A stretch of DNA of 45,600 bases. Source: an uncultured Anaerolineales bacterium. Its GTDB lineage: Bacteria > Chloroflexota > Anaerolineae > Anaerolineales > UBA4823. Position 1 is the stretch's first letter; every line of letters starts with the position of its first letter. This document shows positions 1 to 45,600 of this stretch, piece by piece. The DNA is taken from the NCBI GenBank assembly GCA_903872065.1, contig CAIQJJ010000567.1, forward strand, positions 1-45,600, in the 5' to 3' direction. A program made the position numbers and the translations under genes. The notes under the pieces are model-generated. The model had not been told where the DNA came from, did not search any database, and saw nothing but the letters and a program-made list of their open reading frames with translations.

Positions 1-788
1 GCGTTGAGGGCTGTGGGTTCTACATTGTAAAGGCTCAAGGGAATGCGATAAGCTGTCGCAGCAGCGAGCAGATAGCGCAGCCCGTGCCGGCTGCCGAGAG
101 GCCCAGTATGCGCTCCATCCCAGCGTCGCAGTGCCTGGGCTGGAGTGCGCGCCGGCAGCGCCTGTGAGAAGACGAGAGAGAATTGGGTGGGGGAGGGGGG
201 TGGGGCGTCGGAACGTACCGGGCCGATCTGATCAAGACGGAATTGAGCCAAATCAGACATAGTGGAGAGCATTGAGAGATCAATGGAGGGGGAGTAGGAT
301 CTGGCGCTGAGTGAGAAACCCAGAGCGGTCAACGAGGGCGGCAGAGCGGATAGATCCAGGTGAAGGGAAATGGTATCCAGCAGAGGATCGCGCACCAGGC
401 GTATGCGCGCCGGGGCGAGGGTTTCAGGAGGAGCAGCCTCACCGGCATTGCTCAACCAGACCTGTACTGGATTGGTGGAAGGGATTACGATGGCGACTGT
501 CGTGGCTGGAATCATTGCCGTGTTTTGCAATGTGATCACGATTCCAGGGGAAGAGAGCGGCGAAAGATCGAGAAAATCGAAGCGGATTTCGAGATCATCG
601 GCTGAACGGCGCAGGTAGAGCGCCAGAAAGTCTGCGGCTGGCAAAGGCGCGTCGCCGGCCGGGTCGCGGGCGCGCAGCGCAGCCCGCGAGAGGGGAGAAG
701 AGATCAGGGAGGGGGAAGGGGAAAAGGGGACAAGAAAAATGAGGCCAAGCAGAAAGAGCGAAAGGCGTGCAGGGTGAGGCAGGGACAT
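1..788 (-). CDS. Secreted or membrane-anchored protein of unknown function, 3' end cut by window edge
   Basis: An open frame reads from ATG at 788 leftward off the edge, giving 262 codons with no stop. Residues 8-30 form a hydrophobic N-terminus typical of a signal peptide or signal anchor, followed by a Ser/Pro-rich stretch. The body alternates short beta-like hydrophobic runs with Pro-rich turns, as in a secreted beta-sandwich. Near the end are the segments LRRWDGAHTGPLGSRHGLRY and a hydrophobic helix rich in Ala, which look like the start of a second domain. I do not recognise the family and assign no function. Codon use is consistent with the neighbours. A TATACT hexamer lies only about 8 bases before the ATG on this strand, so a leaderless transcript is possible. 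The gene is divergent from the recombinase. Confidence 0.7.
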   Translation of the reverse strand, partial: MSLPHPARLSLFLLGLIFLVPFSPSPSLISSPLSRAALRARDPAGDAPLPAADFLALYLRRSADDLEIRFDFLDLSPLSSPGIVITLQNTAMIPATTVAIVIPSTNPVQVWLSNAGEAAPPETLAPARIRLVRDPLLDTISLHLDLSALPPSLTALGFSLSARSYSPSIDLSMLSTMSDLAQFRLDQIGPVRSDAPPPSPTQFSLVFSQALPARTPAQALRRWDGAHTGPLGSRHGLRYLLAAATAYRIPLSLYNVEPTALN

Positions 789-832
789 GCCTGGAAGTAT
801 AAGACAAAGTGAGAAAAATGGTAGAGGAGGAG

Positions 833-861
833 TTGACAGACAGGGAAAAAGGTGCTATCCT
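833..861 (+). promoter_or_regulatory. Sigma70-like promoter of the recombinase gene
   Basis: TTGACA at 833-838 and TATCCT at 856-861 are separated by 17 bases, a good vegetative promoter match. Transcription would start near 868, inside the left arm of the 865-898 palindrome, so anything bound to the palindrome should affect this promoter. Confidence 0.6.
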
Positions 862-864
862 CTT

Positions 865-898
865 GATGCTTTCGATAACTATCATTATCGAAAGCATC
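865..898. other. Perfect palindrome with dif/lox-like geometry beside a tyrosine recombinase gene
   Basis: The left arm GATGCTTTCGATAA (865-878) and right arm TTATCGAAAGCATC (885-898) are exact reverse complements around the 6-base centre CTATCA. The outermost spacer pair happens to be complementary, so the site can also be read as 13-8-13, 34 bp in total. Pairing extends imperfectly outward to 861 and 902. Inner arms ending ATAA and starting TTAT around 6 bases match the core layout of bacterial dif sites. The asymmetric centre would give the site a direction. It lies 21 bases before the recombinase start codon. It could instead be an operator or a 5' mRNA hairpin. Confidence 0.6.
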
Positions 899-919
899 AG
901 GATGCTACAGGAATTTACT

Positions 920-1900
920 ATGAGTACAGTTGAAAATGCCATCCAGGATTATCTCCAAACCATCTTTGCCGCGCGCAGTGAACAAACCCACCGCACCTAT
1001 CGGAATGCCCTGCGCGCCTTTGAACTTACCTTATCCACCCACGATCTCCCCCCTTCAACGACTCCCCCTACCCGATTACCTGAGGAAGCAATTGCCTGGT
1101 TTGCCGCTGATCTAAAAGGCAGCGCCGCGGCTACCGAACGCCTTTATTTGACCGCCGCCATGGGTTTTTATGAATACCTGGCGGCTGAAGCGCTGGCGAC
1201 GCCGAACTTGCCGCGTTTACGCCTGTTAATTCGCACCCGGGCGCGTAAGACTGGTCAACGTCTGCCGCAGTTTCCGCGTGAAGACATCGAAAAGGTTCTT
1301 GAATATGCAAAAAATATTGCAGAACGAGAATCAGAGAGCAAAGAAGAACGACTGATCGATCTGCGCGACCGCGCCTTTTTAATCACTTTGGCCGACACAG
1401 GGCTGCGCGTCCATGAGGCGTGTAAGCTGCGGCGCGGCGATATTGACTGGAGGGAAGGCCGCGCAGTGATTATTGGCAAAGGGGATAAACAAGCAGTAGT
1501 GCGCTTTTCACGGCGCGCCCTGACAGCGTTGAAGGACTACTTGGGGACGCGGGCAAGCCTGGACGGCGCGTCGGGCAAACCACTGGGTTCGCTGCCAGTG
1601 TTTGCCCGCCACGATAAAGGCGCCGGCAAAAAAGTGAAAGGGATTACCCCCACCAGTGGGCGAAACATTGTCGCCCAACGAGTGCAGGAGGCGCTTGGCG
1701 AAGAGGCAGTGGGAACGATTACCCCGCATTCTTTCCGCCATTATTTTGTCACAACGGTGCTGCGCGCTTCAGGAAACCTCAAGCTGGCGCAAGAACTGGC
1801 GCGTCACAGCAATATCGCGGTGACGCAGCGCTACGCGCATCTTTCGGATGATGAGTTAGACCGGGGGTATGGGGAGATTTTTGACAATCCTAACGAATGA
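920..1900 (+). CDS. Tyrosine recombinase, XerC/XerD/integrase family
   Basis: This 326-residue enzyme should cut and rejoin DNA through a 3'-phosphotyrosine intermediate. Residues 5-105 look like the SAM-like core-binding domain and 115-320 the catalytic domain. The catalytic set is visible: R163 in TGLRVHE, K187 or K190 in GKGDK, H270 and R273 in HSFRH, H296 in ARHSNI, and the nucleophile Y305 in TQRYAHL. A histidine rather than tryptophan at the fifth position is Xer-like, not Cre-like. The ATG at 920 was chosen because it has AGGAA upstream and begins the family-like N-terminus. An in-frame ATG at 809 would translate through the promoter and palindrome. No transposase, plasmid or phage genes flank it, so it resembles a housekeeping or solitary recombinase more than a prophage integrase. 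Confidence 0.92.
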   Translation: MSTVENAIQDYLQTIFAARSEQTHRTYRNALRAFELTLSTHDLPPSTTPPTRLPEEAIAWFAADLKGSAAATERLYLTAAMGFYEYLAAEALATPNLPRLRLLIRTRARKTGQRLPQFPREDIEKVLEYAKNIAERESESKEERLIDLRDRAFLITLADTGLRVHEACKLRRGDIDWREGRAVIIGKGDKQAVVRFSRRALTALKDYLGTRASLDGASGKPLGSLPVFARHDKGAGKKVKGITPTSGRNIVAQRVQEALGEEAVGTITPHSFRHYFVTTVLRASGNLKLAQELARHSNIAVTQRYAHLSDDELDRGYGEIFDNPNE

Positions 1901-1922
1901 TCTTAAAACGTCCTTACAAGTC

Positions 1923-1950
1923 TTGACACCCACTCTAATAAGTTGATAAT
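1923..1950 (+). promoter_or_regulatory. Sigma70-like promoter of the flotillin operon
   Basis: TTGACA at 1923-1928 and GATAAT at 1945-1950 are separated by 16 bases, in the gap between the recombinase stop and the first gene of the operon. The predicted start, near 1957, leaves a leader of about 45 bases. Confidence 0.6.
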
Positions 1951-2002
1951 AGTTATTTAGACGCTGCGCTGCGAGTGCCGCGCACGAGTTAAGGAAACAG
2001 CA

Positions 2003-2812
2003 ATGCTACAAACTATCTGGTTCTTTGTTTCAGCCTGGTATAACTTGCCATTCACTATCTTATTGGGGTTAGGGCTATTTTTGGCGCTATTACAGCTTGG
2101 TGGTTTAGGCGGCGGCGACGATTCAGACGGCCACGATTTAGGGCATGATGTCAATCATGATCTCGACCATGACCTGGATCATGATTTCGCTCATGATGTG
2201 GATCATGACTTGGATCATGATGTAGATCACGATTTAGATCATGATCTGGGCCACAATGGCGCAGGGGAACATGTGATTGAGCCCATCAGCGCCGATGGCA
2301 GCGCTGATCATGGCGATGGCGCGCATGGCGACGCGGATCATTTCTCTTTGCTGGCGTTTATTGGCATAGGCAAAACCCCCTTGTTGGTTGTGTTACTAAT
2401 TCTCTTTGCCTCAATTGCCTTGCTGGGTTGGTTATTCAATGGTGTGCTGGGCGCAGTATTTGGCGGGTTTCCTGGCCTGTTGATCTTTTTCACCGGCCCA
2501 ACGGCGCTTATCTCTGGCGCGCTGCTTACTTCGCGCGTCACACGTTTTATTGGAAAAACACTTCCGCCAATCCATACCACGGCAACCCGCGCCCTGGCGC
2601 TGGTTGGAATGACAGGCGTTGTTATCAGCCCGTACATAGATGAAAAGTATGGCATGGTGCATCTGCGTGACCAGGGTGGGACGCTGATCAGCATTTTTGC
2701 GGTTACAGATGAAACGCCGCCGATTCCACGCGGCGAAAAAGTATTGTTGGTCGCTTATCAAAGCGCCGAACGGCGTTATCAGGCGCGGCGCAAACTGCCG
2801 CTCAATCAGTAG
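2003..2812 (+). CDS. YqiJ/NfeD-like membrane protein with a His-Asp repeat
   Basis: This 269-residue protein probably partners the flotillin encoded just downstream, as NfeD/YqiJ proteins do with flotillins. A membrane helix spans residues 15-33. Residues 44-84 form a tetrapeptide repeat of the type HDxD, with about ten histidines and more than ten aspartates, ending at HN85. Two or three further helices lie at about 115-180. The C-terminal 190-265 looks like the OB-fold of this family. AAGGA precedes the ATG by a suitable distance. The His-Asp segment is unusual for the family and could bind divalent metal; that is inference. It could be absent or different in close homologs because repeats of this kind expand and contract. 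Family assignment rests on the architecture plus the YqiK-like neighbour. Confidence 0.8.
   Translation: MLQTIWFFVSAWYNLPFTILLGLGLFLALLQLGGLGGGDDSDGHDLGHDVNHDLDHDLDHDFAHDVDHDLDHDVDHDLDHDLGHNGAGEHVIEPISADGSADHGDGAHGDADHFSLLAFIGIGKTPLLVVLLILFASIALLGWLFNGVLGAVFGGFPGLLIFFTGPTALISGALLTSRVTRFIGKTLPPIHTTATRALALVGMTGVVISPYIDEKYGMVHLRDQGGTLISIFAVTDETPPIPRGEKVLLVAYQSAERRYQARRKLPLNQ
2132..2254 (+). repeat. In-frame tandem repeat encoding HDxD units
   Basis: A degenerate 12-base unit of the form GATCATGATYTR recurs about ten times with silent and Asp/Leu/Val changes, encoding His-Asp-x-Asp tetrapeptides. Reading frame is preserved throughout, so it is protein-coding rather than a CRISPR-like array. Confidence 0.85.
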
Positions 2813-2835
2813 TCAGAGCTTCAAACCGGCAATTT

Positions 2836-2870
2836 TGGTATTCGCTCGCCGGTGCATATCCCGAATACCA
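2836..2870 (+). promoter_or_regulatory. Hairpin abutting the flotillin ribosome binding site
   Basis: TGGTATTCG (2836-2844) and CGAATACCA (2862-2870) are perfect complements with a 17-base loop. The last base of the right arm is the first of the AGGAG Shine-Dalgarno sequence at 2870-2874; the ATG is at 2881. The hairpin could tune flotillin translation or protect the mRNA after processing. There is no U-run, so a terminator is unlikely. Confidence 0.5.
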
Positions 2871-2880
2871 GGAGATAAAT

Positions 2881-4953
2881 ATGGAACTTTTCTTCGTTTA
2901 TGGCTCAATTACATTTGTTGTCGTCTTTTTAGTGCTGTTGGTGTTGGTGCGCTCAGTCATGAAAGCGTATGTCAAAACGCCGGCCAACCGCGCCTTCGTG
3001 CGCACTGGCGGCTTGACCTCCAAGACGAATGTCCCCCCCAGAGTCGTGATGAATGGCGGCGCCTGGGTATTTCGCTCTATTCATGAAGTCACCTGGGTAG
3101 ACCTGGGGACCATGGCGATTGAAATTGAACGCACCGAAAATAACGCCCTGCTGACCAAAGACCCACAGTATGCAGATATCAAGGCGATTTTCTACATCAA
3201 AGTCAATCCGACGGTTGAAGGGATCACCGATGCGGCGCGTACAATTGGCGGCAAACAGGTGGATGCAACCGCTGTCAAACAATTGGTGGACGCCAAGTTG
3301 GACGGCGCCTTGCGGGATGTCGCTGCTTCCTTTACCCTGATGAGCCTGCACCAGGAGCGCGAGAAGTTCATTCAAGAAGTGCAGAACCGTTTGAAGACCG
3401 ATCTGGAGGAGAATGGTCTGGTGCTGGAAGCGGTTTCAATCTTGACGCTGCGCGCTGCCCGGCAGGGTTCCTTCGGTACCGATGATGTCTTCGGGGCGCA
3501 GGTGGCGCGGGCCAATGCCCAGGTTATCTCGCAGGCTTTGCGCGAACGAAACGACATTGAGCGGCGCGCCGAGGTTGAGGTGAAGCAGCGCGACACCGAA
3601 ACCGCCAAGATGCGTCTGGATTTGGATCGCCAACTGGCTTTGGCTGCCGCAACGCAAGAGCGCGAGGTGCGCAGCATCCAGGCGACCGAAAAGGCGCTGG
3701 CAGAACGCAATGAGTACGAGGAAATACAAAAATCCGAAATGGCGCGCGTTTCCAAAGAGCAAGCGGTGGCCTTGAGTGAGATTGCCCGTGACCAGCAGGT
3801 CGCCATTCAAAATGAGCGCAAACAGCAAGAGGTTATGGCTACCGAAGTGCTGCGTCGCCAGGCCATCGAGTTGGCCGAACAGCAGCGCCAGATCGTGGTG
3901 CTAACCGAGCAGCAAAGACGTGAGAATGCAGAAAAGGAACGCCTGGTCGTTTCGGCGCAGCGTGAAGAGGCGGCTCAGGCAGTCACCACCGTGCAAGCTA
4001 CGCAGACCGCTCAACGCGAAGCGAAGATTAAGGTGATCGAGGCCGAGCGCGAGGCGCAAAAGGCCATGATTGAGCAAAAGAACAAGATTGAATTGGACGC
4101 CCTGCGGAAGCAGCGTGAGGCGGAAGCGCAAGCCAAAGCTTTGAAAGAGATTGCCGCGGCGGAGGCTGAAGCCGCCCTGAAGCAAGCTGAGACGCTGCGT
4201 ACCCAGGCCCAGGCTGAAACCGAGGCCGCCAAGCTGCGCGCCGAAGCCGCCAAAGCCACCGCTTCGGCGAATGGTTTGGCGGATGCCGATGTGCTGCGCG
4301 CCAAGGCCGAGGCGGCCATGCGTGAAGCTGAGGCGGTGCGCGCCCGAGGCCTGGCGGAGGCGGAGGCGGAGAAAGCCAAAGCAGAAGCTTTGGCTGCCTT
4401 CGATGGTGTGGCGCAGCGCGTGGAAGTGCTTAAGCTTCAACTTGACGCCCAAATGCGGATCGAGATTGCCCGGTCGCAGGCGCTTGGTTCAGCGCTGGCC
4501 TCGATGAATATCAAGATGATCGGCGACCCCACCGCGGCTGCTTCACTGCTGCGCATGGTTACATTTGCAGATGGTATGGGTGAAATCTTGAACCATACCC
4601 CAGAACCGATCAAGGAGATTGGGCAGCAGTTGGCGACCAAGTTGACTGGTCAGCCGCTGACTGGCCCGGCGGCGACTGCATCGGCTGCCGGCGGGGCGCT
4701 CGATGAACCCAAAATCGCCGGCCTGGCTGAAGTCGCCCAGTTATTACCAGAAATAATCCAGATGGTTGAAAAGAAGCTCAATTTGGATACAGTTAAGAGT
4801 CTCTCTGTGAAAGAAGTGCTTGAGCAGCTCAGCCAGAAGGCCACGCGCAAAGAGAAGCAAAGCCTGGATAAAGTACAGCAGGCTCTAGCGCAGCTACCTG
4901 TGTTGAATGATCTACCATTTGAAGAGCTATACCTGCGGATGGCAGCCAAATGA
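2881..4953 (+). CDS. Flotillin/SPFH-domain membrane scaffold, YqiK type
   Basis: This 690-residue protein is a bacterial flotillin: a membrane-anchored scaffold expected to oligomerise and organise membrane microdomains. Residues 4-26 are a single N-terminal membrane helix. The SPFH domain follows at about 35-230, including GAWVFRSIHEVTWVDL and a long conserved stretch to LTLRAARQ. Residues 230-550 are an Ala/Glu/Gln/Arg-rich coiled coil with repeated EAEA and AKAEA units. A Gly/Ala-rich linker near 600 leads to a C-terminal extension (about 610-690) rich in Leu and Lys that E. coli YqiK (553 residues) would not have room for. The start has an excellent AGGAG. The gene ends by overlapping the next by four bases (ATGA), implying coupled translation with the PspA-like protein. 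Confidence 0.93.
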   Translation: MELFFVYGSITFVVVFLVLLVLVRSVMKAYVKTPANRAFVRTGGLTSKTNVPPRVVMNGGAWVFRSIHEVTWVDLGTMAIEIERTENNALLTKDPQYADIKAIFYIKVNPTVEGITDAARTIGGKQVDATAVKQLVDAKLDGALRDVAASFTLMSLHQEREKFIQEVQNRLKTDLEENGLVLEAVSILTLRAARQGSFGTDDVFGAQVARANAQVISQALRERNDIERRAEVEVKQRDTETAKMRLDLDRQLALAAATQEREVRSIQATEKALAERNEYEEIQKSEMARVSKEQAVALSEIARDQQVAIQNERKQQEVMATEVLRRQAIELAEQQRQIVVLTEQQRRENAEKERLVVSAQREEAAQAVTTVQATQTAQREAKIKVIEAEREAQKAMIEQKNKIELDALRKQREAEAQAKALKEIAAAEAEAALKQAETLRTQAQAETEAAKLRAEAAKATASANGLADADVLRAKAEAAMREAEAVRARGLAEAEAEKAKAEALAAFDGVAQRVEVLKLQLDAQMRIEIARSQALGSALASMNIKMIGDPTAAASLLRMVTFADGMGEILNHTPEPIKEIGQQLATKLTGQPLTGPAATASAAGGALDEPKIAGLAEVAQLLPEIIQMVEKKLNLDTVKSLSVKEVLEQLSQKATRKEKQSLDKVQQALAQLPVLNDLPFEELYLRMAAK

Positions 4954-5591
4954 AGCTATCTCAACGGCTGACCACGCTCGTCAAGACCGCGATCAACGAT
5001 GTGCTGGGCGAGGAAACGGTAGTGGAGGCGCGGCCGCCCGGTCGCGCCTCAAAAAACAGCGCGGCGGAGCAGTTGGCCGAACGGTTGAGCGAAGCGCAGG
5101 CGCGCCTGGACGCACTGCAAGTCGAGTTGGCTGAGGCGGTGCAGCGTGAGGAACGTGTAATGCGTGAATGGCAGTCCGTTCGGACACATGCCGAAGAACT
5201 GGATCTATCTGTAGATATTGCTCTACAGGCCGGGCAGGACGAAAAAGCGCGGCAGTTGCTGCAGCGAGCGCGCCAGGTTGCTGCCAGCGCCCAAGAGTTG
5301 GCCGAACTGCGCCAGGCCTGCGAAGCCTTGAGCCAGCAGATCCGCTCGGCCCTGGCTTTTCAGCAAAACCAATTGGATATGTGGAACAGCCGCTACCAGG
5401 CTTTCAGCCTGCGCGAGCGCAGCGCCGAGGCGTTGGAAGAAATGCTGCAAGTTCAACGCGAGATCTCCAGTCAAAGCGAGGCGCTGCACGAGGAATTCCA
5501 GGCGCAGGAAGAACGGCTTGCCCAGCGCGAAGATCGCCTGGCGGCGCGCCGCGAGTGGTTGGCAGTCAAAAAGGACAATGACCGTGAGTGA
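4950..5591 (+). CDS. PspA/IM30-like coiled-coil protein
   Basis: The 213 residues are almost entirely helical, with no membrane segment. The segment around ALQAGQDEKARQLLQRA (residues 88-105) matches the helix-turn signature of the PspA/IM30/Vipp1 family, and the overall length is close to the usual 220-240. The N-terminus MKLSQRLTTLVKTAIND is amphipathic, like the membrane-sensing helix of PspA, although residues 25-45 are more Pro/Gly-rich than in typical members. By family, such proteins coat and stabilise stressed membranes. The gene starts inside the flotillin stop and overlaps the following gene by 14 bases, so the products are probably made together. Remote similarity only; a generic coiled-coil partner of flotillin is the alternative. 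Confidence 0.7.
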   Translation: MKLSQRLTTLVKTAINDVLGEETVVEARPPGRASKNSAAEQLAERLSEAQARLDALQVELAEAVQREERVMREWQSVRTHAEELDLSVDIALQAGQDEKARQLLQRARQVAASAQELAELRQACEALSQQIRSALAFQQNQLDMWNSRYQAFSLRERSAEALEEMLQVQREISSQSEALHEEFQAQEERLAQREDRLAARREWLAVKKDNDRE

Positions 5592-6105
5592 TCCAACGAG
5601 CAAGGCCGCGACTGGCCGACAGCCTTTGACCAGCGAACAAGAACGGATGTTGGATGAGTTGGTAAGCCTGGCTGCCAATCATCCGACCGACAGGGCGCGC
5701 CCCTCGCCGCAGGTCGCTGTAAGCCAGGCGGCTGAAGATTGGCTGCAAACCTGGTTTGGCGTCTCATTTCAGGATGTGCAGCCGGTCATTCAGGCTTTCA
5801 TCCAGCAAAAAGATAACGCCCAACAGCGTTTGATTGATTGGGTTGAGGCCAATCCATTAGATGCCAGTCTGGAGTTCTTGACGGCGGCTGCATGGGCGTT
5901 TTACCTGGCCGAAAAAGACGAGAATCCGAAAATTACATCCTATGTGGATGCCTTTTACTATATCTCTACCTGCGCCTCGGTAGGATATGCGGATATTTTT
6001 GCTGTCACCCAGACTGGACGCGCCATTGCATCCCTGGTGATGATTGTCGGGCCGGCGATGGCGGCGCATTCTCTGGATCGGGCTAAAAATAACCCTCATG
6101 ACTGA
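5578..6105 (+). CDS. Small two-helix ion-channel-like protein with an altered selectivity filter
   Basis: From ATG 5578 the product is 175 residues. Residues 1-90 are soluble and probably helical. Residues 96-112 form a first membrane helix, 121-132 a pore-helix-like segment (SYVDAFYYIST), 134-139 read SVGYAD, and 148-164 form a second membrane helix. The order helix, pore helix, filter, conserved TGR, helix is that of the potassium channel pore domain (Ion_trans_2), whose filter is normally TVGYGD. Here Thr is Ser and the second Gly is Ala. No RCK or cyclic-nucleotide domain follows. It sits in a four-gene membrane module and shares coding overlaps with both neighbours, ending inside the ATGACTGA junction. 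Selectivity cannot be predicted; it may be a sensor or an inactive pore. GTG at 5584 is an alternative start. Confidence 0.7.
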   Translation: MTVSDPTSKAATGRQPLTSEQERMLDELVSLAANHPTDRARPSPQVAVSQAAEDWLQTWFGVSFQDVQPVIQAFIQQKDNAQQRLIDWVEANPLDASLEFLTAAAWAFYLAEKDENPKITSYVDAFYYISTCASVGYADIFAVTQTGRAIASLVMIVGPAMAAHSLDRAKNNPHD

Positions 6106-7945
6106 TCGAATTGAACTTCTTGCGCCGGCTAAAGACCTCAGCGCCGGGCTTGCCGCCATCAGTTGCGGCGCGGACGCCATCTACGTCGGCGCGCCGCGTT
6201 TTGGCGCTCGCCAGGCAGCCGGCAACAGCCTTGACGATATTGCGCAGTTGGTCAGCTATGCGCATCGTTATTGGGCAAAAGTTTATGTCACCCTGAATAC
6301 ACTGCTTTTTGACGCTGAGTTGGATGAGGCGGTAAGCCTGGCCCATCGGCTTTACCAGGAAGGCGTAGATGCGCTGATTATCCAGGACGTGGGCTTGCTA
6401 GAGAGCGATCTGCCGCCTATCCCGCTTTTCGCCAGTACTCAGATGCACAATCACACGGCAGCGCGCGTTGCATTCTTAGAAAAAGTGGGCATTCAACGCG
6501 CCATCCTGGCGCGTGAACTTAGTCTTGAGCAAATTCAGCAAATTCGCGCCGCCACCTCCATCGAGTTGGAAACTTTCATTCATGGCGCCTTGTGCGTCTG
6601 TTACAGTGGGCAGTGTTCCTTGAGCTATGCAATGGGAGGACGCTCTGGCAACCGAGGACAGTGCGCCCAACCCTGTCGCAAGGCTTATCGGTTGGAAGAT
6701 GGCAGTGGGAAGGTCTTGCAAGAGGCGCGCTATCTGCTTTCATTGCGTGATCTGAATTTGACCGATGACTTGGAGAGTCTGTTAGCAGTTGGAGTCACTT
6801 CCTTCAAGATTGAAGGCCGTTTGAAAGACCAGGCCTACGTCATGAACGTCGTGGCGCATTATCGAAAAAAATTGGATGGGATTCTGGCGGCGCGCAATCT
6901 CAAAGCCGCTTCTTCCGGCCACTGTCAGTTTCATTTTGTCCCAGATCCTCACAAAACCTTCAACCGGAGCTATACCCCCTACTTTTTGCACGGGCGCGGC
7001 AAAGCCTTAACCGCCTGGGATACCCCCAAATCTGTTGGGGAAGCAGTCGGAACCGTTGTCGCGCTCGAAAAGCGCTGTTTCACACTCGATGGAACAGCCT
7101 CTATCGCAGCCGGAGATGGGCTGTGCTGGTTGGATGAACAGAGCGAGTTGCAAGGCGCGTTTGTCAATCGTGTGGAAGGAAACTGTATTTACCCAGAAAA
7201 GCTGGATGGTCTTTCTCTGGGTGTGCAGGTTTACCGAAATTTTGATCGGATGTTTTTGGCGCGTTTGACGGCGGATAAACTGCCTGAGGTTGTCGAGCGT
7301 TTCATTAGGGTAGATATGGTGTTCGGTGAGTTTGAGCAGGGTTTTTGGCTGCAGGTCATGGACGAGGATGGAAACCAGGCCCGCGTTGAAGTCGAAAACG
7401 CTAAAATTCCTGCTGAAAAGCCAGTCCAAGCGAAAGCGAATATCGAGAAACAATTGCGCAAGTTGGGCGGGAGCATCTTCACCTGCGCCAGTCTGAAAAT
7501 GGAATGCCAGACGATTCCCTTTTTGCCAGTGGCTGCACTTAACGCGCTGCGGCGTGCGACGATTGAAAAGTTGCATGAGGCCAGAGAGCATCATCGCCCC
7601 CACCCCACCGGCGGGCCTCAAATCAACAACATCTATTATGGTGCAGACAATCTCGACTTTCGCGCCAATGCTTTGAATCAAAGGGCGGTCAACTTCTACC
7701 AGCGGCATGGCGTGAAGCGCATCGAGCCGGCCGCCGAATCGGGTTTGGATCTGCATGGGCGGCGGGTCATGACCACCAAATACTGCCTCCAATATGAATT
7801 GGAGGCCTGCCCGCGCCGGGGGCAGAAGGCAATCTCTCCCTCTCCATTGGTTTTAGTAGATGACGACGATAACCGTCTTTCACTGCGCTTCAACTGCGCT
7901 GATTGCGTGATGGAAATTTATCTTGATGATTTAGAAGGAGATTGA
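6098..7945 (+). CDS. U32 family protein, RlhA-like (23S rRNA hydroxylation type)
   Basis: This 615-residue protein belongs to the peptidase U32 family. Most characterised members are tRNA or rRNA hydroxylation enzymes with Fe-S cofactors rather than proteases. Residues 1-300 form the TIM-barrel-like domain starting RIELLAPAKDL, with the U32 signature at about 160-195 containing four cysteines (CVCYSGQC, RGQCAQPC). A DUF3656-like region lies at about 440-510. The C-terminus carries paired cysteines, YCLQYELEAC and NCADC, expected Fe-S ligands. Length and architecture fit RlhA, whose E. coli member acts at C2501 of 23S rRNA. ATG 6098 was chosen because the N-terminus then begins at the conserved strand and overlaps the previous stop by eight bases. 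Its relation to the membrane module upstream is unclear. Confidence 0.85.
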   Translation: MTDRIELLAPAKDLSAGLAAISCGADAIYVGAPRFGARQAAGNSLDDIAQLVSYAHRYWAKVYVTLNTLLFDAELDEAVSLAHRLYQEGVDALIIQDVGLLESDLPPIPLFASTQMHNHTAARVAFLEKVGIQRAILARELSLEQIQQIRAATSIELETFIHGALCVCYSGQCSLSYAMGGRSGNRGQCAQPCRKAYRLEDGSGKVLQEARYLLSLRDLNLTDDLESLLAVGVTSFKIEGRLKDQAYVMNVVAHYRKKLDGILAARNLKAASSGHCQFHFVPDPHKTFNRSYTPYFLHGRGKALTAWDTPKSVGEAVGTVVALEKRCFTLDGTASIAAGDGLCWLDEQSELQGAFVNRVEGNCIYPEKLDGLSLGVQVYRNFDRMFLARLTADKLPEVVERFIRVDMVFGEFEQGFWLQVMDEDGNQARVEVENAKIPAEKPVQAKANIEKQLRKLGGSIFTCASLKMECQTIPFLPVAALNALRRATIEKLHEAREHHRPHPTGGPQINNIYYGADNLDFRANALNQRAVNFYQRHGVKRIEPAAESGLDLHGRRVMTTKYCLQYELEACPRRGQKAISPSPLVLVDDDDNRLSLRFNCADCVMEIYLDDLEGD

Positions 7946-7947
7946 GC

Positions 7948-8952
7948 ATGGAATACAGAAGTTTAGGTCGTACTGGTGTGATGGTCAGCCCATTGTGCCT
8001 GGGCGCGATGAATTTCGGCGGGCCAACCAACGAAGAAGATTCACTGGCAATTTTGCGCCGGGCGATTGAGGCCGGCATCAATTTTATTGATACTGCCAAT
8101 GTGTATACCGGCGGCGAAAGTGAAAAGATCGTAGGGAAGTTCTTAAAAGAGGGTCACTTACGCGACAAAGTGATCCTGGCGACCAAAGTCTACAGCCGTG
8201 TAGGAGATGGCCCGAACGACGCTGGTTCATCGCGCTACCACATCCTCAAGGCATGCGAAGATTCGCTGCGCCGCTTGCAGACTGATCATATTGATTTGTA
8301 CCAACAACACCGCCCATCTCAAACCATTCCGCAAGATGAAAGCCTGCGTGCTTATGACGACCTGGTGCGAGCCGGGAAAGTGCGTTACATCGGTACTTCA
8401 ACCTTTCCTGCCTGGATGGTGATGGAGGGATTGGCGATCAGCGACCGCTATTCACTGGCGCGCTTTGTCAGCGAGCAGCCGCCTTATAACCTGGTCGATC
8501 GGCGCGTAGAGAATGAATTGATCCCTTTGTGCCAAAAATATGGCTTGGCGGTGCTTCCCTGGTCCCCGTTAGCTGGCGGAATTTTGGCCGGGCGCTATAA
8601 GCCGGGCGAAGCCTATCCAGAAGGTTCACGCGCAACGCGCTCAGGCAACTTTTTTACCGATCGCATCACCGATAAAGCCAAGAATGTCGCTCTGGCTCTT
8701 GATCAAATGGCTCAGGAGCGTGGTATGACCAGCAGCCAATTGGGGCTTTTATGGGTAAAGGATCAGCCGGGAGTAACTTCACCGATCTTCGGCCCGCGCA
8801 CAGTGGCGCATTTGGAAGACGCTATTCCACTTTTGGAGAAAAAATTAGACGAAGCCGACCGCCCCCTGTTTGACGCATTGGTGCATCCCGGCAATGCCGT
8901 GGCAGATTTCTTTAACAGCAACGATTGGATGAAAGCGCGCGTCAAAGATTGA
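7948..8952 (+). CDS. Aldo/keto reductase
   Basis: A 334-residue NADPH-dependent oxidoreductase of the aldo/keto reductase superfamily (TIM barrel, cytoplasmic). The catalytic tetrad is D48, Y53, K80 and H121 (FIDTANVY, ATKVYS, LYQQHRP). The sequence opens with the family-typical MEYRSLGRTGVMVSPLCLGA. Full length for the family. ATG 7948 is preferred to TTG 7942 because AGAAGGAG at 7933-7940 is at the right spacing for the ATG. The stop of the U32 gene lies three bases before this start, so they are co-transcribed. The substrate cannot be inferred from sequence; YghZ/Kv-beta-type reductases are the closest in feel. It is the last gene before a strong terminator. Confidence 0.93.
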   Translation: MEYRSLGRTGVMVSPLCLGAMNFGGPTNEEDSLAILRRAIEAGINFIDTANVYTGGESEKIVGKFLKEGHLRDKVILATKVYSRVGDGPNDAGSSRYHILKACEDSLRRLQTDHIDLYQQHRPSQTIPQDESLRAYDDLVRAGKVRYIGTSTFPAWMVMEGLAISDRYSLARFVSEQPPYNLVDRRVENELIPLCQKYGLAVLPWSPLAGGILAGRYKPGEAYPEGSRATRSGNFFTDRITDKAKNVALALDQMAQERGMTSSQLGLLWVKDQPGVTSPIFGPRTVAHLEDAIPLLEKKLDEADRPLFDALVHPGNAVADFFNSNDWMKARVKD

Positions 8953-8990
8953 TTAACGCATCAAAGATACGCGCCAGTTTGCACACCCCC

Positions 8991-9026
8991 AAAAGCTGCG
9001 AAGCGTCATACGTTTCGCAGCTTTTT
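8991..9026 (+). terminator. Rho-independent terminator closing the flotillin operon
   Basis: AAAAGCTGCGAA (8991-9002) pairs with TTCGCAGCTTTT (9014-9025), with an inner CGT/ACG pair, and is followed by T-rich sequence. It lies 39 bases after the reductase stop. Confidence 0.85.
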
Positions 9027-9085
9027 GGTTAACCATCGCAGTAAAAAACGCGTTAATAGAAAGTAAATATCACGAATCCTGTCCA

Positions 9086-9125
9086 TTTCACGATAAAATC
9101 ACGCTTGTATCACACTCATTTCACA
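9086..9125 (+). promoter_or_regulatory. Four 11-bp-phased WWTCACR repeats upstream of the exopolysaccharide locus
   Basis: TTTCACG (9086), AATCACG (9097), TATCACA (9108) and TTTCACA (9119) start exactly 11 bases apart, one helical turn. A further TATCACG at 9068 is 18 bases before the first and out of phase. GATAAT at 9135-9140 lies nine bases after the last repeat and could be the -10 box; no good -35 hexamer is visible at 16-18 bases. Direct heptamers phased at 11 bp just before a -10 box are the layout recognised by SARP/OmpR-like activators. The site probably activates transcription of the locus from 9164. Confidence 0.55.
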
Positions 9126-9163
9126 CCCTTTGGGGATAATAAGTGCAATAGGTAAGCGCATCT

Positions 9164-10045
9164 ATGACCAGTTTACGCAGATTTATTGTATTTTTGATCA
9201 CCGCACTGACTATCATCTTCAATCTGGAACGATTGGATATAGGACAGGCCAATCTAGTAGATATTCAAAGTTTTGTTTATGGATTGGTGTTTGCGGCAGC
9301 GATCCTAATGGTAGCAGTACCTTTCTTCCAACGCTTACCGGTCTATACGTCAATTGCCATCTGGATAGTCGTCTATTTCGCTTTACGGCTGCTTGTCTTT
9401 ACCCACCGGCCAATTGTTGGTGGAATGTACACCTACCTGACCATCACTGAACTGGCGCTGTTGAGCATCACTGTGCTGCTCACGCACGTGATGACGTTTT
9501 ACTTGAAGGAACTGGAAAAGGTGGTCGAGGATGTTTCTTTTCCGCCAACCAGCCAACGAGTGCAAAACCTGGAAGAGGCTTCTGAGGCTGTCAAGACGGA
9601 GTTTATCCGCAGCCGGCGTTACGACCGACCTTTGTCTGTGCTGGTCATCGAATTGACCAGCGGCATCGTACGACCAAGCCTGGAGCGTGTGGTGCGTGAG
9701 CTGCAACAATCTATGATTGACCGCTACCTGACCGCCAGCCTGGCGCGCGTGATTACCAAAGAGGCGCGTCGCACAGATGTGATTATCAAGCATGAACGCA
9801 ACGACCGTATGATCTTGTTGTGCCCGGAAACTCCGCCTGAGCATTTGAATGTGGTGAAAAATCGGATTACGACAGTTGCACAACGTGATTTAGGTTTAGA
9901 GTTATCCATTGGCGGCGCTTCATTTCCTTGCGAAGCGCTTACGTTTGAAGACCTGCTAAAAATCGCTGAAAGTAATATTCAGCGGATGTCGCCTGAAAAC
10001 GATCTTAAAGACGAAAACACAGTTAAAGTAGAGAGTACCTCATGA
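9164..10045 (+). CDS. Membrane protein with a degenerate GGDEF-like domain
   Basis: 293 residues. Four probable membrane helices occupy about 6-22, 36-54, 60-80 and 92-114. Residues 145-275 follow the diguanylate cyclase pattern: RYDRPLSVLVIEL aligns with the opening RYGRPLSLLLLDI, RRTDVIIKHERND with the DxxARYGGDEF strand, and LELSIGGASFP with the LTVSIGVA strand. The signature GGDEF is replaced by RNDRM at 212-216, so cyclase activity is unlikely; the domain may bind nucleotide, bind protein partners or be vestigial. The gene follows the phased repeats and overlaps the sugar-transferase start by four bases (ATGA), marking it as the first gene of the exopolysaccharide operon and a candidate membrane regulator. 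Confidence 0.75.
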   Translation: MTSLRRFIVFLITALTIIFNLERLDIGQANLVDIQSFVYGLVFAAAILMVAVPFFQRLPVYTSIAIWIVVYFALRLLVFTHRPIVGGMYTYLTITELALLSITVLLTHVMTFYLKELEKVVEDVSFPPTSQRVQNLEEASEAVKTEFIRSRRYDRPLSVLVIELTSGIVRPSLERVVRELQQSMIDRYLTASLARVITKEARRTDVIIKHERNDRMILLCPETPPEHLNVVKNRITTVAQRDLGLELSIGGASFPCEALTFEDLLKIAESNIQRMSPENDLKDENTVKVESTS

Positions 10046-10749
10046 ACATTTCCGAAGCCCGTGCATTTTCTTATACGCCTCAGGTTGATTGGACCGGTTA
10101 CAACTGGGTCAAAAGTTATGATCCTACCAAGAGCTTGCTTCAAGGGCAAGCTTATCTTGTCGCCAAGAGGATCGTAGATTTGGCTGCTGTAGTCTTGAGC
10201 ATGCCAATCTGGCTGCCGTTTATTTTACTGATCGCCCTGCTGATCAAGATTCAGGAGCCTCATGGAACGATCTTCTTCTCGCAGCAGCGCACAGGAAAGG
10301 GCGGCCGCCGGTTTAAAATGTATAAATTCCGCACAATGGTGATGAATGCTGAAGAATTAAAGGTAAAATATATGCACTTGAATGAGCTGAAGTGGCCCGA
10401 CTTCAAGATCACCAATGACCCGCGGATCACACGTGTTGGACGGATTCTACGCAAGACCAGCCTGGACGAACTGCCTCAACTGTTCAATATCCTCAATGGC
10501 GATATGAGCCTGGTAGGTCCCCGCCCAACTTCGTTTAGCGCCGATACCTACAACTTGTGGCAAACCGAGCGTCTGGATGTGCAGCCTGGTCTGACAGGCC
10601 TGTGGCAGATTGTTGGACGTGGTTCATCGGAATTCGATGATCGGCTGAGAATGGATATTGCCTACATTGAACACCGCTGTCTCTCTCTGGATATTGTCAT
10701 TCTATTTCGAACCGTGTTCGCTGCCATTGAACAGCGCGGGGCGCACTAG
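10042..10749 (+). CDS. Undecaprenyl-phosphate sugar phosphotransferase (initiating transferase)
   Basis: This 235-residue protein should transfer a sugar-1-phosphate from a nucleotide sugar to undecaprenyl phosphate, starting repeat-unit assembly. It is the short, catalytic-domain-only form of the bacterial sugar transferase family. Visible motifs in order: KRIVDL (about 42-47), a membrane or re-entrant helix at 47-70, FFSQQRTGKGGRRFKMYKFR (84-103), the KTSLDELPQLFNILNGDMSL block with following VGPRP, LTGLWQI.GR, and the terminal D-x2-YI region. It lacks the four-helix N-terminal domain of WcaJ/WbaP enzymes. Interestingly the preceding overlapping gene supplies four membrane helices. The sugar specificity (galactose, glucose or an N-acetyl sugar) is not readable. 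Confidence 0.93.
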   Translation: MNISEARAFSYTPQVDWTGYNWVKSYDPTKSLLQGQAYLVAKRIVDLAAVVLSMPIWLPFILLIALLIKIQEPHGTIFFSQQRTGKGGRRFKMYKFRTMVMNAEELKVKYMHLNELKWPDFKITNDPRITRVGRILRKTSLDELPQLFNILNGDMSLVGPRPTSFSADTYNLWQTERLDVQPGLTGLWQIVGRGSSEFDDRLRMDIAYIEHRCLSLDIVILFRTVFAAIEQRGAH

Positions 10750-10778
10750 TCTTTTGCTCCATATTCTCCTTGATCGGG

Positions 10779-10822
10779 CCCCCGTTTCTCTGCTGGTTAT
10801 TCTACCGGTCAGGAAGCGGGGG
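10779..10822 (+). other. Intergenic hairpin between sugar transferase and first GT4 gene
   Basis: CCCCCGTTTC (10779-10788) pairs with GAAGCGGGGG (10813-10822), allowing one G-U pair, around a 24-base loop. There is no U-run after it, so it may be an mRNA processing or partial attenuation element within the 87-base gap. Confidence 0.4.
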
Positions 10823-10836
10823 TCTCTATATTAAAT

Positions 10837-12060
10837 ATGTCTGCCAAAATTGCTTATATCATGTCACGGTTTCCACATCTTCCGGAGACGTTTATCTTGC
10901 GCGAGATGACCGAACTGGAAAACAACGGACGCCAAATTGCGCTCTACCCGCTTATCCTTCAACAACAGTCTGTTGTTCATGCTGAAGCCCAATCCTGGCT
11001 GCCGCGGGCGCGCGCCTATCCCTTCCTTTCTCCTGAGATCATCGGAGAAAATGCACGCCAACTCTTTCGCCGCCCACTCCAATATGGCAATTTATGGCGG
11101 CGCGTCTTGTGGGAGAATCGCAGCAGCCCAAACTTCTTTGCGCGAGCGATCGCCCTGCTGCCCAAGTCAGTCCTGATGGCGCGGCAAATGCAATCAGACG
11201 GGGTTCAACACATTCACGCTCATTACGCCACCCATCCAGCCCTGGTTGCCTGGCTCATTCATCAGTTGAACGGCGTCACTTACAGCGTCACTGTTCACGC
11301 TCATGATATTTTTGTGCGCACAGCAATGCTGAGCGCGAAAATGCGCGATGCAAGTTTTATTATAGCAATTTCGGAGTATAATCGTGAATACTTAGCGCGC
11401 GTCGTTGGGCCGTGGGTGCGTGAAAAGATTCATGTTGTGCATTGCGGCGTTCGACCCGAAGACTATACCCCTCGTTTGAAGCGGCAAAGGGTTGAGCATC
11501 TTGAAATTCTTAACATCGGCAGCTTGCAACCTTATAAAGGTCAAAAGTATCTGATTGAGGCTTGCGCCCTGCTCAAAGAACGTGGTATAAAATTTCGCTG
11601 CCGCATTGTAGGCAGCGGCGAGGAAAAAGAACCTTTACAAAACCTGATTGAACAGCGCAAATTAACCGATGAAGTATTCCTGTTGGGCGCCAAAACTCAG
11701 ACCGAGGTCGCCGTTTTGCTGCATGAGACGGATTGTTATGTCCAACCCAGTGTTGTGACCGCTTCCGGGAAAAAAGAAGGCATCCCTGTGGCGCTCATGG
11801 AAGCCCTGGCCTGCGCCATTCCGTCAGTAGCCACCTCCATTTCAGGGGTGCCTGAACTGGTGCGGCCCAATGAAACAGGTTATCTGGTGGAGCCAGAAAA
11901 TAGTCAAGCTCTGGCGGATGTTTTGCAGCGAATTGATCAACAGCCTGAGGAAGCTGAACGGTTCGGCGCAAATGGTCTGGCGCTCGTATTAAAAGAATTT
12001 GATCTGCGCAAAAATGTAAAAGAATTGAATCATTTATTTACTGGATTATTGGACGCTTAA
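10837..12060 (+). CDS. Glycosyltransferase family 4, WcaL-like
   Basis: 407 residues with the GT-B fold of family 4 enzymes. The N-terminus KIAYIMSRFPHLPETFILREM is typical of colanic-acid-type WcaL/AmsK transferases. HIHAHYATHPA (about 125-135) fits the acceptor-side Rossmann domain, LNIGSLQPYKGQKYLIEA opens the donor domain, and EGIPVALMEALACAIP carries the conserved E-x7-E. It is cytoplasmic or peripherally membrane-bound and adds a sugar to the lipid-linked repeat unit. Donor and linkage cannot be told from the sequence. It lies in the same direction as its neighbours, with gaps of 87 bases upstream and 99 bases downstream, larger than most in this locus. Confidence 0.92.
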   Translation: MSAKIAYIMSRFPHLPETFILREMTELENNGRQIALYPLILQQQSVVHAEAQSWLPRARAYPFLSPEIIGENARQLFRRPLQYGNLWRRVLWENRSSPNFFARAIALLPKSVLMARQMQSDGVQHIHAHYATHPALVAWLIHQLNGVTYSVTVHAHDIFVRTAMLSAKMRDASFIIAISEYNREYLARVVGPWVREKIHVVHCGVRPEDYTPRLKRQRVEHLEILNIGSLQPYKGQKYLIEACALLKERGIKFRCRIVGSGEEKEPLQNLIEQRKLTDEVFLLGAKTQTEVAVLLHETDCYVQPSVVTASGKKEGIPVALMEALACAIPSVATSISGVPELVRPNETGYLVEPENSQALADVLQRIDQQPEEAERFGANGLALVLKEFDLRKNVKELNHLFTGLLDA

Positions 12061-12159
12061 TTAAGCGATGTTCAAATCGCAAGCAGAATACATTTTTTGT
12101 GTGTTGGGTCAGATTCTCTGTCATCATAAAACCGTTGGTATGCGGGATGGAGAAAGTTT

Positions 12160-13281
12160 ATGGAATTAAGATTATATTTACGGATGGTGCAGCGAGGTTG
12201 GTGGATTATTGCAGTCGCCGCCCTGGTTGCATTCAATGCTGCGTTGGTGTTTTCTTATATTGCGACACCTTTGTATATGGCCAGCGCGCGTTTTCTGGTC
12301 AGTCCAAATCCAGATATTGATAAAGCTTCAGATGTCCTCAACAGCCTGGCAACGTTGGACAAACGCTCGATTATCTCAACTTATGCTGAATTTTTGCGCA
12401 GTTCACGGATTCTTCGTGAAACAGCCGCAGAACTCGGATTGGATGATTCGCAGTTAGAAGATTACGCAGTCAACTCTGTGGTGCTGCCTGACGCGAATAT
12501 TCTTGAATTGACGGTTGAAGGGCCAGACCCGCAGTTGGCGACGGTTTTAACCAATGCGATTGGCAAGCGCGCCGTTAATTACATCAAACAGTATTACCAG
12601 GTTTTTGATATCACGTTATTGGATCCTGCCGAGACGCCTACTGATCCTTTCAGCCCACAGCCAGTGCGCGATGCTGGCCTGGCTCTCGCCTTAGGGGGAA
12701 TTGTTGGGACGGCGCTGGCTATTTTGAGTGAGCAGATTCGCATTCCGTTAGACGCTCTTCGCCAACAGAGAACGATTGACAGTATTTCATCGGCGTTTAA
12801 CCGGCGTCATTTTCAGCATACTTTGGAAAATGAGCTGGCCAACCAACCCAATCGTACACTCTCCCTGGCCATTGTTCAATTGGATGGACTGAAAGACCTG
12901 ATTGATACACTGCCACAGCCCATTCTGCAGAGCGTGCTGCGCCACGCGGTCAGTGTGCTGCGCAATGAGCTGCGCGGCAATGATGTCATCGGTCGCTGGG
13001 GCGACATTAGCCTGGCAGTGATGCTGCCATCTACGCCAGGCGACGCCGCCAAACGCACCCTGGGGCGAATCTGCCGTTCTTTGGCGCAGCCAGTCCAATT
13101 AACCTCCGAAGGAGAAACTTTGACCATGAATCCCCATGTGGGTATTGCTATTTATCAAGGACATGGATCCGTTCAAGCCTTGATTGCAAATGTGGAAAAT
13201 GCTGTCGCGCAAGCCATTCTTCGCAATGATGAGGATAGTATTGTCCTGGCAAGCGACGCCATCCCCTTGCAGGAGAATTAG
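12160..13281 (+). CDS. Wzz-type chain-length protein fused to a degenerate GGDEF domain
   Basis: 373 residues. Residues 1-190 follow the polysaccharide co-polymerase (Wzz/PCP) plan: a cytoplasmic start MELRLYLRMVQRGWW, membrane helix 14-36, a periplasm-facing or external region, the Pro-rich DPAETPTDPFSPQP at 155-168, and a second membrane helix at 171-190. Instead of the tyrosine-kinase domain often fused here, residues 205-355 form a GGDEF-like domain: DSISSAFNRRHF matches the family's D-LTGLxNRRxF opening and DVIGRWGDISLAVMLPST the GGDEF strand. The signature is GDISL at 281-285, so cyclase chemistry is unlikely. The fusion could let a nucleotide or partner signal control chain length. SD-like GGAGA lies just before the ATG. 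The segment fits the C-terminal helix leading into the cytoplasm, as needed for a regulatory domain. Confidence 0.85.
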   Translation: MELRLYLRMVQRGWWIIAVAALVAFNAALVFSYIATPLYMASARFLVSPNPDIDKASDVLNSLATLDKRSIISTYAEFLRSSRILRETAAELGLDDSQLEDYAVNSVVLPDANILELTVEGPDPQLATVLTNAIGKRAVNYIKQYYQVFDITLLDPAETPTDPFSPQPVRDAGLALALGGIVGTALAILSEQIRIPLDALRQQRTIDSISSAFNRRHFQHTLENELANQPNRTLSLAIVQLDGLKDLIDTLPQPILQSVLRHAVSVLRNELRGNDVIGRWGDISLAVMLPSTPGDAAKRTLGRICRSLAQPVQLTSEGETLTMNPHVGIAIYQGHGSVQALIANVENAVAQAILRNDEDSIVLASDAIPLQEN

Positions 13282-13283
13282 AC

Positions 13284-14735
13284 GTGCTCGCCCGGCAAAT
13301 CTTCGATCGCTGGCTTGACCGGCTGCCGCTGGATTGGTATGCGCTTCTGTTCTTTCTGCTTGCCATCCTGGCTGGCAGTATGATTGGGCTGGCCGTCATC
13401 ATTGTCCTCGGCCCATTAAAAAGTGTTGCTGCTCTTGTCGGATTGTTCATTGCAATCTTGGCTGTTATGAGGCCAGAGACAGGTCTTTTGGCCTTCGTTT
13501 TTGTCACTTATACCCGTTTTTCAGATGTTCTGGTCGATCTCGGCGCGCCCTCGATTGCGAAACCGTTTGTAGGATTGTTGGTGGGTGTTATCGTGCTGCG
13601 TTGGGCGCTCTATAATGAACGGCCTCAGAAATGGCAGACGCCGGCGATATTGGTCAGTATATATGGAGTCGTAATCTTTAGTTCACTGATCTACGCCAGC
13701 GATGTTACGTCAGCAGAAAATGCTTTTAGCGACTATATCAAAGATGCTGTCATCACCGTCATTATGGTGATGATGATCCAAAAGCAATCCACCTTCAGGC
13801 AAGCCATCTGGGCTTTATTGGCCGCGGGTATCTTTTTGGGATCAATCAGCGTTTACCAGTACTTAACCTCATCCTGGAGCAATGATTTTTGGGGATTTGG
13901 GCAGGCGCCCTATCTTAATATTTCTGGCGCAACGGAAGGGGTGCGCCTGGGGGGGCCAATTGGCGACCCCAATTACTATGCCCAGATCATGCTGGCTTTA
14001 ATTCCGCTGGCATTCAACCGTCTGACCAGCGAGAAAGCCATTTTGCCGCGGGTTATTGCTGGCTGGGCGTTTGGCGTCTGTGTACTCACAGTGATTTTCA
14101 CCTATTCACGCGGCGCTTTTTTGGCTATGATGATCATGCTGATTGTCATGTCTATCTACCGCCCGCCTCGCCTGATTGATGTCATCCTGGCGGCGCTGAT
14201 GATGACCATTCTTTTACGTTTTGTGCCGGCCACGTATTTGCAAAGGTTGGTCTCTTTGAGCGACATTTTGGGAGGCAGCAACGACATTCGCGGCGAGGTA
14301 TCCTTCCGTGGACGAGCCAGCGAGATGACGGTCGGCATACAAATGTTTCTTGACCACCCACTGCTCGGGGTTGGGATGCAAAATTATCCCAATTATTACC
14401 AACAATATTCGCGCCGCCTGGGCATGGATCCCCGCACAGAAAATCGCGAGCCGCACAGCCTGTACCTGGAAATTGCTTCTGAAACCGGTCTGGCTGGTTT
14501 GCTTACATTTGGCGCAATCCTATGGGCGATTTTTTCACGTTTGCGGAACGCTTTTTTAACCTTGAAACGAAAAAACGATCAGCATAATGCTGAGGCTACA
14601 GCCGCTTTAATGGTAGCGATGATCGGCTATCTCACTGCCGCGATTTTTATTCATGGCGCTTTTCCCAGGTTCTTTTACTTGTTGGCTGGTATTTCCATGG
14701 CCAGTTTGCAAGTTGCACAAGCCCAAACAGATTAG
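13284..14735 (+). CDS. O-antigen ligase/polymerase family protein (Wzy_C type)
   Basis: 483 residues, starting with GTG two bases after the Wzz-like gene. At least ten hydrophobic helices are visible. A long extracytoplasmic loop near 360-400 contains GVGMQNYPNYYQQYSRRLG and the later PHSLYLEIASETGLAGLL, the Wzy_C/WaaL hallmark. Such proteins polymerise lipid-linked repeat units or ligate finished chains; with Wzx and Wzz-like genes on either side a polymerase role is more likely here. Family members diverge so strongly that substrate cannot be assigned. The GTG is favoured because an upstream in-frame start would overlap the previous gene heavily. Confidence 0.88.
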   Translation: MLARQIFDRWLDRLPLDWYALLFFLLAILAGSMIGLAVIIVLGPLKSVAALVGLFIAILAVMRPETGLLAFVFVTYTRFSDVLVDLGAPSIAKPFVGLLVGVIVLRWALYNERPQKWQTPAILVSIYGVVIFSSLIYASDVTSAENAFSDYIKDAVITVIMVMMIQKQSTFRQAIWALLAAGIFLGSISVYQYLTSSWSNDFWGFGQAPYLNISGATEGVRLGGPIGDPNYYAQIMLALIPLAFNRLTSEKAILPRVIAGWAFGVCVLTVIFTYSRGAFLAMMIMLIVMSIYRPPRLIDVILAALMMTILLRFVPATYLQRLVSLSDILGGSNDIRGEVSFRGRASEMTVGIQMFLDHPLLGVGMQNYPNYYQQYSRRLGMDPRTENREPHSLYLEIASETGLAGLLTFGAILWAIFSRLRNAFLTLKRKNDQHNAEATAALMVAMIGYLTAAIFIHGAFPRFFYLLAGISMASLQVAQAQTD

Positions 14736-14744
14736 AAACAAGAT

Positions 14745-16220
14745 ATGGAACCCCCTTCACCTCCTGAGGCAGCAATCAACCTTGCAAAAGCGACCGTACG
14801 CGGTACCTTTTGGACTTACGCATCATTTTATACTGGGAAATTATTGGTTTTCCTCACTACAGTGATCCTGGCGCGCTTATTGGTCGAGGAAGATTTTGGC
14901 GTGGCTGGTTATGCGTTGGTTGTCATGACCTTTTTGGAAGTGCTCAACGATATGGGGGTCAGCCCGGCGTTGATCTATTATCGCAAAGACCCTGAAGCAA
15001 CGGATACTGCTTTTTGGCTGAGCCAGTTGATCGGGATCATTATGTTTTTAATCACCTTTTTCGGCGCGCCGTTGGTGGGCGCCTTTTTCCGTGACGCGCG
15101 CGCCGTGCCAGTCACGCAAGCGCTGGCGCTCACCTTTCCCATTTCGTCACTGGGACAAACTCATGATGTTCTGCTGCGCAAACAACTTTCTTTTGGGCGC
15201 AAGTTTGTGCCAGATTTTGCCAAAGCGCTCAGCAAAGGGATTGTCTCGATTATTCTGGCCTGGTTGGGTTTTGGCGCATGGAGCTTAATCATCGGGCAAG
15301 TTGTTGGACGTATCAGCGCCACAGCGGCGCTTTGGTGGGTCATGCCCTGGCGACCCTCACGGCGTTTCGTCGTCGGATGGGTTAAGCGATTACTCTCATA
15401 CGGAATTAACATCGTTTCAGTGGACATGCTTGGCATGTTGATCAATAATATTGACTATCTGTTTGTAGGGCGCTTCTTAGGGCCATCCGCCCTGGGCGTT
15501 TATACGGTTGCGTTCCGCTTTCCAGACTTATTGGTCATGCAGTTTTGCGATATTATCAGCCGGGTGATCTTCCCGGTCTATTCAAAAATGAAAGACGATC
15601 CTGAGGCTTTGCAGAAAGGTTTTGAGGCCACCACCCGCTATGTTTCTCTGGTCACAGTTCCACTCGGAATAGGACTGGCCCTGGTGTCGCGCCCATTGGT
15701 GTTGGCCTTCTTTACCGAAAAGTGGATTGAGGCTGTGCCGGTCATGCAGGCGATTTCAATTTATGCCGTCATGCTTTCGCTGGCTTACAATGCCGGCGAT
15801 GTCTACAAAGCGCAAGGACGGCCCATTTTGCTGACGCAAATCTCGTCTGGTCGGGCATTGGTTCTGGCGCCGGCGCTTTACTGGGCGACGCAAGGTCCCC
15901 AAACAATCGTCGCGGTCGCTTGGGTACATGCTGTCATCGCTTTTATCAGTGGGATCGTTGAGGTAGGGATTGCCAGCAGAATATTGCGCACTCCCCTGCA
16001 CAAGGTAGTAAACGCGCTTCAACCAGCTTTCTTTAGCGCCGCTGTCATGACAGCCGCAGTCCTCGCCAGCCTCTTTTTGTTGAACGCGGCGAATCCATGG
16101 CTGCAACTGCTGGTTACCATTCCATTGGGCGTTCTGGTCTATCTTGGCGTCCTGTGGTTCTTCCAGCGTGACCTGTTGATCAGTACCCTCAAAATTTTGC
16201 GTTCTGCGTTGGCGCGGTGA
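14745..16220 (+). CDS. Wzx-type polysaccharide flippase (MOP superfamily)
   Basis: 491 residues with about twelve to fourteen membrane helices spread across the length and few soluble loops. The N-terminus, with TFWTYASFYTGKLLVFLTTV and LARLLVEEDFG, is characteristic of the polysaccharide biosynthesis/export family that moves undecaprenyl-linked repeat units across the cytoplasmic membrane. Ten bases separate it from the ligase/polymerase gene and three from the following glycosyltransferase. Full length for the family. Substrate specificity is not readable. Confidence 0.93.
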   Translation: MEPPSPPEAAINLAKATVRGTFWTYASFYTGKLLVFLTTVILARLLVEEDFGVAGYALVVMTFLEVLNDMGVSPALIYYRKDPEATDTAFWLSQLIGIIMFLITFFGAPLVGAFFRDARAVPVTQALALTFPISSLGQTHDVLLRKQLSFGRKFVPDFAKALSKGIVSIILAWLGFGAWSLIIGQVVGRISATAALWWVMPWRPSRRFVVGWVKRLLSYGINIVSVDMLGMLINNIDYLFVGRFLGPSALGVYTVAFRFPDLLVMQFCDIISRVIFPVYSKMKDDPEALQKGFEATTRYVSLVTVPLGIGLALVSRPLVLAFFTEKWIEAVPVMQAISIYAVMLSLAYNAGDVYKAQGRPILLTQISSGRALVLAPALYWATQGPQTIVAVAWVHAVIAFISGIVEVGIASRILRTPLHKVVNALQPAFFSAAVMTAAVLASLFLLNAANPWLQLLVTIPLGVLVYLGVLWFFQRDLLISTLKILRSALAR

Positions 16221-16223
16221 AAC

Positions 16224-17351
16224 ATGATGCGTATTGTCCAATTGATCGACTCAATCCATATCGGCGGAGCAGAGAAGTTGTTGGTGACTTACAGCCAGGA
16301 GGCGGAGCGACGCGGTATTCCCGTGTGGATCATTGGCTTGCGAAAATACCCGGGCAACTCGTTAGAAGGTGAATTGACCGCTCACGGAGCGCAAGTGACC
16401 TATTTCACCGCGAACTCACTGGCCTCGCTGCCCCGTTTTCTACGCATCTTGGGGTTTCTGCGACAAAGCAAGTTTGATGTGATTCATACCCACCTGGCTT
16501 ACGCCAATATTTTAGGGGTGCTGGCTGGCCAACTGACCGGCATCCCTGTGGTTGCTACTCTACATTCTGCTGGCCTGGAAATGCGCCCGCGTAATCGCCT
16601 GGAGGGATGGGCAATTCGCCAGGGAGCGACGCGCATTCTTGCGGTGGGGGAAAATGTGGCTGAGGCGCATCAGAAACGCCTGGGAAAACGCAAGATTGAT
16701 GTCATTCCCAACGCGGTTGCCGACCCGGCTACGCTGAGCGCGCAAGAACGTGAGGCTTTACGCACTCAACTTGTGGGCGACAGCACCCGTCCGCTGCTCA
16801 TTGCGGTCGGGCGACTGACCGCCGCCAAGGGCTACCTTGATCTGCTGCGTGCCTGCGCCCAGGTGCGGCAGAGCCAGCCGCATGCCGCCTGGTTGATTGC
16901 TGGGGATGGGGATATGCGTCCCGAAATGGAACGGCTGATTGTTGAACTTGATCTGGAGGGAACAGTCTATTTATTGGGTAGGCGCTCGGATGTCCCCCGT
17001 TTACTGGCTGCGGCGGACATCTTTGTCAACGCCTCGCATTGGGAAGGGCTGCCTCTCTCTGTCTTGGAGGCAATGATGGTCGGCCTGCCAGTGATCGCCA
17101 CGCAGGTGGGCGATGTTCCGGCGGTGCTGGTGCCTGGTAGCGGTATTCTTGTCCCGCCGCAGCAGCCGGCCAGCCTGGCCGCGGCGGTTTCTATGCTGCT
17201 AGAGGATCCCGAACAGCGCGCCGCCCTGGGCGAAAGGGCGCGGCAGCATGCCAGAGAGAATTACAATGCCGCCGCCTGGTTTGATCGTTGGATGAAACTT
17301 TATGAGTCGTGTGTGCAATCGCGCCATTCAGCCGTTGGCGGCAGGAAATGA
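16224..17351 (+). CDS. Glycosyltransferase family 4
   Basis: 375 residues. The start IVQLIDSIHIGGAEKLLV carries the GGAE motif of GT4 enzymes in the first glycine-rich loop. The donor domain begins at about LIAVGRLTAAKGYLDLL, with HWEGLPLSVLEAMMVGLP bearing the E-x7-E motif for the nucleotide sugar. It should elongate the lipid-linked oligosaccharide on the cytoplasmic face. Two adjacent ATG codons (16224 and 16227) are equally possible starts. The gene is tightly packed between the flippase and another GT4, consistent with one transcript. Confidence 0.93.
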   Translation: MMRIVQLIDSIHIGGAEKLLVTYSQEAERRGIPVWIIGLRKYPGNSLEGELTAHGAQVTYFTANSLASLPRFLRILGFLRQSKFDVIHTHLAYANILGVLAGQLTGIPVVATLHSAGLEMRPRNRLEGWAIRQGATRILAVGENVAEAHQKRLGKRKIDVIPNAVADPATLSAQEREALRTQLVGDSTRPLLIAVGRLTAAKGYLDLLRACAQVRQSQPHAAWLIAGDGDMRPEMERLIVELDLEGTVYLLGRRSDVPRLLAAADIFVNASHWEGLPLSVLEAMMVGLPVIATQVGDVPAVLVPGSGILVPPQQPASLAAAVSMLLEDPEQRAALGERARQHARENYNAAAWFDRWMKLYESCVQSRHSAVGGRK

Positions 17352-17363
17352 TTTGGGTATCTT

Positions 17364-18548
17364 ATGACCACCACTGACACCACGGATGTTAGCCGGGAAA
17401 GCAAAGGCCAAAAGCGCAGTCTGCGTGTTGCTATGATCATGCAGCGTTATTATCCATTGGTAGGCGGCGCAGAAAAGCTCGTCGGCGCGCTCGCACCGCA
17501 ATTGCAGGCGCATGGGATAGAAGTTGCTATCCTGACCCGCCGTTATCCCGGCTTATCGCCATTCGAGCAGATAGAAGGCGTCCCTGTTTATCGTTTGCCG
17601 ATCCCAGGGCCAAAAGCAATCGCATCTTTCAGTTTCACACTGAGCGCTCTGCCACGCCTGCTCAACTTGCGGGCAGATGTTTTGCACGCCCATGAGGTCT
17701 TTTCCCCTGCCACTACAGCCGTCGCGGCCAGGCGTTTCACTGGCGCGCCGATCGTGATCACCGCCCACCGCAGCGGGCCATTGGGCGATGTGCAGCGCTT
17801 GCAGCACAAGTTGATGGGACAGCGCCGGCTCACTGCCTTTGCCCAGCAGGCGGCAGCGTTTACTGCCATCAGCCGCGAGATTGGCGATGAATTGGCTGCG
17901 GCTGGCGTGCCGGCGCAGAAAATCCATTACATCCCCAATGGAGTGGATACCCAACGTTTTGCCCCTCTCGATTATGAAGCCAAACAAAAACTGCGCGCCA
18001 GACTCAACCTGCCCCAACAGGTCGAAATCGCCGTTTTTGTTGGGCGGCTGGCGGCAGAGAAGCGGCCTGAGCAATTACTTGCTGCCTGGCGTGAAATCCA
18101 TGCGGCGCGCCCCGGGGCTGCACTCTTGATGCTGGGCACTGGTGAATTGGAAGCGCGTCTCAAGGCCAGCGCCGGCGAGCGAGTCCGGTTCACCGGCGCG
18201 GTTAACAATGTGGTGGAATATCTCCAGGCGGCAGACCTGTTCGTTCTTCCCTCCGCCGCCGAAGGGCTTTCCATCGCCATGTTGGAAGCCATGTCAAGTG
18301 GTCTGCCGGTGTTGGTCACAAGAGTGGGCGGCGCGCCAGAGGTGATCGTGCAAGGAGAAAATGGCTGGCTGATCGAAGCGGATGCGCCTGATGAATTGCG
18401 CGCTGGCCTGCTGACCCTTTTGAACGATGCCGCGCTGCGTGAACGCCTGGGGCAACAAGCCCGCGCGGAGGTCATTGCCAAATATTCGCTGGAGAAAATG
18501 ATCAATGATCTGATTGTGTTATACCGCCAGTTGGCAAATTGGGACTGA
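17364..18548 (+). CDS. Glycosyltransferase family 4
   Basis: 394 residues. After about 20 polar residues the Rossmann domain starts at LRVAMIMQRYYPLVGGAEKL. The acceptor domain contains DVLHAHEVFSPAT, the donor domain opens with VAVFVGRLAAEKRPEQLL-like residues, and AEGLSIAMLEAMSSGLP carries E-x7-E. It is a second GT4 in tandem with the preceding one, sharing only general similarity, so the pair probably make different linkages. The stop lies directly before the start of the next gene (ATG 18551). Confidence 0.93.
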   Translation: MTTTDTTDVSRESKGQKRSLRVAMIMQRYYPLVGGAEKLVGALAPQLQAHGIEVAILTRRYPGLSPFEQIEGVPVYRLPIPGPKAIASFSFTLSALPRLLNLRADVLHAHEVFSPATTAVAARRFTGAPIVITAHRSGPLGDVQRLQHKLMGQRRLTAFAQQAAAFTAISREIGDELAAAGVPAQKIHYIPNGVDTQRFAPLDYEAKQKLRARLNLPQQVEIAVFVGRLAAEKRPEQLLAAWREIHAARPGAALLMLGTGELEARLKASAGERVRFTGAVNNVVEYLQAADLFVLPSAAEGLSIAMLEAMSSGLPVLVTRVGGAPEVIVQGENGWLIEADAPDELRAGLLTLLNDAALRERLGQQARAEVIAKYSLEKMINDLIVLYRQLANWD

Positions 18549-18550
18549 TT

Positions 18551-19717
18551 ATGGCTATTCTCTTTTGGTTTTGCGTCTTTTTAATTCTCTATACCTACGC
18601 AGGCTACCCACTGCTGCTGATGCTGCTGGCGCGCCTGAAGCCCAAGCCCAGCCCCTATCCTGACGATAAACCCACTGTCACTTTGTTGATCGCTGCCTAT
18701 AACGAGGAGGTCGTGATCGCACAAAAACTGGAAAACAGCCTGGCTTTGGATTACCCAAAAGAACGCTTGCAAATTCTTGTCGCTGCGGATGGCTCGAACG
18801 ACCGCACCGCAGAAATCGTGCAGCAGTTTGCTGGCCGCGGGGTGGAACTGCTCTACCAGCCAGAGCGCCGCGGCAAGATGGCGGCTATCAACCGCGCCAT
18901 GTCGCAGGCGCGCGGCGAGATCATCGTTTTTTCGGACGCCAACAACCTCTACCAGCCTGACGCTCTCTCAGCGTTGGCTGCGCCTTTTAATGATCCGCAG
19001 GTAGGCGCGGTCAGCGGCGCCAAGCATGTCGTGCGTGGGGATGGGGCGTTAGGCGAATCGGAGGGCTTGTATTGGAAATATGAGTCGCTGATCAAACGCC
19101 AGGAGACTCGCCTGGGAAGCTGTACCGGGGTTTCTGGAGAAATCCTGGCGATTCGCAAAGTATTGTTTCAGACGCCGCCAGCCTACGTCATCAACGATGA
19201 TTTTTATATCGCCATGCAAGTGATTCGCCAGGGCTACCGGCTGATTTACACGCCGGCGGCCCGCTCTTACGAACGAGTCTCACCCACTGCCCAGGATGAG
19301 ATCGCCCGCCGCAGCCGGATTATTGCCGGGCGTTACCAGGCCATCTGGCTTTCGCCGCAATACCTCACCTGGCGCAATCCATGGATCATCTGGCAGGTTG
19401 TCTCGCACAAGTTTTTACGCCCATTGGTGCCGCTGGCAATGATCGGAGCATTCATCGCGAATTTGTGGGTCGTTCTTTTCCCTCCTGCAAACAGTTCCCT
19501 GCCGCTGTTTGCTTTGACCGCCCCATTTAGCAGCCTGTTCTTGGGCTTGCAGATTTTCTTTTACCTGCTGGCCTGGCTGGGAGGGCGCTTTCCATCCAAT
19601 AAGTTTCTTTATCTGCCGGCGTTCCTGGTTAACAGCAACCTGGCGGCTTTAATTGGCTTATATCGTTTTCTTACTCGTAAGCAGACCAGTCTTTGGCAGC
19701 GCGTGGCGCGCCGCTAA
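18551..19717 (+). CDS. Membrane glycosyltransferase family 2, cellulose-synthase-like
   Basis: 388 residues from ATG 18551; TTG 18539 is a weaker alternative overlapping the previous gene. One membrane helix at the N-terminus (1-26), a GT2 domain at about 40-270 with VTLLIAAYNEE, AADGSNDRT, FSDAN (a DxD variant) and INDDFY, then two to three C-terminal helices. The QxxRW motif of processive synthases is represented only by RRSRII, so processivity is uncertain. No PilZ domain is present, unlike BcsA. It precedes a BcsB-like gene, so the pair resembles a reduced beta-glucan synthase that could extrude its own polymer. Confidence 0.9.
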   Translation: MAILFWFCVFLILYTYAGYPLLLMLLARLKPKPSPYPDDKPTVTLLIAAYNEEVVIAQKLENSLALDYPKERLQILVAADGSNDRTAEIVQQFAGRGVELLYQPERRGKMAAINRAMSQARGEIIVFSDANNLYQPDALSALAAPFNDPQVGAVSGAKHVVRGDGALGESEGLYWKYESLIKRQETRLGSCTGVSGEILAIRKVLFQTPPAYVINDDFYIAMQVIRQGYRLIYTPAARSYERVSPTAQDEIARRSRIIAGRYQAIWLSPQYLTWRNPWIIWQVVSHKFLRPLVPLAMIGAFIANLWVVLFPPANSSLPLFALTAPFSSLFLGLQIFFYLLAWLGGRFPSNKFLYLPAFLVNSNLAALIGLYRFLTRKQTSLWQRVARR

Positions 19718-19769
19718 GTCGAACTTGCTTCAATTATCAGGAGGCGCGTCGAAAGACGTCGCAAGAATC

Positions 19770-22022
19770 ATGAGACGACTGACGAACATTTTATTATGCA
19801 TTTGTTTATTGTTAACCTGGTTCAATCTTTTTCCATTAACCGCCGCAAAAGCGGCTACCCCGACTCCTACCCCGACCGAGTCCTCTACGGTATTGCCAAC
19901 CCCGCAGCCTACTCTGGAAGAAACTCCTGAGGCGTTCAATCCAGCGGATGTTGTCAGCTTTACCGATTTAGGAGCGACAAATATTTTGATGCACGGGCCG
20001 TATGACAGTTTTCGCCTGCGCTTTACTCCGCCGATTGACTGGCGCATCAAGCCTGGGGCAAAAATTCAACTCAACCTGTCTGCATTTTTCTCCAACGTCA
20101 ATGATCAACAAGTTGCTGCAAACGGCGGAACGCTCAATGTCACCTATAACGGAAATTTGATCGCCTCTATCATCCTGGATTGGACCGGTCAACGTTTGGT
20201 GACGATCCCCATCCCAGATGAGCAGCTTGTTTCAAACCGCGAAGATGGACGGCACGAGCTTTTTCTGTTTCTAAATGCGGCGGTGGACTGCAACCTGGAT
20301 CATAAAACCACAGTTGAGGTGGAAGCCTCGTCACGTTTCATTCTCCCTCACGACCTCATCGAACCAACCGCCGACCTGCGCCTTCTGCCGCAGCCCTTCT
20401 ACCAGGACAGCCCAATCGCTGCCATCACTACCACTGTGATTGTCGCCGATCAAGCCTCAGCGGGTGAAATCCAGGCCGCGCTGACGGTGATCGCTGGTCT
20501 TAGCCGGCTGACCTCAGGAAATCTCAAACCTGCGCTTCTGACAGTTAATCAGATCGATCCGATCACACAAAGCAGCAACCACCTGATTTATGTTGGCAAA
20601 GCCAGCGGTTGGCAAGGATTGGCCGCGCTCAAATTGCCAGCGCCGGTGGTAGAAGATCATTTTTCTGCGATTGGCAGCCAACCCGGAGATGGTTTAATCC
20701 AATTGGCTGTTTCAACCTGGAATACGGCGCGCATGGTATTGGTTGTGGGAGGCAACAACGATGAGGGGGTGATCAAGGCCGCACAGGCGATCAGCTCTGG
20801 CCTCCTGCGCACTGGCAATGAATTGAACCTGGCCATCTTTTCAGATGTGCAATCGAGCATTGTCACGCCGATTGTCGCGGAAGATCGCACCCTGTCTGAC
20901 CTGGGTTACGAGGATATTACACAAAGCGGTTTTGGATTGCAGTACGCCGAATTTCGTTTTTACATCCCGCCTGGCAAAACCACCAACGATGAGGCTTATT
21001 TCAACCTGATCTACTCTCATTCAGCCATCCTGGATTATGCACGTTCAGGGATGGTCGTTTATCTCAATGACCGTATTTTGGGCAGCGTCCGTTTCAGCGA
21101 CTTGAGCACACAGCCGACTTCGTTAAGCCTTAAGATTCCAGCGTATATGCTGCGCCCAGGAATAAACCGCTTGATGTTGGTATCGGATATTGTCCCTCTC
21201 AATTATTGCTCCGATCTGGTATTGAGCAATTTATGGGTGAACATCAGTCCAGATTCATTGCTCCATATTCCTTTACTGCAAGCCACGGATGTGCAAGGAG
21301 TTCTCCAAGACCTGAAAGCCTATCCCTATCCCTTCATATCCAGTCCATCTTTAAAAACACTGGCTTTTGTGACCCCCGCGGCGGATGCATCTGCATGGAG
21401 CGCCGCGGCTCGGATTGCAGCAGAATTAGGCGCCAGCAGCAATGGCGCGTTAACGGAATTGGCTGCTGCTTTTGGCGATGCAGTATCCGAAGAAATCCGC
21501 CAGAACTGCGACCTGATTATTGTCGGCCGCGCCAGCCAACTCCCGATCGTCAATGAAATGGCCGGCGCCCTGCCCGCTCCGTTCGACCCTGGCAGCGATA
21601 TGGCAAACGAAAGTAGCTTCCAGGTTACCTTTCGCCTCCCGCCGGGCGTCAACCTGGGTTACATCCAACTTCTTTACTCGCCCTGGAAAGCGGAGCGTAC
21701 GATCCTGGCTGTAACAGGCAGCACCCCCGACGGACTGATCTTCGCTGCGCAGGGATTGACAGAAAGCAAACTGCGCAATAAGCTGACGGGCAACTTTGCC
21801 GTCATCCATAATACCCAGGTTCTGACTGCCGATACACGTTTTGGTTTAGGCACCGGCAACCTTAGCGCGACAGCGATTCCAGGGATTCAGCCGACCACGG
21901 AGCCCTTTCAACCGTCAGATGCGCGCCCGGTGTGGCTGCTGCCGGGGATCATTACGTCCAGTGTATTGACTGTGTTGATTTTACTCTTTGTCGCGATTAA
22001 GGCGCTGCGACGAAAGTCTTGA
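19770..22022 (+). CDS. BcsB-like cellulose synthase accessory protein
   Basis: 750 residues. A signal peptide covers about 1-28, followed by a low-complexity TPTPTPTESS stretch, then two tandem beta-rich halves. Each contains an FG-type carbohydrate-binding-like region (PYDSFRLRFTPPIDWRI and FGLQYAEFRFYIPPGKTTN) and an alternating alpha/beta region with IVAD or LAFVTPA motifs. A single C-terminal helix (WLLPGIITSSVLTVLILLFV) anchors it. This is the domain plan of BcsB, the partner of the cellulose synthase catalytic subunit; it usually guides polymer outside the membrane. Position after the GT2 gene supports that. ATG 19770 was chosen because it begins the signal peptide; an upstream in-frame start would run through the previous gene. 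Confidence 0.85.
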   Translation: MRRLTNILLCICLLLTWFNLFPLTAAKAATPTPTPTESSTVLPTPQPTLEETPEAFNPADVVSFTDLGATNILMHGPYDSFRLRFTPPIDWRIKPGAKIQLNLSAFFSNVNDQQVAANGGTLNVTYNGNLIASIILDWTGQRLVTIPIPDEQLVSNREDGRHELFLFLNAAVDCNLDHKTTVEVEASSRFILPHDLIEPTADLRLLPQPFYQDSPIAAITTTVIVADQASAGEIQAALTVIAGLSRLTSGNLKPALLTVNQIDPITQSSNHLIYVGKASGWQGLAALKLPAPVVEDHFSAIGSQPGDGLIQLAVSTWNTARMVLVVGGNNDEGVIKAAQAISSGLLRTGNELNLAIFSDVQSSIVTPIVAEDRTLSDLGYEDITQSGFGLQYAEFRFYIPPGKTTNDEAYFNLIYSHSAILDYARSGMVVYLNDRILGSVRFSDLSTQPTSLSLKIPAYMLRPGINRLMLVSDIVPLNYCSDLVLSNLWVNISPDSLLHIPLLQATDVQGVLQDLKAYPYPFISSPSLKTLAFVTPAADASAWSAAARIAAELGASSNGALTELAAAFGDAVSEEIRQNCDLIIVGRASQLPIVNEMAGALPAPFDPGSDMANESSFQVTFRLPPGVNLGYIQLLYSPWKAERTILAVTGSTPDGLIFAAQGLTESKLRNKLTGNFAVIHNTQVLTADTRFGLGTGNLSATAIPGIQPTTEPFQPSDARPVWLLPGIITSSVLTVLILLFVAIKALRRKS

Positions 22023-22028
22023 GGAAGT

Positions 22029-23036
22029 TTGAAATCTAAGAAGTTCCTTTTTGATATGGCGGAAAGTTTTGGGATGCTGCGCGCTGCCCAGGCTTTCAGC
22101 ACCCCTCGCGAACCGCATCTTTATGCCCTGGCCTATCATCGCGTCGATGAACCTGGTCATCGCCCGTGGCTGGATCCAAGCCTGATCAGCGCCACGCCGG
22201 CGCAGTTTGAAGCGCAAATGCGCTTGATCGCTCATGCTTACCATCCGGTAAATGCTGAGGATGTGCTTCATGCGCTGGAGGGCGGTAAACCACTGCCGCC
22301 GAATGCGGTACTGGTGACAGTAGACGATGGGTATTGCGATTTTCAAGAAGCAATTTTGCCTATTGCCAGGTGTTATGGCATTCAACCTCTCCTGTTTGTA
22401 CCCACCGGTTATGTCGGCAGCGGCATCTTCTGGTGGGATCACCTGTACCAGGCCATCTATCATACCTCAATGACTGAAATTCACTGCTCTTTGGGATGTT
22501 TGCCAATTGAGACGCCTGAAGAAAAATTGGTCGCGATGGAAAGACTGCGCCGGTACTTTAAGCAAATTCCTTATGAACAAGCAAAGTATGAAATCGCCGA
22601 ATTGCCAAAGCTGGCGGAGGATCACCATGATACCCTCAACTGGAATGAACTGCGCGCCGCCGTCCGCAATGGAGCAACCCTGGCGCCGCACACTCACAGT
22701 CATTCAATCTTGAGCCGTGTATCCATTGAGCGCGCCGGGGAGGAGATTTGCCAATCTTTTGATCTGTTGCAGCAAGAAGTAGGCAATATCTTACCCATTT
22801 TTGCCTTCCCAGACGGTGTGCGAGAGGCTTTCACTCCTGAAATTATTGAACTGCTCAATGCCAAAGGTCTGAAACTTGTCTTTACGATGATAGCGGGTTT
22901 TAGCCGCCTGACAAAGAATGACCCACTTTGTTTTCCGCGCGTTCCCATCTGGCATGAAATGTCCCTGGCCCAGTTCCACTGGCACCTGACTCCCTTGCAC
23001 TGGAAGCACGTTTCATCCGAAGCCAAAAGAATATGA
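22029..23036 (+). CDS. Polysaccharide deacetylase (NodB/CE4 family)
   Basis: 335 residues from TTG 22029; ATG 22056 is an alternative and neither start has a good ribosome binding site, so the N-terminus is uncertain. The NodB domain has the catalytic Asp pair in VTVDDGY (D99-D100) and the metal motif HTHSH at 221-225, with FAFPDGVREAF near 265 as the later conserved block. The enzyme should remove N- or O-acetyl groups from a polysaccharide. No signal peptide is obvious, so it may act on a lipid-linked intermediate in the cytoplasm. The end overlaps the next gene by four bases. Confidence 0.85.
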   Translation: MKSKKFLFDMAESFGMLRAAQAFSTPREPHLYALAYHRVDEPGHRPWLDPSLISATPAQFEAQMRLIAHAYHPVNAEDVLHALEGGKPLPPNAVLVTVDDGYCDFQEAILPIARCYGIQPLLFVPTGYVGSGIFWWDHLYQAIYHTSMTEIHCSLGCLPIETPEEKLVAMERLRRYFKQIPYEQAKYEIAELPKLAEDHHDTLNWNELRAAVRNGATLAPHTHSHSILSRVSIERAGEEICQSFDLLQQEVGNILPIFAFPDGVREAFTPEIIELLNAKGLKLVFTMIAGFSRLTKNDPLCFPRVPIWHEMSLAQFHWHLTPLHWKHVSSEAKRI

Positions 23037-24163
23037 AACCGAAATTCTTATTTGTCCGTATCTGGCAATCCCCTCCGATCGCTCGCAGTGTCGCCCAAAT
23101 GTTGACAGAAGCGTTTCCTGAATTAGAAATGGAAGTCATTGATCTGGCAACGATCGTCAAACATCGTCGCATGCTAATGGGCTTGAATTTGTTGTCCGTG
23201 ATCAAAGACTACGGGGGTGATGTGCTAGGAAAATACAAGACCCTGCGCGAGGCCTTTTGGGGAACGCCTTATCTTTTCCGGCGCGTCAAGGCCTTAATGA
23301 ATGAGCTTTATGCGAATAAAGTTTCCGACTACAAATTTTCCTTCCAGCTTCAATCTCTCTTCGATACCAGCCTGGCCGGCATCCCCAACTTCGTTTATAC
23401 CGATCATACCTTGTTGGAAAACCGGCGTTATCCATCATTTCATCCGCGGAAGCTTTACTCTGACTCTTGGCTGAAACTGGAACAGACAATTTATCGGAAT
23501 GCAGCGCGGATTTTCATCCGCAGCGCCAACATCCAAGAGTCGTTAATCACTGATTACGATTGCCCGCCGTCAAAAACAGTTTGCGTTTACGCTGGCGGGA
23601 ATGTTTCGATTATGCCGAGCGATGACAGCCTGGAGCGTTACGCGCGCAAAAATATTCTCTTTGTGGGCGTAGACTGGGAGCGCAAGGGTGGGCCGGCCCT
23701 GGTTGAGGCATTCCGCCAGGTATTGACCGTCCATCCCGATGCTCACCTGACGATTGTCGGCAGTACACCGTCCATCTCATTGCCCAATTGCCATGTAGTA
23801 GGATACGTCCCATCTAACAAACTATATTCCTTTTACCAGGAAGCCTCTCTGTTTTGTATGCCTACGCGCCTGGAACCTTTCGGCGCGGTATTCATTGAGG
23901 CATTGGGCTACCGGCTGCCAATCGTTACCAGCAACGTGGGGGCGACCCGTGATTTTGTCAGCCACGGCGAAAACGGGTATATGCTTCACCCAGATGATCA
24001 GCAAGGACTGACGCAAGCCCTGCTTGATTTGCTTGGTCGCCCACAGCGATGCCAGAGCTTTGGCGCCAAAGGCTATGCTCTGATGCAAGAAAAATATACC
24101 TGGCCGGCGGTTGGGGCGAAAATACGCCAGGAAGTGTCAAAAGTTGTTTCGATTGCGACTTAG
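23033..24163 (+). CDS. Glycosyltransferase family 4 (last gene of the exopolysaccharide operon)
   Basis: 376 residues, starting at the ATGA overlap with the deacetylase. The N-terminal half is divergent, lacking the usual GGAE loop, but the donor domain is clear: NILFVGVDWERKGGPALVEA opens it, TRLEPFGAVFIEALGYRLP provides E-x7-E, and VGATRDFVSHGENGYML follows. Closest in style to GT4 enzymes of polysaccharide clusters. It is transcribed toward the opposite-strand membrane glycosyltransferase with a 27-base gap and no visible terminator hairpin. Confidence 0.9.
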   Translation: MKPKFLFVRIWQSPPIARSVAQMLTEAFPELEMEVIDLATIVKHRRMLMGLNLLSVIKDYGGDVLGKYKTLREAFWGTPYLFRRVKALMNELYANKVSDYKFSFQLQSLFDTSLAGIPNFVYTDHTLLENRRYPSFHPRKLYSDSWLKLEQTIYRNAARIFIRSANIQESLITDYDCPPSKTVCVYAGGNVSIMPSDDSLERYARKNILFVGVDWERKGGPALVEAFRQVLTVHPDAHLTIVGSTPSISLPNCHVVGYVPSNKLYSFYQEASLFCMPTRLEPFGAVFIEALGYRLPIVTSNVGATRDFVSHGENGYMLHPDDQQGLTQALLDLLGRPQRCQSFGAKGYALMQEKYTWPAVGAKIRQEVSKVVSIAT

Positions 24164-24190
24164 AAAACCGAAAGTCTCCTCTTCCCAGAT

Positions 24191-25771
24191 CTATTTGGCG
24201 TTTTGGCACTTTCCATCTAAATCATACAGGTAATATTCGATTGGCGCCTGGTTCATCACGTTGTCGCGCACCCAGGCAGGCAGCGTCCACGCCTTGATCA
24301 GGTTCAGATTTGCGGCCATTGGATCATCGGGGATGACCGTCAAGAGACAATGCACATCGGTTGAATAAGGCGAGAAGATATGATCTTCGGAGGACGGGTA
24401 AAGCGGCGTCACACCTTGCGGCAAAGTGAAATGATAAGCCTCATACGTGACAGCATTCGGGAAGCGTGTGTTGTCCGGCTCGATCCACAAGATGGCGCTG
24501 CCCGGCGCGACATAATTACCTAGATCTTGCGAGAGCGCCCGTTTCGTATCCTGCAGTTGCAAATAGGTGGTCGGCAGATAGCCAATCACGATTTGCCACC
24601 CCAATAACACGGCTGCGGCAAGCGCCCAGGCAAAAGGATGCAGGGTTTTTAAGTATTGACGCACCCGTTCCAGGCCAAAGCCCACTGCTGCAACCCATAA
24701 TAAACCCACTGGCAGCATGAAACGTTCATAGACATAATGCACATTGGCAATGATCAAAATGTAGTAGACAAACGCCGGCAAGAAGAGAAACCACATTGCC
24801 TTCCATTGACGGGCAGCAGCCAGGAGAACCAGGCCAAATAACGCCAGCAAAACCCCCAACGGAGAAATCACTCGGCTCAGATCGCGCAATGCATCTCCCA
24901 AAAGCCCAATCTGTCCTAACAGTGTGGGAGGAAATTCAAGATAAGCCTCAGTGACCGCGCCTGACCGCAAAAGCGAGATATGGTACCACCAACGGGCAGG
25001 CTGCGGCGCGATGGCTGCCAGGATATAGGTCGCAGCGGCGGCCAGGCCAAAGCGGATAGTGGACTTCAGACGAAATTTCCAGCCGCCAGCGTCATGCGAA
25101 GGATTGATGAAGACGATCACCAGGCCCAGGCCGGCGATTAAGCCGCCGGCTTGATCTTTGGTGGCAACCGCCAGGGCGGAAAAAATCCCTCCCCAGAGAA
25201 GATCCCTGTTTGGCTTTGCATTCTCAGTAGTAAACAGATAACGCGCCGTAAAAATGAAGGCCAGGGTCCACCAAAAGTTATAGGGGATATCGAAGTTGGC
25301 TTCGCGTGCGTAATAGGTGAAGGGGCCTCCCAACGCCAGCAAAGCAATGGCTAGAAGATGAGACTGCCCTCCAGCACGCAGCGGCATCTTACGCGCCAGA
25401 AACAGCAAGATGGTAATCCCCATCGCTAACGAAATGAGGCGCGAGGTGAAAAGCATCAAGCTGAATGCTTGCACCGGATCTTGAAATCCATACGGCCATT
25501 TGGAAGAAAGTTCTATTGGCTTGAAATTCCCACTTAACATTAAGATGATCAAATCACCGGCGTATACTCCCAGGGTAAGCACCTGGTGGAATGCCGGGTA
25601 TTTTGCATGGCTGGTGGGATCTTTATATTGACCCACAAAGCCAAGCGCTCCAATTGGAAAAGGCACATCTACCGCGGGAGAAAATTCAGCAGGTAAGCCC
25701 CAAAACATCCCAACACCATAGCCAATCAACAACGCTCCAATGACCAAACCTATCCATATTTTATTGTTCAT
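24191..25771 (-). CDS. PMT/ArnT-type membrane glycosyltransferase
   Basis: 526 residues with roughly ten to twelve membrane helices and a short C-terminal soluble part. The architecture and motifs such as YYAREANFDIPYNFWW and AVATKDQAGG fit the GT39/ArnT/dolichyl-phosphate-sugar superfamily that uses lipid-linked sugars on the external face. The first extracytoplasmic loop after helix 1 is Asp/Pro-rich and would hold the catalytic Asp. AAGGA precedes the ATG. A TATAAT hexamer lies at 25812-25817 on this strand, without a clear -35. It may decorate the exopolymer or a cell-surface glycolipid; substrate is unknown. Confidence 0.8.
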   Translation of the reverse strand: MNNKIWIGLVIGALLIGYGVGMFWGLPAEFSPAVDVPFPIGALGFVGQYKDPTSHAKYPAFHQVLTLGVYAGDLIILMLSGNFKPIELSSKWPYGFQDPVQAFSLMLFTSRLISLAMGITILLFLARKMPLRAGGQSHLLAIALLALGGPFTYYAREANFDIPYNFWWTLAFIFTARYLFTTENAKPNRDLLWGGIFSALAVATKDQAGGLIAGLGLVIVFINPSHDAGGWKFRLKSTIRFGLAAAATYILAAIAPQPARWWYHISLLRSGAVTEAYLEFPPTLLGQIGLLGDALRDLSRVISPLGVLLALFGLVLLAAARQWKAMWFLFLPAFVYYILIIANVHYVYERFMLPVGLLWVAAVGFGLERVRQYLKTLHPFAWALAAAVLLGWQIVIGYLPTTYLQLQDTKRALSQDLGNYVAPGSAILWIEPDNTRFPNAVTYEAYHFTLPQGVTPLYPSSEDHIFSPYSTDVHCLLTVIPDDPMAANLNLIKAWTLPAWVRDNVMNQAPIEYYLYDLDGKCQNAK

Positions 25772-25950
25772 GAAATTCGTCCTTGTTTTCTCTTATGTAC
25801 AGCCACCGTTGATTATAAACCTGATGTGATTGTTCTCCCCTGCAAAAGTAATTATAGGAATAACCCATGAAAAGTCAAGCAGGTTAAGCAGCGATCTGAT
25901 AAAATTTAGCCATTGTTGGTCTATTTAATCAGATATCAAACAGAGGCAGT

Positions 25951-27636
25951 ATGAAATCATCGCAGCATTCCAAAATCAAAGTTTCTCTCCTGGCAGTCCT
26001 CTTCTTCTTTGGTTGGCAGTTCTCCGAGGGGGATGGGAGAGCGCAAAGTAGGCCGCGGATGCAAACCATACATCCGACGCAGAATGTGCTTCACCTGGCG
26101 GCTGGGATAATCCCTTACCAAAGCGGCTTTCCACGCCGTGAACCAGGCGCGGTTGATTTTTCATCGCCTTCGGTGGCAGACTTGCAAGGGGATGGCCATT
26201 TAGAGGTGCTGGTAGGCGGTTACGGGGGCTGCGTCTGGGGATGGAAAGCTGACGGCAGCCTGCTAAATGGTTATCCGTTGATCAGCAGTGGAAACCGATG
26301 TAACAATGAACGCATTGGCGGCCCGCTGGCGATTGGCGATGCAGATGGAAACGGCCAGTTGGAGATCGCGGCCGGCACGCGCGGCGAGAATATCGCGGGG
26401 GAACGTGGGAAGGTGTATGTGTGGAACGGCGCAACAGGCCAATTGCTGCCCGGCTGGCCAATTGAAATGCCCTGGAGCAGCGCCAGCACCGGCCCAGCCG
26501 AGGTGACCACTGTGGCGCTGGGCAATCTCGCCGGCGATGGGAATCTTGAAGTTATGGCCGGTACGACCAACAGCGGCGGCAGCCAACCCACTCCAAATGT
26601 GTTGGCCTGGAGGCTGGATGGATCCTGGCTGGAGGGATTCCCAACTGCCCACCGAAATGGCGGTATTTGGGGGGCGATTGCTGTCGCTGATATATTTGGC
26701 GATTCTGATCAAGAACTTATTGTCGGACGCGATCAGAAGCAACTGGATGCTTACGACAGCCACGGACAGCAATTGCCTGGCTGGCCGGTTAGTACATACG
26801 TGGATGGGACCAAGACAAACTGGGAGCAAGATTTATACATCGAGTTCACTTATAGCGCGCCATCTATCGCTGATTTGGATGGGGATGGCGCAATGGATTT
26901 GATCTTTGCCGGCAAAGTGCGCGATCCTCTGCAGGGCGGCGCAATCACCCACTATGGGCTGTTTGTTTTACAACCGGATGGAAGCCGCAGACCGGGGTGG
27001 GAAATTGCTCGCCTGGCCGGGCCTCCGCTTACTTCTATCTATTCGTCATTGCAAGCGGCAGCCGTGGCTGATTTGGATGGGAACGGGCGGTCGGAGATAG
27101 TTATGTCTTTTCCTGATGGGACTTTAAGGGTTTATGATGATGCGGGGAATACGAGATGGGTTTTTGACTATGCGCAAGAAGAGATATTGTTAGCCAGTGA
27201 GCCAGTTATCGGCGACATCAACGCCGATGGGCAGGTAGAGATCGTCTTTGGCGTCTACAGCCCGCCCGGGGCGGACGCCGAAACATCCGCCGGCGTAGCG
27301 GCTTTGGACGCCAACGGGCAGCTTCTCGCCGGTTTTCCTTTGTCGCTGACGCAAGAAGAGAGCATTGGGATGGCCGGTATCCGCGCGGCCCCCACGTTAG
27401 CCGATCTGGATGGAGACTGTAATGTTGAAATCATCGCCGCCAGCCTGGGCGGGAGTGTATATGTTTGGGACTTGCCGGCTCGCTATTACCCCGATCGGAT
27501 GCCGTGGCCAACGGGCCGCCATGATAATGCGCGCAGCGGCAGTGTTTCCGGCGCGCCGCTCTTCACCAGCCAATGTCCTCTATATCATCCATTGACCAGA
27601 CGGGTTTATCTACCCCAAATTCTCCATCAGAAGTAA
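25951..27636 (+). CDS. Secreted FG-GAP/VCBS repeat protein
   Basis: 561 residues. A signal peptide covers about 1-32. Eight repeats follow with the Ca-binding pattern DxDGDGxxEI: VADLQGDGHLEVLVGG, IGDADGNGQLEIAAG, LGNLAGDGNLEVMAG, VADIFGDSDQELIVG, IADLDGDGAMDLIFAG, VADLDGNGRSEIVMS, IGDINADGQVEIVFG, LADLDGDCNVEIIAA. This is the integrin-alpha-like beta-propeller fold, seven to eight blades. The protein is likely extracellular and Ca-stabilised, with binding or adhesive function; no enzymatic domain is visible. The fourth and eighth repeats have altered acidic positions. The last 74 bases overlap the opposite-strand gene. No membrane anchor or cell-wall sorting motif is seen at the C-terminus. 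Confidence 0.88.
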   Translation: MKSSQHSKIKVSLLAVLFFFGWQFSEGDGRAQSRPRMQTIHPTQNVLHLAAGIIPYQSGFPRREPGAVDFSSPSVADLQGDGHLEVLVGGYGGCVWGWKADGSLLNGYPLISSGNRCNNERIGGPLAIGDADGNGQLEIAAGTRGENIAGERGKVYVWNGATGQLLPGWPIEMPWSSASTGPAEVTTVALGNLAGDGNLEVMAGTTNSGGSQPTPNVLAWRLDGSWLEGFPTAHRNGGIWGAIAVADIFGDSDQELIVGRDQKQLDAYDSHGQQLPGWPVSTYVDGTKTNWEQDLYIEFTYSAPSIADLDGDGAMDLIFAGKVRDPLQGGAITHYGLFVLQPDGSRRPGWEIARLAGPPLTSIYSSLQAAAVADLDGNGRSEIVMSFPDGTLRVYDDAGNTRWVFDYAQEEILLASEPVIGDINADGQVEIVFGVYSPPGADAETSAGVAALDANGQLLAGFPLSLTQEESIGMAGIRAAPTLADLDGDCNVEIIAASLGGSVYVWDLPARYYPDRMPWPTGRHDNARSGSVSGAPLFTSQCPLYHPLTRRVYLPQILHQK

Positions 27637-29002
27637 ATTCAGGCTCCATTTGTTCTACCAGGCACAGCAGCACATCGCGCCGTGTGGGCGCCATTTGAGC
27701 GCTGGCATATCCTACCTCACGCACAATCTGCCACCCCAAATGATGCAAAAAACGGTGTGGGGTGATCTGGTCGTTGAACATCTCATGGGCGGCGTTCAAG
27801 CAGCGGCGAAAATCATCCGGCGGCAAATTCTGGTAGATAAACAAAGCCAGCGGCGAATAATGCACGTCCAGGCTGCTGATGCCAGGAGTATCATAAACGA
27901 GCAAGCGGTAGAGATAACTATCATGATCGAGCCATTCGGGACAGCAGCGCTCAGGCAGAAAGTCCTCAATCCGCCGTCCCAGGCGATGCTGATCGGGAAA
28001 GTCCCCCATAAACAGCGAAACCGGCGCGTCGCCGCCGGTTAACTCAGCAAACGCTTCCAGCACCGCAACTGCCAAAACTTTCACCCACAAATATTCGCGC
28101 GCCACCGACACATTCTGATAGGCATAATGGGTCAACATGCGGTATTCTTCCAGGCTGGGCGTATTACGATACTGGTTAAAAATATTCGCCGGGTTTAAAT
28201 TGGTCAGGAAAATCTCCATTTTTTCCAGGGCAATGCGATAATGACGAACTGAGTAAGCATTACTGGCGCGCAAAGCTACATTCATTTCGGGCAGCAGTTT
28301 CCAGGTGTTTTCAATAAAAATGCGCGGGTCGGTCTCGCCAAAGCTCTCAATATCTTTATTCGCAAAGATCACCGCCAAGACGATGGCGTTTTCAATCTCC
28401 GCCTCAGTGAAAGAGAGGTTGCGCCGCTGGCTGATCTGCCGCAGCCGCCGCTCCAGCACGTCGAAGTGACTCTCCCCATTGGCGTCGCGCCCGCGAAAAG
28501 GAATCGTAGCCTCGATACACAAAGTCATCTTGACCAAATCTTTCTCGCAAACCAGTCCTTCCAACTGCTTACACATCACCAGGGCGCTAAAAAACTCGTT
28601 CAACTCACCCACAATGGAAAGCTTCTGTCCAGGGCGAAAATTGAAGACCTCGAGCGACAAATCAAGCAGATCGTCATCTTCGGGAGGGTCTTCCACGATG
28701 TAAATCGCGTCACTTTCAATGTGGATATACGGCGCAATACTCCCCCAAATGGCCGGCGAAAAGCCCATATCCACCTGGTAGTACACGATATCGTGATACA
28801 AAGCCGCTAACGACTGGATCGGGTTATCGGGATTTAAAAAGTTAAAGACATGCTCCAGGTTGTGAAAATGTCTGGCCTGCACCGTCATTGCGCGGTGAAT
28901 TGTAATCGCCAGGTCCTCGAGCTTTTTCGCAGACACAGATACCCCCAATTTTTGAAAAGCCTGCTCAAAAGTAGCTATCAACCTTTGTACACTCGTCTGC
29001 AT
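27563..29002 (-). CDS. HD-superfamily protein of unknown substrate
   Basis: 479 residues, cytoplasmic. Residues 40-80 contain ARHFHNLEHVFNF (H45, H47, H51) and LAALYHDIVYYQ (H70-D71), the metal-binding pattern of COG4339-type predicted HD phosphohydrolases. The N-terminal 200 residues fit that family; the remainder (about 200-479) has no recognised domain. GGAG precedes the ATG at a good distance. A hydrolase of nucleotides or another phosphorylated metabolite is possible, but the family has no established activity. It lies between the exopolysaccharide-related genes and the purine operon, and its 3' end overlaps the FG-GAP gene tail to tail. Confidence 0.7.
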   Translation of the reverse strand: MQTSVQRLIATFEQAFQKLGVSVSAKKLEDLAITIHRAMTVQARHFHNLEHVFNFLNPDNPIQSLAALYHDIVYYQVDMGFSPAIWGSIAPYIHIESDAIYIVEDPPEDDDLLDLSLEVFNFRPGQKLSIVGELNEFFSALVMCKQLEGLVCEKDLVKMTLCIEATIPFRGRDANGESHFDVLERRLRQISQRRNLSFTEAEIENAIVLAVIFANKDIESFGETDPRIFIENTWKLLPEMNVALRASNAYSVRHYRIALEKMEIFLTNLNPANIFNQYRNTPSLEEYRMLTHYAYQNVSVAREYLWVKVLAVAVLEAFAELTGGDAPVSLFMGDFPDQHRLGRRIEDFLPERCCPEWLDHDSYLYRLLVYDTPGISSLDVHYSPLALFIYQNLPPDDFRRCLNAAHEMFNDQITPHRFLHHLGWQIVREVGYASAQMAPTRRDVLLCLVEQMEPEFTSDGEFGVDKPVWSMDDIEDIGW

Positions 29003-29168
29003 TCGATCTCCGGTAATTACGCTTTGTTGAACAATCTAATTTCGATTTTACCGCAAAGCGGGCAAAGGTTGGCGCTTTTTTATGAAGATTTAAAAGAGGA
29101 TCACGCAAATGATATATTTTCTTTACGGAACCTAAACCGCTTCCGAACTCTCAGTCATCAGTTGAATT

Positions 29169-29197
29169 GAACTGGCGGCTAAAATAGCCGCCAGTTC
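29169..29197 (-). terminator. Hairpin downstream of guaB, probable end of the purine operon
   Basis: GAACTGGCGGCTA (29169-29181) and TAGCCGCCAGTTC (29185-29197) are perfect complements with a 3-base loop, starting 12 bases after the guaB stop on the minus strand. No U-run follows, so termination strength is uncertain. Confidence 0.55.
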
Positions 29198-29208
29198 CTT
29201 TCGCCTCA

Positions 29209-30690
29209 TCACCCCTGGCTCACCTGGTAGTTCGGAGCTTCTTTGGTGATGATCACATCGTGTGGGTGGCTTTCGATCAGGCCGGCGTTGGTGATGCGCA
29301 TCAGGCTGGTGCGCGTGCGCAGGTCGTCCAGCGTGGCCGCGCCAGCGTAGCCCATCCCCGACCGCAAGCCGCCAACCAATTGGTAGACATAGTCGCTCAA
29401 ATGACCTTTGTAAGGCACACGTCCCTCGATCCCCTCTGGCACGGTTTTGCCCGTGCGGCTCTGTCCGCTGCCGTAACGATCTTTGCCATAGCCCTGCATG
29501 GCGCCCATGCTGCCCATGCCGCGGTATTCTTTGAAGTGCCGCCCCTCATACAAGACCATTTCACCGGGCGACTCTTCCAGGCCGGCCAGCAAACTGCCCA
29601 GCATGACCATGTTCGCCCCAACCACGATGGCCTTGACGATGTCGCCACTGTATTTGATGCCGCCATCGGCAATGATCGTCACACCGCGCGGCGCGGCGGC
29701 TTTGGAACAATTGTAGACGGCGGTCAACTGCGGCAAGCCGGCCCCTGAGACAACGCGCGTAGTGCAGATCGAGCCGGCCCCCACACCAACCTTGACTGCA
29801 TCCGCGCCGGCCTCGGCCAGGGCTTCAACCCCGGCGGCGGTGACAACGTTGCCAGCCACCACCGCCAATTGCGGCCAGCCGCGCTTGATGCGCTGCACAG
29901 CATTGACGACGCCGCGGCTGTGACCGTGAGCGGTATCTACCACCACCACATCCAACCCGGCGTCGGCCATCAGTGAGACGCGTTCCTCGAGGTCGGCGCC
30001 CACGCCCACCGCCGCCCCGGCCAGCAAACGGCCCTGTGCATCCGTGGCGGCATTGGGAAAATCGCGCGCCTTTTGAATGTCCTTGACCGTAATCAGGCCT
30101 TTGATGACGCCATTCTCATCCACCAGAGGCAGCTTCTCAATGCGATGCTTTTGCAGCAGATTCTTGGCTTCGGTCAGGTCAATTCCCACCGGCGCAGTGA
30201 CCAGCGGTTGGTGGGTCATGAACTGGCTGACGGGCTGATCGAAGTCATGAGCCTCCAGGAAGCGGATATCGCGATTGGTCAAAATGCCGATCAGTTTGCC
30301 GCCGTTCTCGGTGATGGGGACGCCGCTGATATGATAAGTGCCCATGATCCCATCCGCCTCGCGCACGGTGGCGGTGGGCGGCAGTGTGACCGGCTCAACA
30401 ATCATGCCGGACTGCGAACGCTTCACTTTCTCGACTTCGGCGGCCTGGTTTTGCGGCGACATGTTGCGGTGCAAAATGCCCAGCCCGCCCTCGCGCGCCA
30501 GGGCAATCGCCAGGCGCGCCTCGCTCACCGTATCCATCGCCGCTGATAGAATCGGGACGTTCAACAGAATCCGCTCCGTTAAACGGGTTGCGACGTTGAC
30601 CTGATCGGGCAAAACTTCCGAATATCCCGGCACAATCAAGACATCATCAAAAGTCAGCGCCTCAAAAGTGGAAAATAACTCTTCATTCAT
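29209..30690 (-). CDS. guaB: Inosine-5'-monophosphate dehydrogenase
   Basis: 493 residues. Converts IMP to XMP with NAD, the committed step to GMP. The TIM-barrel domain is interrupted at about 95-210 by two CBS domains ([28 protein letters not shown]). The catalytic Cys is C309 in [15 protein letters not shown], and the flap carries [21 protein letters not shown] with the conserved Arg-Tyr. AAGGAG lies five bases before the ATG. Only nine bases separate it from the PurN-AICARFT gene, so it ends the operon. guaA is not in the window. Confidence 0.98.
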
Positions 30691-30699
30691 GTTTACTCC

Positions 30700-32277
30700 T
30701 TAATGCTTAAAATGCCTTACGCCGGTCAAGAGCATCGCCATGCCATAGCGGTTGGCGGCGTCAAGAGCATCTTGATCGCGCACCGAGCCGCCCGGATGGA
30801 CTACCGCGGTCACGCCGGCCTGGGCGGCCAGTTCAACCGCATCCGGCGAGGGGAAGAAGGCGTCCGACGCCATGACTGCGCCGGCGGCGCGCCCTCCCGC
30901 GCGCAGCAGCGCCACGCGCACACAATCCGCCCGGTTGGGCTGTCCGCCGCCAATCCCGATCGTCGCTGCGCCGCGCGCCAGAACGATAGCGTTCGAGCGC
31001 ACATAAATGCACGCTTTCCAGGCAAAACGCAGGGCAGCCCACTCGTCTTCGCTGGGCTGACGATCAGAGACCACCCGCCAGGCAGCGCTGCCGGCCGGGT
31101 CGCCAAAATCTACATCTTGCTTAATGACTCCATAGGCGATCGAGCGCAGTTCAATGCGCGGCTCGATGCTCAGGTCAGGCATCTCGATCAGGCAGCAGTA
31201 TTTGCGACGGGCAAGCAGATCGCGCGCTTCCTCAGTATAACCTGGTGCGATCAAGCACTCGATGAAAAGATTGCCCATTGCCGTCACTGTCGCGGCGTCG
31301 AGGAGACGATTGCTGGCGACCACCGCGCCGGTCGCCGCCGCGCTGCTGGAAGCCAGGCTGCCTGAAACGCTGCTCGCCAGCGCTTCGCCCACATCAGAGG
31401 CCAACGCCAGGCTAAAAGCATCGGACAGCAGCTCCGCCGAGGCAATCCCGCAAGGGGAGACCTGGCGAATGATAGCGATCGTTGGGCGCTCAAAGCCCGT
31501 CACCACCCGCCAACCCAGATCCAGATCGAGCAAGTTGGTGTAAGAAAGCTCTTTCCCTTGCAAGAATTTGCCGCCCAATGGCCCCACCCCCGGCTCCAAA
31601 GAATACAGCGTCGCCGTCTGGTGTGGATTTTCGCCATAGCGCAATTTCTGCACCGGGTATAAACACAGCTTGATCGGCGACAGGTAGGGAGAGGTACTGA
31701 CGATTAAGTTCCGTAAGGTCTGCACCAGCAAACGATGCTCAACGCCGTGTATACGGGCGGCCAGGCTTTCCAGCGTGTCAGCAGGCTGGATGGGAACGAT
31801 CTCCTGCGCCAACACCGGCCCCACATCCACCCCCTCATCAGGAACGAGATGGATCATCACACCGGTGTGGGCAATCTCGCCGCGTTGATAGGACTCGAAG
31901 GCGCGTTCAATTGCCTCGATGCCAGGAAAAGCGCCGGGCAGCGCCGGGTGAAGGTTGACGACATGGTTGGGGAAACGCCCCAAAAATTCCATGGAAAGGA
32001 CACGCATCCACCCCGCCAGCACAACCCAATCTGGCGCATAGGATTGCACCAAAGCGGCCAATTCAGCGTCATACTCTTTGCGATCCTGCTCCTTGGGTTT
32101 GGCCTTGACCACCGCCGGGATACCTGCTTGCCGGGCGCGCGCTAAACCATAGGCGCTGGATTTGTTCGAGATGACAGCGACGACTTGCGCCGGCAGGCCG
32201 CCGACGCGGCAGGCGTCTATGACCGCCTGCAGGTTACTGCCATTGCCTGAGATAAGAACAACCAATCGTGTGTTCAT
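30700..32277 (-). CDS. purN: PurN-AICARFT fusion: GAR transformylase with a degenerate AICAR transformylase domain
   Basis: 525 residues. Residues 1-192 are a complete phosphoribosylglycinamide formyltransferase: SGNGSNLQAVI, N108 and H110 in NLHPALPGAFPG, D151 in GVDVGPVLAQ. Residues 203-525 match the AICARFT domain of bacterial PurH (LRYGENPHQ, SDAFFPSPDAVELAAQAGV, the closing GVRHFKH). The IMP cyclohydrolase domain is absent. At the catalytic Lys-His position of AICARFT (KHxxPxG) the fusion has RQVSPCG (R271-Q272), and the usual SAFGG block is replaced by an Ala/Ser-rich stretch at 300-320. The PurN half should be active; the second half probably lacks transferase chemistry and may bind folate or substrate or scaffold a complex. 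Confidence 0.93.
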   Translation of the reverse strand: MNTRLVVLISGNGSNLQAVIDACRVGGLPAQVVAVISNKSSAYGLARARQAGIPAVVKAKPKEQDRKEYDAELAALVQSYAPDWVVLAGWMRVLSMEFLGRFPNHVVNLHPALPGAFPGIEAIERAFESYQRGEIAHTGVMIHLVPDEGVDVGPVLAQEIVPIQPADTLESLAARIHGVEHRLLVQTLRNLIVSTSPYLSPIKLCLYPVQKLRYGENPHQTATLYSLEPGVGPLGGKFLQGKELSYTNLLDLDLGWRVVTGFERPTIAIIRQVSPCGIASAELLSDAFSLALASDVGEALASSVSGSLASSSAAATGAVVASNRLLDAATVTAMGNLFIECLIAPGYTEEARDLLARRKYCCLIEMPDLSIEPRIELRSIAYGVIKQDVDFGDPAGSAAWRVVSDRQPSEDEWAALRFAWKACIYVRSNAIVLARGAATIGIGGGQPNRADCVRVALLRAGGRAAGAVMASDAFFPSPDAVELAAQAGVTAVVHPGGSVRDQDALDAANRYGMAMLLTGVRHFKH

Positions 32278-32299
32278 AAAAAGGTTCTTTGCGCATGTT

Positions 32300-32324
32300 A
32301 GAGACGCCCCAGCGGGGCGTCTCT
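32300..32324. repeat. Perfect GC-rich palindrome between the two AICARFT genes
   Basis: AGAGACGCCCC (32300-32310) and GGGGCGTCTCT (32314-32324) flank a 3-base loop. Read on the operon's strand, the T-run lies before, not after, the stem, so it is not an intrinsic terminator. Arms of the type AGAGACG...CGTCTCT resemble small dispersed palindromes known from multicellular phototroph genomes; recalled from general knowledge, unverified. Confidence 0.5.
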
Positions 32325-32336
32325 AAAAATACCAGG

Positions 32337-33533
32337 TTAATGATGGAATAACCGGACGCCAGAGAAAACCATCGCCATGCCGTATTCATCGCAGGCCTGG
32401 ATGACAATATCGTCGCGATTGGAGCCGCCCGGCTGCAAAACGTACTTGACGCCGCTGACCGCCGCCCGGTCAATCGAGTCACGGAACGGGAAAAAGGCAT
32501 CCGAGCCAATGACCACATCCTTCATTTGATCGAGCCAGGCGCGCTTCTCCTCAGCACTCAGCTGCGGCGGCAAAGACGAGCCGGCAAAGACCTCCGGCCA
32601 GGCAGCCCGCTCCGGCGGCGTGACGTCCTCGCGCAAGAACTGATCGATCGTATTGTCGCGGTCAGGACGCTTCGCCTCTGGCTTAAACTTCAGCCCCAAG
32701 ACCGCCGGGTGCTGGCGCAGCCGCCACAGATCGGCTTTCAACCCCGCCAGGCGCGTGCAGTGGATGCGCGACTGCTGGCCGGCTCCCACGCCGATCACCT
32801 GCCCATCCACTGCAAAACAGACCGAGTTCGACTGCGTGTATTTGAGGGTGATCCAGGAAATGATCATGTCGCGGATGGCGCTTTCGGGCAAAATCTTGTT
32901 TTGTGTGACCACGTTGGCAAAATCCTGGCGGGTGACGGGGCGGTCATTGCGCCGCTGCTCGAAGGTGATGCCATAGACTTCGCGCCTCTCAAAAGCAATC
33001 CCATCCGGGCCGGCCGGCGGTTCATAATCCGGATCGATCTGCAAGACAACGTACTTGCTGCCCTTCTTATTGCGCAAAATCTCCAGCGCGGCCGGCTCAT
33101 AGCCCGGCGCGATGACCCCATCCGATACTTCGCGACTGAGGATCCTGGCCGTAGGAACATCCACCGTATCGCTCAAAGCAACCCAATCGCCAAACGAGGA
33201 CATGCGATCCACGCCGCGGGCGCGCGCATAAGCCATCGCCAGGGGGGAAAGCTCCAGGTCTTGCACGAAGCAGGCTTGTTTCAACACGTCGGACATGGGA
33301 GTCGCGACGGCGACGCCGCTCGGGCTGACATGCTTGAACGAAGCCGCCGCCGGCAGGCCCAGGGTTTGCTTCAGTTCCTTGACCAACTGCCAGGAGTTCA
33401 AAGCGTCAAGCAAGTTAATATAACCGGGGGCGCTGTTGAGCGCCTGGATGGGCAGCTCGCCATCTTTCATGTAGACGCGCGCCGGAGTCTGGTGCGGATT
33501 GCAACCGTAACGAAGGGGAAGTTCAGCAGGCAT
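32337..33533 (-). CDS. Stand-alone AICAR transformylase, human ATIC-like
   Basis: 398 residues. Formylates AICAR with 10-formyl-THF, the penultimate IMP step. The sequence follows the C-terminal domain of animal ATIC closely: LRYGCNPHQTP, AASFKHVSPSG (with the catalytic Lys-His intact), YARARGVDRMSSFGD, SREVSDGVIAPGYE, KYTQSNSV, GVGAGQQSRIHCTRLAG and SDAFFPFRD, ending RLFHH. No IMP cyclohydrolase domain is attached. AAAGGA precedes ATG 33533; ATG 33539 is a less likely alternative. The start overlaps the purM stop by 11 bases. Two AICARFT genes in tandem, only this one with the catalytic pair, suggest this is the working enzyme. Confidence 0.93.
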   Translation of the reverse strand: MPAELPLRYGCNPHQTPARVYMKDGELPIQALNSAPGYINLLDALNSWQLVKELKQTLGLPAAASFKHVSPSGVAVATPMSDVLKQACFVQDLELSPLAMAYARARGVDRMSSFGDWVALSDTVDVPTARILSREVSDGVIAPGYEPAALEILRNKKGSKYVVLQIDPDYEPPAGPDGIAFERREVYGITFEQRRNDRPVTRQDFANVVTQNKILPESAIRDMIISWITLKYTQSNSVCFAVDGQVIGVGAGQQSRIHCTRLAGLKADLWRLRQHPAVLGLKFKPEAKRPDRDNTIDQFLREDVTPPERAAWPEVFAGSSLPPQLSAEEKRAWLDQMKDVVIGSDAFFPFRDSIDRAAVSGVKYVLQPGGSNRDDIVIQACDEYGMAMVFSGVRLFHH

Positions 33534-34587
33534 AATCATTCCTTTCTGGTACCAGGCGCACGTTCTCGCCAGCCACCAATTGACCAATTTCCCAGGTGTC
33601 TTCACCCAGGGCTTGCCGCACGGCTTTGACGTTTTCCGGGGCAGTGACAATCACCATCCCGATGCCCATGTTGAAGACGCGATACATTTCTACAGCGTCC
33701 ACCTCGCCGCGCTGTTGAATCAGTTGAAAGAGAGGCGGCAGCGGCCAACTGCCCAGGCGAACCTCGGCCCCCACCCCAGGTGGGAAGACGCGTGGCAGAT
33801 TCTCCAGGAAGCCGCCGCCGGTGAGGTGCGCCAGGGCTTGAATGGGCCACTGCCGCGGATTGTCTACGCCGGCCTGGTCGTTGAGCAGTGGGGCCAGCAG
33901 AGAATAATACTGACGGTGCGGCGCAAGAAGCGCCTCCGCCAGGGTGCTGTCGAGGGCTGGAAAAAAAGTATCCAGCGGAACATCGGCGAAAATCTTGCGG
34001 ATCAACGAATAGCCGTTGGTATGGGGGCCAGATGAACGCAAACCGATCAAGACATCGCCGGGGCGCAGATCAGGGCGCGGCAAAATCCGCTCGCGCTCCA
34101 TCACGCCGACAATTGTACCGGCCACGTCAAATTCCGCCGGCGCATAGACGCCCGGCATTTCGGCGGTCTCGCCGCCCAGCAAGGCGCAGTGAACCTGGCG
34201 GCAGGCCTCGGCGATCCCGCCGACCACCTCAGCGACCACCTCGGGAAGCAGGCGCGAGGTGGCAAAATAATCCAAAAAGAACAGGGGACGCGCCCCCTGC
34301 ACCAAAATATCGTTAACGCAGTGATTGACGATGTCATGGCCAATCGAGCGATAACGCCCGGCCTGGGCGGCCAGCTTGACCTTCGTGCCGACTCCATCCG
34401 TCGAGGCGACCAGCACCGGGTGGCGCATGTTTTGCAGCGCGGCGGCGTCAAACAGCCCGCCAAAAGCGCCGATGCCGGCCAGGACTTCTGGGCCGTAGGT
34501 AGATTTGACCGCCGACTTCATTAATTCGACGGCGCGGTTGCCGGCGTCAATATCCACGCCAGAGGCGGCGTAATCCGATTTCGTCAT
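33523..34587 (-). CDS. purM: Phosphoribosylformylglycinamidine cyclo-ligase (AIR synthase)
   Basis: 354 residues from ATG 34587, which overlaps the purD stop (ATGA). Converts FGAM to AIR with ATP. Family landmarks are GIGAFGGLFD, ASTDGVGTKVKLA, the HDIVNHCVNDILVQGA block and GGGFLENLPRVFP. An upstream TTG at 34599 is rejected because it would lie in the SD-like GGAGGG. Length is normal for the family. Confidence 0.97.
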   Translation of the reverse strand: MTKSDYAASGVDIDAGNRAVELMKSAVKSTYGPEVLAGIGAFGGLFDAAALQNMRHPVLVASTDGVGTKVKLAAQAGRYRSIGHDIVNHCVNDILVQGARPLFFLDYFATSRLLPEVVAEVVGGIAEACRQVHCALLGGETAEMPGVYAPAEFDVAGTIVGVMERERILPRPDLRPGDVLIGLRSSGPHTNGYSLIRKIFADVPLDTFFPALDSTLAEALLAPHRQYYSLLAPLLNDQAGVDNPRQWPIQALAHLTGGGFLENLPRVFPPGVGAEVRLGSWPLPPLFQLIQQRGEVDAVEMYRVFNMGIGMVIVTAPENVKAVRQALGEDTWEIGQLVAGENVRLVPERNDYAC

Positions 34588-35933
34588 CGCGCCCTCCAAC
34601 CAATATCTTTGCGGTAGTGCATGCCCTCAAACTGAATTGTCTGGACTGCGCGGTAGGCGGCGTCCAGGGCCTGGTGGATGTCTGCGCCCCAACCGGAGAC
34701 GCACAGCACCCGCCCACCGGCGGTCAGCAGGCGGCCATCGGCGTCGGTTTTTGTTCCAGCATGGAAGATAAATGAGTCTTCTGAGGAGTCTTTTTGGCTA
34801 TGCGCAATCAAACCTGTGATCTCTCCTGTGATCTCTCGCCCGACAGCGTATTTGCCAGGGTAGCCGCCAGAAGCCAACACCACGCAGGCCGCCGCGCCGC
34901 GCCGCCAATCAATCGCGGCCTGATCCAGGCGGCCCTCGGCGCAGGCCAGGAAAATCTCCAGGATGTCGCTTTCCAGCAGCGGCAAGATAACCTGCGTCTC
35001 CGGGTCGCCAAAACGGCAGTTAAATTCGATCACGCGCGGGCCATGCGGGGTGAGCATCAACCCGGCGTACAGCGCTCCGACGAAGGGGCAGCCCTCGGCG
35101 CGCAGGCCATCCACCGCCGGCTGCAAGATAAGGCGCGTCAATTCCGTCACCAGTTCGGGCGGACAAACCGGCAGCGGAGCGTAAGCGCCCATGCCGCCTG
35201 TGTTAGGGCCTTGATCGCCGTCGTAGACGCGCTTGTGATCCTGCGCCGGCAGCATTGGGCGGGCCAGCTTGCCGTCGCAAAAGGCGATCAACGAAACTTC
35301 AGGCCCGCTCAAACGCTCCTCGATAACCACCTCGTCGCCGGCCGCGCCAAATTCATGCGCCAGCATGATCTGCTCCAATGCCTGCTCGGCCTCAGCCAAT
35401 GTCTCTGGCAAAATGACGCCTTTGCCGGCCGCCAGACCGGAGGCCTTGATCACCAGCGGCGAGCCGGCGTGGAAAGCCGCTCGCAGGTAGGCCAGGGCCT
35501 CCGCATGGCGTTGGAAGGATTGAAAGGCTGCCGTGGGGATGTTGTGACGCTGCATAAATGCCTTGGCAAACGCCTTCGAGGCCTCGATGCGCGCCGCGGC
35601 GCGAGATGGGCCAAAGACCTTGATCCCGGCGGCGCTCAATTCATCCGCCAGTCCATTGGCAAGCGGATCTTCAGGGCCGATCACCGCCAGGTCAATCGCA
35701 TTGTGACGGGCAAACGCCAGCAACCCCGGCGTATCTTTCGCCGAGAGCGCCACGTTGGCGATCTGCGCCGCACCTGGCTTCGGTGCGACACCTGGCTTCA
35801 GCGCTGCGCCGGCCAACAGCGCCATGCCGGCATTGCCGGGGGCGATGAAGAGCCGCTCGAGGTGTTTGGATTGGGCGATTTTCCAGGCCAGGGCGTGTTC
35901 ACGCCCGCCTGAACCAACAAGAAGAATGTTCAT
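34584..35933 (-). CDS. purD: Phosphoribosylamine-glycine ligase (GAR synthetase)
   Basis: 449 residues from ATG 35933. ATP-grasp enzyme joining glycine to phosphoribosylamine. Landmarks: LLVGSGGREHALAWK at the start, KASGLAAGKGV, GPEVSLIAFCDG, QDHKRVYDGDQGPNTGGMGAY, EFNCRFGDPETQ. Residues 40-59 contain an unusual LKPGVAPKPGAA stretch encoded by two 18-bp tandem units (35770-35805). A TTG six bases upstream (35939) is the alternative start. Confidence 0.97.
   Translation of the reverse strand: MNILLVGSGGREHALAWKIAQSKHLERLFIAPGNAGMALLAGAALKPGVAPKPGAAQIANVALSAKDTPGLLAFARHNAIDLAVIGPEDPLANGLADELSAAGIKVFGPSRAAARIEASKAFAKAFMQRHNIPTAAFQSFQRHAEALAYLRAAFHAGSPLVIKASGLAAGKGVILPETLAEAEQALEQIMLAHEFGAAGDEVVIEERLSGPEVSLIAFCDGKLARPMLPAQDHKRVYDGDQGPNTGGMGAYAPLPVCPPELVTELTRLILQPAVDGLRAEGCPFVGALYAGLMLTPHGPRVIEFNCRFGDPETQVILPLLESDILEIFLACAEGRLDQAAIDWRRGAAACVVLASGGYPGKYAVGREITGEITGLIAHSQKDSSEDSFIFHAGTKTDADGRLLTAGGRVLCVSGWGADIHQALDAAYRAVQTIQFEGMHYRKDIGWRAR
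35769..35804 (-). repeat. Two 18-bp tandem units inside purD
   Basis: On the plus strand, CGCACCTGGCTTCGGTGC (35769-35786) is followed directly by GACACCTGGCTTCAGCGC (35787-35804). They match the 18-bp unit found in purL (CGCGCCTGGCCCCAGCGC) at most positions, giving a consensus near CGCRCCTGGCYYCRGYGC. Confidence 0.65.
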
Positions 35934-35983
35934 AAACAAGTATCCTGACAGCGCTGGATAGAATTCTGACTACACGCAATAAA

Positions 35984-37405
35984 TCACGCCAGCGCCTGCT
36001 CAAAACCAACCTTCGATTGGATGGCGCGGATATCAATCGGGTAGTCGCCGGTAAAACAGGCATTGCAATACCCATCGGCGCGCCCGATGGCGCGCATCAT
36101 CCCCTCCAGCGAAAGGAAATGCAGCGAATCGCAGTCAATGTGATCGCGCATCTCTTCAACCGTCATACGATGGGCGATCAATTCCTCATACGTGCCCATA
36201 TCCACACCCATGAAACAAGGGTGGGCGATTGGCGGGCAGGTGATGCGCAAATGCACCTCGCGCGCCCCGGCGTCGCGCAGCATGCGCACCAGCGGGCCAG
36301 AGGTATTGCCGCGCACAATACTGTCGTCAATCACCACCAGGCGTTTGCCGCGCACGTTCTCTTCCAAGACATTGAGTTTCATGCGCACCCCTTGCTTGCG
36401 CAGCGAGTCGGTGGGCTGGATAAAGGTGCGTCCAATGTAACGGTTTTTGACAAAGCCATCGTTAAAGGGGATGCCAGCAAAGCGCGAATACCCGATCGCG
36501 GCCGGAATGGAAGTATCGGGGATGGGGATAACCACATCCGCCGCTACCGCCGACTGGCGCGCCAGTTCTTCACCCAGGCGCTGGCGCACACTGTGGATGC
36601 TTAAACCATCCCAAACGCTATCTGGACGCGAAAAGTAGATGTGTTCAAAAGTGCAGCGCGCCTGCCTTTTGGCCGGCGGCAGCGCCTGGCGCACCTTGAG
36701 CGCCTGGTTGCTCAAGGTGACGATCTCGCCGGCCTTGATCTCGCGAATTGCCTCGCAGCCCAACGTGCGCAAGGCGACCGTCTCCGAAGCCGTCACGTGG
36801 CCGCCGCTGGGCAAACGTCCCACACTCAAAGGGCGAAAGCCCCACGGATCGCGCACGGCATGGACGCCATCGCGCGACAAAATGACCAGGGAATAAGCGC
36901 CCTTCCATTCCGGCATAGCGTTCTTGATGCGTTCATCCCAGGTAGCCCCCCTGGCGCCGGCCAGCATCATCGGGAAAACCTCGCTGTCGGAGGAGGAGGA
37001 CAGACCAACCCCGCGGTGCAGCAGATCGCTGCGCAGTTCCGCCGTATTGATCAGGTTGCCATTGTGCGCCACACCCAACGGGCCATACTGCGTCTCGATC
37101 ACTACCGGCTGCGCATTGCGCGCCGTAGAAGAACCGGTGGTCGAGTAACGTGTGTGCGCGATCGCGTAATGACCTTGCAGCGGCGATAGGTTGTGCGAGC
37201 TAAAGACCTGGGTAATCAGACCAACATCCTTATGCAGGCGGATTACACTGCCATCAGAAACTGCAATTCCGGCCGCCTCCTCGCCGCGATGCTGCAAGGC
37301 AAAAAGGCCAAAAAAGGCCATGCGCGCCACCCCCTCATCGGGAGCAAAAATCCCAATAATGCCGCATTCTTCATAAACGGAGTCAAAACTCAAATCAGCG
37401 CCCAT
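35984..37405 (-). CDS. purF: Amidophosphoribosyltransferase
   Basis: 473 residues from ATG 37405. Transfers glutamine amide nitrogen to PRPP, the first committed step. After a short propeptide the nucleophile Cys is C14 (YEECGIIGIF), so the first 13 residues are expected to be removed. The Ntn-hydrolase glutaminase domain spans about 14-240, and the phosphoribosyltransferase domain has VVIDDSIVRGNTS. A conserved cluster of cysteines (CTFEHIYF-type, YCNACFTGDYP) matches the Fe-S-containing Bacillus-like class. Seven bases of the CPBP stop region overlap the start side, linking them on one message. Confidence 0.97.
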   Translation of the reverse strand: MGADLSFDSVYEECGIIGIFAPDEGVARMAFFGLFALQHRGEEAAGIAVSDGSVIRLHKDVGLITQVFSSHNLSPLQGHYAIAHTRYSTTGSSTARNAQPVVIETQYGPLGVAHNGNLINTAELRSDLLHRGVGLSSSSDSEVFPMMLAGARGATWDERIKNAMPEWKGAYSLVILSRDGVHAVRDPWGFRPLSVGRLPSGGHVTASETVALRTLGCEAIREIKAGEIVTLSNQALKVRQALPPAKRQARCTFEHIYFSRPDSVWDGLSIHSVRQRLGEELARQSAVAADVVIPIPDTSIPAAIGYSRFAGIPFNDGFVKNRYIGRTFIQPTDSLRKQGVRMKLNVLEENVRGKRLVVIDDSIVRGNTSGPLVRMLRDAGAREVHLRITCPPIAHPCFMGVDMGTYEELIAHRMTVEEMRDHIDCDSLHFLSLEGMMRAIGRADGYCNACFTGDYPIDIRAIQSKVGFEQALA

Positions 37406-38354
37406 CAATCACGCTACCCTTATCCTCAACGAAATACTGCGCCAGTTCCAGGCGCGGGGCGACACGCCGGTCGAGCGCATAAAACCAGGCCAGGATCAAG
37501 AGCGCCCCCACCCCCAACGCCAACACACCGACCAGACCGGCCTCCGGGCCAAATGCGCCGCCTGTCCAAAAGCGGGGGCCGCTCATCTCAACAGTCACAA
37601 ACGAGACCGGCAGCCCCAACCCGCTCACCGGAAAGCCAAAGACGCAGCCCATAAAGAAATTCCAGGTGAGATGCAGACCAATGCTGGCCGCCAACTGACC
37701 GGTCAAGATATAGGGCAGACCGAGAACCAGCCCGGCCAGGGCGACATTGAATGCCCCGGCCCAGGTGGCGTTGGGGTTGCCCAAATGCAGCAGGCCAAAG
37801 ACAAGCGAGGAGAGAAAGTAAGCCAACCCTAACGCGGCGCGCGCCCCAACCCAGCGCAGGTTGAATCCCTCCGCCAGGTTGCGCAGCCAGTAGCCGCGCG
37901 CCAGCAGTTCTTCCTGGATGGCGACCGACACAAACAAACCAAACAGGGAGGCGATCTCCGACAAAAAAGCGCCATCTGGGGCGCTCACCACGCCCGTCAC
38001 CGCCACCCACCCGGCGGCCAGTTCCAACAAAAATATCCCCACTATCAAAAACGCGCCCAGGAATAAGCCAAAGACAAAGTCCAGCCACCAGCGCCGCGTC
38101 AAGCGAAAACCATAATCGCCAAAAGGACGGTGATCGAGCCAGCGCCCCGCCAGCCAGACGGCAATCACGACACTCAACATCAGCAGCGCCGGGATCTGCT
38201 GCATCAGGTTCAACAGATCGCCGCCCAGCCAGGCGACAGGGATGGAGAACAAACTCAATACCAGGCCGATGAGCAAGAGTTGAAGCGGGATGCGCAGCCA
38301 GGCGCGCAGGCGGCGTTCTTGAAGATTCCAAAAGGGAAAAGTTAGCCAGTGCAT
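37395..38354 (-). CDS. CPBP-family intramembrane metalloprotease
   Basis: 319 residues with seven to eight membrane helices. The family motifs are present in order: EELLARGYW (EExxxR-like), FGLLHLGNP (FxxxH) and HLTWNFFMG (HxxxN). Family members are intramembrane glutamate proteases; some act in prenyl-protein processing or bacteriocin immunity. ATG 38354 leaves 4 bases after purE; ATG 38378 would overlap purE by 20. It sits between purE and purF on the same strand and overlaps purF by 11 bases, although no purine function is known for the family. Confidence 0.88.
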   Translation of the reverse strand: MHWLTFPFWNLQERRLRAWLRIPLQLLLIGLVLSLFSIPVAWLGGDLLNLMQQIPALLMLSVVIAVWLAGRWLDHRPFGDYGFRLTRRWWLDFVFGLFLGAFLIVGIFLLELAAGWVAVTGVVSAPDGAFLSEIASLFGLFVSVAIQEELLARGYWLRNLAEGFNLRWVGARAALGLAYFLSSLVFGLLHLGNPNATWAGAFNVALAGLVLGLPYILTGQLAASIGLHLTWNFFMGCVFGFPVSGLGLPVSFVTVEMSGPRFWTGGAFGPEAGLVGVLALGVGALLILAWFYALDRRVAPRLELAQYFVEDKGSVIDGR

Positions 38355-38358
38355 GAGC

Positions 38359-38838
38359 TTACCCCAGGGTTTGATCATCTTGGGTGATCTTTTCAGCCTG
38401 CTTCAGTTGAAACTGAGCCACGCGGGCGCGCAGGGCAGGGTCGCTGAGGGCCAGGATCTTGGCGGCGAGCAGCGCCGCATTACCTGGCTCCAACACAAGC
38501 GCCGGCGCAATCCCTGACGGCATGCGCAGCGAGGAATAGACATCCGCGCCGCCAAACGCGTCGCTGGGCGGTGGGCAGGCGATCACCGGCGCTGTGACCG
38601 AGCCGTCGGTAAAGCCGCTCAGGGCGTTGCTCCGCCCGGCGACGGTGATATACACCTTGGGGCGCGGGTCAGCCTCGTAGGAGCGCAGCAGCGCCAGGAC
38701 ATGTTCGGGCGTCTTGTGCGCAGAGCCGACGCGCAGAGCGACCTCCAGACCAAAGCCTTTGGCGGCCTCGGCGATCTTTTGGCAGTGGACTTCATCCGCC
38801 TTCGAGCCCATCAGAATCACAACCAGGGATTGAGACAT
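38359..38838 (-). CDS. purE: Class II 5-aminoimidazole ribonucleotide carboxylase (PurE)
   Basis: 159 residues. Adds CO2 to AIR to give CAIR. The sequence departs from class I PurE: the catalytic loop region reads VYITVAGRSNALSGFTDGS, followed by PVIACPPPSDAFGGADVYSSLRMPSG, which resembles the carboxylase half of animal PAICS (VAGRSNGL, PVISCPP, DVWSSLRLPSG). Class II enzymes use CO2 directly and need no PurK; none is in the window. The first residues GSKADEVHCQKIAEAAKGFG and AHKTPEHV are normal for the family. Confidence 0.93.
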   Translation of the reverse strand: MSQSLVVILMGSKADEVHCQKIAEAAKGFGLEVALRVGSAHKTPEHVLALLRSYEADPRPKVYITVAGRSNALSGFTDGSVTAPVIACPPPSDAFGGADVYSSLRMPSGIAPALVLEPGNAALLAAKILALSDPALRARVAQFQLKQAEKITQDDQTLG

Positions 38839-38860
38839 AGCAGCATTCCTATCAGGGTTC

Positions 38861-39853
38861 TCAGATCAAGCCCGCCGCAGCCAGGTTCGCCTGCAGGCGA
38901 GGCTCGACCGGGTAAGTTTCGGCGACAAAAGACACGCCGGTCAGCATCTCATAGATAGAGATGTAACGCTGGCTGGCCGCAGCCCACAGATCGGCTGGCA
39001 TCTCCGGCGGCTCGCCATCGCCGCGGTAGCCCTGGCGGGCGTACTCCAGGCGCACAAATTCCTTGTCGAAATTCTCCGGCTCTTCGCCAGCCTGGAAACG
39101 CTCCGTGTAGCTGCCGGCCTTCCAAAAGCGCGACGAATCCGGCGTATGCACTTCGTCAATCAAGGCCACCTGCCCATCGGCGGTGCGTCCAAACTCATAC
39201 TTGGTGTCCACCAAGATCAGGCCAGCCTGCTGCGCCACCTGCTGACCCAACTTGAAGACCGCCAGGGCAGCCGCCATCACCTGATCCCAGGTCGCCGAGT
39301 CCAGGTAGCCCTTCTCCACCACCTCGGCGCAGGTCAGGCGCTCATCGTGCGCGCCGCCCTCGCCCTTGGTTGTAGGGGTGATAATCGGTTCGGGCAGAGC
39401 GGCGTTCTTCTGCAGGCCGTCCGGGAAGCGGTAACCGTAAATCTCGCGCTCGCCGAGCGAATAGCGATACCACAGGGCGGTTGAAGTGACGCCAGTGATA
39501 TAGCCGCGCACAACCACCTCCACCGGGAAGGGTTTGGCCTGCCGCATCACCGCCGCATTGGGATCAGGGACAGACAGGAGTGTATTGGGAATAATGGATT
39601 GGGTCTGGGCAAACCACCAGGCCGCCAGTTGGTTTAGCACCTGGCCCTTGTAAGGCACTGCCGCCAGGATGCGATCGAAAGCGGAGAGGCGGTCGGTAGT
39701 CACCAACAGCAAGCGGGCTTCGTCGCCCGCCGCCAGGGGGTAAATGTCGCGCACTTTGCCCGAACGCTTGCCGGCCAGGGGCAGGTCAGAAGCGCGGAAA
39801 GCCAGGGGCAGAAGGTCTTTGAGCATCGCAGAACGATCGAGTGAATGAGTCAT
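38861..39853 (-). CDS. purC: SAICAR synthetase (yeast Ade1-like long form)
   Basis: 330 residues from ATG 39853, one base after the purQ stop. Ligates aspartate to CAIR with ATP. Markers: GKRSGKVRDIYPL, LLLVTTDRLSAFDRIL, FPVEVVVRGYITGVTSTALW, PIITPTTKGEGGAHDE, VDTKYEFGRTADGQVALIDEVHTPDSSRFW. Longer than the 230-250-residue enzymes of many bacteria and closer to the fungal form. No frame problems. Confidence 0.97.
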   Translation of the reverse strand: MTHSLDRSAMLKDLLPLAFRASDLPLAGKRSGKVRDIYPLAAGDEARLLLVTTDRLSAFDRILAAVPYKGQVLNQLAAWWFAQTQSIIPNTLLSVPDPNAAVMRQAKPFPVEVVVRGYITGVTSTALWYRYSLGEREIYGYRFPDGLQKNAALPEPIITPTTKGEGGAHDERLTCAEVVEKGYLDSATWDQVMAAALAVFKLGQQVAQQAGLILVDTKYEFGRTADGQVALIDEVHTPDSSRFWKAGSYTERFQAGEEPENFDKEFVRLEYARQGYRGDGEPPEMPADLWAAASQRYISIYEMLTGVSFVAETYPVEPRLQANLAAAGLI

Positions 39854-39854
39854 G

Positions 39855-40646
39855 TTACACCTGAGAAGCAAAATGAACACCGTTGACAAATAAGGGTAAA
39901 CCCAGGCCGCCTGGCGCATCCTGCTGGCGCGTCCAGGCCGGGTGTTGGTAAAAATAGATGTGATCTTCAGGATGCGGCATCATCCCCAAGACATTGCCGC
40001 GCGCATTGGTCACACCGGCGATGTCTGCCAGCGAAGCATTGGGATTGAAAGGATAAGCGCCCTCCGCCGGCGTCCCATCCGGGCGCGCATAGCGCAAGGC
40101 AACCTGCGCGGACGCGGCTGGCGCAAGAACCGGATCGCCTTCCGTTCCCTGCTGCGTCACCAGAAAACGTCCTTCGCCATGCGCCACCGGACAAAGGATC
40201 GCGCCCAGGCCGGTCAGCCAGGGGGAAGGGTTCTCCGCGGCCGGCGTGAGCGTGACCCAACGACACTCGAAATGTCCCGAGGCGTTGAAGGTCAAGGTCG
40301 CGCCGGCGCCGGCCGAAAGGACGCCGGCCTTGACCAACGCCTGGAAGCCGTTGCAAATGCCGATCACCGGCTTGCCGGTTTGTACATAATCGTTGAGCGC
40401 CTCGGCAAACCAGGTTTGCAAATCGAGCGCCCACAGGCGGCCGGCGCCCAGGGCGTCGCCGTAGGAAAAGCCGCCGGGCAGCGCCAACATGGCGTAATGA
40501 CGCCAATCGGCCTCGCCGCGGCGCAAGGCGCTGAGCGGCACGATTTCGGGTTGGCCGCCAGCCAGTTCAAAGGCGCGCGCCAGATCGCCGTCGCGATTGA
40601 CGCCGGGCGCATGGAGGATGAGGATGCGAGGAGGATAGGGAGGCAT
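39855..40646 (-). CDS. purQ: Phosphoribosylformylglycinamidine synthase, glutaminase subunit
   Basis: 263 residues. Class I glutamine amidotransferase supplying ammonia to the PurL component. The nucleophile elbow is GICNGFQ, and the catalytic His-Glu lies in MMPHPEDH. Longer than B. subtilis PurQ (about 227) because of an extended middle and C-terminus, closer to the long form. The gene abuts purSL with five bases between, as expected for the complex partners. Confidence 0.96.
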   Translation of the reverse strand: MPPYPPRILILHAPGVNRDGDLARAFELAGGQPEIVPLSALRRGEADWRHYAMLALPGGFSYGDALGAGRLWALDLQTWFAEALNDYVQTGKPVIGICNGFQALVKAGVLSAGAGATLTFNASGHFECRWVTLTPAAENPSPWLTGLGAILCPVAHGEGRFLVTQQGTEGDPVLAPAASAQVALRYARPDGTPAEGAYPFNPNASLADIAGVTNARGNVLGMMPHPEDHIYFYQHPAWTRQQDAPGGLGLPLFVNGVHFASQV

Positions 40647-40651
40647 AGGGA

Positions 40652-43618
40652 TCAGGAATGGGTAAATGCAGCGACCAAAGCCGCAAGCGGAAGTTGAACG
40701 AGAGTCTGCCCGTGGAAAGCGAGGCGGAATTCGGGGTGTTCTGTCACCTGGCCGAGGCGCATAGCAACAGGCGCGGGGGCAGATTCCAGGCGCAGCGCCT
40801 GATCAAAGGCCGCGGTGTGCTGCGGTTCGACCTCCACCAGCAGACAGCCGTTGGTCTCCGCAAAGAGCGCCAGGCAGGCGTCCTCGTGCAGCGCGGAGAG
40901 ATCGAGTTCCAACCCCAGGCGGCCGGCCAGGGACATCTCGGCCGCGGCGACCGCCAGGCCGCCCTCGCTGAGATCATGGGCGGCGCGTACCAGGCCTGCC
41001 TGCATGGCCCTGTGCAGGGCGCGGTAAATCTGCGGGGCAAGTTGGGGCAACTGCGGCGAACAATCCAACGCCGGCGAGCCAGCAAAACAAGCCGGCGCAA
41101 GCTGCACAGCGTGACTGCCGGCCAGAGCGGGCTGCCATTCGCCCACCAGGTAAAGCCAATTGCCGGCCGCCTTCAAGTCCATCGTCACAGCGCGGCGGAC
41201 ATCGGGGTGGATGGCGATGCTCGAAATGAGCAGGCTGCCGGGAATGGCATGGCGTTTGCCATCCGTCCCGAGGTACTCGTTGTTGAGCGAGTCCTTGCCA
41301 GAGATGAAGGGCGCGCCGTAATGCACCGCCGCATCGTAGCAGCCCTGGCAGGCCTGCGCCAGGCTGCCGAGAATCTCTGGACGGCGTGGGTCGCCCCAGC
41401 AAAAATTGTCCAAGATGGCAACCCGCGACGGGTCAGCGCCGACCGCCGCCGCATTGCGCACCGCCTCATCCACCACGCTGACCGCCATGGCGTAGGGGTC
41501 AGCCTCGCCCAGGTAGGGATTGATACCATTCGCCAGGGCAAAGCCCTGCCAACCGCTCACATCCAACGGCTTCAGCACAGCGGCGTCCCCCGGCCCATCC
41601 GCCTGGACGCCAACCAGCGGCTTGACCACCGTCGCCCCGCGCACTTCATGATCGTAAACCCGAATGGCATACGCCTTCGAGGCCAGGTTGGGATGCGCCA
41701 ACAGCGCCAGGAGCAGATCTGCCGCGCCTGGCCCCAGCGCCGAGTCCCCCTGCGGTTGGCTTTCGCCTGTCGCCCCACCGCGCCTGGCCCCAGCGCCGCG
41801 CCTGGCCCCAGCGCTGATCTCCGCCTTCAACCGCAGGCGGGGACGACCACCATGCAGAAATTCTTCCGACAGGCGCACAATCTCGTTGGTTCCATAGACA
41901 ACGTGGAGCTGCCCATCGCCGGTGAACTCGCCGATGTCGGAAAGCTCAACCCAATAGGTATCACAGATGTGCTGCAAAGCAGGGACGTTTTCAGGCGCGA
42001 CGGCCAACACCATGCGCTCCTGCGCCTCCGAAAGCCAGATCTCCCAGGGGGCCAGGCCAGCATATTTCAGCGGGACGCGCGCCAGGTCTACGCGCACACC
42101 GGTCTTCTCGCTCATCTCACCCACCGCGCTGGACAGTCCACCCGCCCCGCAGTCGGTGATGGCGTGGTAGAGGGATTGGTCGCGGGCGCGCTCCACCACC
42201 TCGATCACGCCCTTTTCGGTAATCGGGTCGCCGATCTGCACCGAGGCCCCCGCCACCTCGCCCGTCTGCGCATCCATCGTCAGGCTGGAGAAAGTCGCCC
42301 CGCGCAAGCCATCGCGCCCGGTGCGCCCGCCGATCACAATGACGCGATCGCCGGGCAGAGCGGTGTTGGGGCGTCGATCGCGCGGCCCCATGCCCACCGT
42401 GCCGCAGTAAACCAGCGGGTTGGCGGTATAGCCGTTGTGGTAATAGATCGCCCCATTAACCGTCGGCAGACCAAGCTTGTTGCCATAGTCCTCGACGCCG
42501 GCAATGACCCCGGCGCGAATGCGCGCCGGATGCAGCACGCCCGCTGGCAGATCGGCCAGGTTTTGATCGGGAAAGCCAAAGCACAGCACATCTGTGTTAG
42601 CAATCGGACGATGCGAAACGCCCAACACATCGCGCACCACGCCACCCACGCCAGTATTAGCCCCGCCGAATGGCTCGATGGCCGAGGGATGGTTGTGCGT
42701 CTCCACCTTGAAGGAGAGATCGAACTGCTCATCGAAGGCGATCACGCCGGCGTTATCCACAAAGGCCGAACGCACCCAGGGGGCGGCGATGCGCTCGGTG
42801 GCAGCCCGCAGGTAGGTGTTGATCAGGCTGTCCACCTGCGTCGTCACAGCCTGGCCTGCCGCGCGCCGGTCGGTGAGATCGATCAGCGCTTTGAAAGTCT
42901 TGTGGACGCAGTGTTCGCTCCATGTCTGCGCCAGCGTCTCCAGTTCAGCGTCGCTTGGCTCGCGCCCCAGGCTGCGAAAATAGCCTTGAATGGCGCTCAT
43001 CTCGGCCAGGTCGAGCGACAGGCGGCGCGCTTTCGAGAGGGCGAGCAGGCCATCCGCGTCCAGAGCGTTCAAGGGAATCGCTTCCGCTGCCGTCGTCTCA
43101 GGCGAGGCGTGGACAAATTCGGGCGTAATTTCGCCCAGGGCGTAGCGTTGGATGGTATGGTTGACCAGCAGGCTGTGGGCGATCTTTTGCAGCGCGTCAC
43201 GCTCAATGTCGCCGCGGAAAACGTAACGCTGCCCGGTGGCGACGGCGTTCAGGCGATCCGCCTCAAGCCCCAGGCGGCGCGCCGCCCGCAGCAGTTCGCC
43301 GGCTACGTTGTCCGTCACCCCTGGCCGCAGCGCCACTTCTACCGCCATGATCTCTTCAGCCTTCACCCCTCCGCCGGCTTCTTTTCTTTCATCGCGCCTG
43401 ACGGTATAACGCTCGGTCACGCGGTCGCAGATCAGGGATTGGGCGAGGGCATCCACCGCCTCTTCCGTAAGCGGCTGATCCCCAGACTCAAAGAAGTACA
43501 GATCAACGATCTCAAGCTGGACGGGTCGGGTAAAACCGACAGTAGGCAACTGCGCCAGCACGCCCTGGGCGCGCATGGGCAGGGAGGAGGCGACTTCGAG
43601 GCGAAAGACAGGGAGCAT
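40652..43618 (-). CDS. purL: Phosphoribosylformylglycinamidine synthase, PurS-PurL fusion
   Basis: 988 residues from ATG 43618. ATP-dependent amidation of FGAR. Residues 91-160 (MAVEVALRPGVTDNVAGELL, GQRYVFRGDI) match the small PurS subunit, so PurS is fused to the N-terminus; residues 1-75 add another domain of similar style. The catalytic part includes ETHNHPSAIEPFGGANTGVGG and SDCGAGGLSSAVGEMSEKTG-type blocks (the latter as TDCGAGG). A low-complexity GARRGAGARRGG linker at about 602-632 is encoded by 18-bp repeats. No glutaminase domain is attached, consistent with separate purQ downstream. Confidence 0.95.
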   Translation of the reverse strand: MLPVFRLEVASSLPMRAQGVLAQLPTVGFTRPVQLEIVDLYFFESGDQPLTEEAVDALAQSLICDRVTERYTVRRDERKEAGGGVKAEEIMAVEVALRPGVTDNVAGELLRAARRLGLEADRLNAVATGQRYVFRGDIERDALQKIAHSLLVNHTIQRYALGEITPEFVHASPETTAAEAIPLNALDADGLLALSKARRLSLDLAEMSAIQGYFRSLGREPSDAELETLAQTWSEHCVHKTFKALIDLTDRRAAGQAVTTQVDSLINTYLRAATERIAAPWVRSAFVDNAGVIAFDEQFDLSFKVETHNHPSAIEPFGGANTGVGGVVRDVLGVSHRPIANTDVLCFGFPDQNLADLPAGVLHPARIRAGVIAGVEDYGNKLGLPTVNGAIYYHNGYTANPLVYCGTVGMGPRDRRPNTALPGDRVIVIGGRTGRDGLRGATFSSLTMDAQTGEVAGASVQIGDPITEKGVIEVVERARDQSLYHAITDCGAGGLSSAVGEMSEKTGVRVDLARVPLKYAGLAPWEIWLSEAQERMVLAVAPENVPALQHICDTYWVELSDIGEFTGDGQLHVVYGTNEIVRLSEEFLHGGRPRLRLKAEISAGARRGAGARRGGATGESQPQGDSALGPGAADLLLALLAHPNLASKAYAIRVYDHEVRGATVVKPLVGVQADGPGDAAVLKPLDVSGWQGFALANGINPYLGEADPYAMAVSVVDEAVRNAAAVGADPSRVAILDNFCWGDPRRPEILGSLAQACQGCYDAAVHYGAPFISGKDSLNNEYLGTDGKRHAIPGSLLISSIAIHPDVRRAVTMDLKAAGNWLYLVGEWQPALAGSHAVQLAPACFAGSPALDCSPQLPQLAPQIYRALHRAMQAGLVRAAHDLSEGGLAVAAAEMSLAGRLGLELDLSALHEDACLALFAETNGCLLVEVEPQHTAAFDQALRLESAPAPVAMRLGQVTEHPEFRLAFHGQTLVQLPLAALVAAFTHS
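41723..41814 (-). repeat. 18-bp repeat units inside purL, two in perfect tandem
   Basis: The plus-strand unit CGCGCCTGGCCCCAGCGC occurs at 41723-41740, 41779-41796 and 41797-41814; the last two are directly tandem and identical. The units are imperfectly palindromic and encode part of an Ala/Arg/Gly-rich linker. Related units lie in purD. Confidence 0.85.
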
Positions 43619-43632
43619 ACAGTTCCTTCGTT

Positions 43633-44901
43633 CTAGCGTTGAATGGTAGACTCGCGGGCCGCGCCCACCGAGACCCAACTCACCGGCGTTTTTACTTCTT
43701 GCTCGATCAAGTCAATATAATCGCGCGCAGCGACGGGCAGGTCTTCAAAGGCGCGCACCTGGGTGATGTCAGTCTTCCAACCGGGCATAATGCGGTAGAC
43801 CGGCGTGACCTTGCCCAGGCCGTAGGCGTCCACATCGCAGTAGCGCACCGGTTTGCCGTCCAACTCGTAGCCGGTGCAGACCTTGATCTGATCGAAAACG
43901 CTCAACACATCCAGCTTGGTGACAAACAGGTCGGTCGCCCCGTTGACCTGCGTCGTGAAGCGCAGCACTTCCAGATCGAGCCAGCCGGCGCGGCGCGTGC
44001 GCCCGGTGGTGGCGGCAATCTCGGTCAAGACCGCCCGCGCCGGGTCAGAGGGATCGAGAATCTCGGTCGGCAGCGGGCCGCCGCCCACGCGCGTAGTGTA
44101 TGCCTTGCCAGTGCCAATGATGCGCGTCAGGGAGCGCGGCGGAATGCCCAATCCCGGCGTGGCCGCCGAAGCCAGAGTAGATGAGGCGGTGACGAAAGGA
44201 TAGGTGCCCCAATCCGTATCCAGCAGCGAGCCCATCGCCTGCTCCAGCAAGAAGGTTTTGCCGGCAGCCAGGCCATCCTGCACCAGGGGGAACAATTCCT
44301 GGATGTAAGGGGCCAGTTTTTCATAATAGCCGCGGTAGACGGTATAGATATGGTCGAAGTCCAGCGCCTGCCCGCCCAGGGCGACAATGATCTTATTTTT
44401 CAAGGTCAGTTGAACGCGCAGCTTCTCAGCGAACAGATCGGCGTCGGCCACATCGCTCCAGCGCAGACCGTTGTAGCTGACCTTGTCGGCAAAGGCCGGG
44501 CCAATGCCGCGGCGGGTGGTGCCGGTTGCGCCGGCGCCCTTCGCTTCCTCGTACAGCCCATCCAACACCCGGTGATAGGGCATGATCAAATGGGCGCGGC
44601 GCGAAATGCACAGCCGCCCATCGAAATTCACCCCGGCGGCGCGCAGTTCATCCATCTCTTGCAGCAAGACCGACGGATCAATCACCATGCCGTTGCCCAT
44701 TAAACACACCGTATGCGGATAAAAAACGCCGCACGGGATGAGGTGCATCTTGAACGTACCAAGTTGATTGACCACCGTATGCCCGGCGTTGTTGCCGCCG
44801 TTGTAGCGGGCAGAATAGTCGCACTGCCCGGCCATGAAATCAATCGCTTTGCCTTTGCCTTCATCGCCCCATTGGGCGCCAAAAACCAGTGATACAGACA
44901 T
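43633..44901 (-). CDS. purA: Adenylosuccinate synthetase
   Basis: 422 residues from ATG 44901 with GGAGG six bases upstream. Joins IMP and aspartate using GTP. The P-loop start FGAQWGDEGKGK carries D13 and K16; H41 lies in GGNNAGHTVV, both at the standard numbering. Later blocks include GTTRRGIGPAFADK and EQAMGSLLDTDWGTYPFVTASS. Full length for the family. Confidence 0.98.
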   Translation of the reverse strand: MSVSLVFGAQWGDEGKGKAIDFMAGQCDYSARYNGGNNAGHTVVNQLGTFKMHLIPCGVFYPHTVCLMGNGMVIDPSVLLQEMDELRAAGVNFDGRLCISRRAHLIMPYHRVLDGLYEEAKGAGATGTTRRGIGPAFADKVSYNGLRWSDVADADLFAEKLRVQLTLKNKIIVALGGQALDFDHIYTVYRGYYEKLAPYIQELFPLVQDGLAAGKTFLLEQAMGSLLDTDWGTYPFVTASSTLASAATPGLGIPPRSLTRIIGTGKAYTTRVGGGPLPTEILDPSDPARAVLTEIAATTGRTRRAGWLDLEVLRFTTQVNGATDLFVTKLDVLSVFDQIKVCTGYELDGKPVRYCDVDAYGLGKVTPVYRIMPGWKTDITQVRAFEDLPVAARDYIDLIEQEVKTPVSWVSVGAARESTIQR

Positions 44902-44916
44902 ACATACCTCCAAAAA

Positions 44917-45600
44917 TTAACGATTTTCCGCCAAAACCCGATCCACCAGCGCCTCGGCCAGGCCGATATAAGATTGAGGCGACAGCGCCCGCAGGCGAGT
45001 TTTGACTGTTTCTTCGACCGCCAGCGAGGCGATCCATTCCTGGTACGCGGCGGCGGAAAGCGCCTGGCCGCGCGTCAGACCCTTGAGTAGTTCATACGCA
45101 TCGCGCACCCCGGCCGCCCGCAGGATGGTTTGCGCGCCCTCCGCCACCACCGCCCAATTGGACTCCAGGTCGGCTTCCACCTGCGCCGGGTTGAGATCAA
45201 CCCGATCCAGGCCGCGCGCCAGGTTGGTGTAGGCGAGCAGCGAATGCCCGAAGGCCACGCCAAAGGTGCGCCGCACCGTTGAGTCGGACAGGTCGCGCTG
45301 CAAGCGCGTGATGGGCAGTTTTTGCGCGTAATAGGTCAGCAGGGCGTTGGCCACCCCCAGGTTGCCTTCAGCGTTTTCAAAATCAATCGGGTTGACTTTT
45401 TGCGGCATGGTCGAAGAGCCAACCTCGCCCGCCACCACTCTCGACTTCAAGATGTCGTCGCTGATATAGCGCCACATATCCTGGGCGAAATCAATCAACA
45501 GGGTATTGGCCAGGCGCAGAGCGTCGAAAAAGGCCACCCAGTTATCGTAAGGAATCAACTGCGTGGCGGCCAGGTTGGGCTGCAGTTCATACGAACGCAC
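44917..45600 (-). CDS. purB: Adenylosuccinate lyase, 5' end cut by window edge
   Basis: The 227 visible residues are the C-terminal half of a fumarase-superfamily lyase that acts on both SAICAR and adenylosuccinate. The signature loop is GSSTMPQKVNPIDFENAEGN, matching the E. coli-type PurB. The first codon visible (GTG at 45600) is not a real start, since about 230 residues including the first catalytic His are beyond the edge. The 15-base gap to purA indicates co-transcription. Confidence 0.95.
   Translation of the reverse strand: MRSYELQPNLAATQLIPYDNWVAFFDALRLANTLLIDFAQDMWRYISDDILKSRVVAGEVGSSTMPQKVNPIDFENAEGNLGVANALLTYYAQKLPITRLQRDLSDSTVRRTFGVAFGHSLLAYTNLARGLDRVDLNPAQVEADLESNWAVVAEGAQTILRAAGVRDAYELLKGLTRGQALSAAAYQEWIASLAVEETVKTRLRALSPQSYIGLAEALVDRVLAENR

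Follow-up and report, generated by a model that had tools for sequence, protein, structure and literature searches.

A palindromic site precedes a Xer-type recombinase gene

Near the left end of the window, by which we mean the whole 45,600-nt stretch of Anaerolineales DNA analysed, a gene for a Xer-type tyrosine recombinase follows a promoter and a palindrome resembling dif. The features are listed below in window coordinates.

833–861, + strand: sigma-70-type promoter, TTGACA-17-TATCCT, whose -10 box ends 4 bp before the 32-bp core of the site
864–899, no strand assigned: dif-like recombination site, a 15-6-15 palindrome with a conserved core at 866–897
864–878, + strand: left arm TGATGCTTTCGATAA, predicted recombinase binding site (from the letters and arm comparison)
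879–884, + strand: central region CTATCA, predicted strand-exchange region (family consensus GTATTA)
885–899, - strand: right arm (TTATCGAAAGCATCA on the + strand), predicted recombinase binding site (from the letters and arm comparison)
920–1900, + strand: Xer-type tyrosine recombinase of 326 aa, with a SAM-like core-binding domain and a catalytic domain

A preliminary description of this DNA had noticed a palindrome upstream of the recombinase, with 14-bp arms around a 6-bp asymmetric centre. The palindrome is indeed present at 864–899 and its 6-bp centre is non-palindromic, but the arms are 15 bp long. The full site of 36 bp reads TGATGCTTTCGATAA CTATCA TTATCGAAAGCATCA, with perfect arms that a repeat search extended imperfectly to 23 bp, and 20 bases lie between it and the recombinase ATG at 920. 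A stretch of 45.6 kb should contain, by chance, about 4e-5 perfect inverted repeats of 15 bp with a fixed spacer. A search for further copies, as had been proposed, found only this one in the source genome (7.5 Mb in 927 contigs) with up to 3 mismatches allowed, and the relatives usually had a single copy as well.

The catalytic set of the recombinase, described earlier as complete, was confirmed as R163, K187, H270, R273, H296 and Y305, each kept in at least 98% of 101 orthologs. The best named family models all scored under their cut-offs, namely XerC with 134 bits (cut-off 335), XerA with 122 bits (220) and XerD with 115 bits (330), and the XerS model gave 56 bits against a cut-off of 267. 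Alignment with XerH was weak (E 6e-6) and poorer than with XerA and XerD, and no XerH family model appeared among the model matches of the recombinase. In the phylogenetic tree, the family formed a clade apart from E. coli XerC and XerD and from the XerC/D-type genes of three families of the order, f3, f4 and f11 (support 99/96). The top structure matches of an AlphaFold model (mean pLDDT 85, pTM 0.63) included archaeal XerA, an integron integrase, XerH and XerD; since the superposition was loose, the model supports the fold only.

Site and gene are conserved as a unit in one order of Anaerolineae

Orthologs of the recombinase were found throughout one order of Anaerolineae (Chloroflexota), occurring in 66 of the 101 genomes searched, nearly always one each and including two distant matches with 33–36% identity; a further 80 loci were taken from named Anaerolineae/Chloroflexota records. 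With a weight matrix trained on the regions upstream of the orthologs, the site was found within about 360 bp of the gene start in 81 of 101 non-identical ortholog loci, so the palindrome, whose absence upstream of orthologs had been named as evidence against the proposal, is kept. These sites scored 23–55, while the highest scores were 4 in shuffled sequences and 10 in randomly sampled genome sequence (2.4 Mb). They had the consensus ATGCTTTCGATAA-GTATTA-TTATCAAAAACAT, in which TAA and TTA at the inner ends were invariant. A pattern search of genomes detected the site, usually as a single copy, in 50 of the 101 relatives and in 166 of the 261 genomes of the order, and the reversed-pattern control gave 1 and 2 matches, respectively, among the matches listed. 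About a third of the 261 genomes had no site at the pattern stringency used.

The symmetry of the arms emphasized in the preliminary description holds fully for the window but is usually imperfect in the relatives; overall, perfect arms occurred in 8 of 81 loci and the mean was 2.4 mismatches in 13 bp. Within the inner 11 bp the mean was 2.0 mismatches per locus, as against 5 in E. coli dif. The left arm was somewhat better conserved than the right (20.6 vs 18.9 bits), a bias similar to that of XerS and H. pylori XerH, both reported to prefer the left arm (PMC5357621). It was also noticed that in five loci (L048, L059, L066, L069 and L076) a variant site lies roughly 0.4–0.5 kb upstream of the gene, with the inner ends CTTAA/TTAA in place of GATAA/TTATC, possibly reflecting a co-evolved specificity.

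A palindrome in a 5′ leader could also act as an RNA hairpin, for example in an attenuator, and the strand does fold at -25 kcal/mol (z -5.6). However, columns 4/29 pair in only 32 of 81 sequences, columns 7/26 and 8/25 pair in 45 of 81, which is near the shuffled value, and both arms hold to one protein-site consensus. An RNA hairpin was rejected because changes in one arm mostly occur without a compensating change in the other, and we regard its probability as negligible.

Flanking genes varied between species, the commonest neighbour family being present in only 13 of 43 loci; because the neighbouring genes are unshared, the conserved unit is the site plus the gene. In L100, L096, G023 and G097, site and gene are separated by 1.6 to 68 kb with their orientation unchanged. 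The separated sites lie at G097 C1:287394, G023 C108:184, L096:5960 and L100:8389, and the intervening genes in L096 and L100 were ordinary-looking.

The site lies at the replication terminus in relatives

Origin and terminus were fitted to GC minus AT skew in six single-contig genomes with 20 sample points each, a sampling step giving a resolution of about 0.1 Mb. In four of the five closed genomes with usable skew the site was at the GC/AT-skew terminus, the distance from module to fitted terminus being 0.00, 0.01, 0.02 and 0.04 half genome in G075, G093, G048 and G197, respectively. In G372 the distance was larger, at 0.20 half genome or about 0.4 Mb, and G012 gave no usable skew fit. At a terminus, GC skew must be higher on the left than on the right, in either orientation. 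This was observed for 9-kb flanks in 35 of 37 loci, compared with 60 of 120 random samples (p=2e-7, an optimistic value given the partial dependence among related loci). Short flanks gave no informative AT-skew difference, and the position of DnaA was an unreliable origin marker in several genomes. The GC skew of the window itself showed no switch at the site, being positive for about 9 kb rightward, and the contig has 863 bases to the left of the site. Evidence for a position near the terminus, for which a GC skew analysis had been suggested, comes from the relatives.

FtsK-orienting motifs converge on the site

The FtsK of E. coli takes its direction from KOPS motifs, which surround dif and point to it from both sides, and GGGNAGGG is the motif read by the FtsK proteins of E. 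coli and V. cholerae (PMC5357621). In 57 site-bearing loci, copies of GGGNAGGG directed toward the site outnumbered those directed away from it by 321 to 30, and by 188 to 3 within 2 kb. With the recombinase gene left out the ratio was 269:30, compared with 152:178 in random samples, and the small skew alone could not produce so strong an imbalance. When the 56 possible sequences composed of six G, one A and one N were compared, GGGNAGGG ranked first in polarity; the polarity switch included the site in all 22 loci that had five or more motifs, and motif density near the site was about six times background. In L100, where the site is 1.6 kb from the gene, the motifs converge on the site and not on the gene. 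Two other candidates, GAGAAGGG and GAAGAAG, were not oriented preferentially toward the site. A motif scan of the window located the following copies near the site.

190–197, + strand: KOPS-like GGGGAGGG, pointing at the site
713–720, + strand: KOPS-like GGGAAGGG, pointing at the site
1066–1073, - strand: KOPS-like motif (CCCTACCC on the + strand), pointing at the site from the right, within the recombinase gene

Thus, within 1 kb of the site the window has two motifs on the left and one on the right, all site-directed, and those farther away are mixed. The FtsK-gamma domain was present in 96 of the 101 relative genomes. Most genomes of the order, as sampled by these 101 relatives, carry two FtsK-gamma genes. 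The terminus position, the drop in GC skew across the site and the convergence of GGGNAGGG are three independent signals that mark the site as a dif site.

One recombinase or two

Chromosome dimer resolution depends on two recombinases in most bacteria. A full XerC/XerD set elsewhere in the genome had been named as evidence against a one-protein system, and the search found no gene over the curated XerC or XerD cut-offs in the source genome or 100 relatives (101 genomes). The recombinase had also been called a lone one, which holds insofar as no gene exceeds those cut-offs but not with respect to the eight other Phage_integrase-domain matches in the genome. In families f3, f4 and f11 there is one XerC/D-type gene scoring 245–306 bits, below the cut-off, which is located close to ftsK in G040, G047 and G094 at least; in f3 and f11 it is found in place of the ortholog, and f4 can carry both. 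Loci L121–L127 are from these three families, the XerC/D-type gene there replacing or accompanying the present recombinase. A search upstream of the XerC/D-type genes in f3, f4 and f11 revealed no comparable palindrome. Judging from these genes, the single-recombinase state is not universal in the order, some families having a second, XerC/D-type gene.

It was therefore considered whether the recombinase forms one half of a XerC/XerD pair, with another recombinase of the genome as its partner. One of the eight other Phage_integrase matches reached 150 bits against XerD, and a second Xer gene occurs in families f4 and f5, near ftsK where visible. Against such a partnership, the two arms are near-identical (2.0 mismatches in the inner 11 bp as opposed to the 5 of E. 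coli dif), those other recombinases of the source genome that the tree included do not belong to the XerC/D clade, and in the single-contig genome G093, which carries ortholog and site, thresholds of E 1e-40 for XerD-like and 1e-52 for XerC-like genes revealed no further gene of either type. Taken together, a pair of this kind is unlikely.

Promoter and site overlap

Promoters with at least 10 of 12 matches were found upstream of the site in 34 of 81 loci and in none of the shuffled sequences. The spacing of 4 bp between the -10 box and the site core, present in the window, recurred in 26 of the 56 loci with a promoter match. Because the site starts beside the -10 box and transcription would start inside it, recombinase bound to the site should block transcription of, and so repress, its own gene. 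The exact spacing could also mean that the palindrome serves solely as an operator for autorepression by the recombinase. However, the site is kept in the loci where it lies 1.6 to 68 kb from the gene, and an operator needs neither the terminus position nor the FtsK-orienting motifs that converge on the site; a purely regulatory role is thus very unlikely. As a second role, autorepression would be compatible with dimer resolution as the main function.

A proposed dimer-resolution module and known Xer systems

Most probably, with a probability of about 0.9, the site and the gene constitute a single-recombinase Xer/dif chromosome dimer-resolution module of Anaerolineae. The earlier suggestion of a one-protein dif/Xer-like system is supported by the conservation, the terminus position in relatives, the convergence of FtsK motifs and the usual single copy, with recombination as a prediction. 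From the sequences, we infer binding, FtsK activation and strand exchange, as well as the autorepression described above, to proceed in the following way. Two molecules of the one recombinase would bind the two near-identical arms of the site. Once a chromosome dimer had formed through replication and an odd number of crossovers, FtsK would load on the GGGNAGGG motifs directed at the site from either side and pump the terminus across the division septum; once two sites had met, it would activate the recombinase. Four recombinase molecules would exchange strands across the 6-bp centre through Tyr305, turning the dimer into two monomers.

In streptococci and lactococci, XerS/difSL consists of one recombinase and a site that adjoins its gene, lies at the terminus and depends on FtsK (PMC5357621). 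The present module is similar in having one recombinase, a dif-like site beside the gene and a terminus position, whereas difSL has an 11-bp centre and unequal arms in contrast to the 6-bp centre here, and lactococcal FtsK reads an A-rich motif instead of GGGNAGGG (PMC5357621). XerH/difH of Helicobacter and Campylobacter likewise combines one recombinase with a nearby site and is FtsK-dependent (PMC5357621), but XerH is longer (354–362 aa, PMC5357621, vs 326 aa) and the arm sequences of difH are unlike those found here. Archaeal XerA/dif shares the single recombinase and the 6-bp centre, and XerA is the closest solved structure by sequence and fold, but XerA acts without FtsK (PMC5357621) and the score of the present recombinase is well short of the XerA cut-off (122 vs 220 bits). 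XerL/dif of Legionellales likewise relies on a single recombinase, and its site, with arms in perfect dyad symmetry, lies at the terminus (PMC9765430), as is broadly the case here; however, gene and site are more than 400 kb apart in Legionella pneumophila (PMC9765430), whereas they are usually adjacent in Anaerolineae. With E. coli XerC/XerD/dif the module has in common the ATAA and TTAT inner ends, the 6-bp centre, the terminus position, FtsK-gamma and the orienting motif GGGNAGGG, and it differs in its one recombinase, which belongs to a separate clade and scores below both curated cut-offs, and in its near-symmetric arms.

For Chloroflexota, the dif sites predicted in a survey that covered only strains with XerC/XerD were confined to three Dehalococcoides (PMC3025954), and nothing else relevant to Xer/dif in Chloroflexota or Anaerolinea was found in the open-access literature. 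The Xer/dif system presented here appears to be undescribed so far. Single-recombinase dif systems in that literature come from streptococci and lactococci, epsilonproteobacteria, Legionellales and archaea only, to which Anaerolineae would add another, belonging to a large group that is mostly uncultured. On balance, we favour the view that a separate single-recombinase lineage in Anaerolineae replaced a XerC/D-type system within one order, its dif doubling as an operator through a fixed promoter-site spacing and its E. coli-type FtsK-orienting motifs being kept. Two Xer types would then trade places within one order, and the overlap of promoter and dif would make it possible to test how site occupancy relates to recombinase level. 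The site could moreover serve as a terminus marker for many assembled genomes, and a one-protein system with a nearly symmetric 32-bp site could be used as a compact recombination tool.

Neighbouring genes and viral contigs

An alternative that had been put forward as counting against the idea is that the gene belongs to an integrated mobile element, as an integrase with its attachment site. Such an origin would be consistent with a 52-kb viral contig, L296, which encodes a recombinase of 54% identity closely preceded by a degenerate site. On the other hand, the neighbours of the recombinase in the window are ordinary, non-mobile genes and differ between species elsewhere, nearly every genome has at most one ortholog, across many families, the module lies at the terminus in relatives, and a second, flanking copy of the site is absent from the source genome. 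We therefore consider an integrated element extremely unlikely and retain the dimer-resolution module as the preferred reading.

On L296 the recombinase gene (4953–6170) has the degenerate site ATGCTTTCGGTAA gtattc CTACCATAACCAA directly upstream and adjoins genes for a DNA methylase, a GH25 lysin-type hydrolase and a beta-helix protein, an apparent phage capture of the chromosomal site and gene. A 25.7-kb viral contig (L295/L297) has a perfect Anaerolineae-type site, CATGGTTTCGATAA GTATTA TTATCGAAACCATG, near its end (about 99–132 of L297) next to portal, head and tail genes, and is a candidate for a phage exploiting host Xer. Mobile elements are known to exploit dif. Both contigs would fit with this, their integration being putative. 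A related palindrome with outer arms like TTAGTTCCGATAA was observed next to portal-like genes in viral contigs L294 (about 870–905) and L291 (about 1709–1744). Most viral matches to the site pattern (L292, L293) were set aside because they were not full sites of the Anaerolineae family.

Downstream of the recombinase in the window, the region 2003–5591 encodes a YqiJ-like membrane protein, a Band 7/flotillin protein and a weakly PspA-like protein, with a promoter of their own at 1923–1950 (TTGACA-16-GATAAT). These genes probably form a membrane-stress operon.
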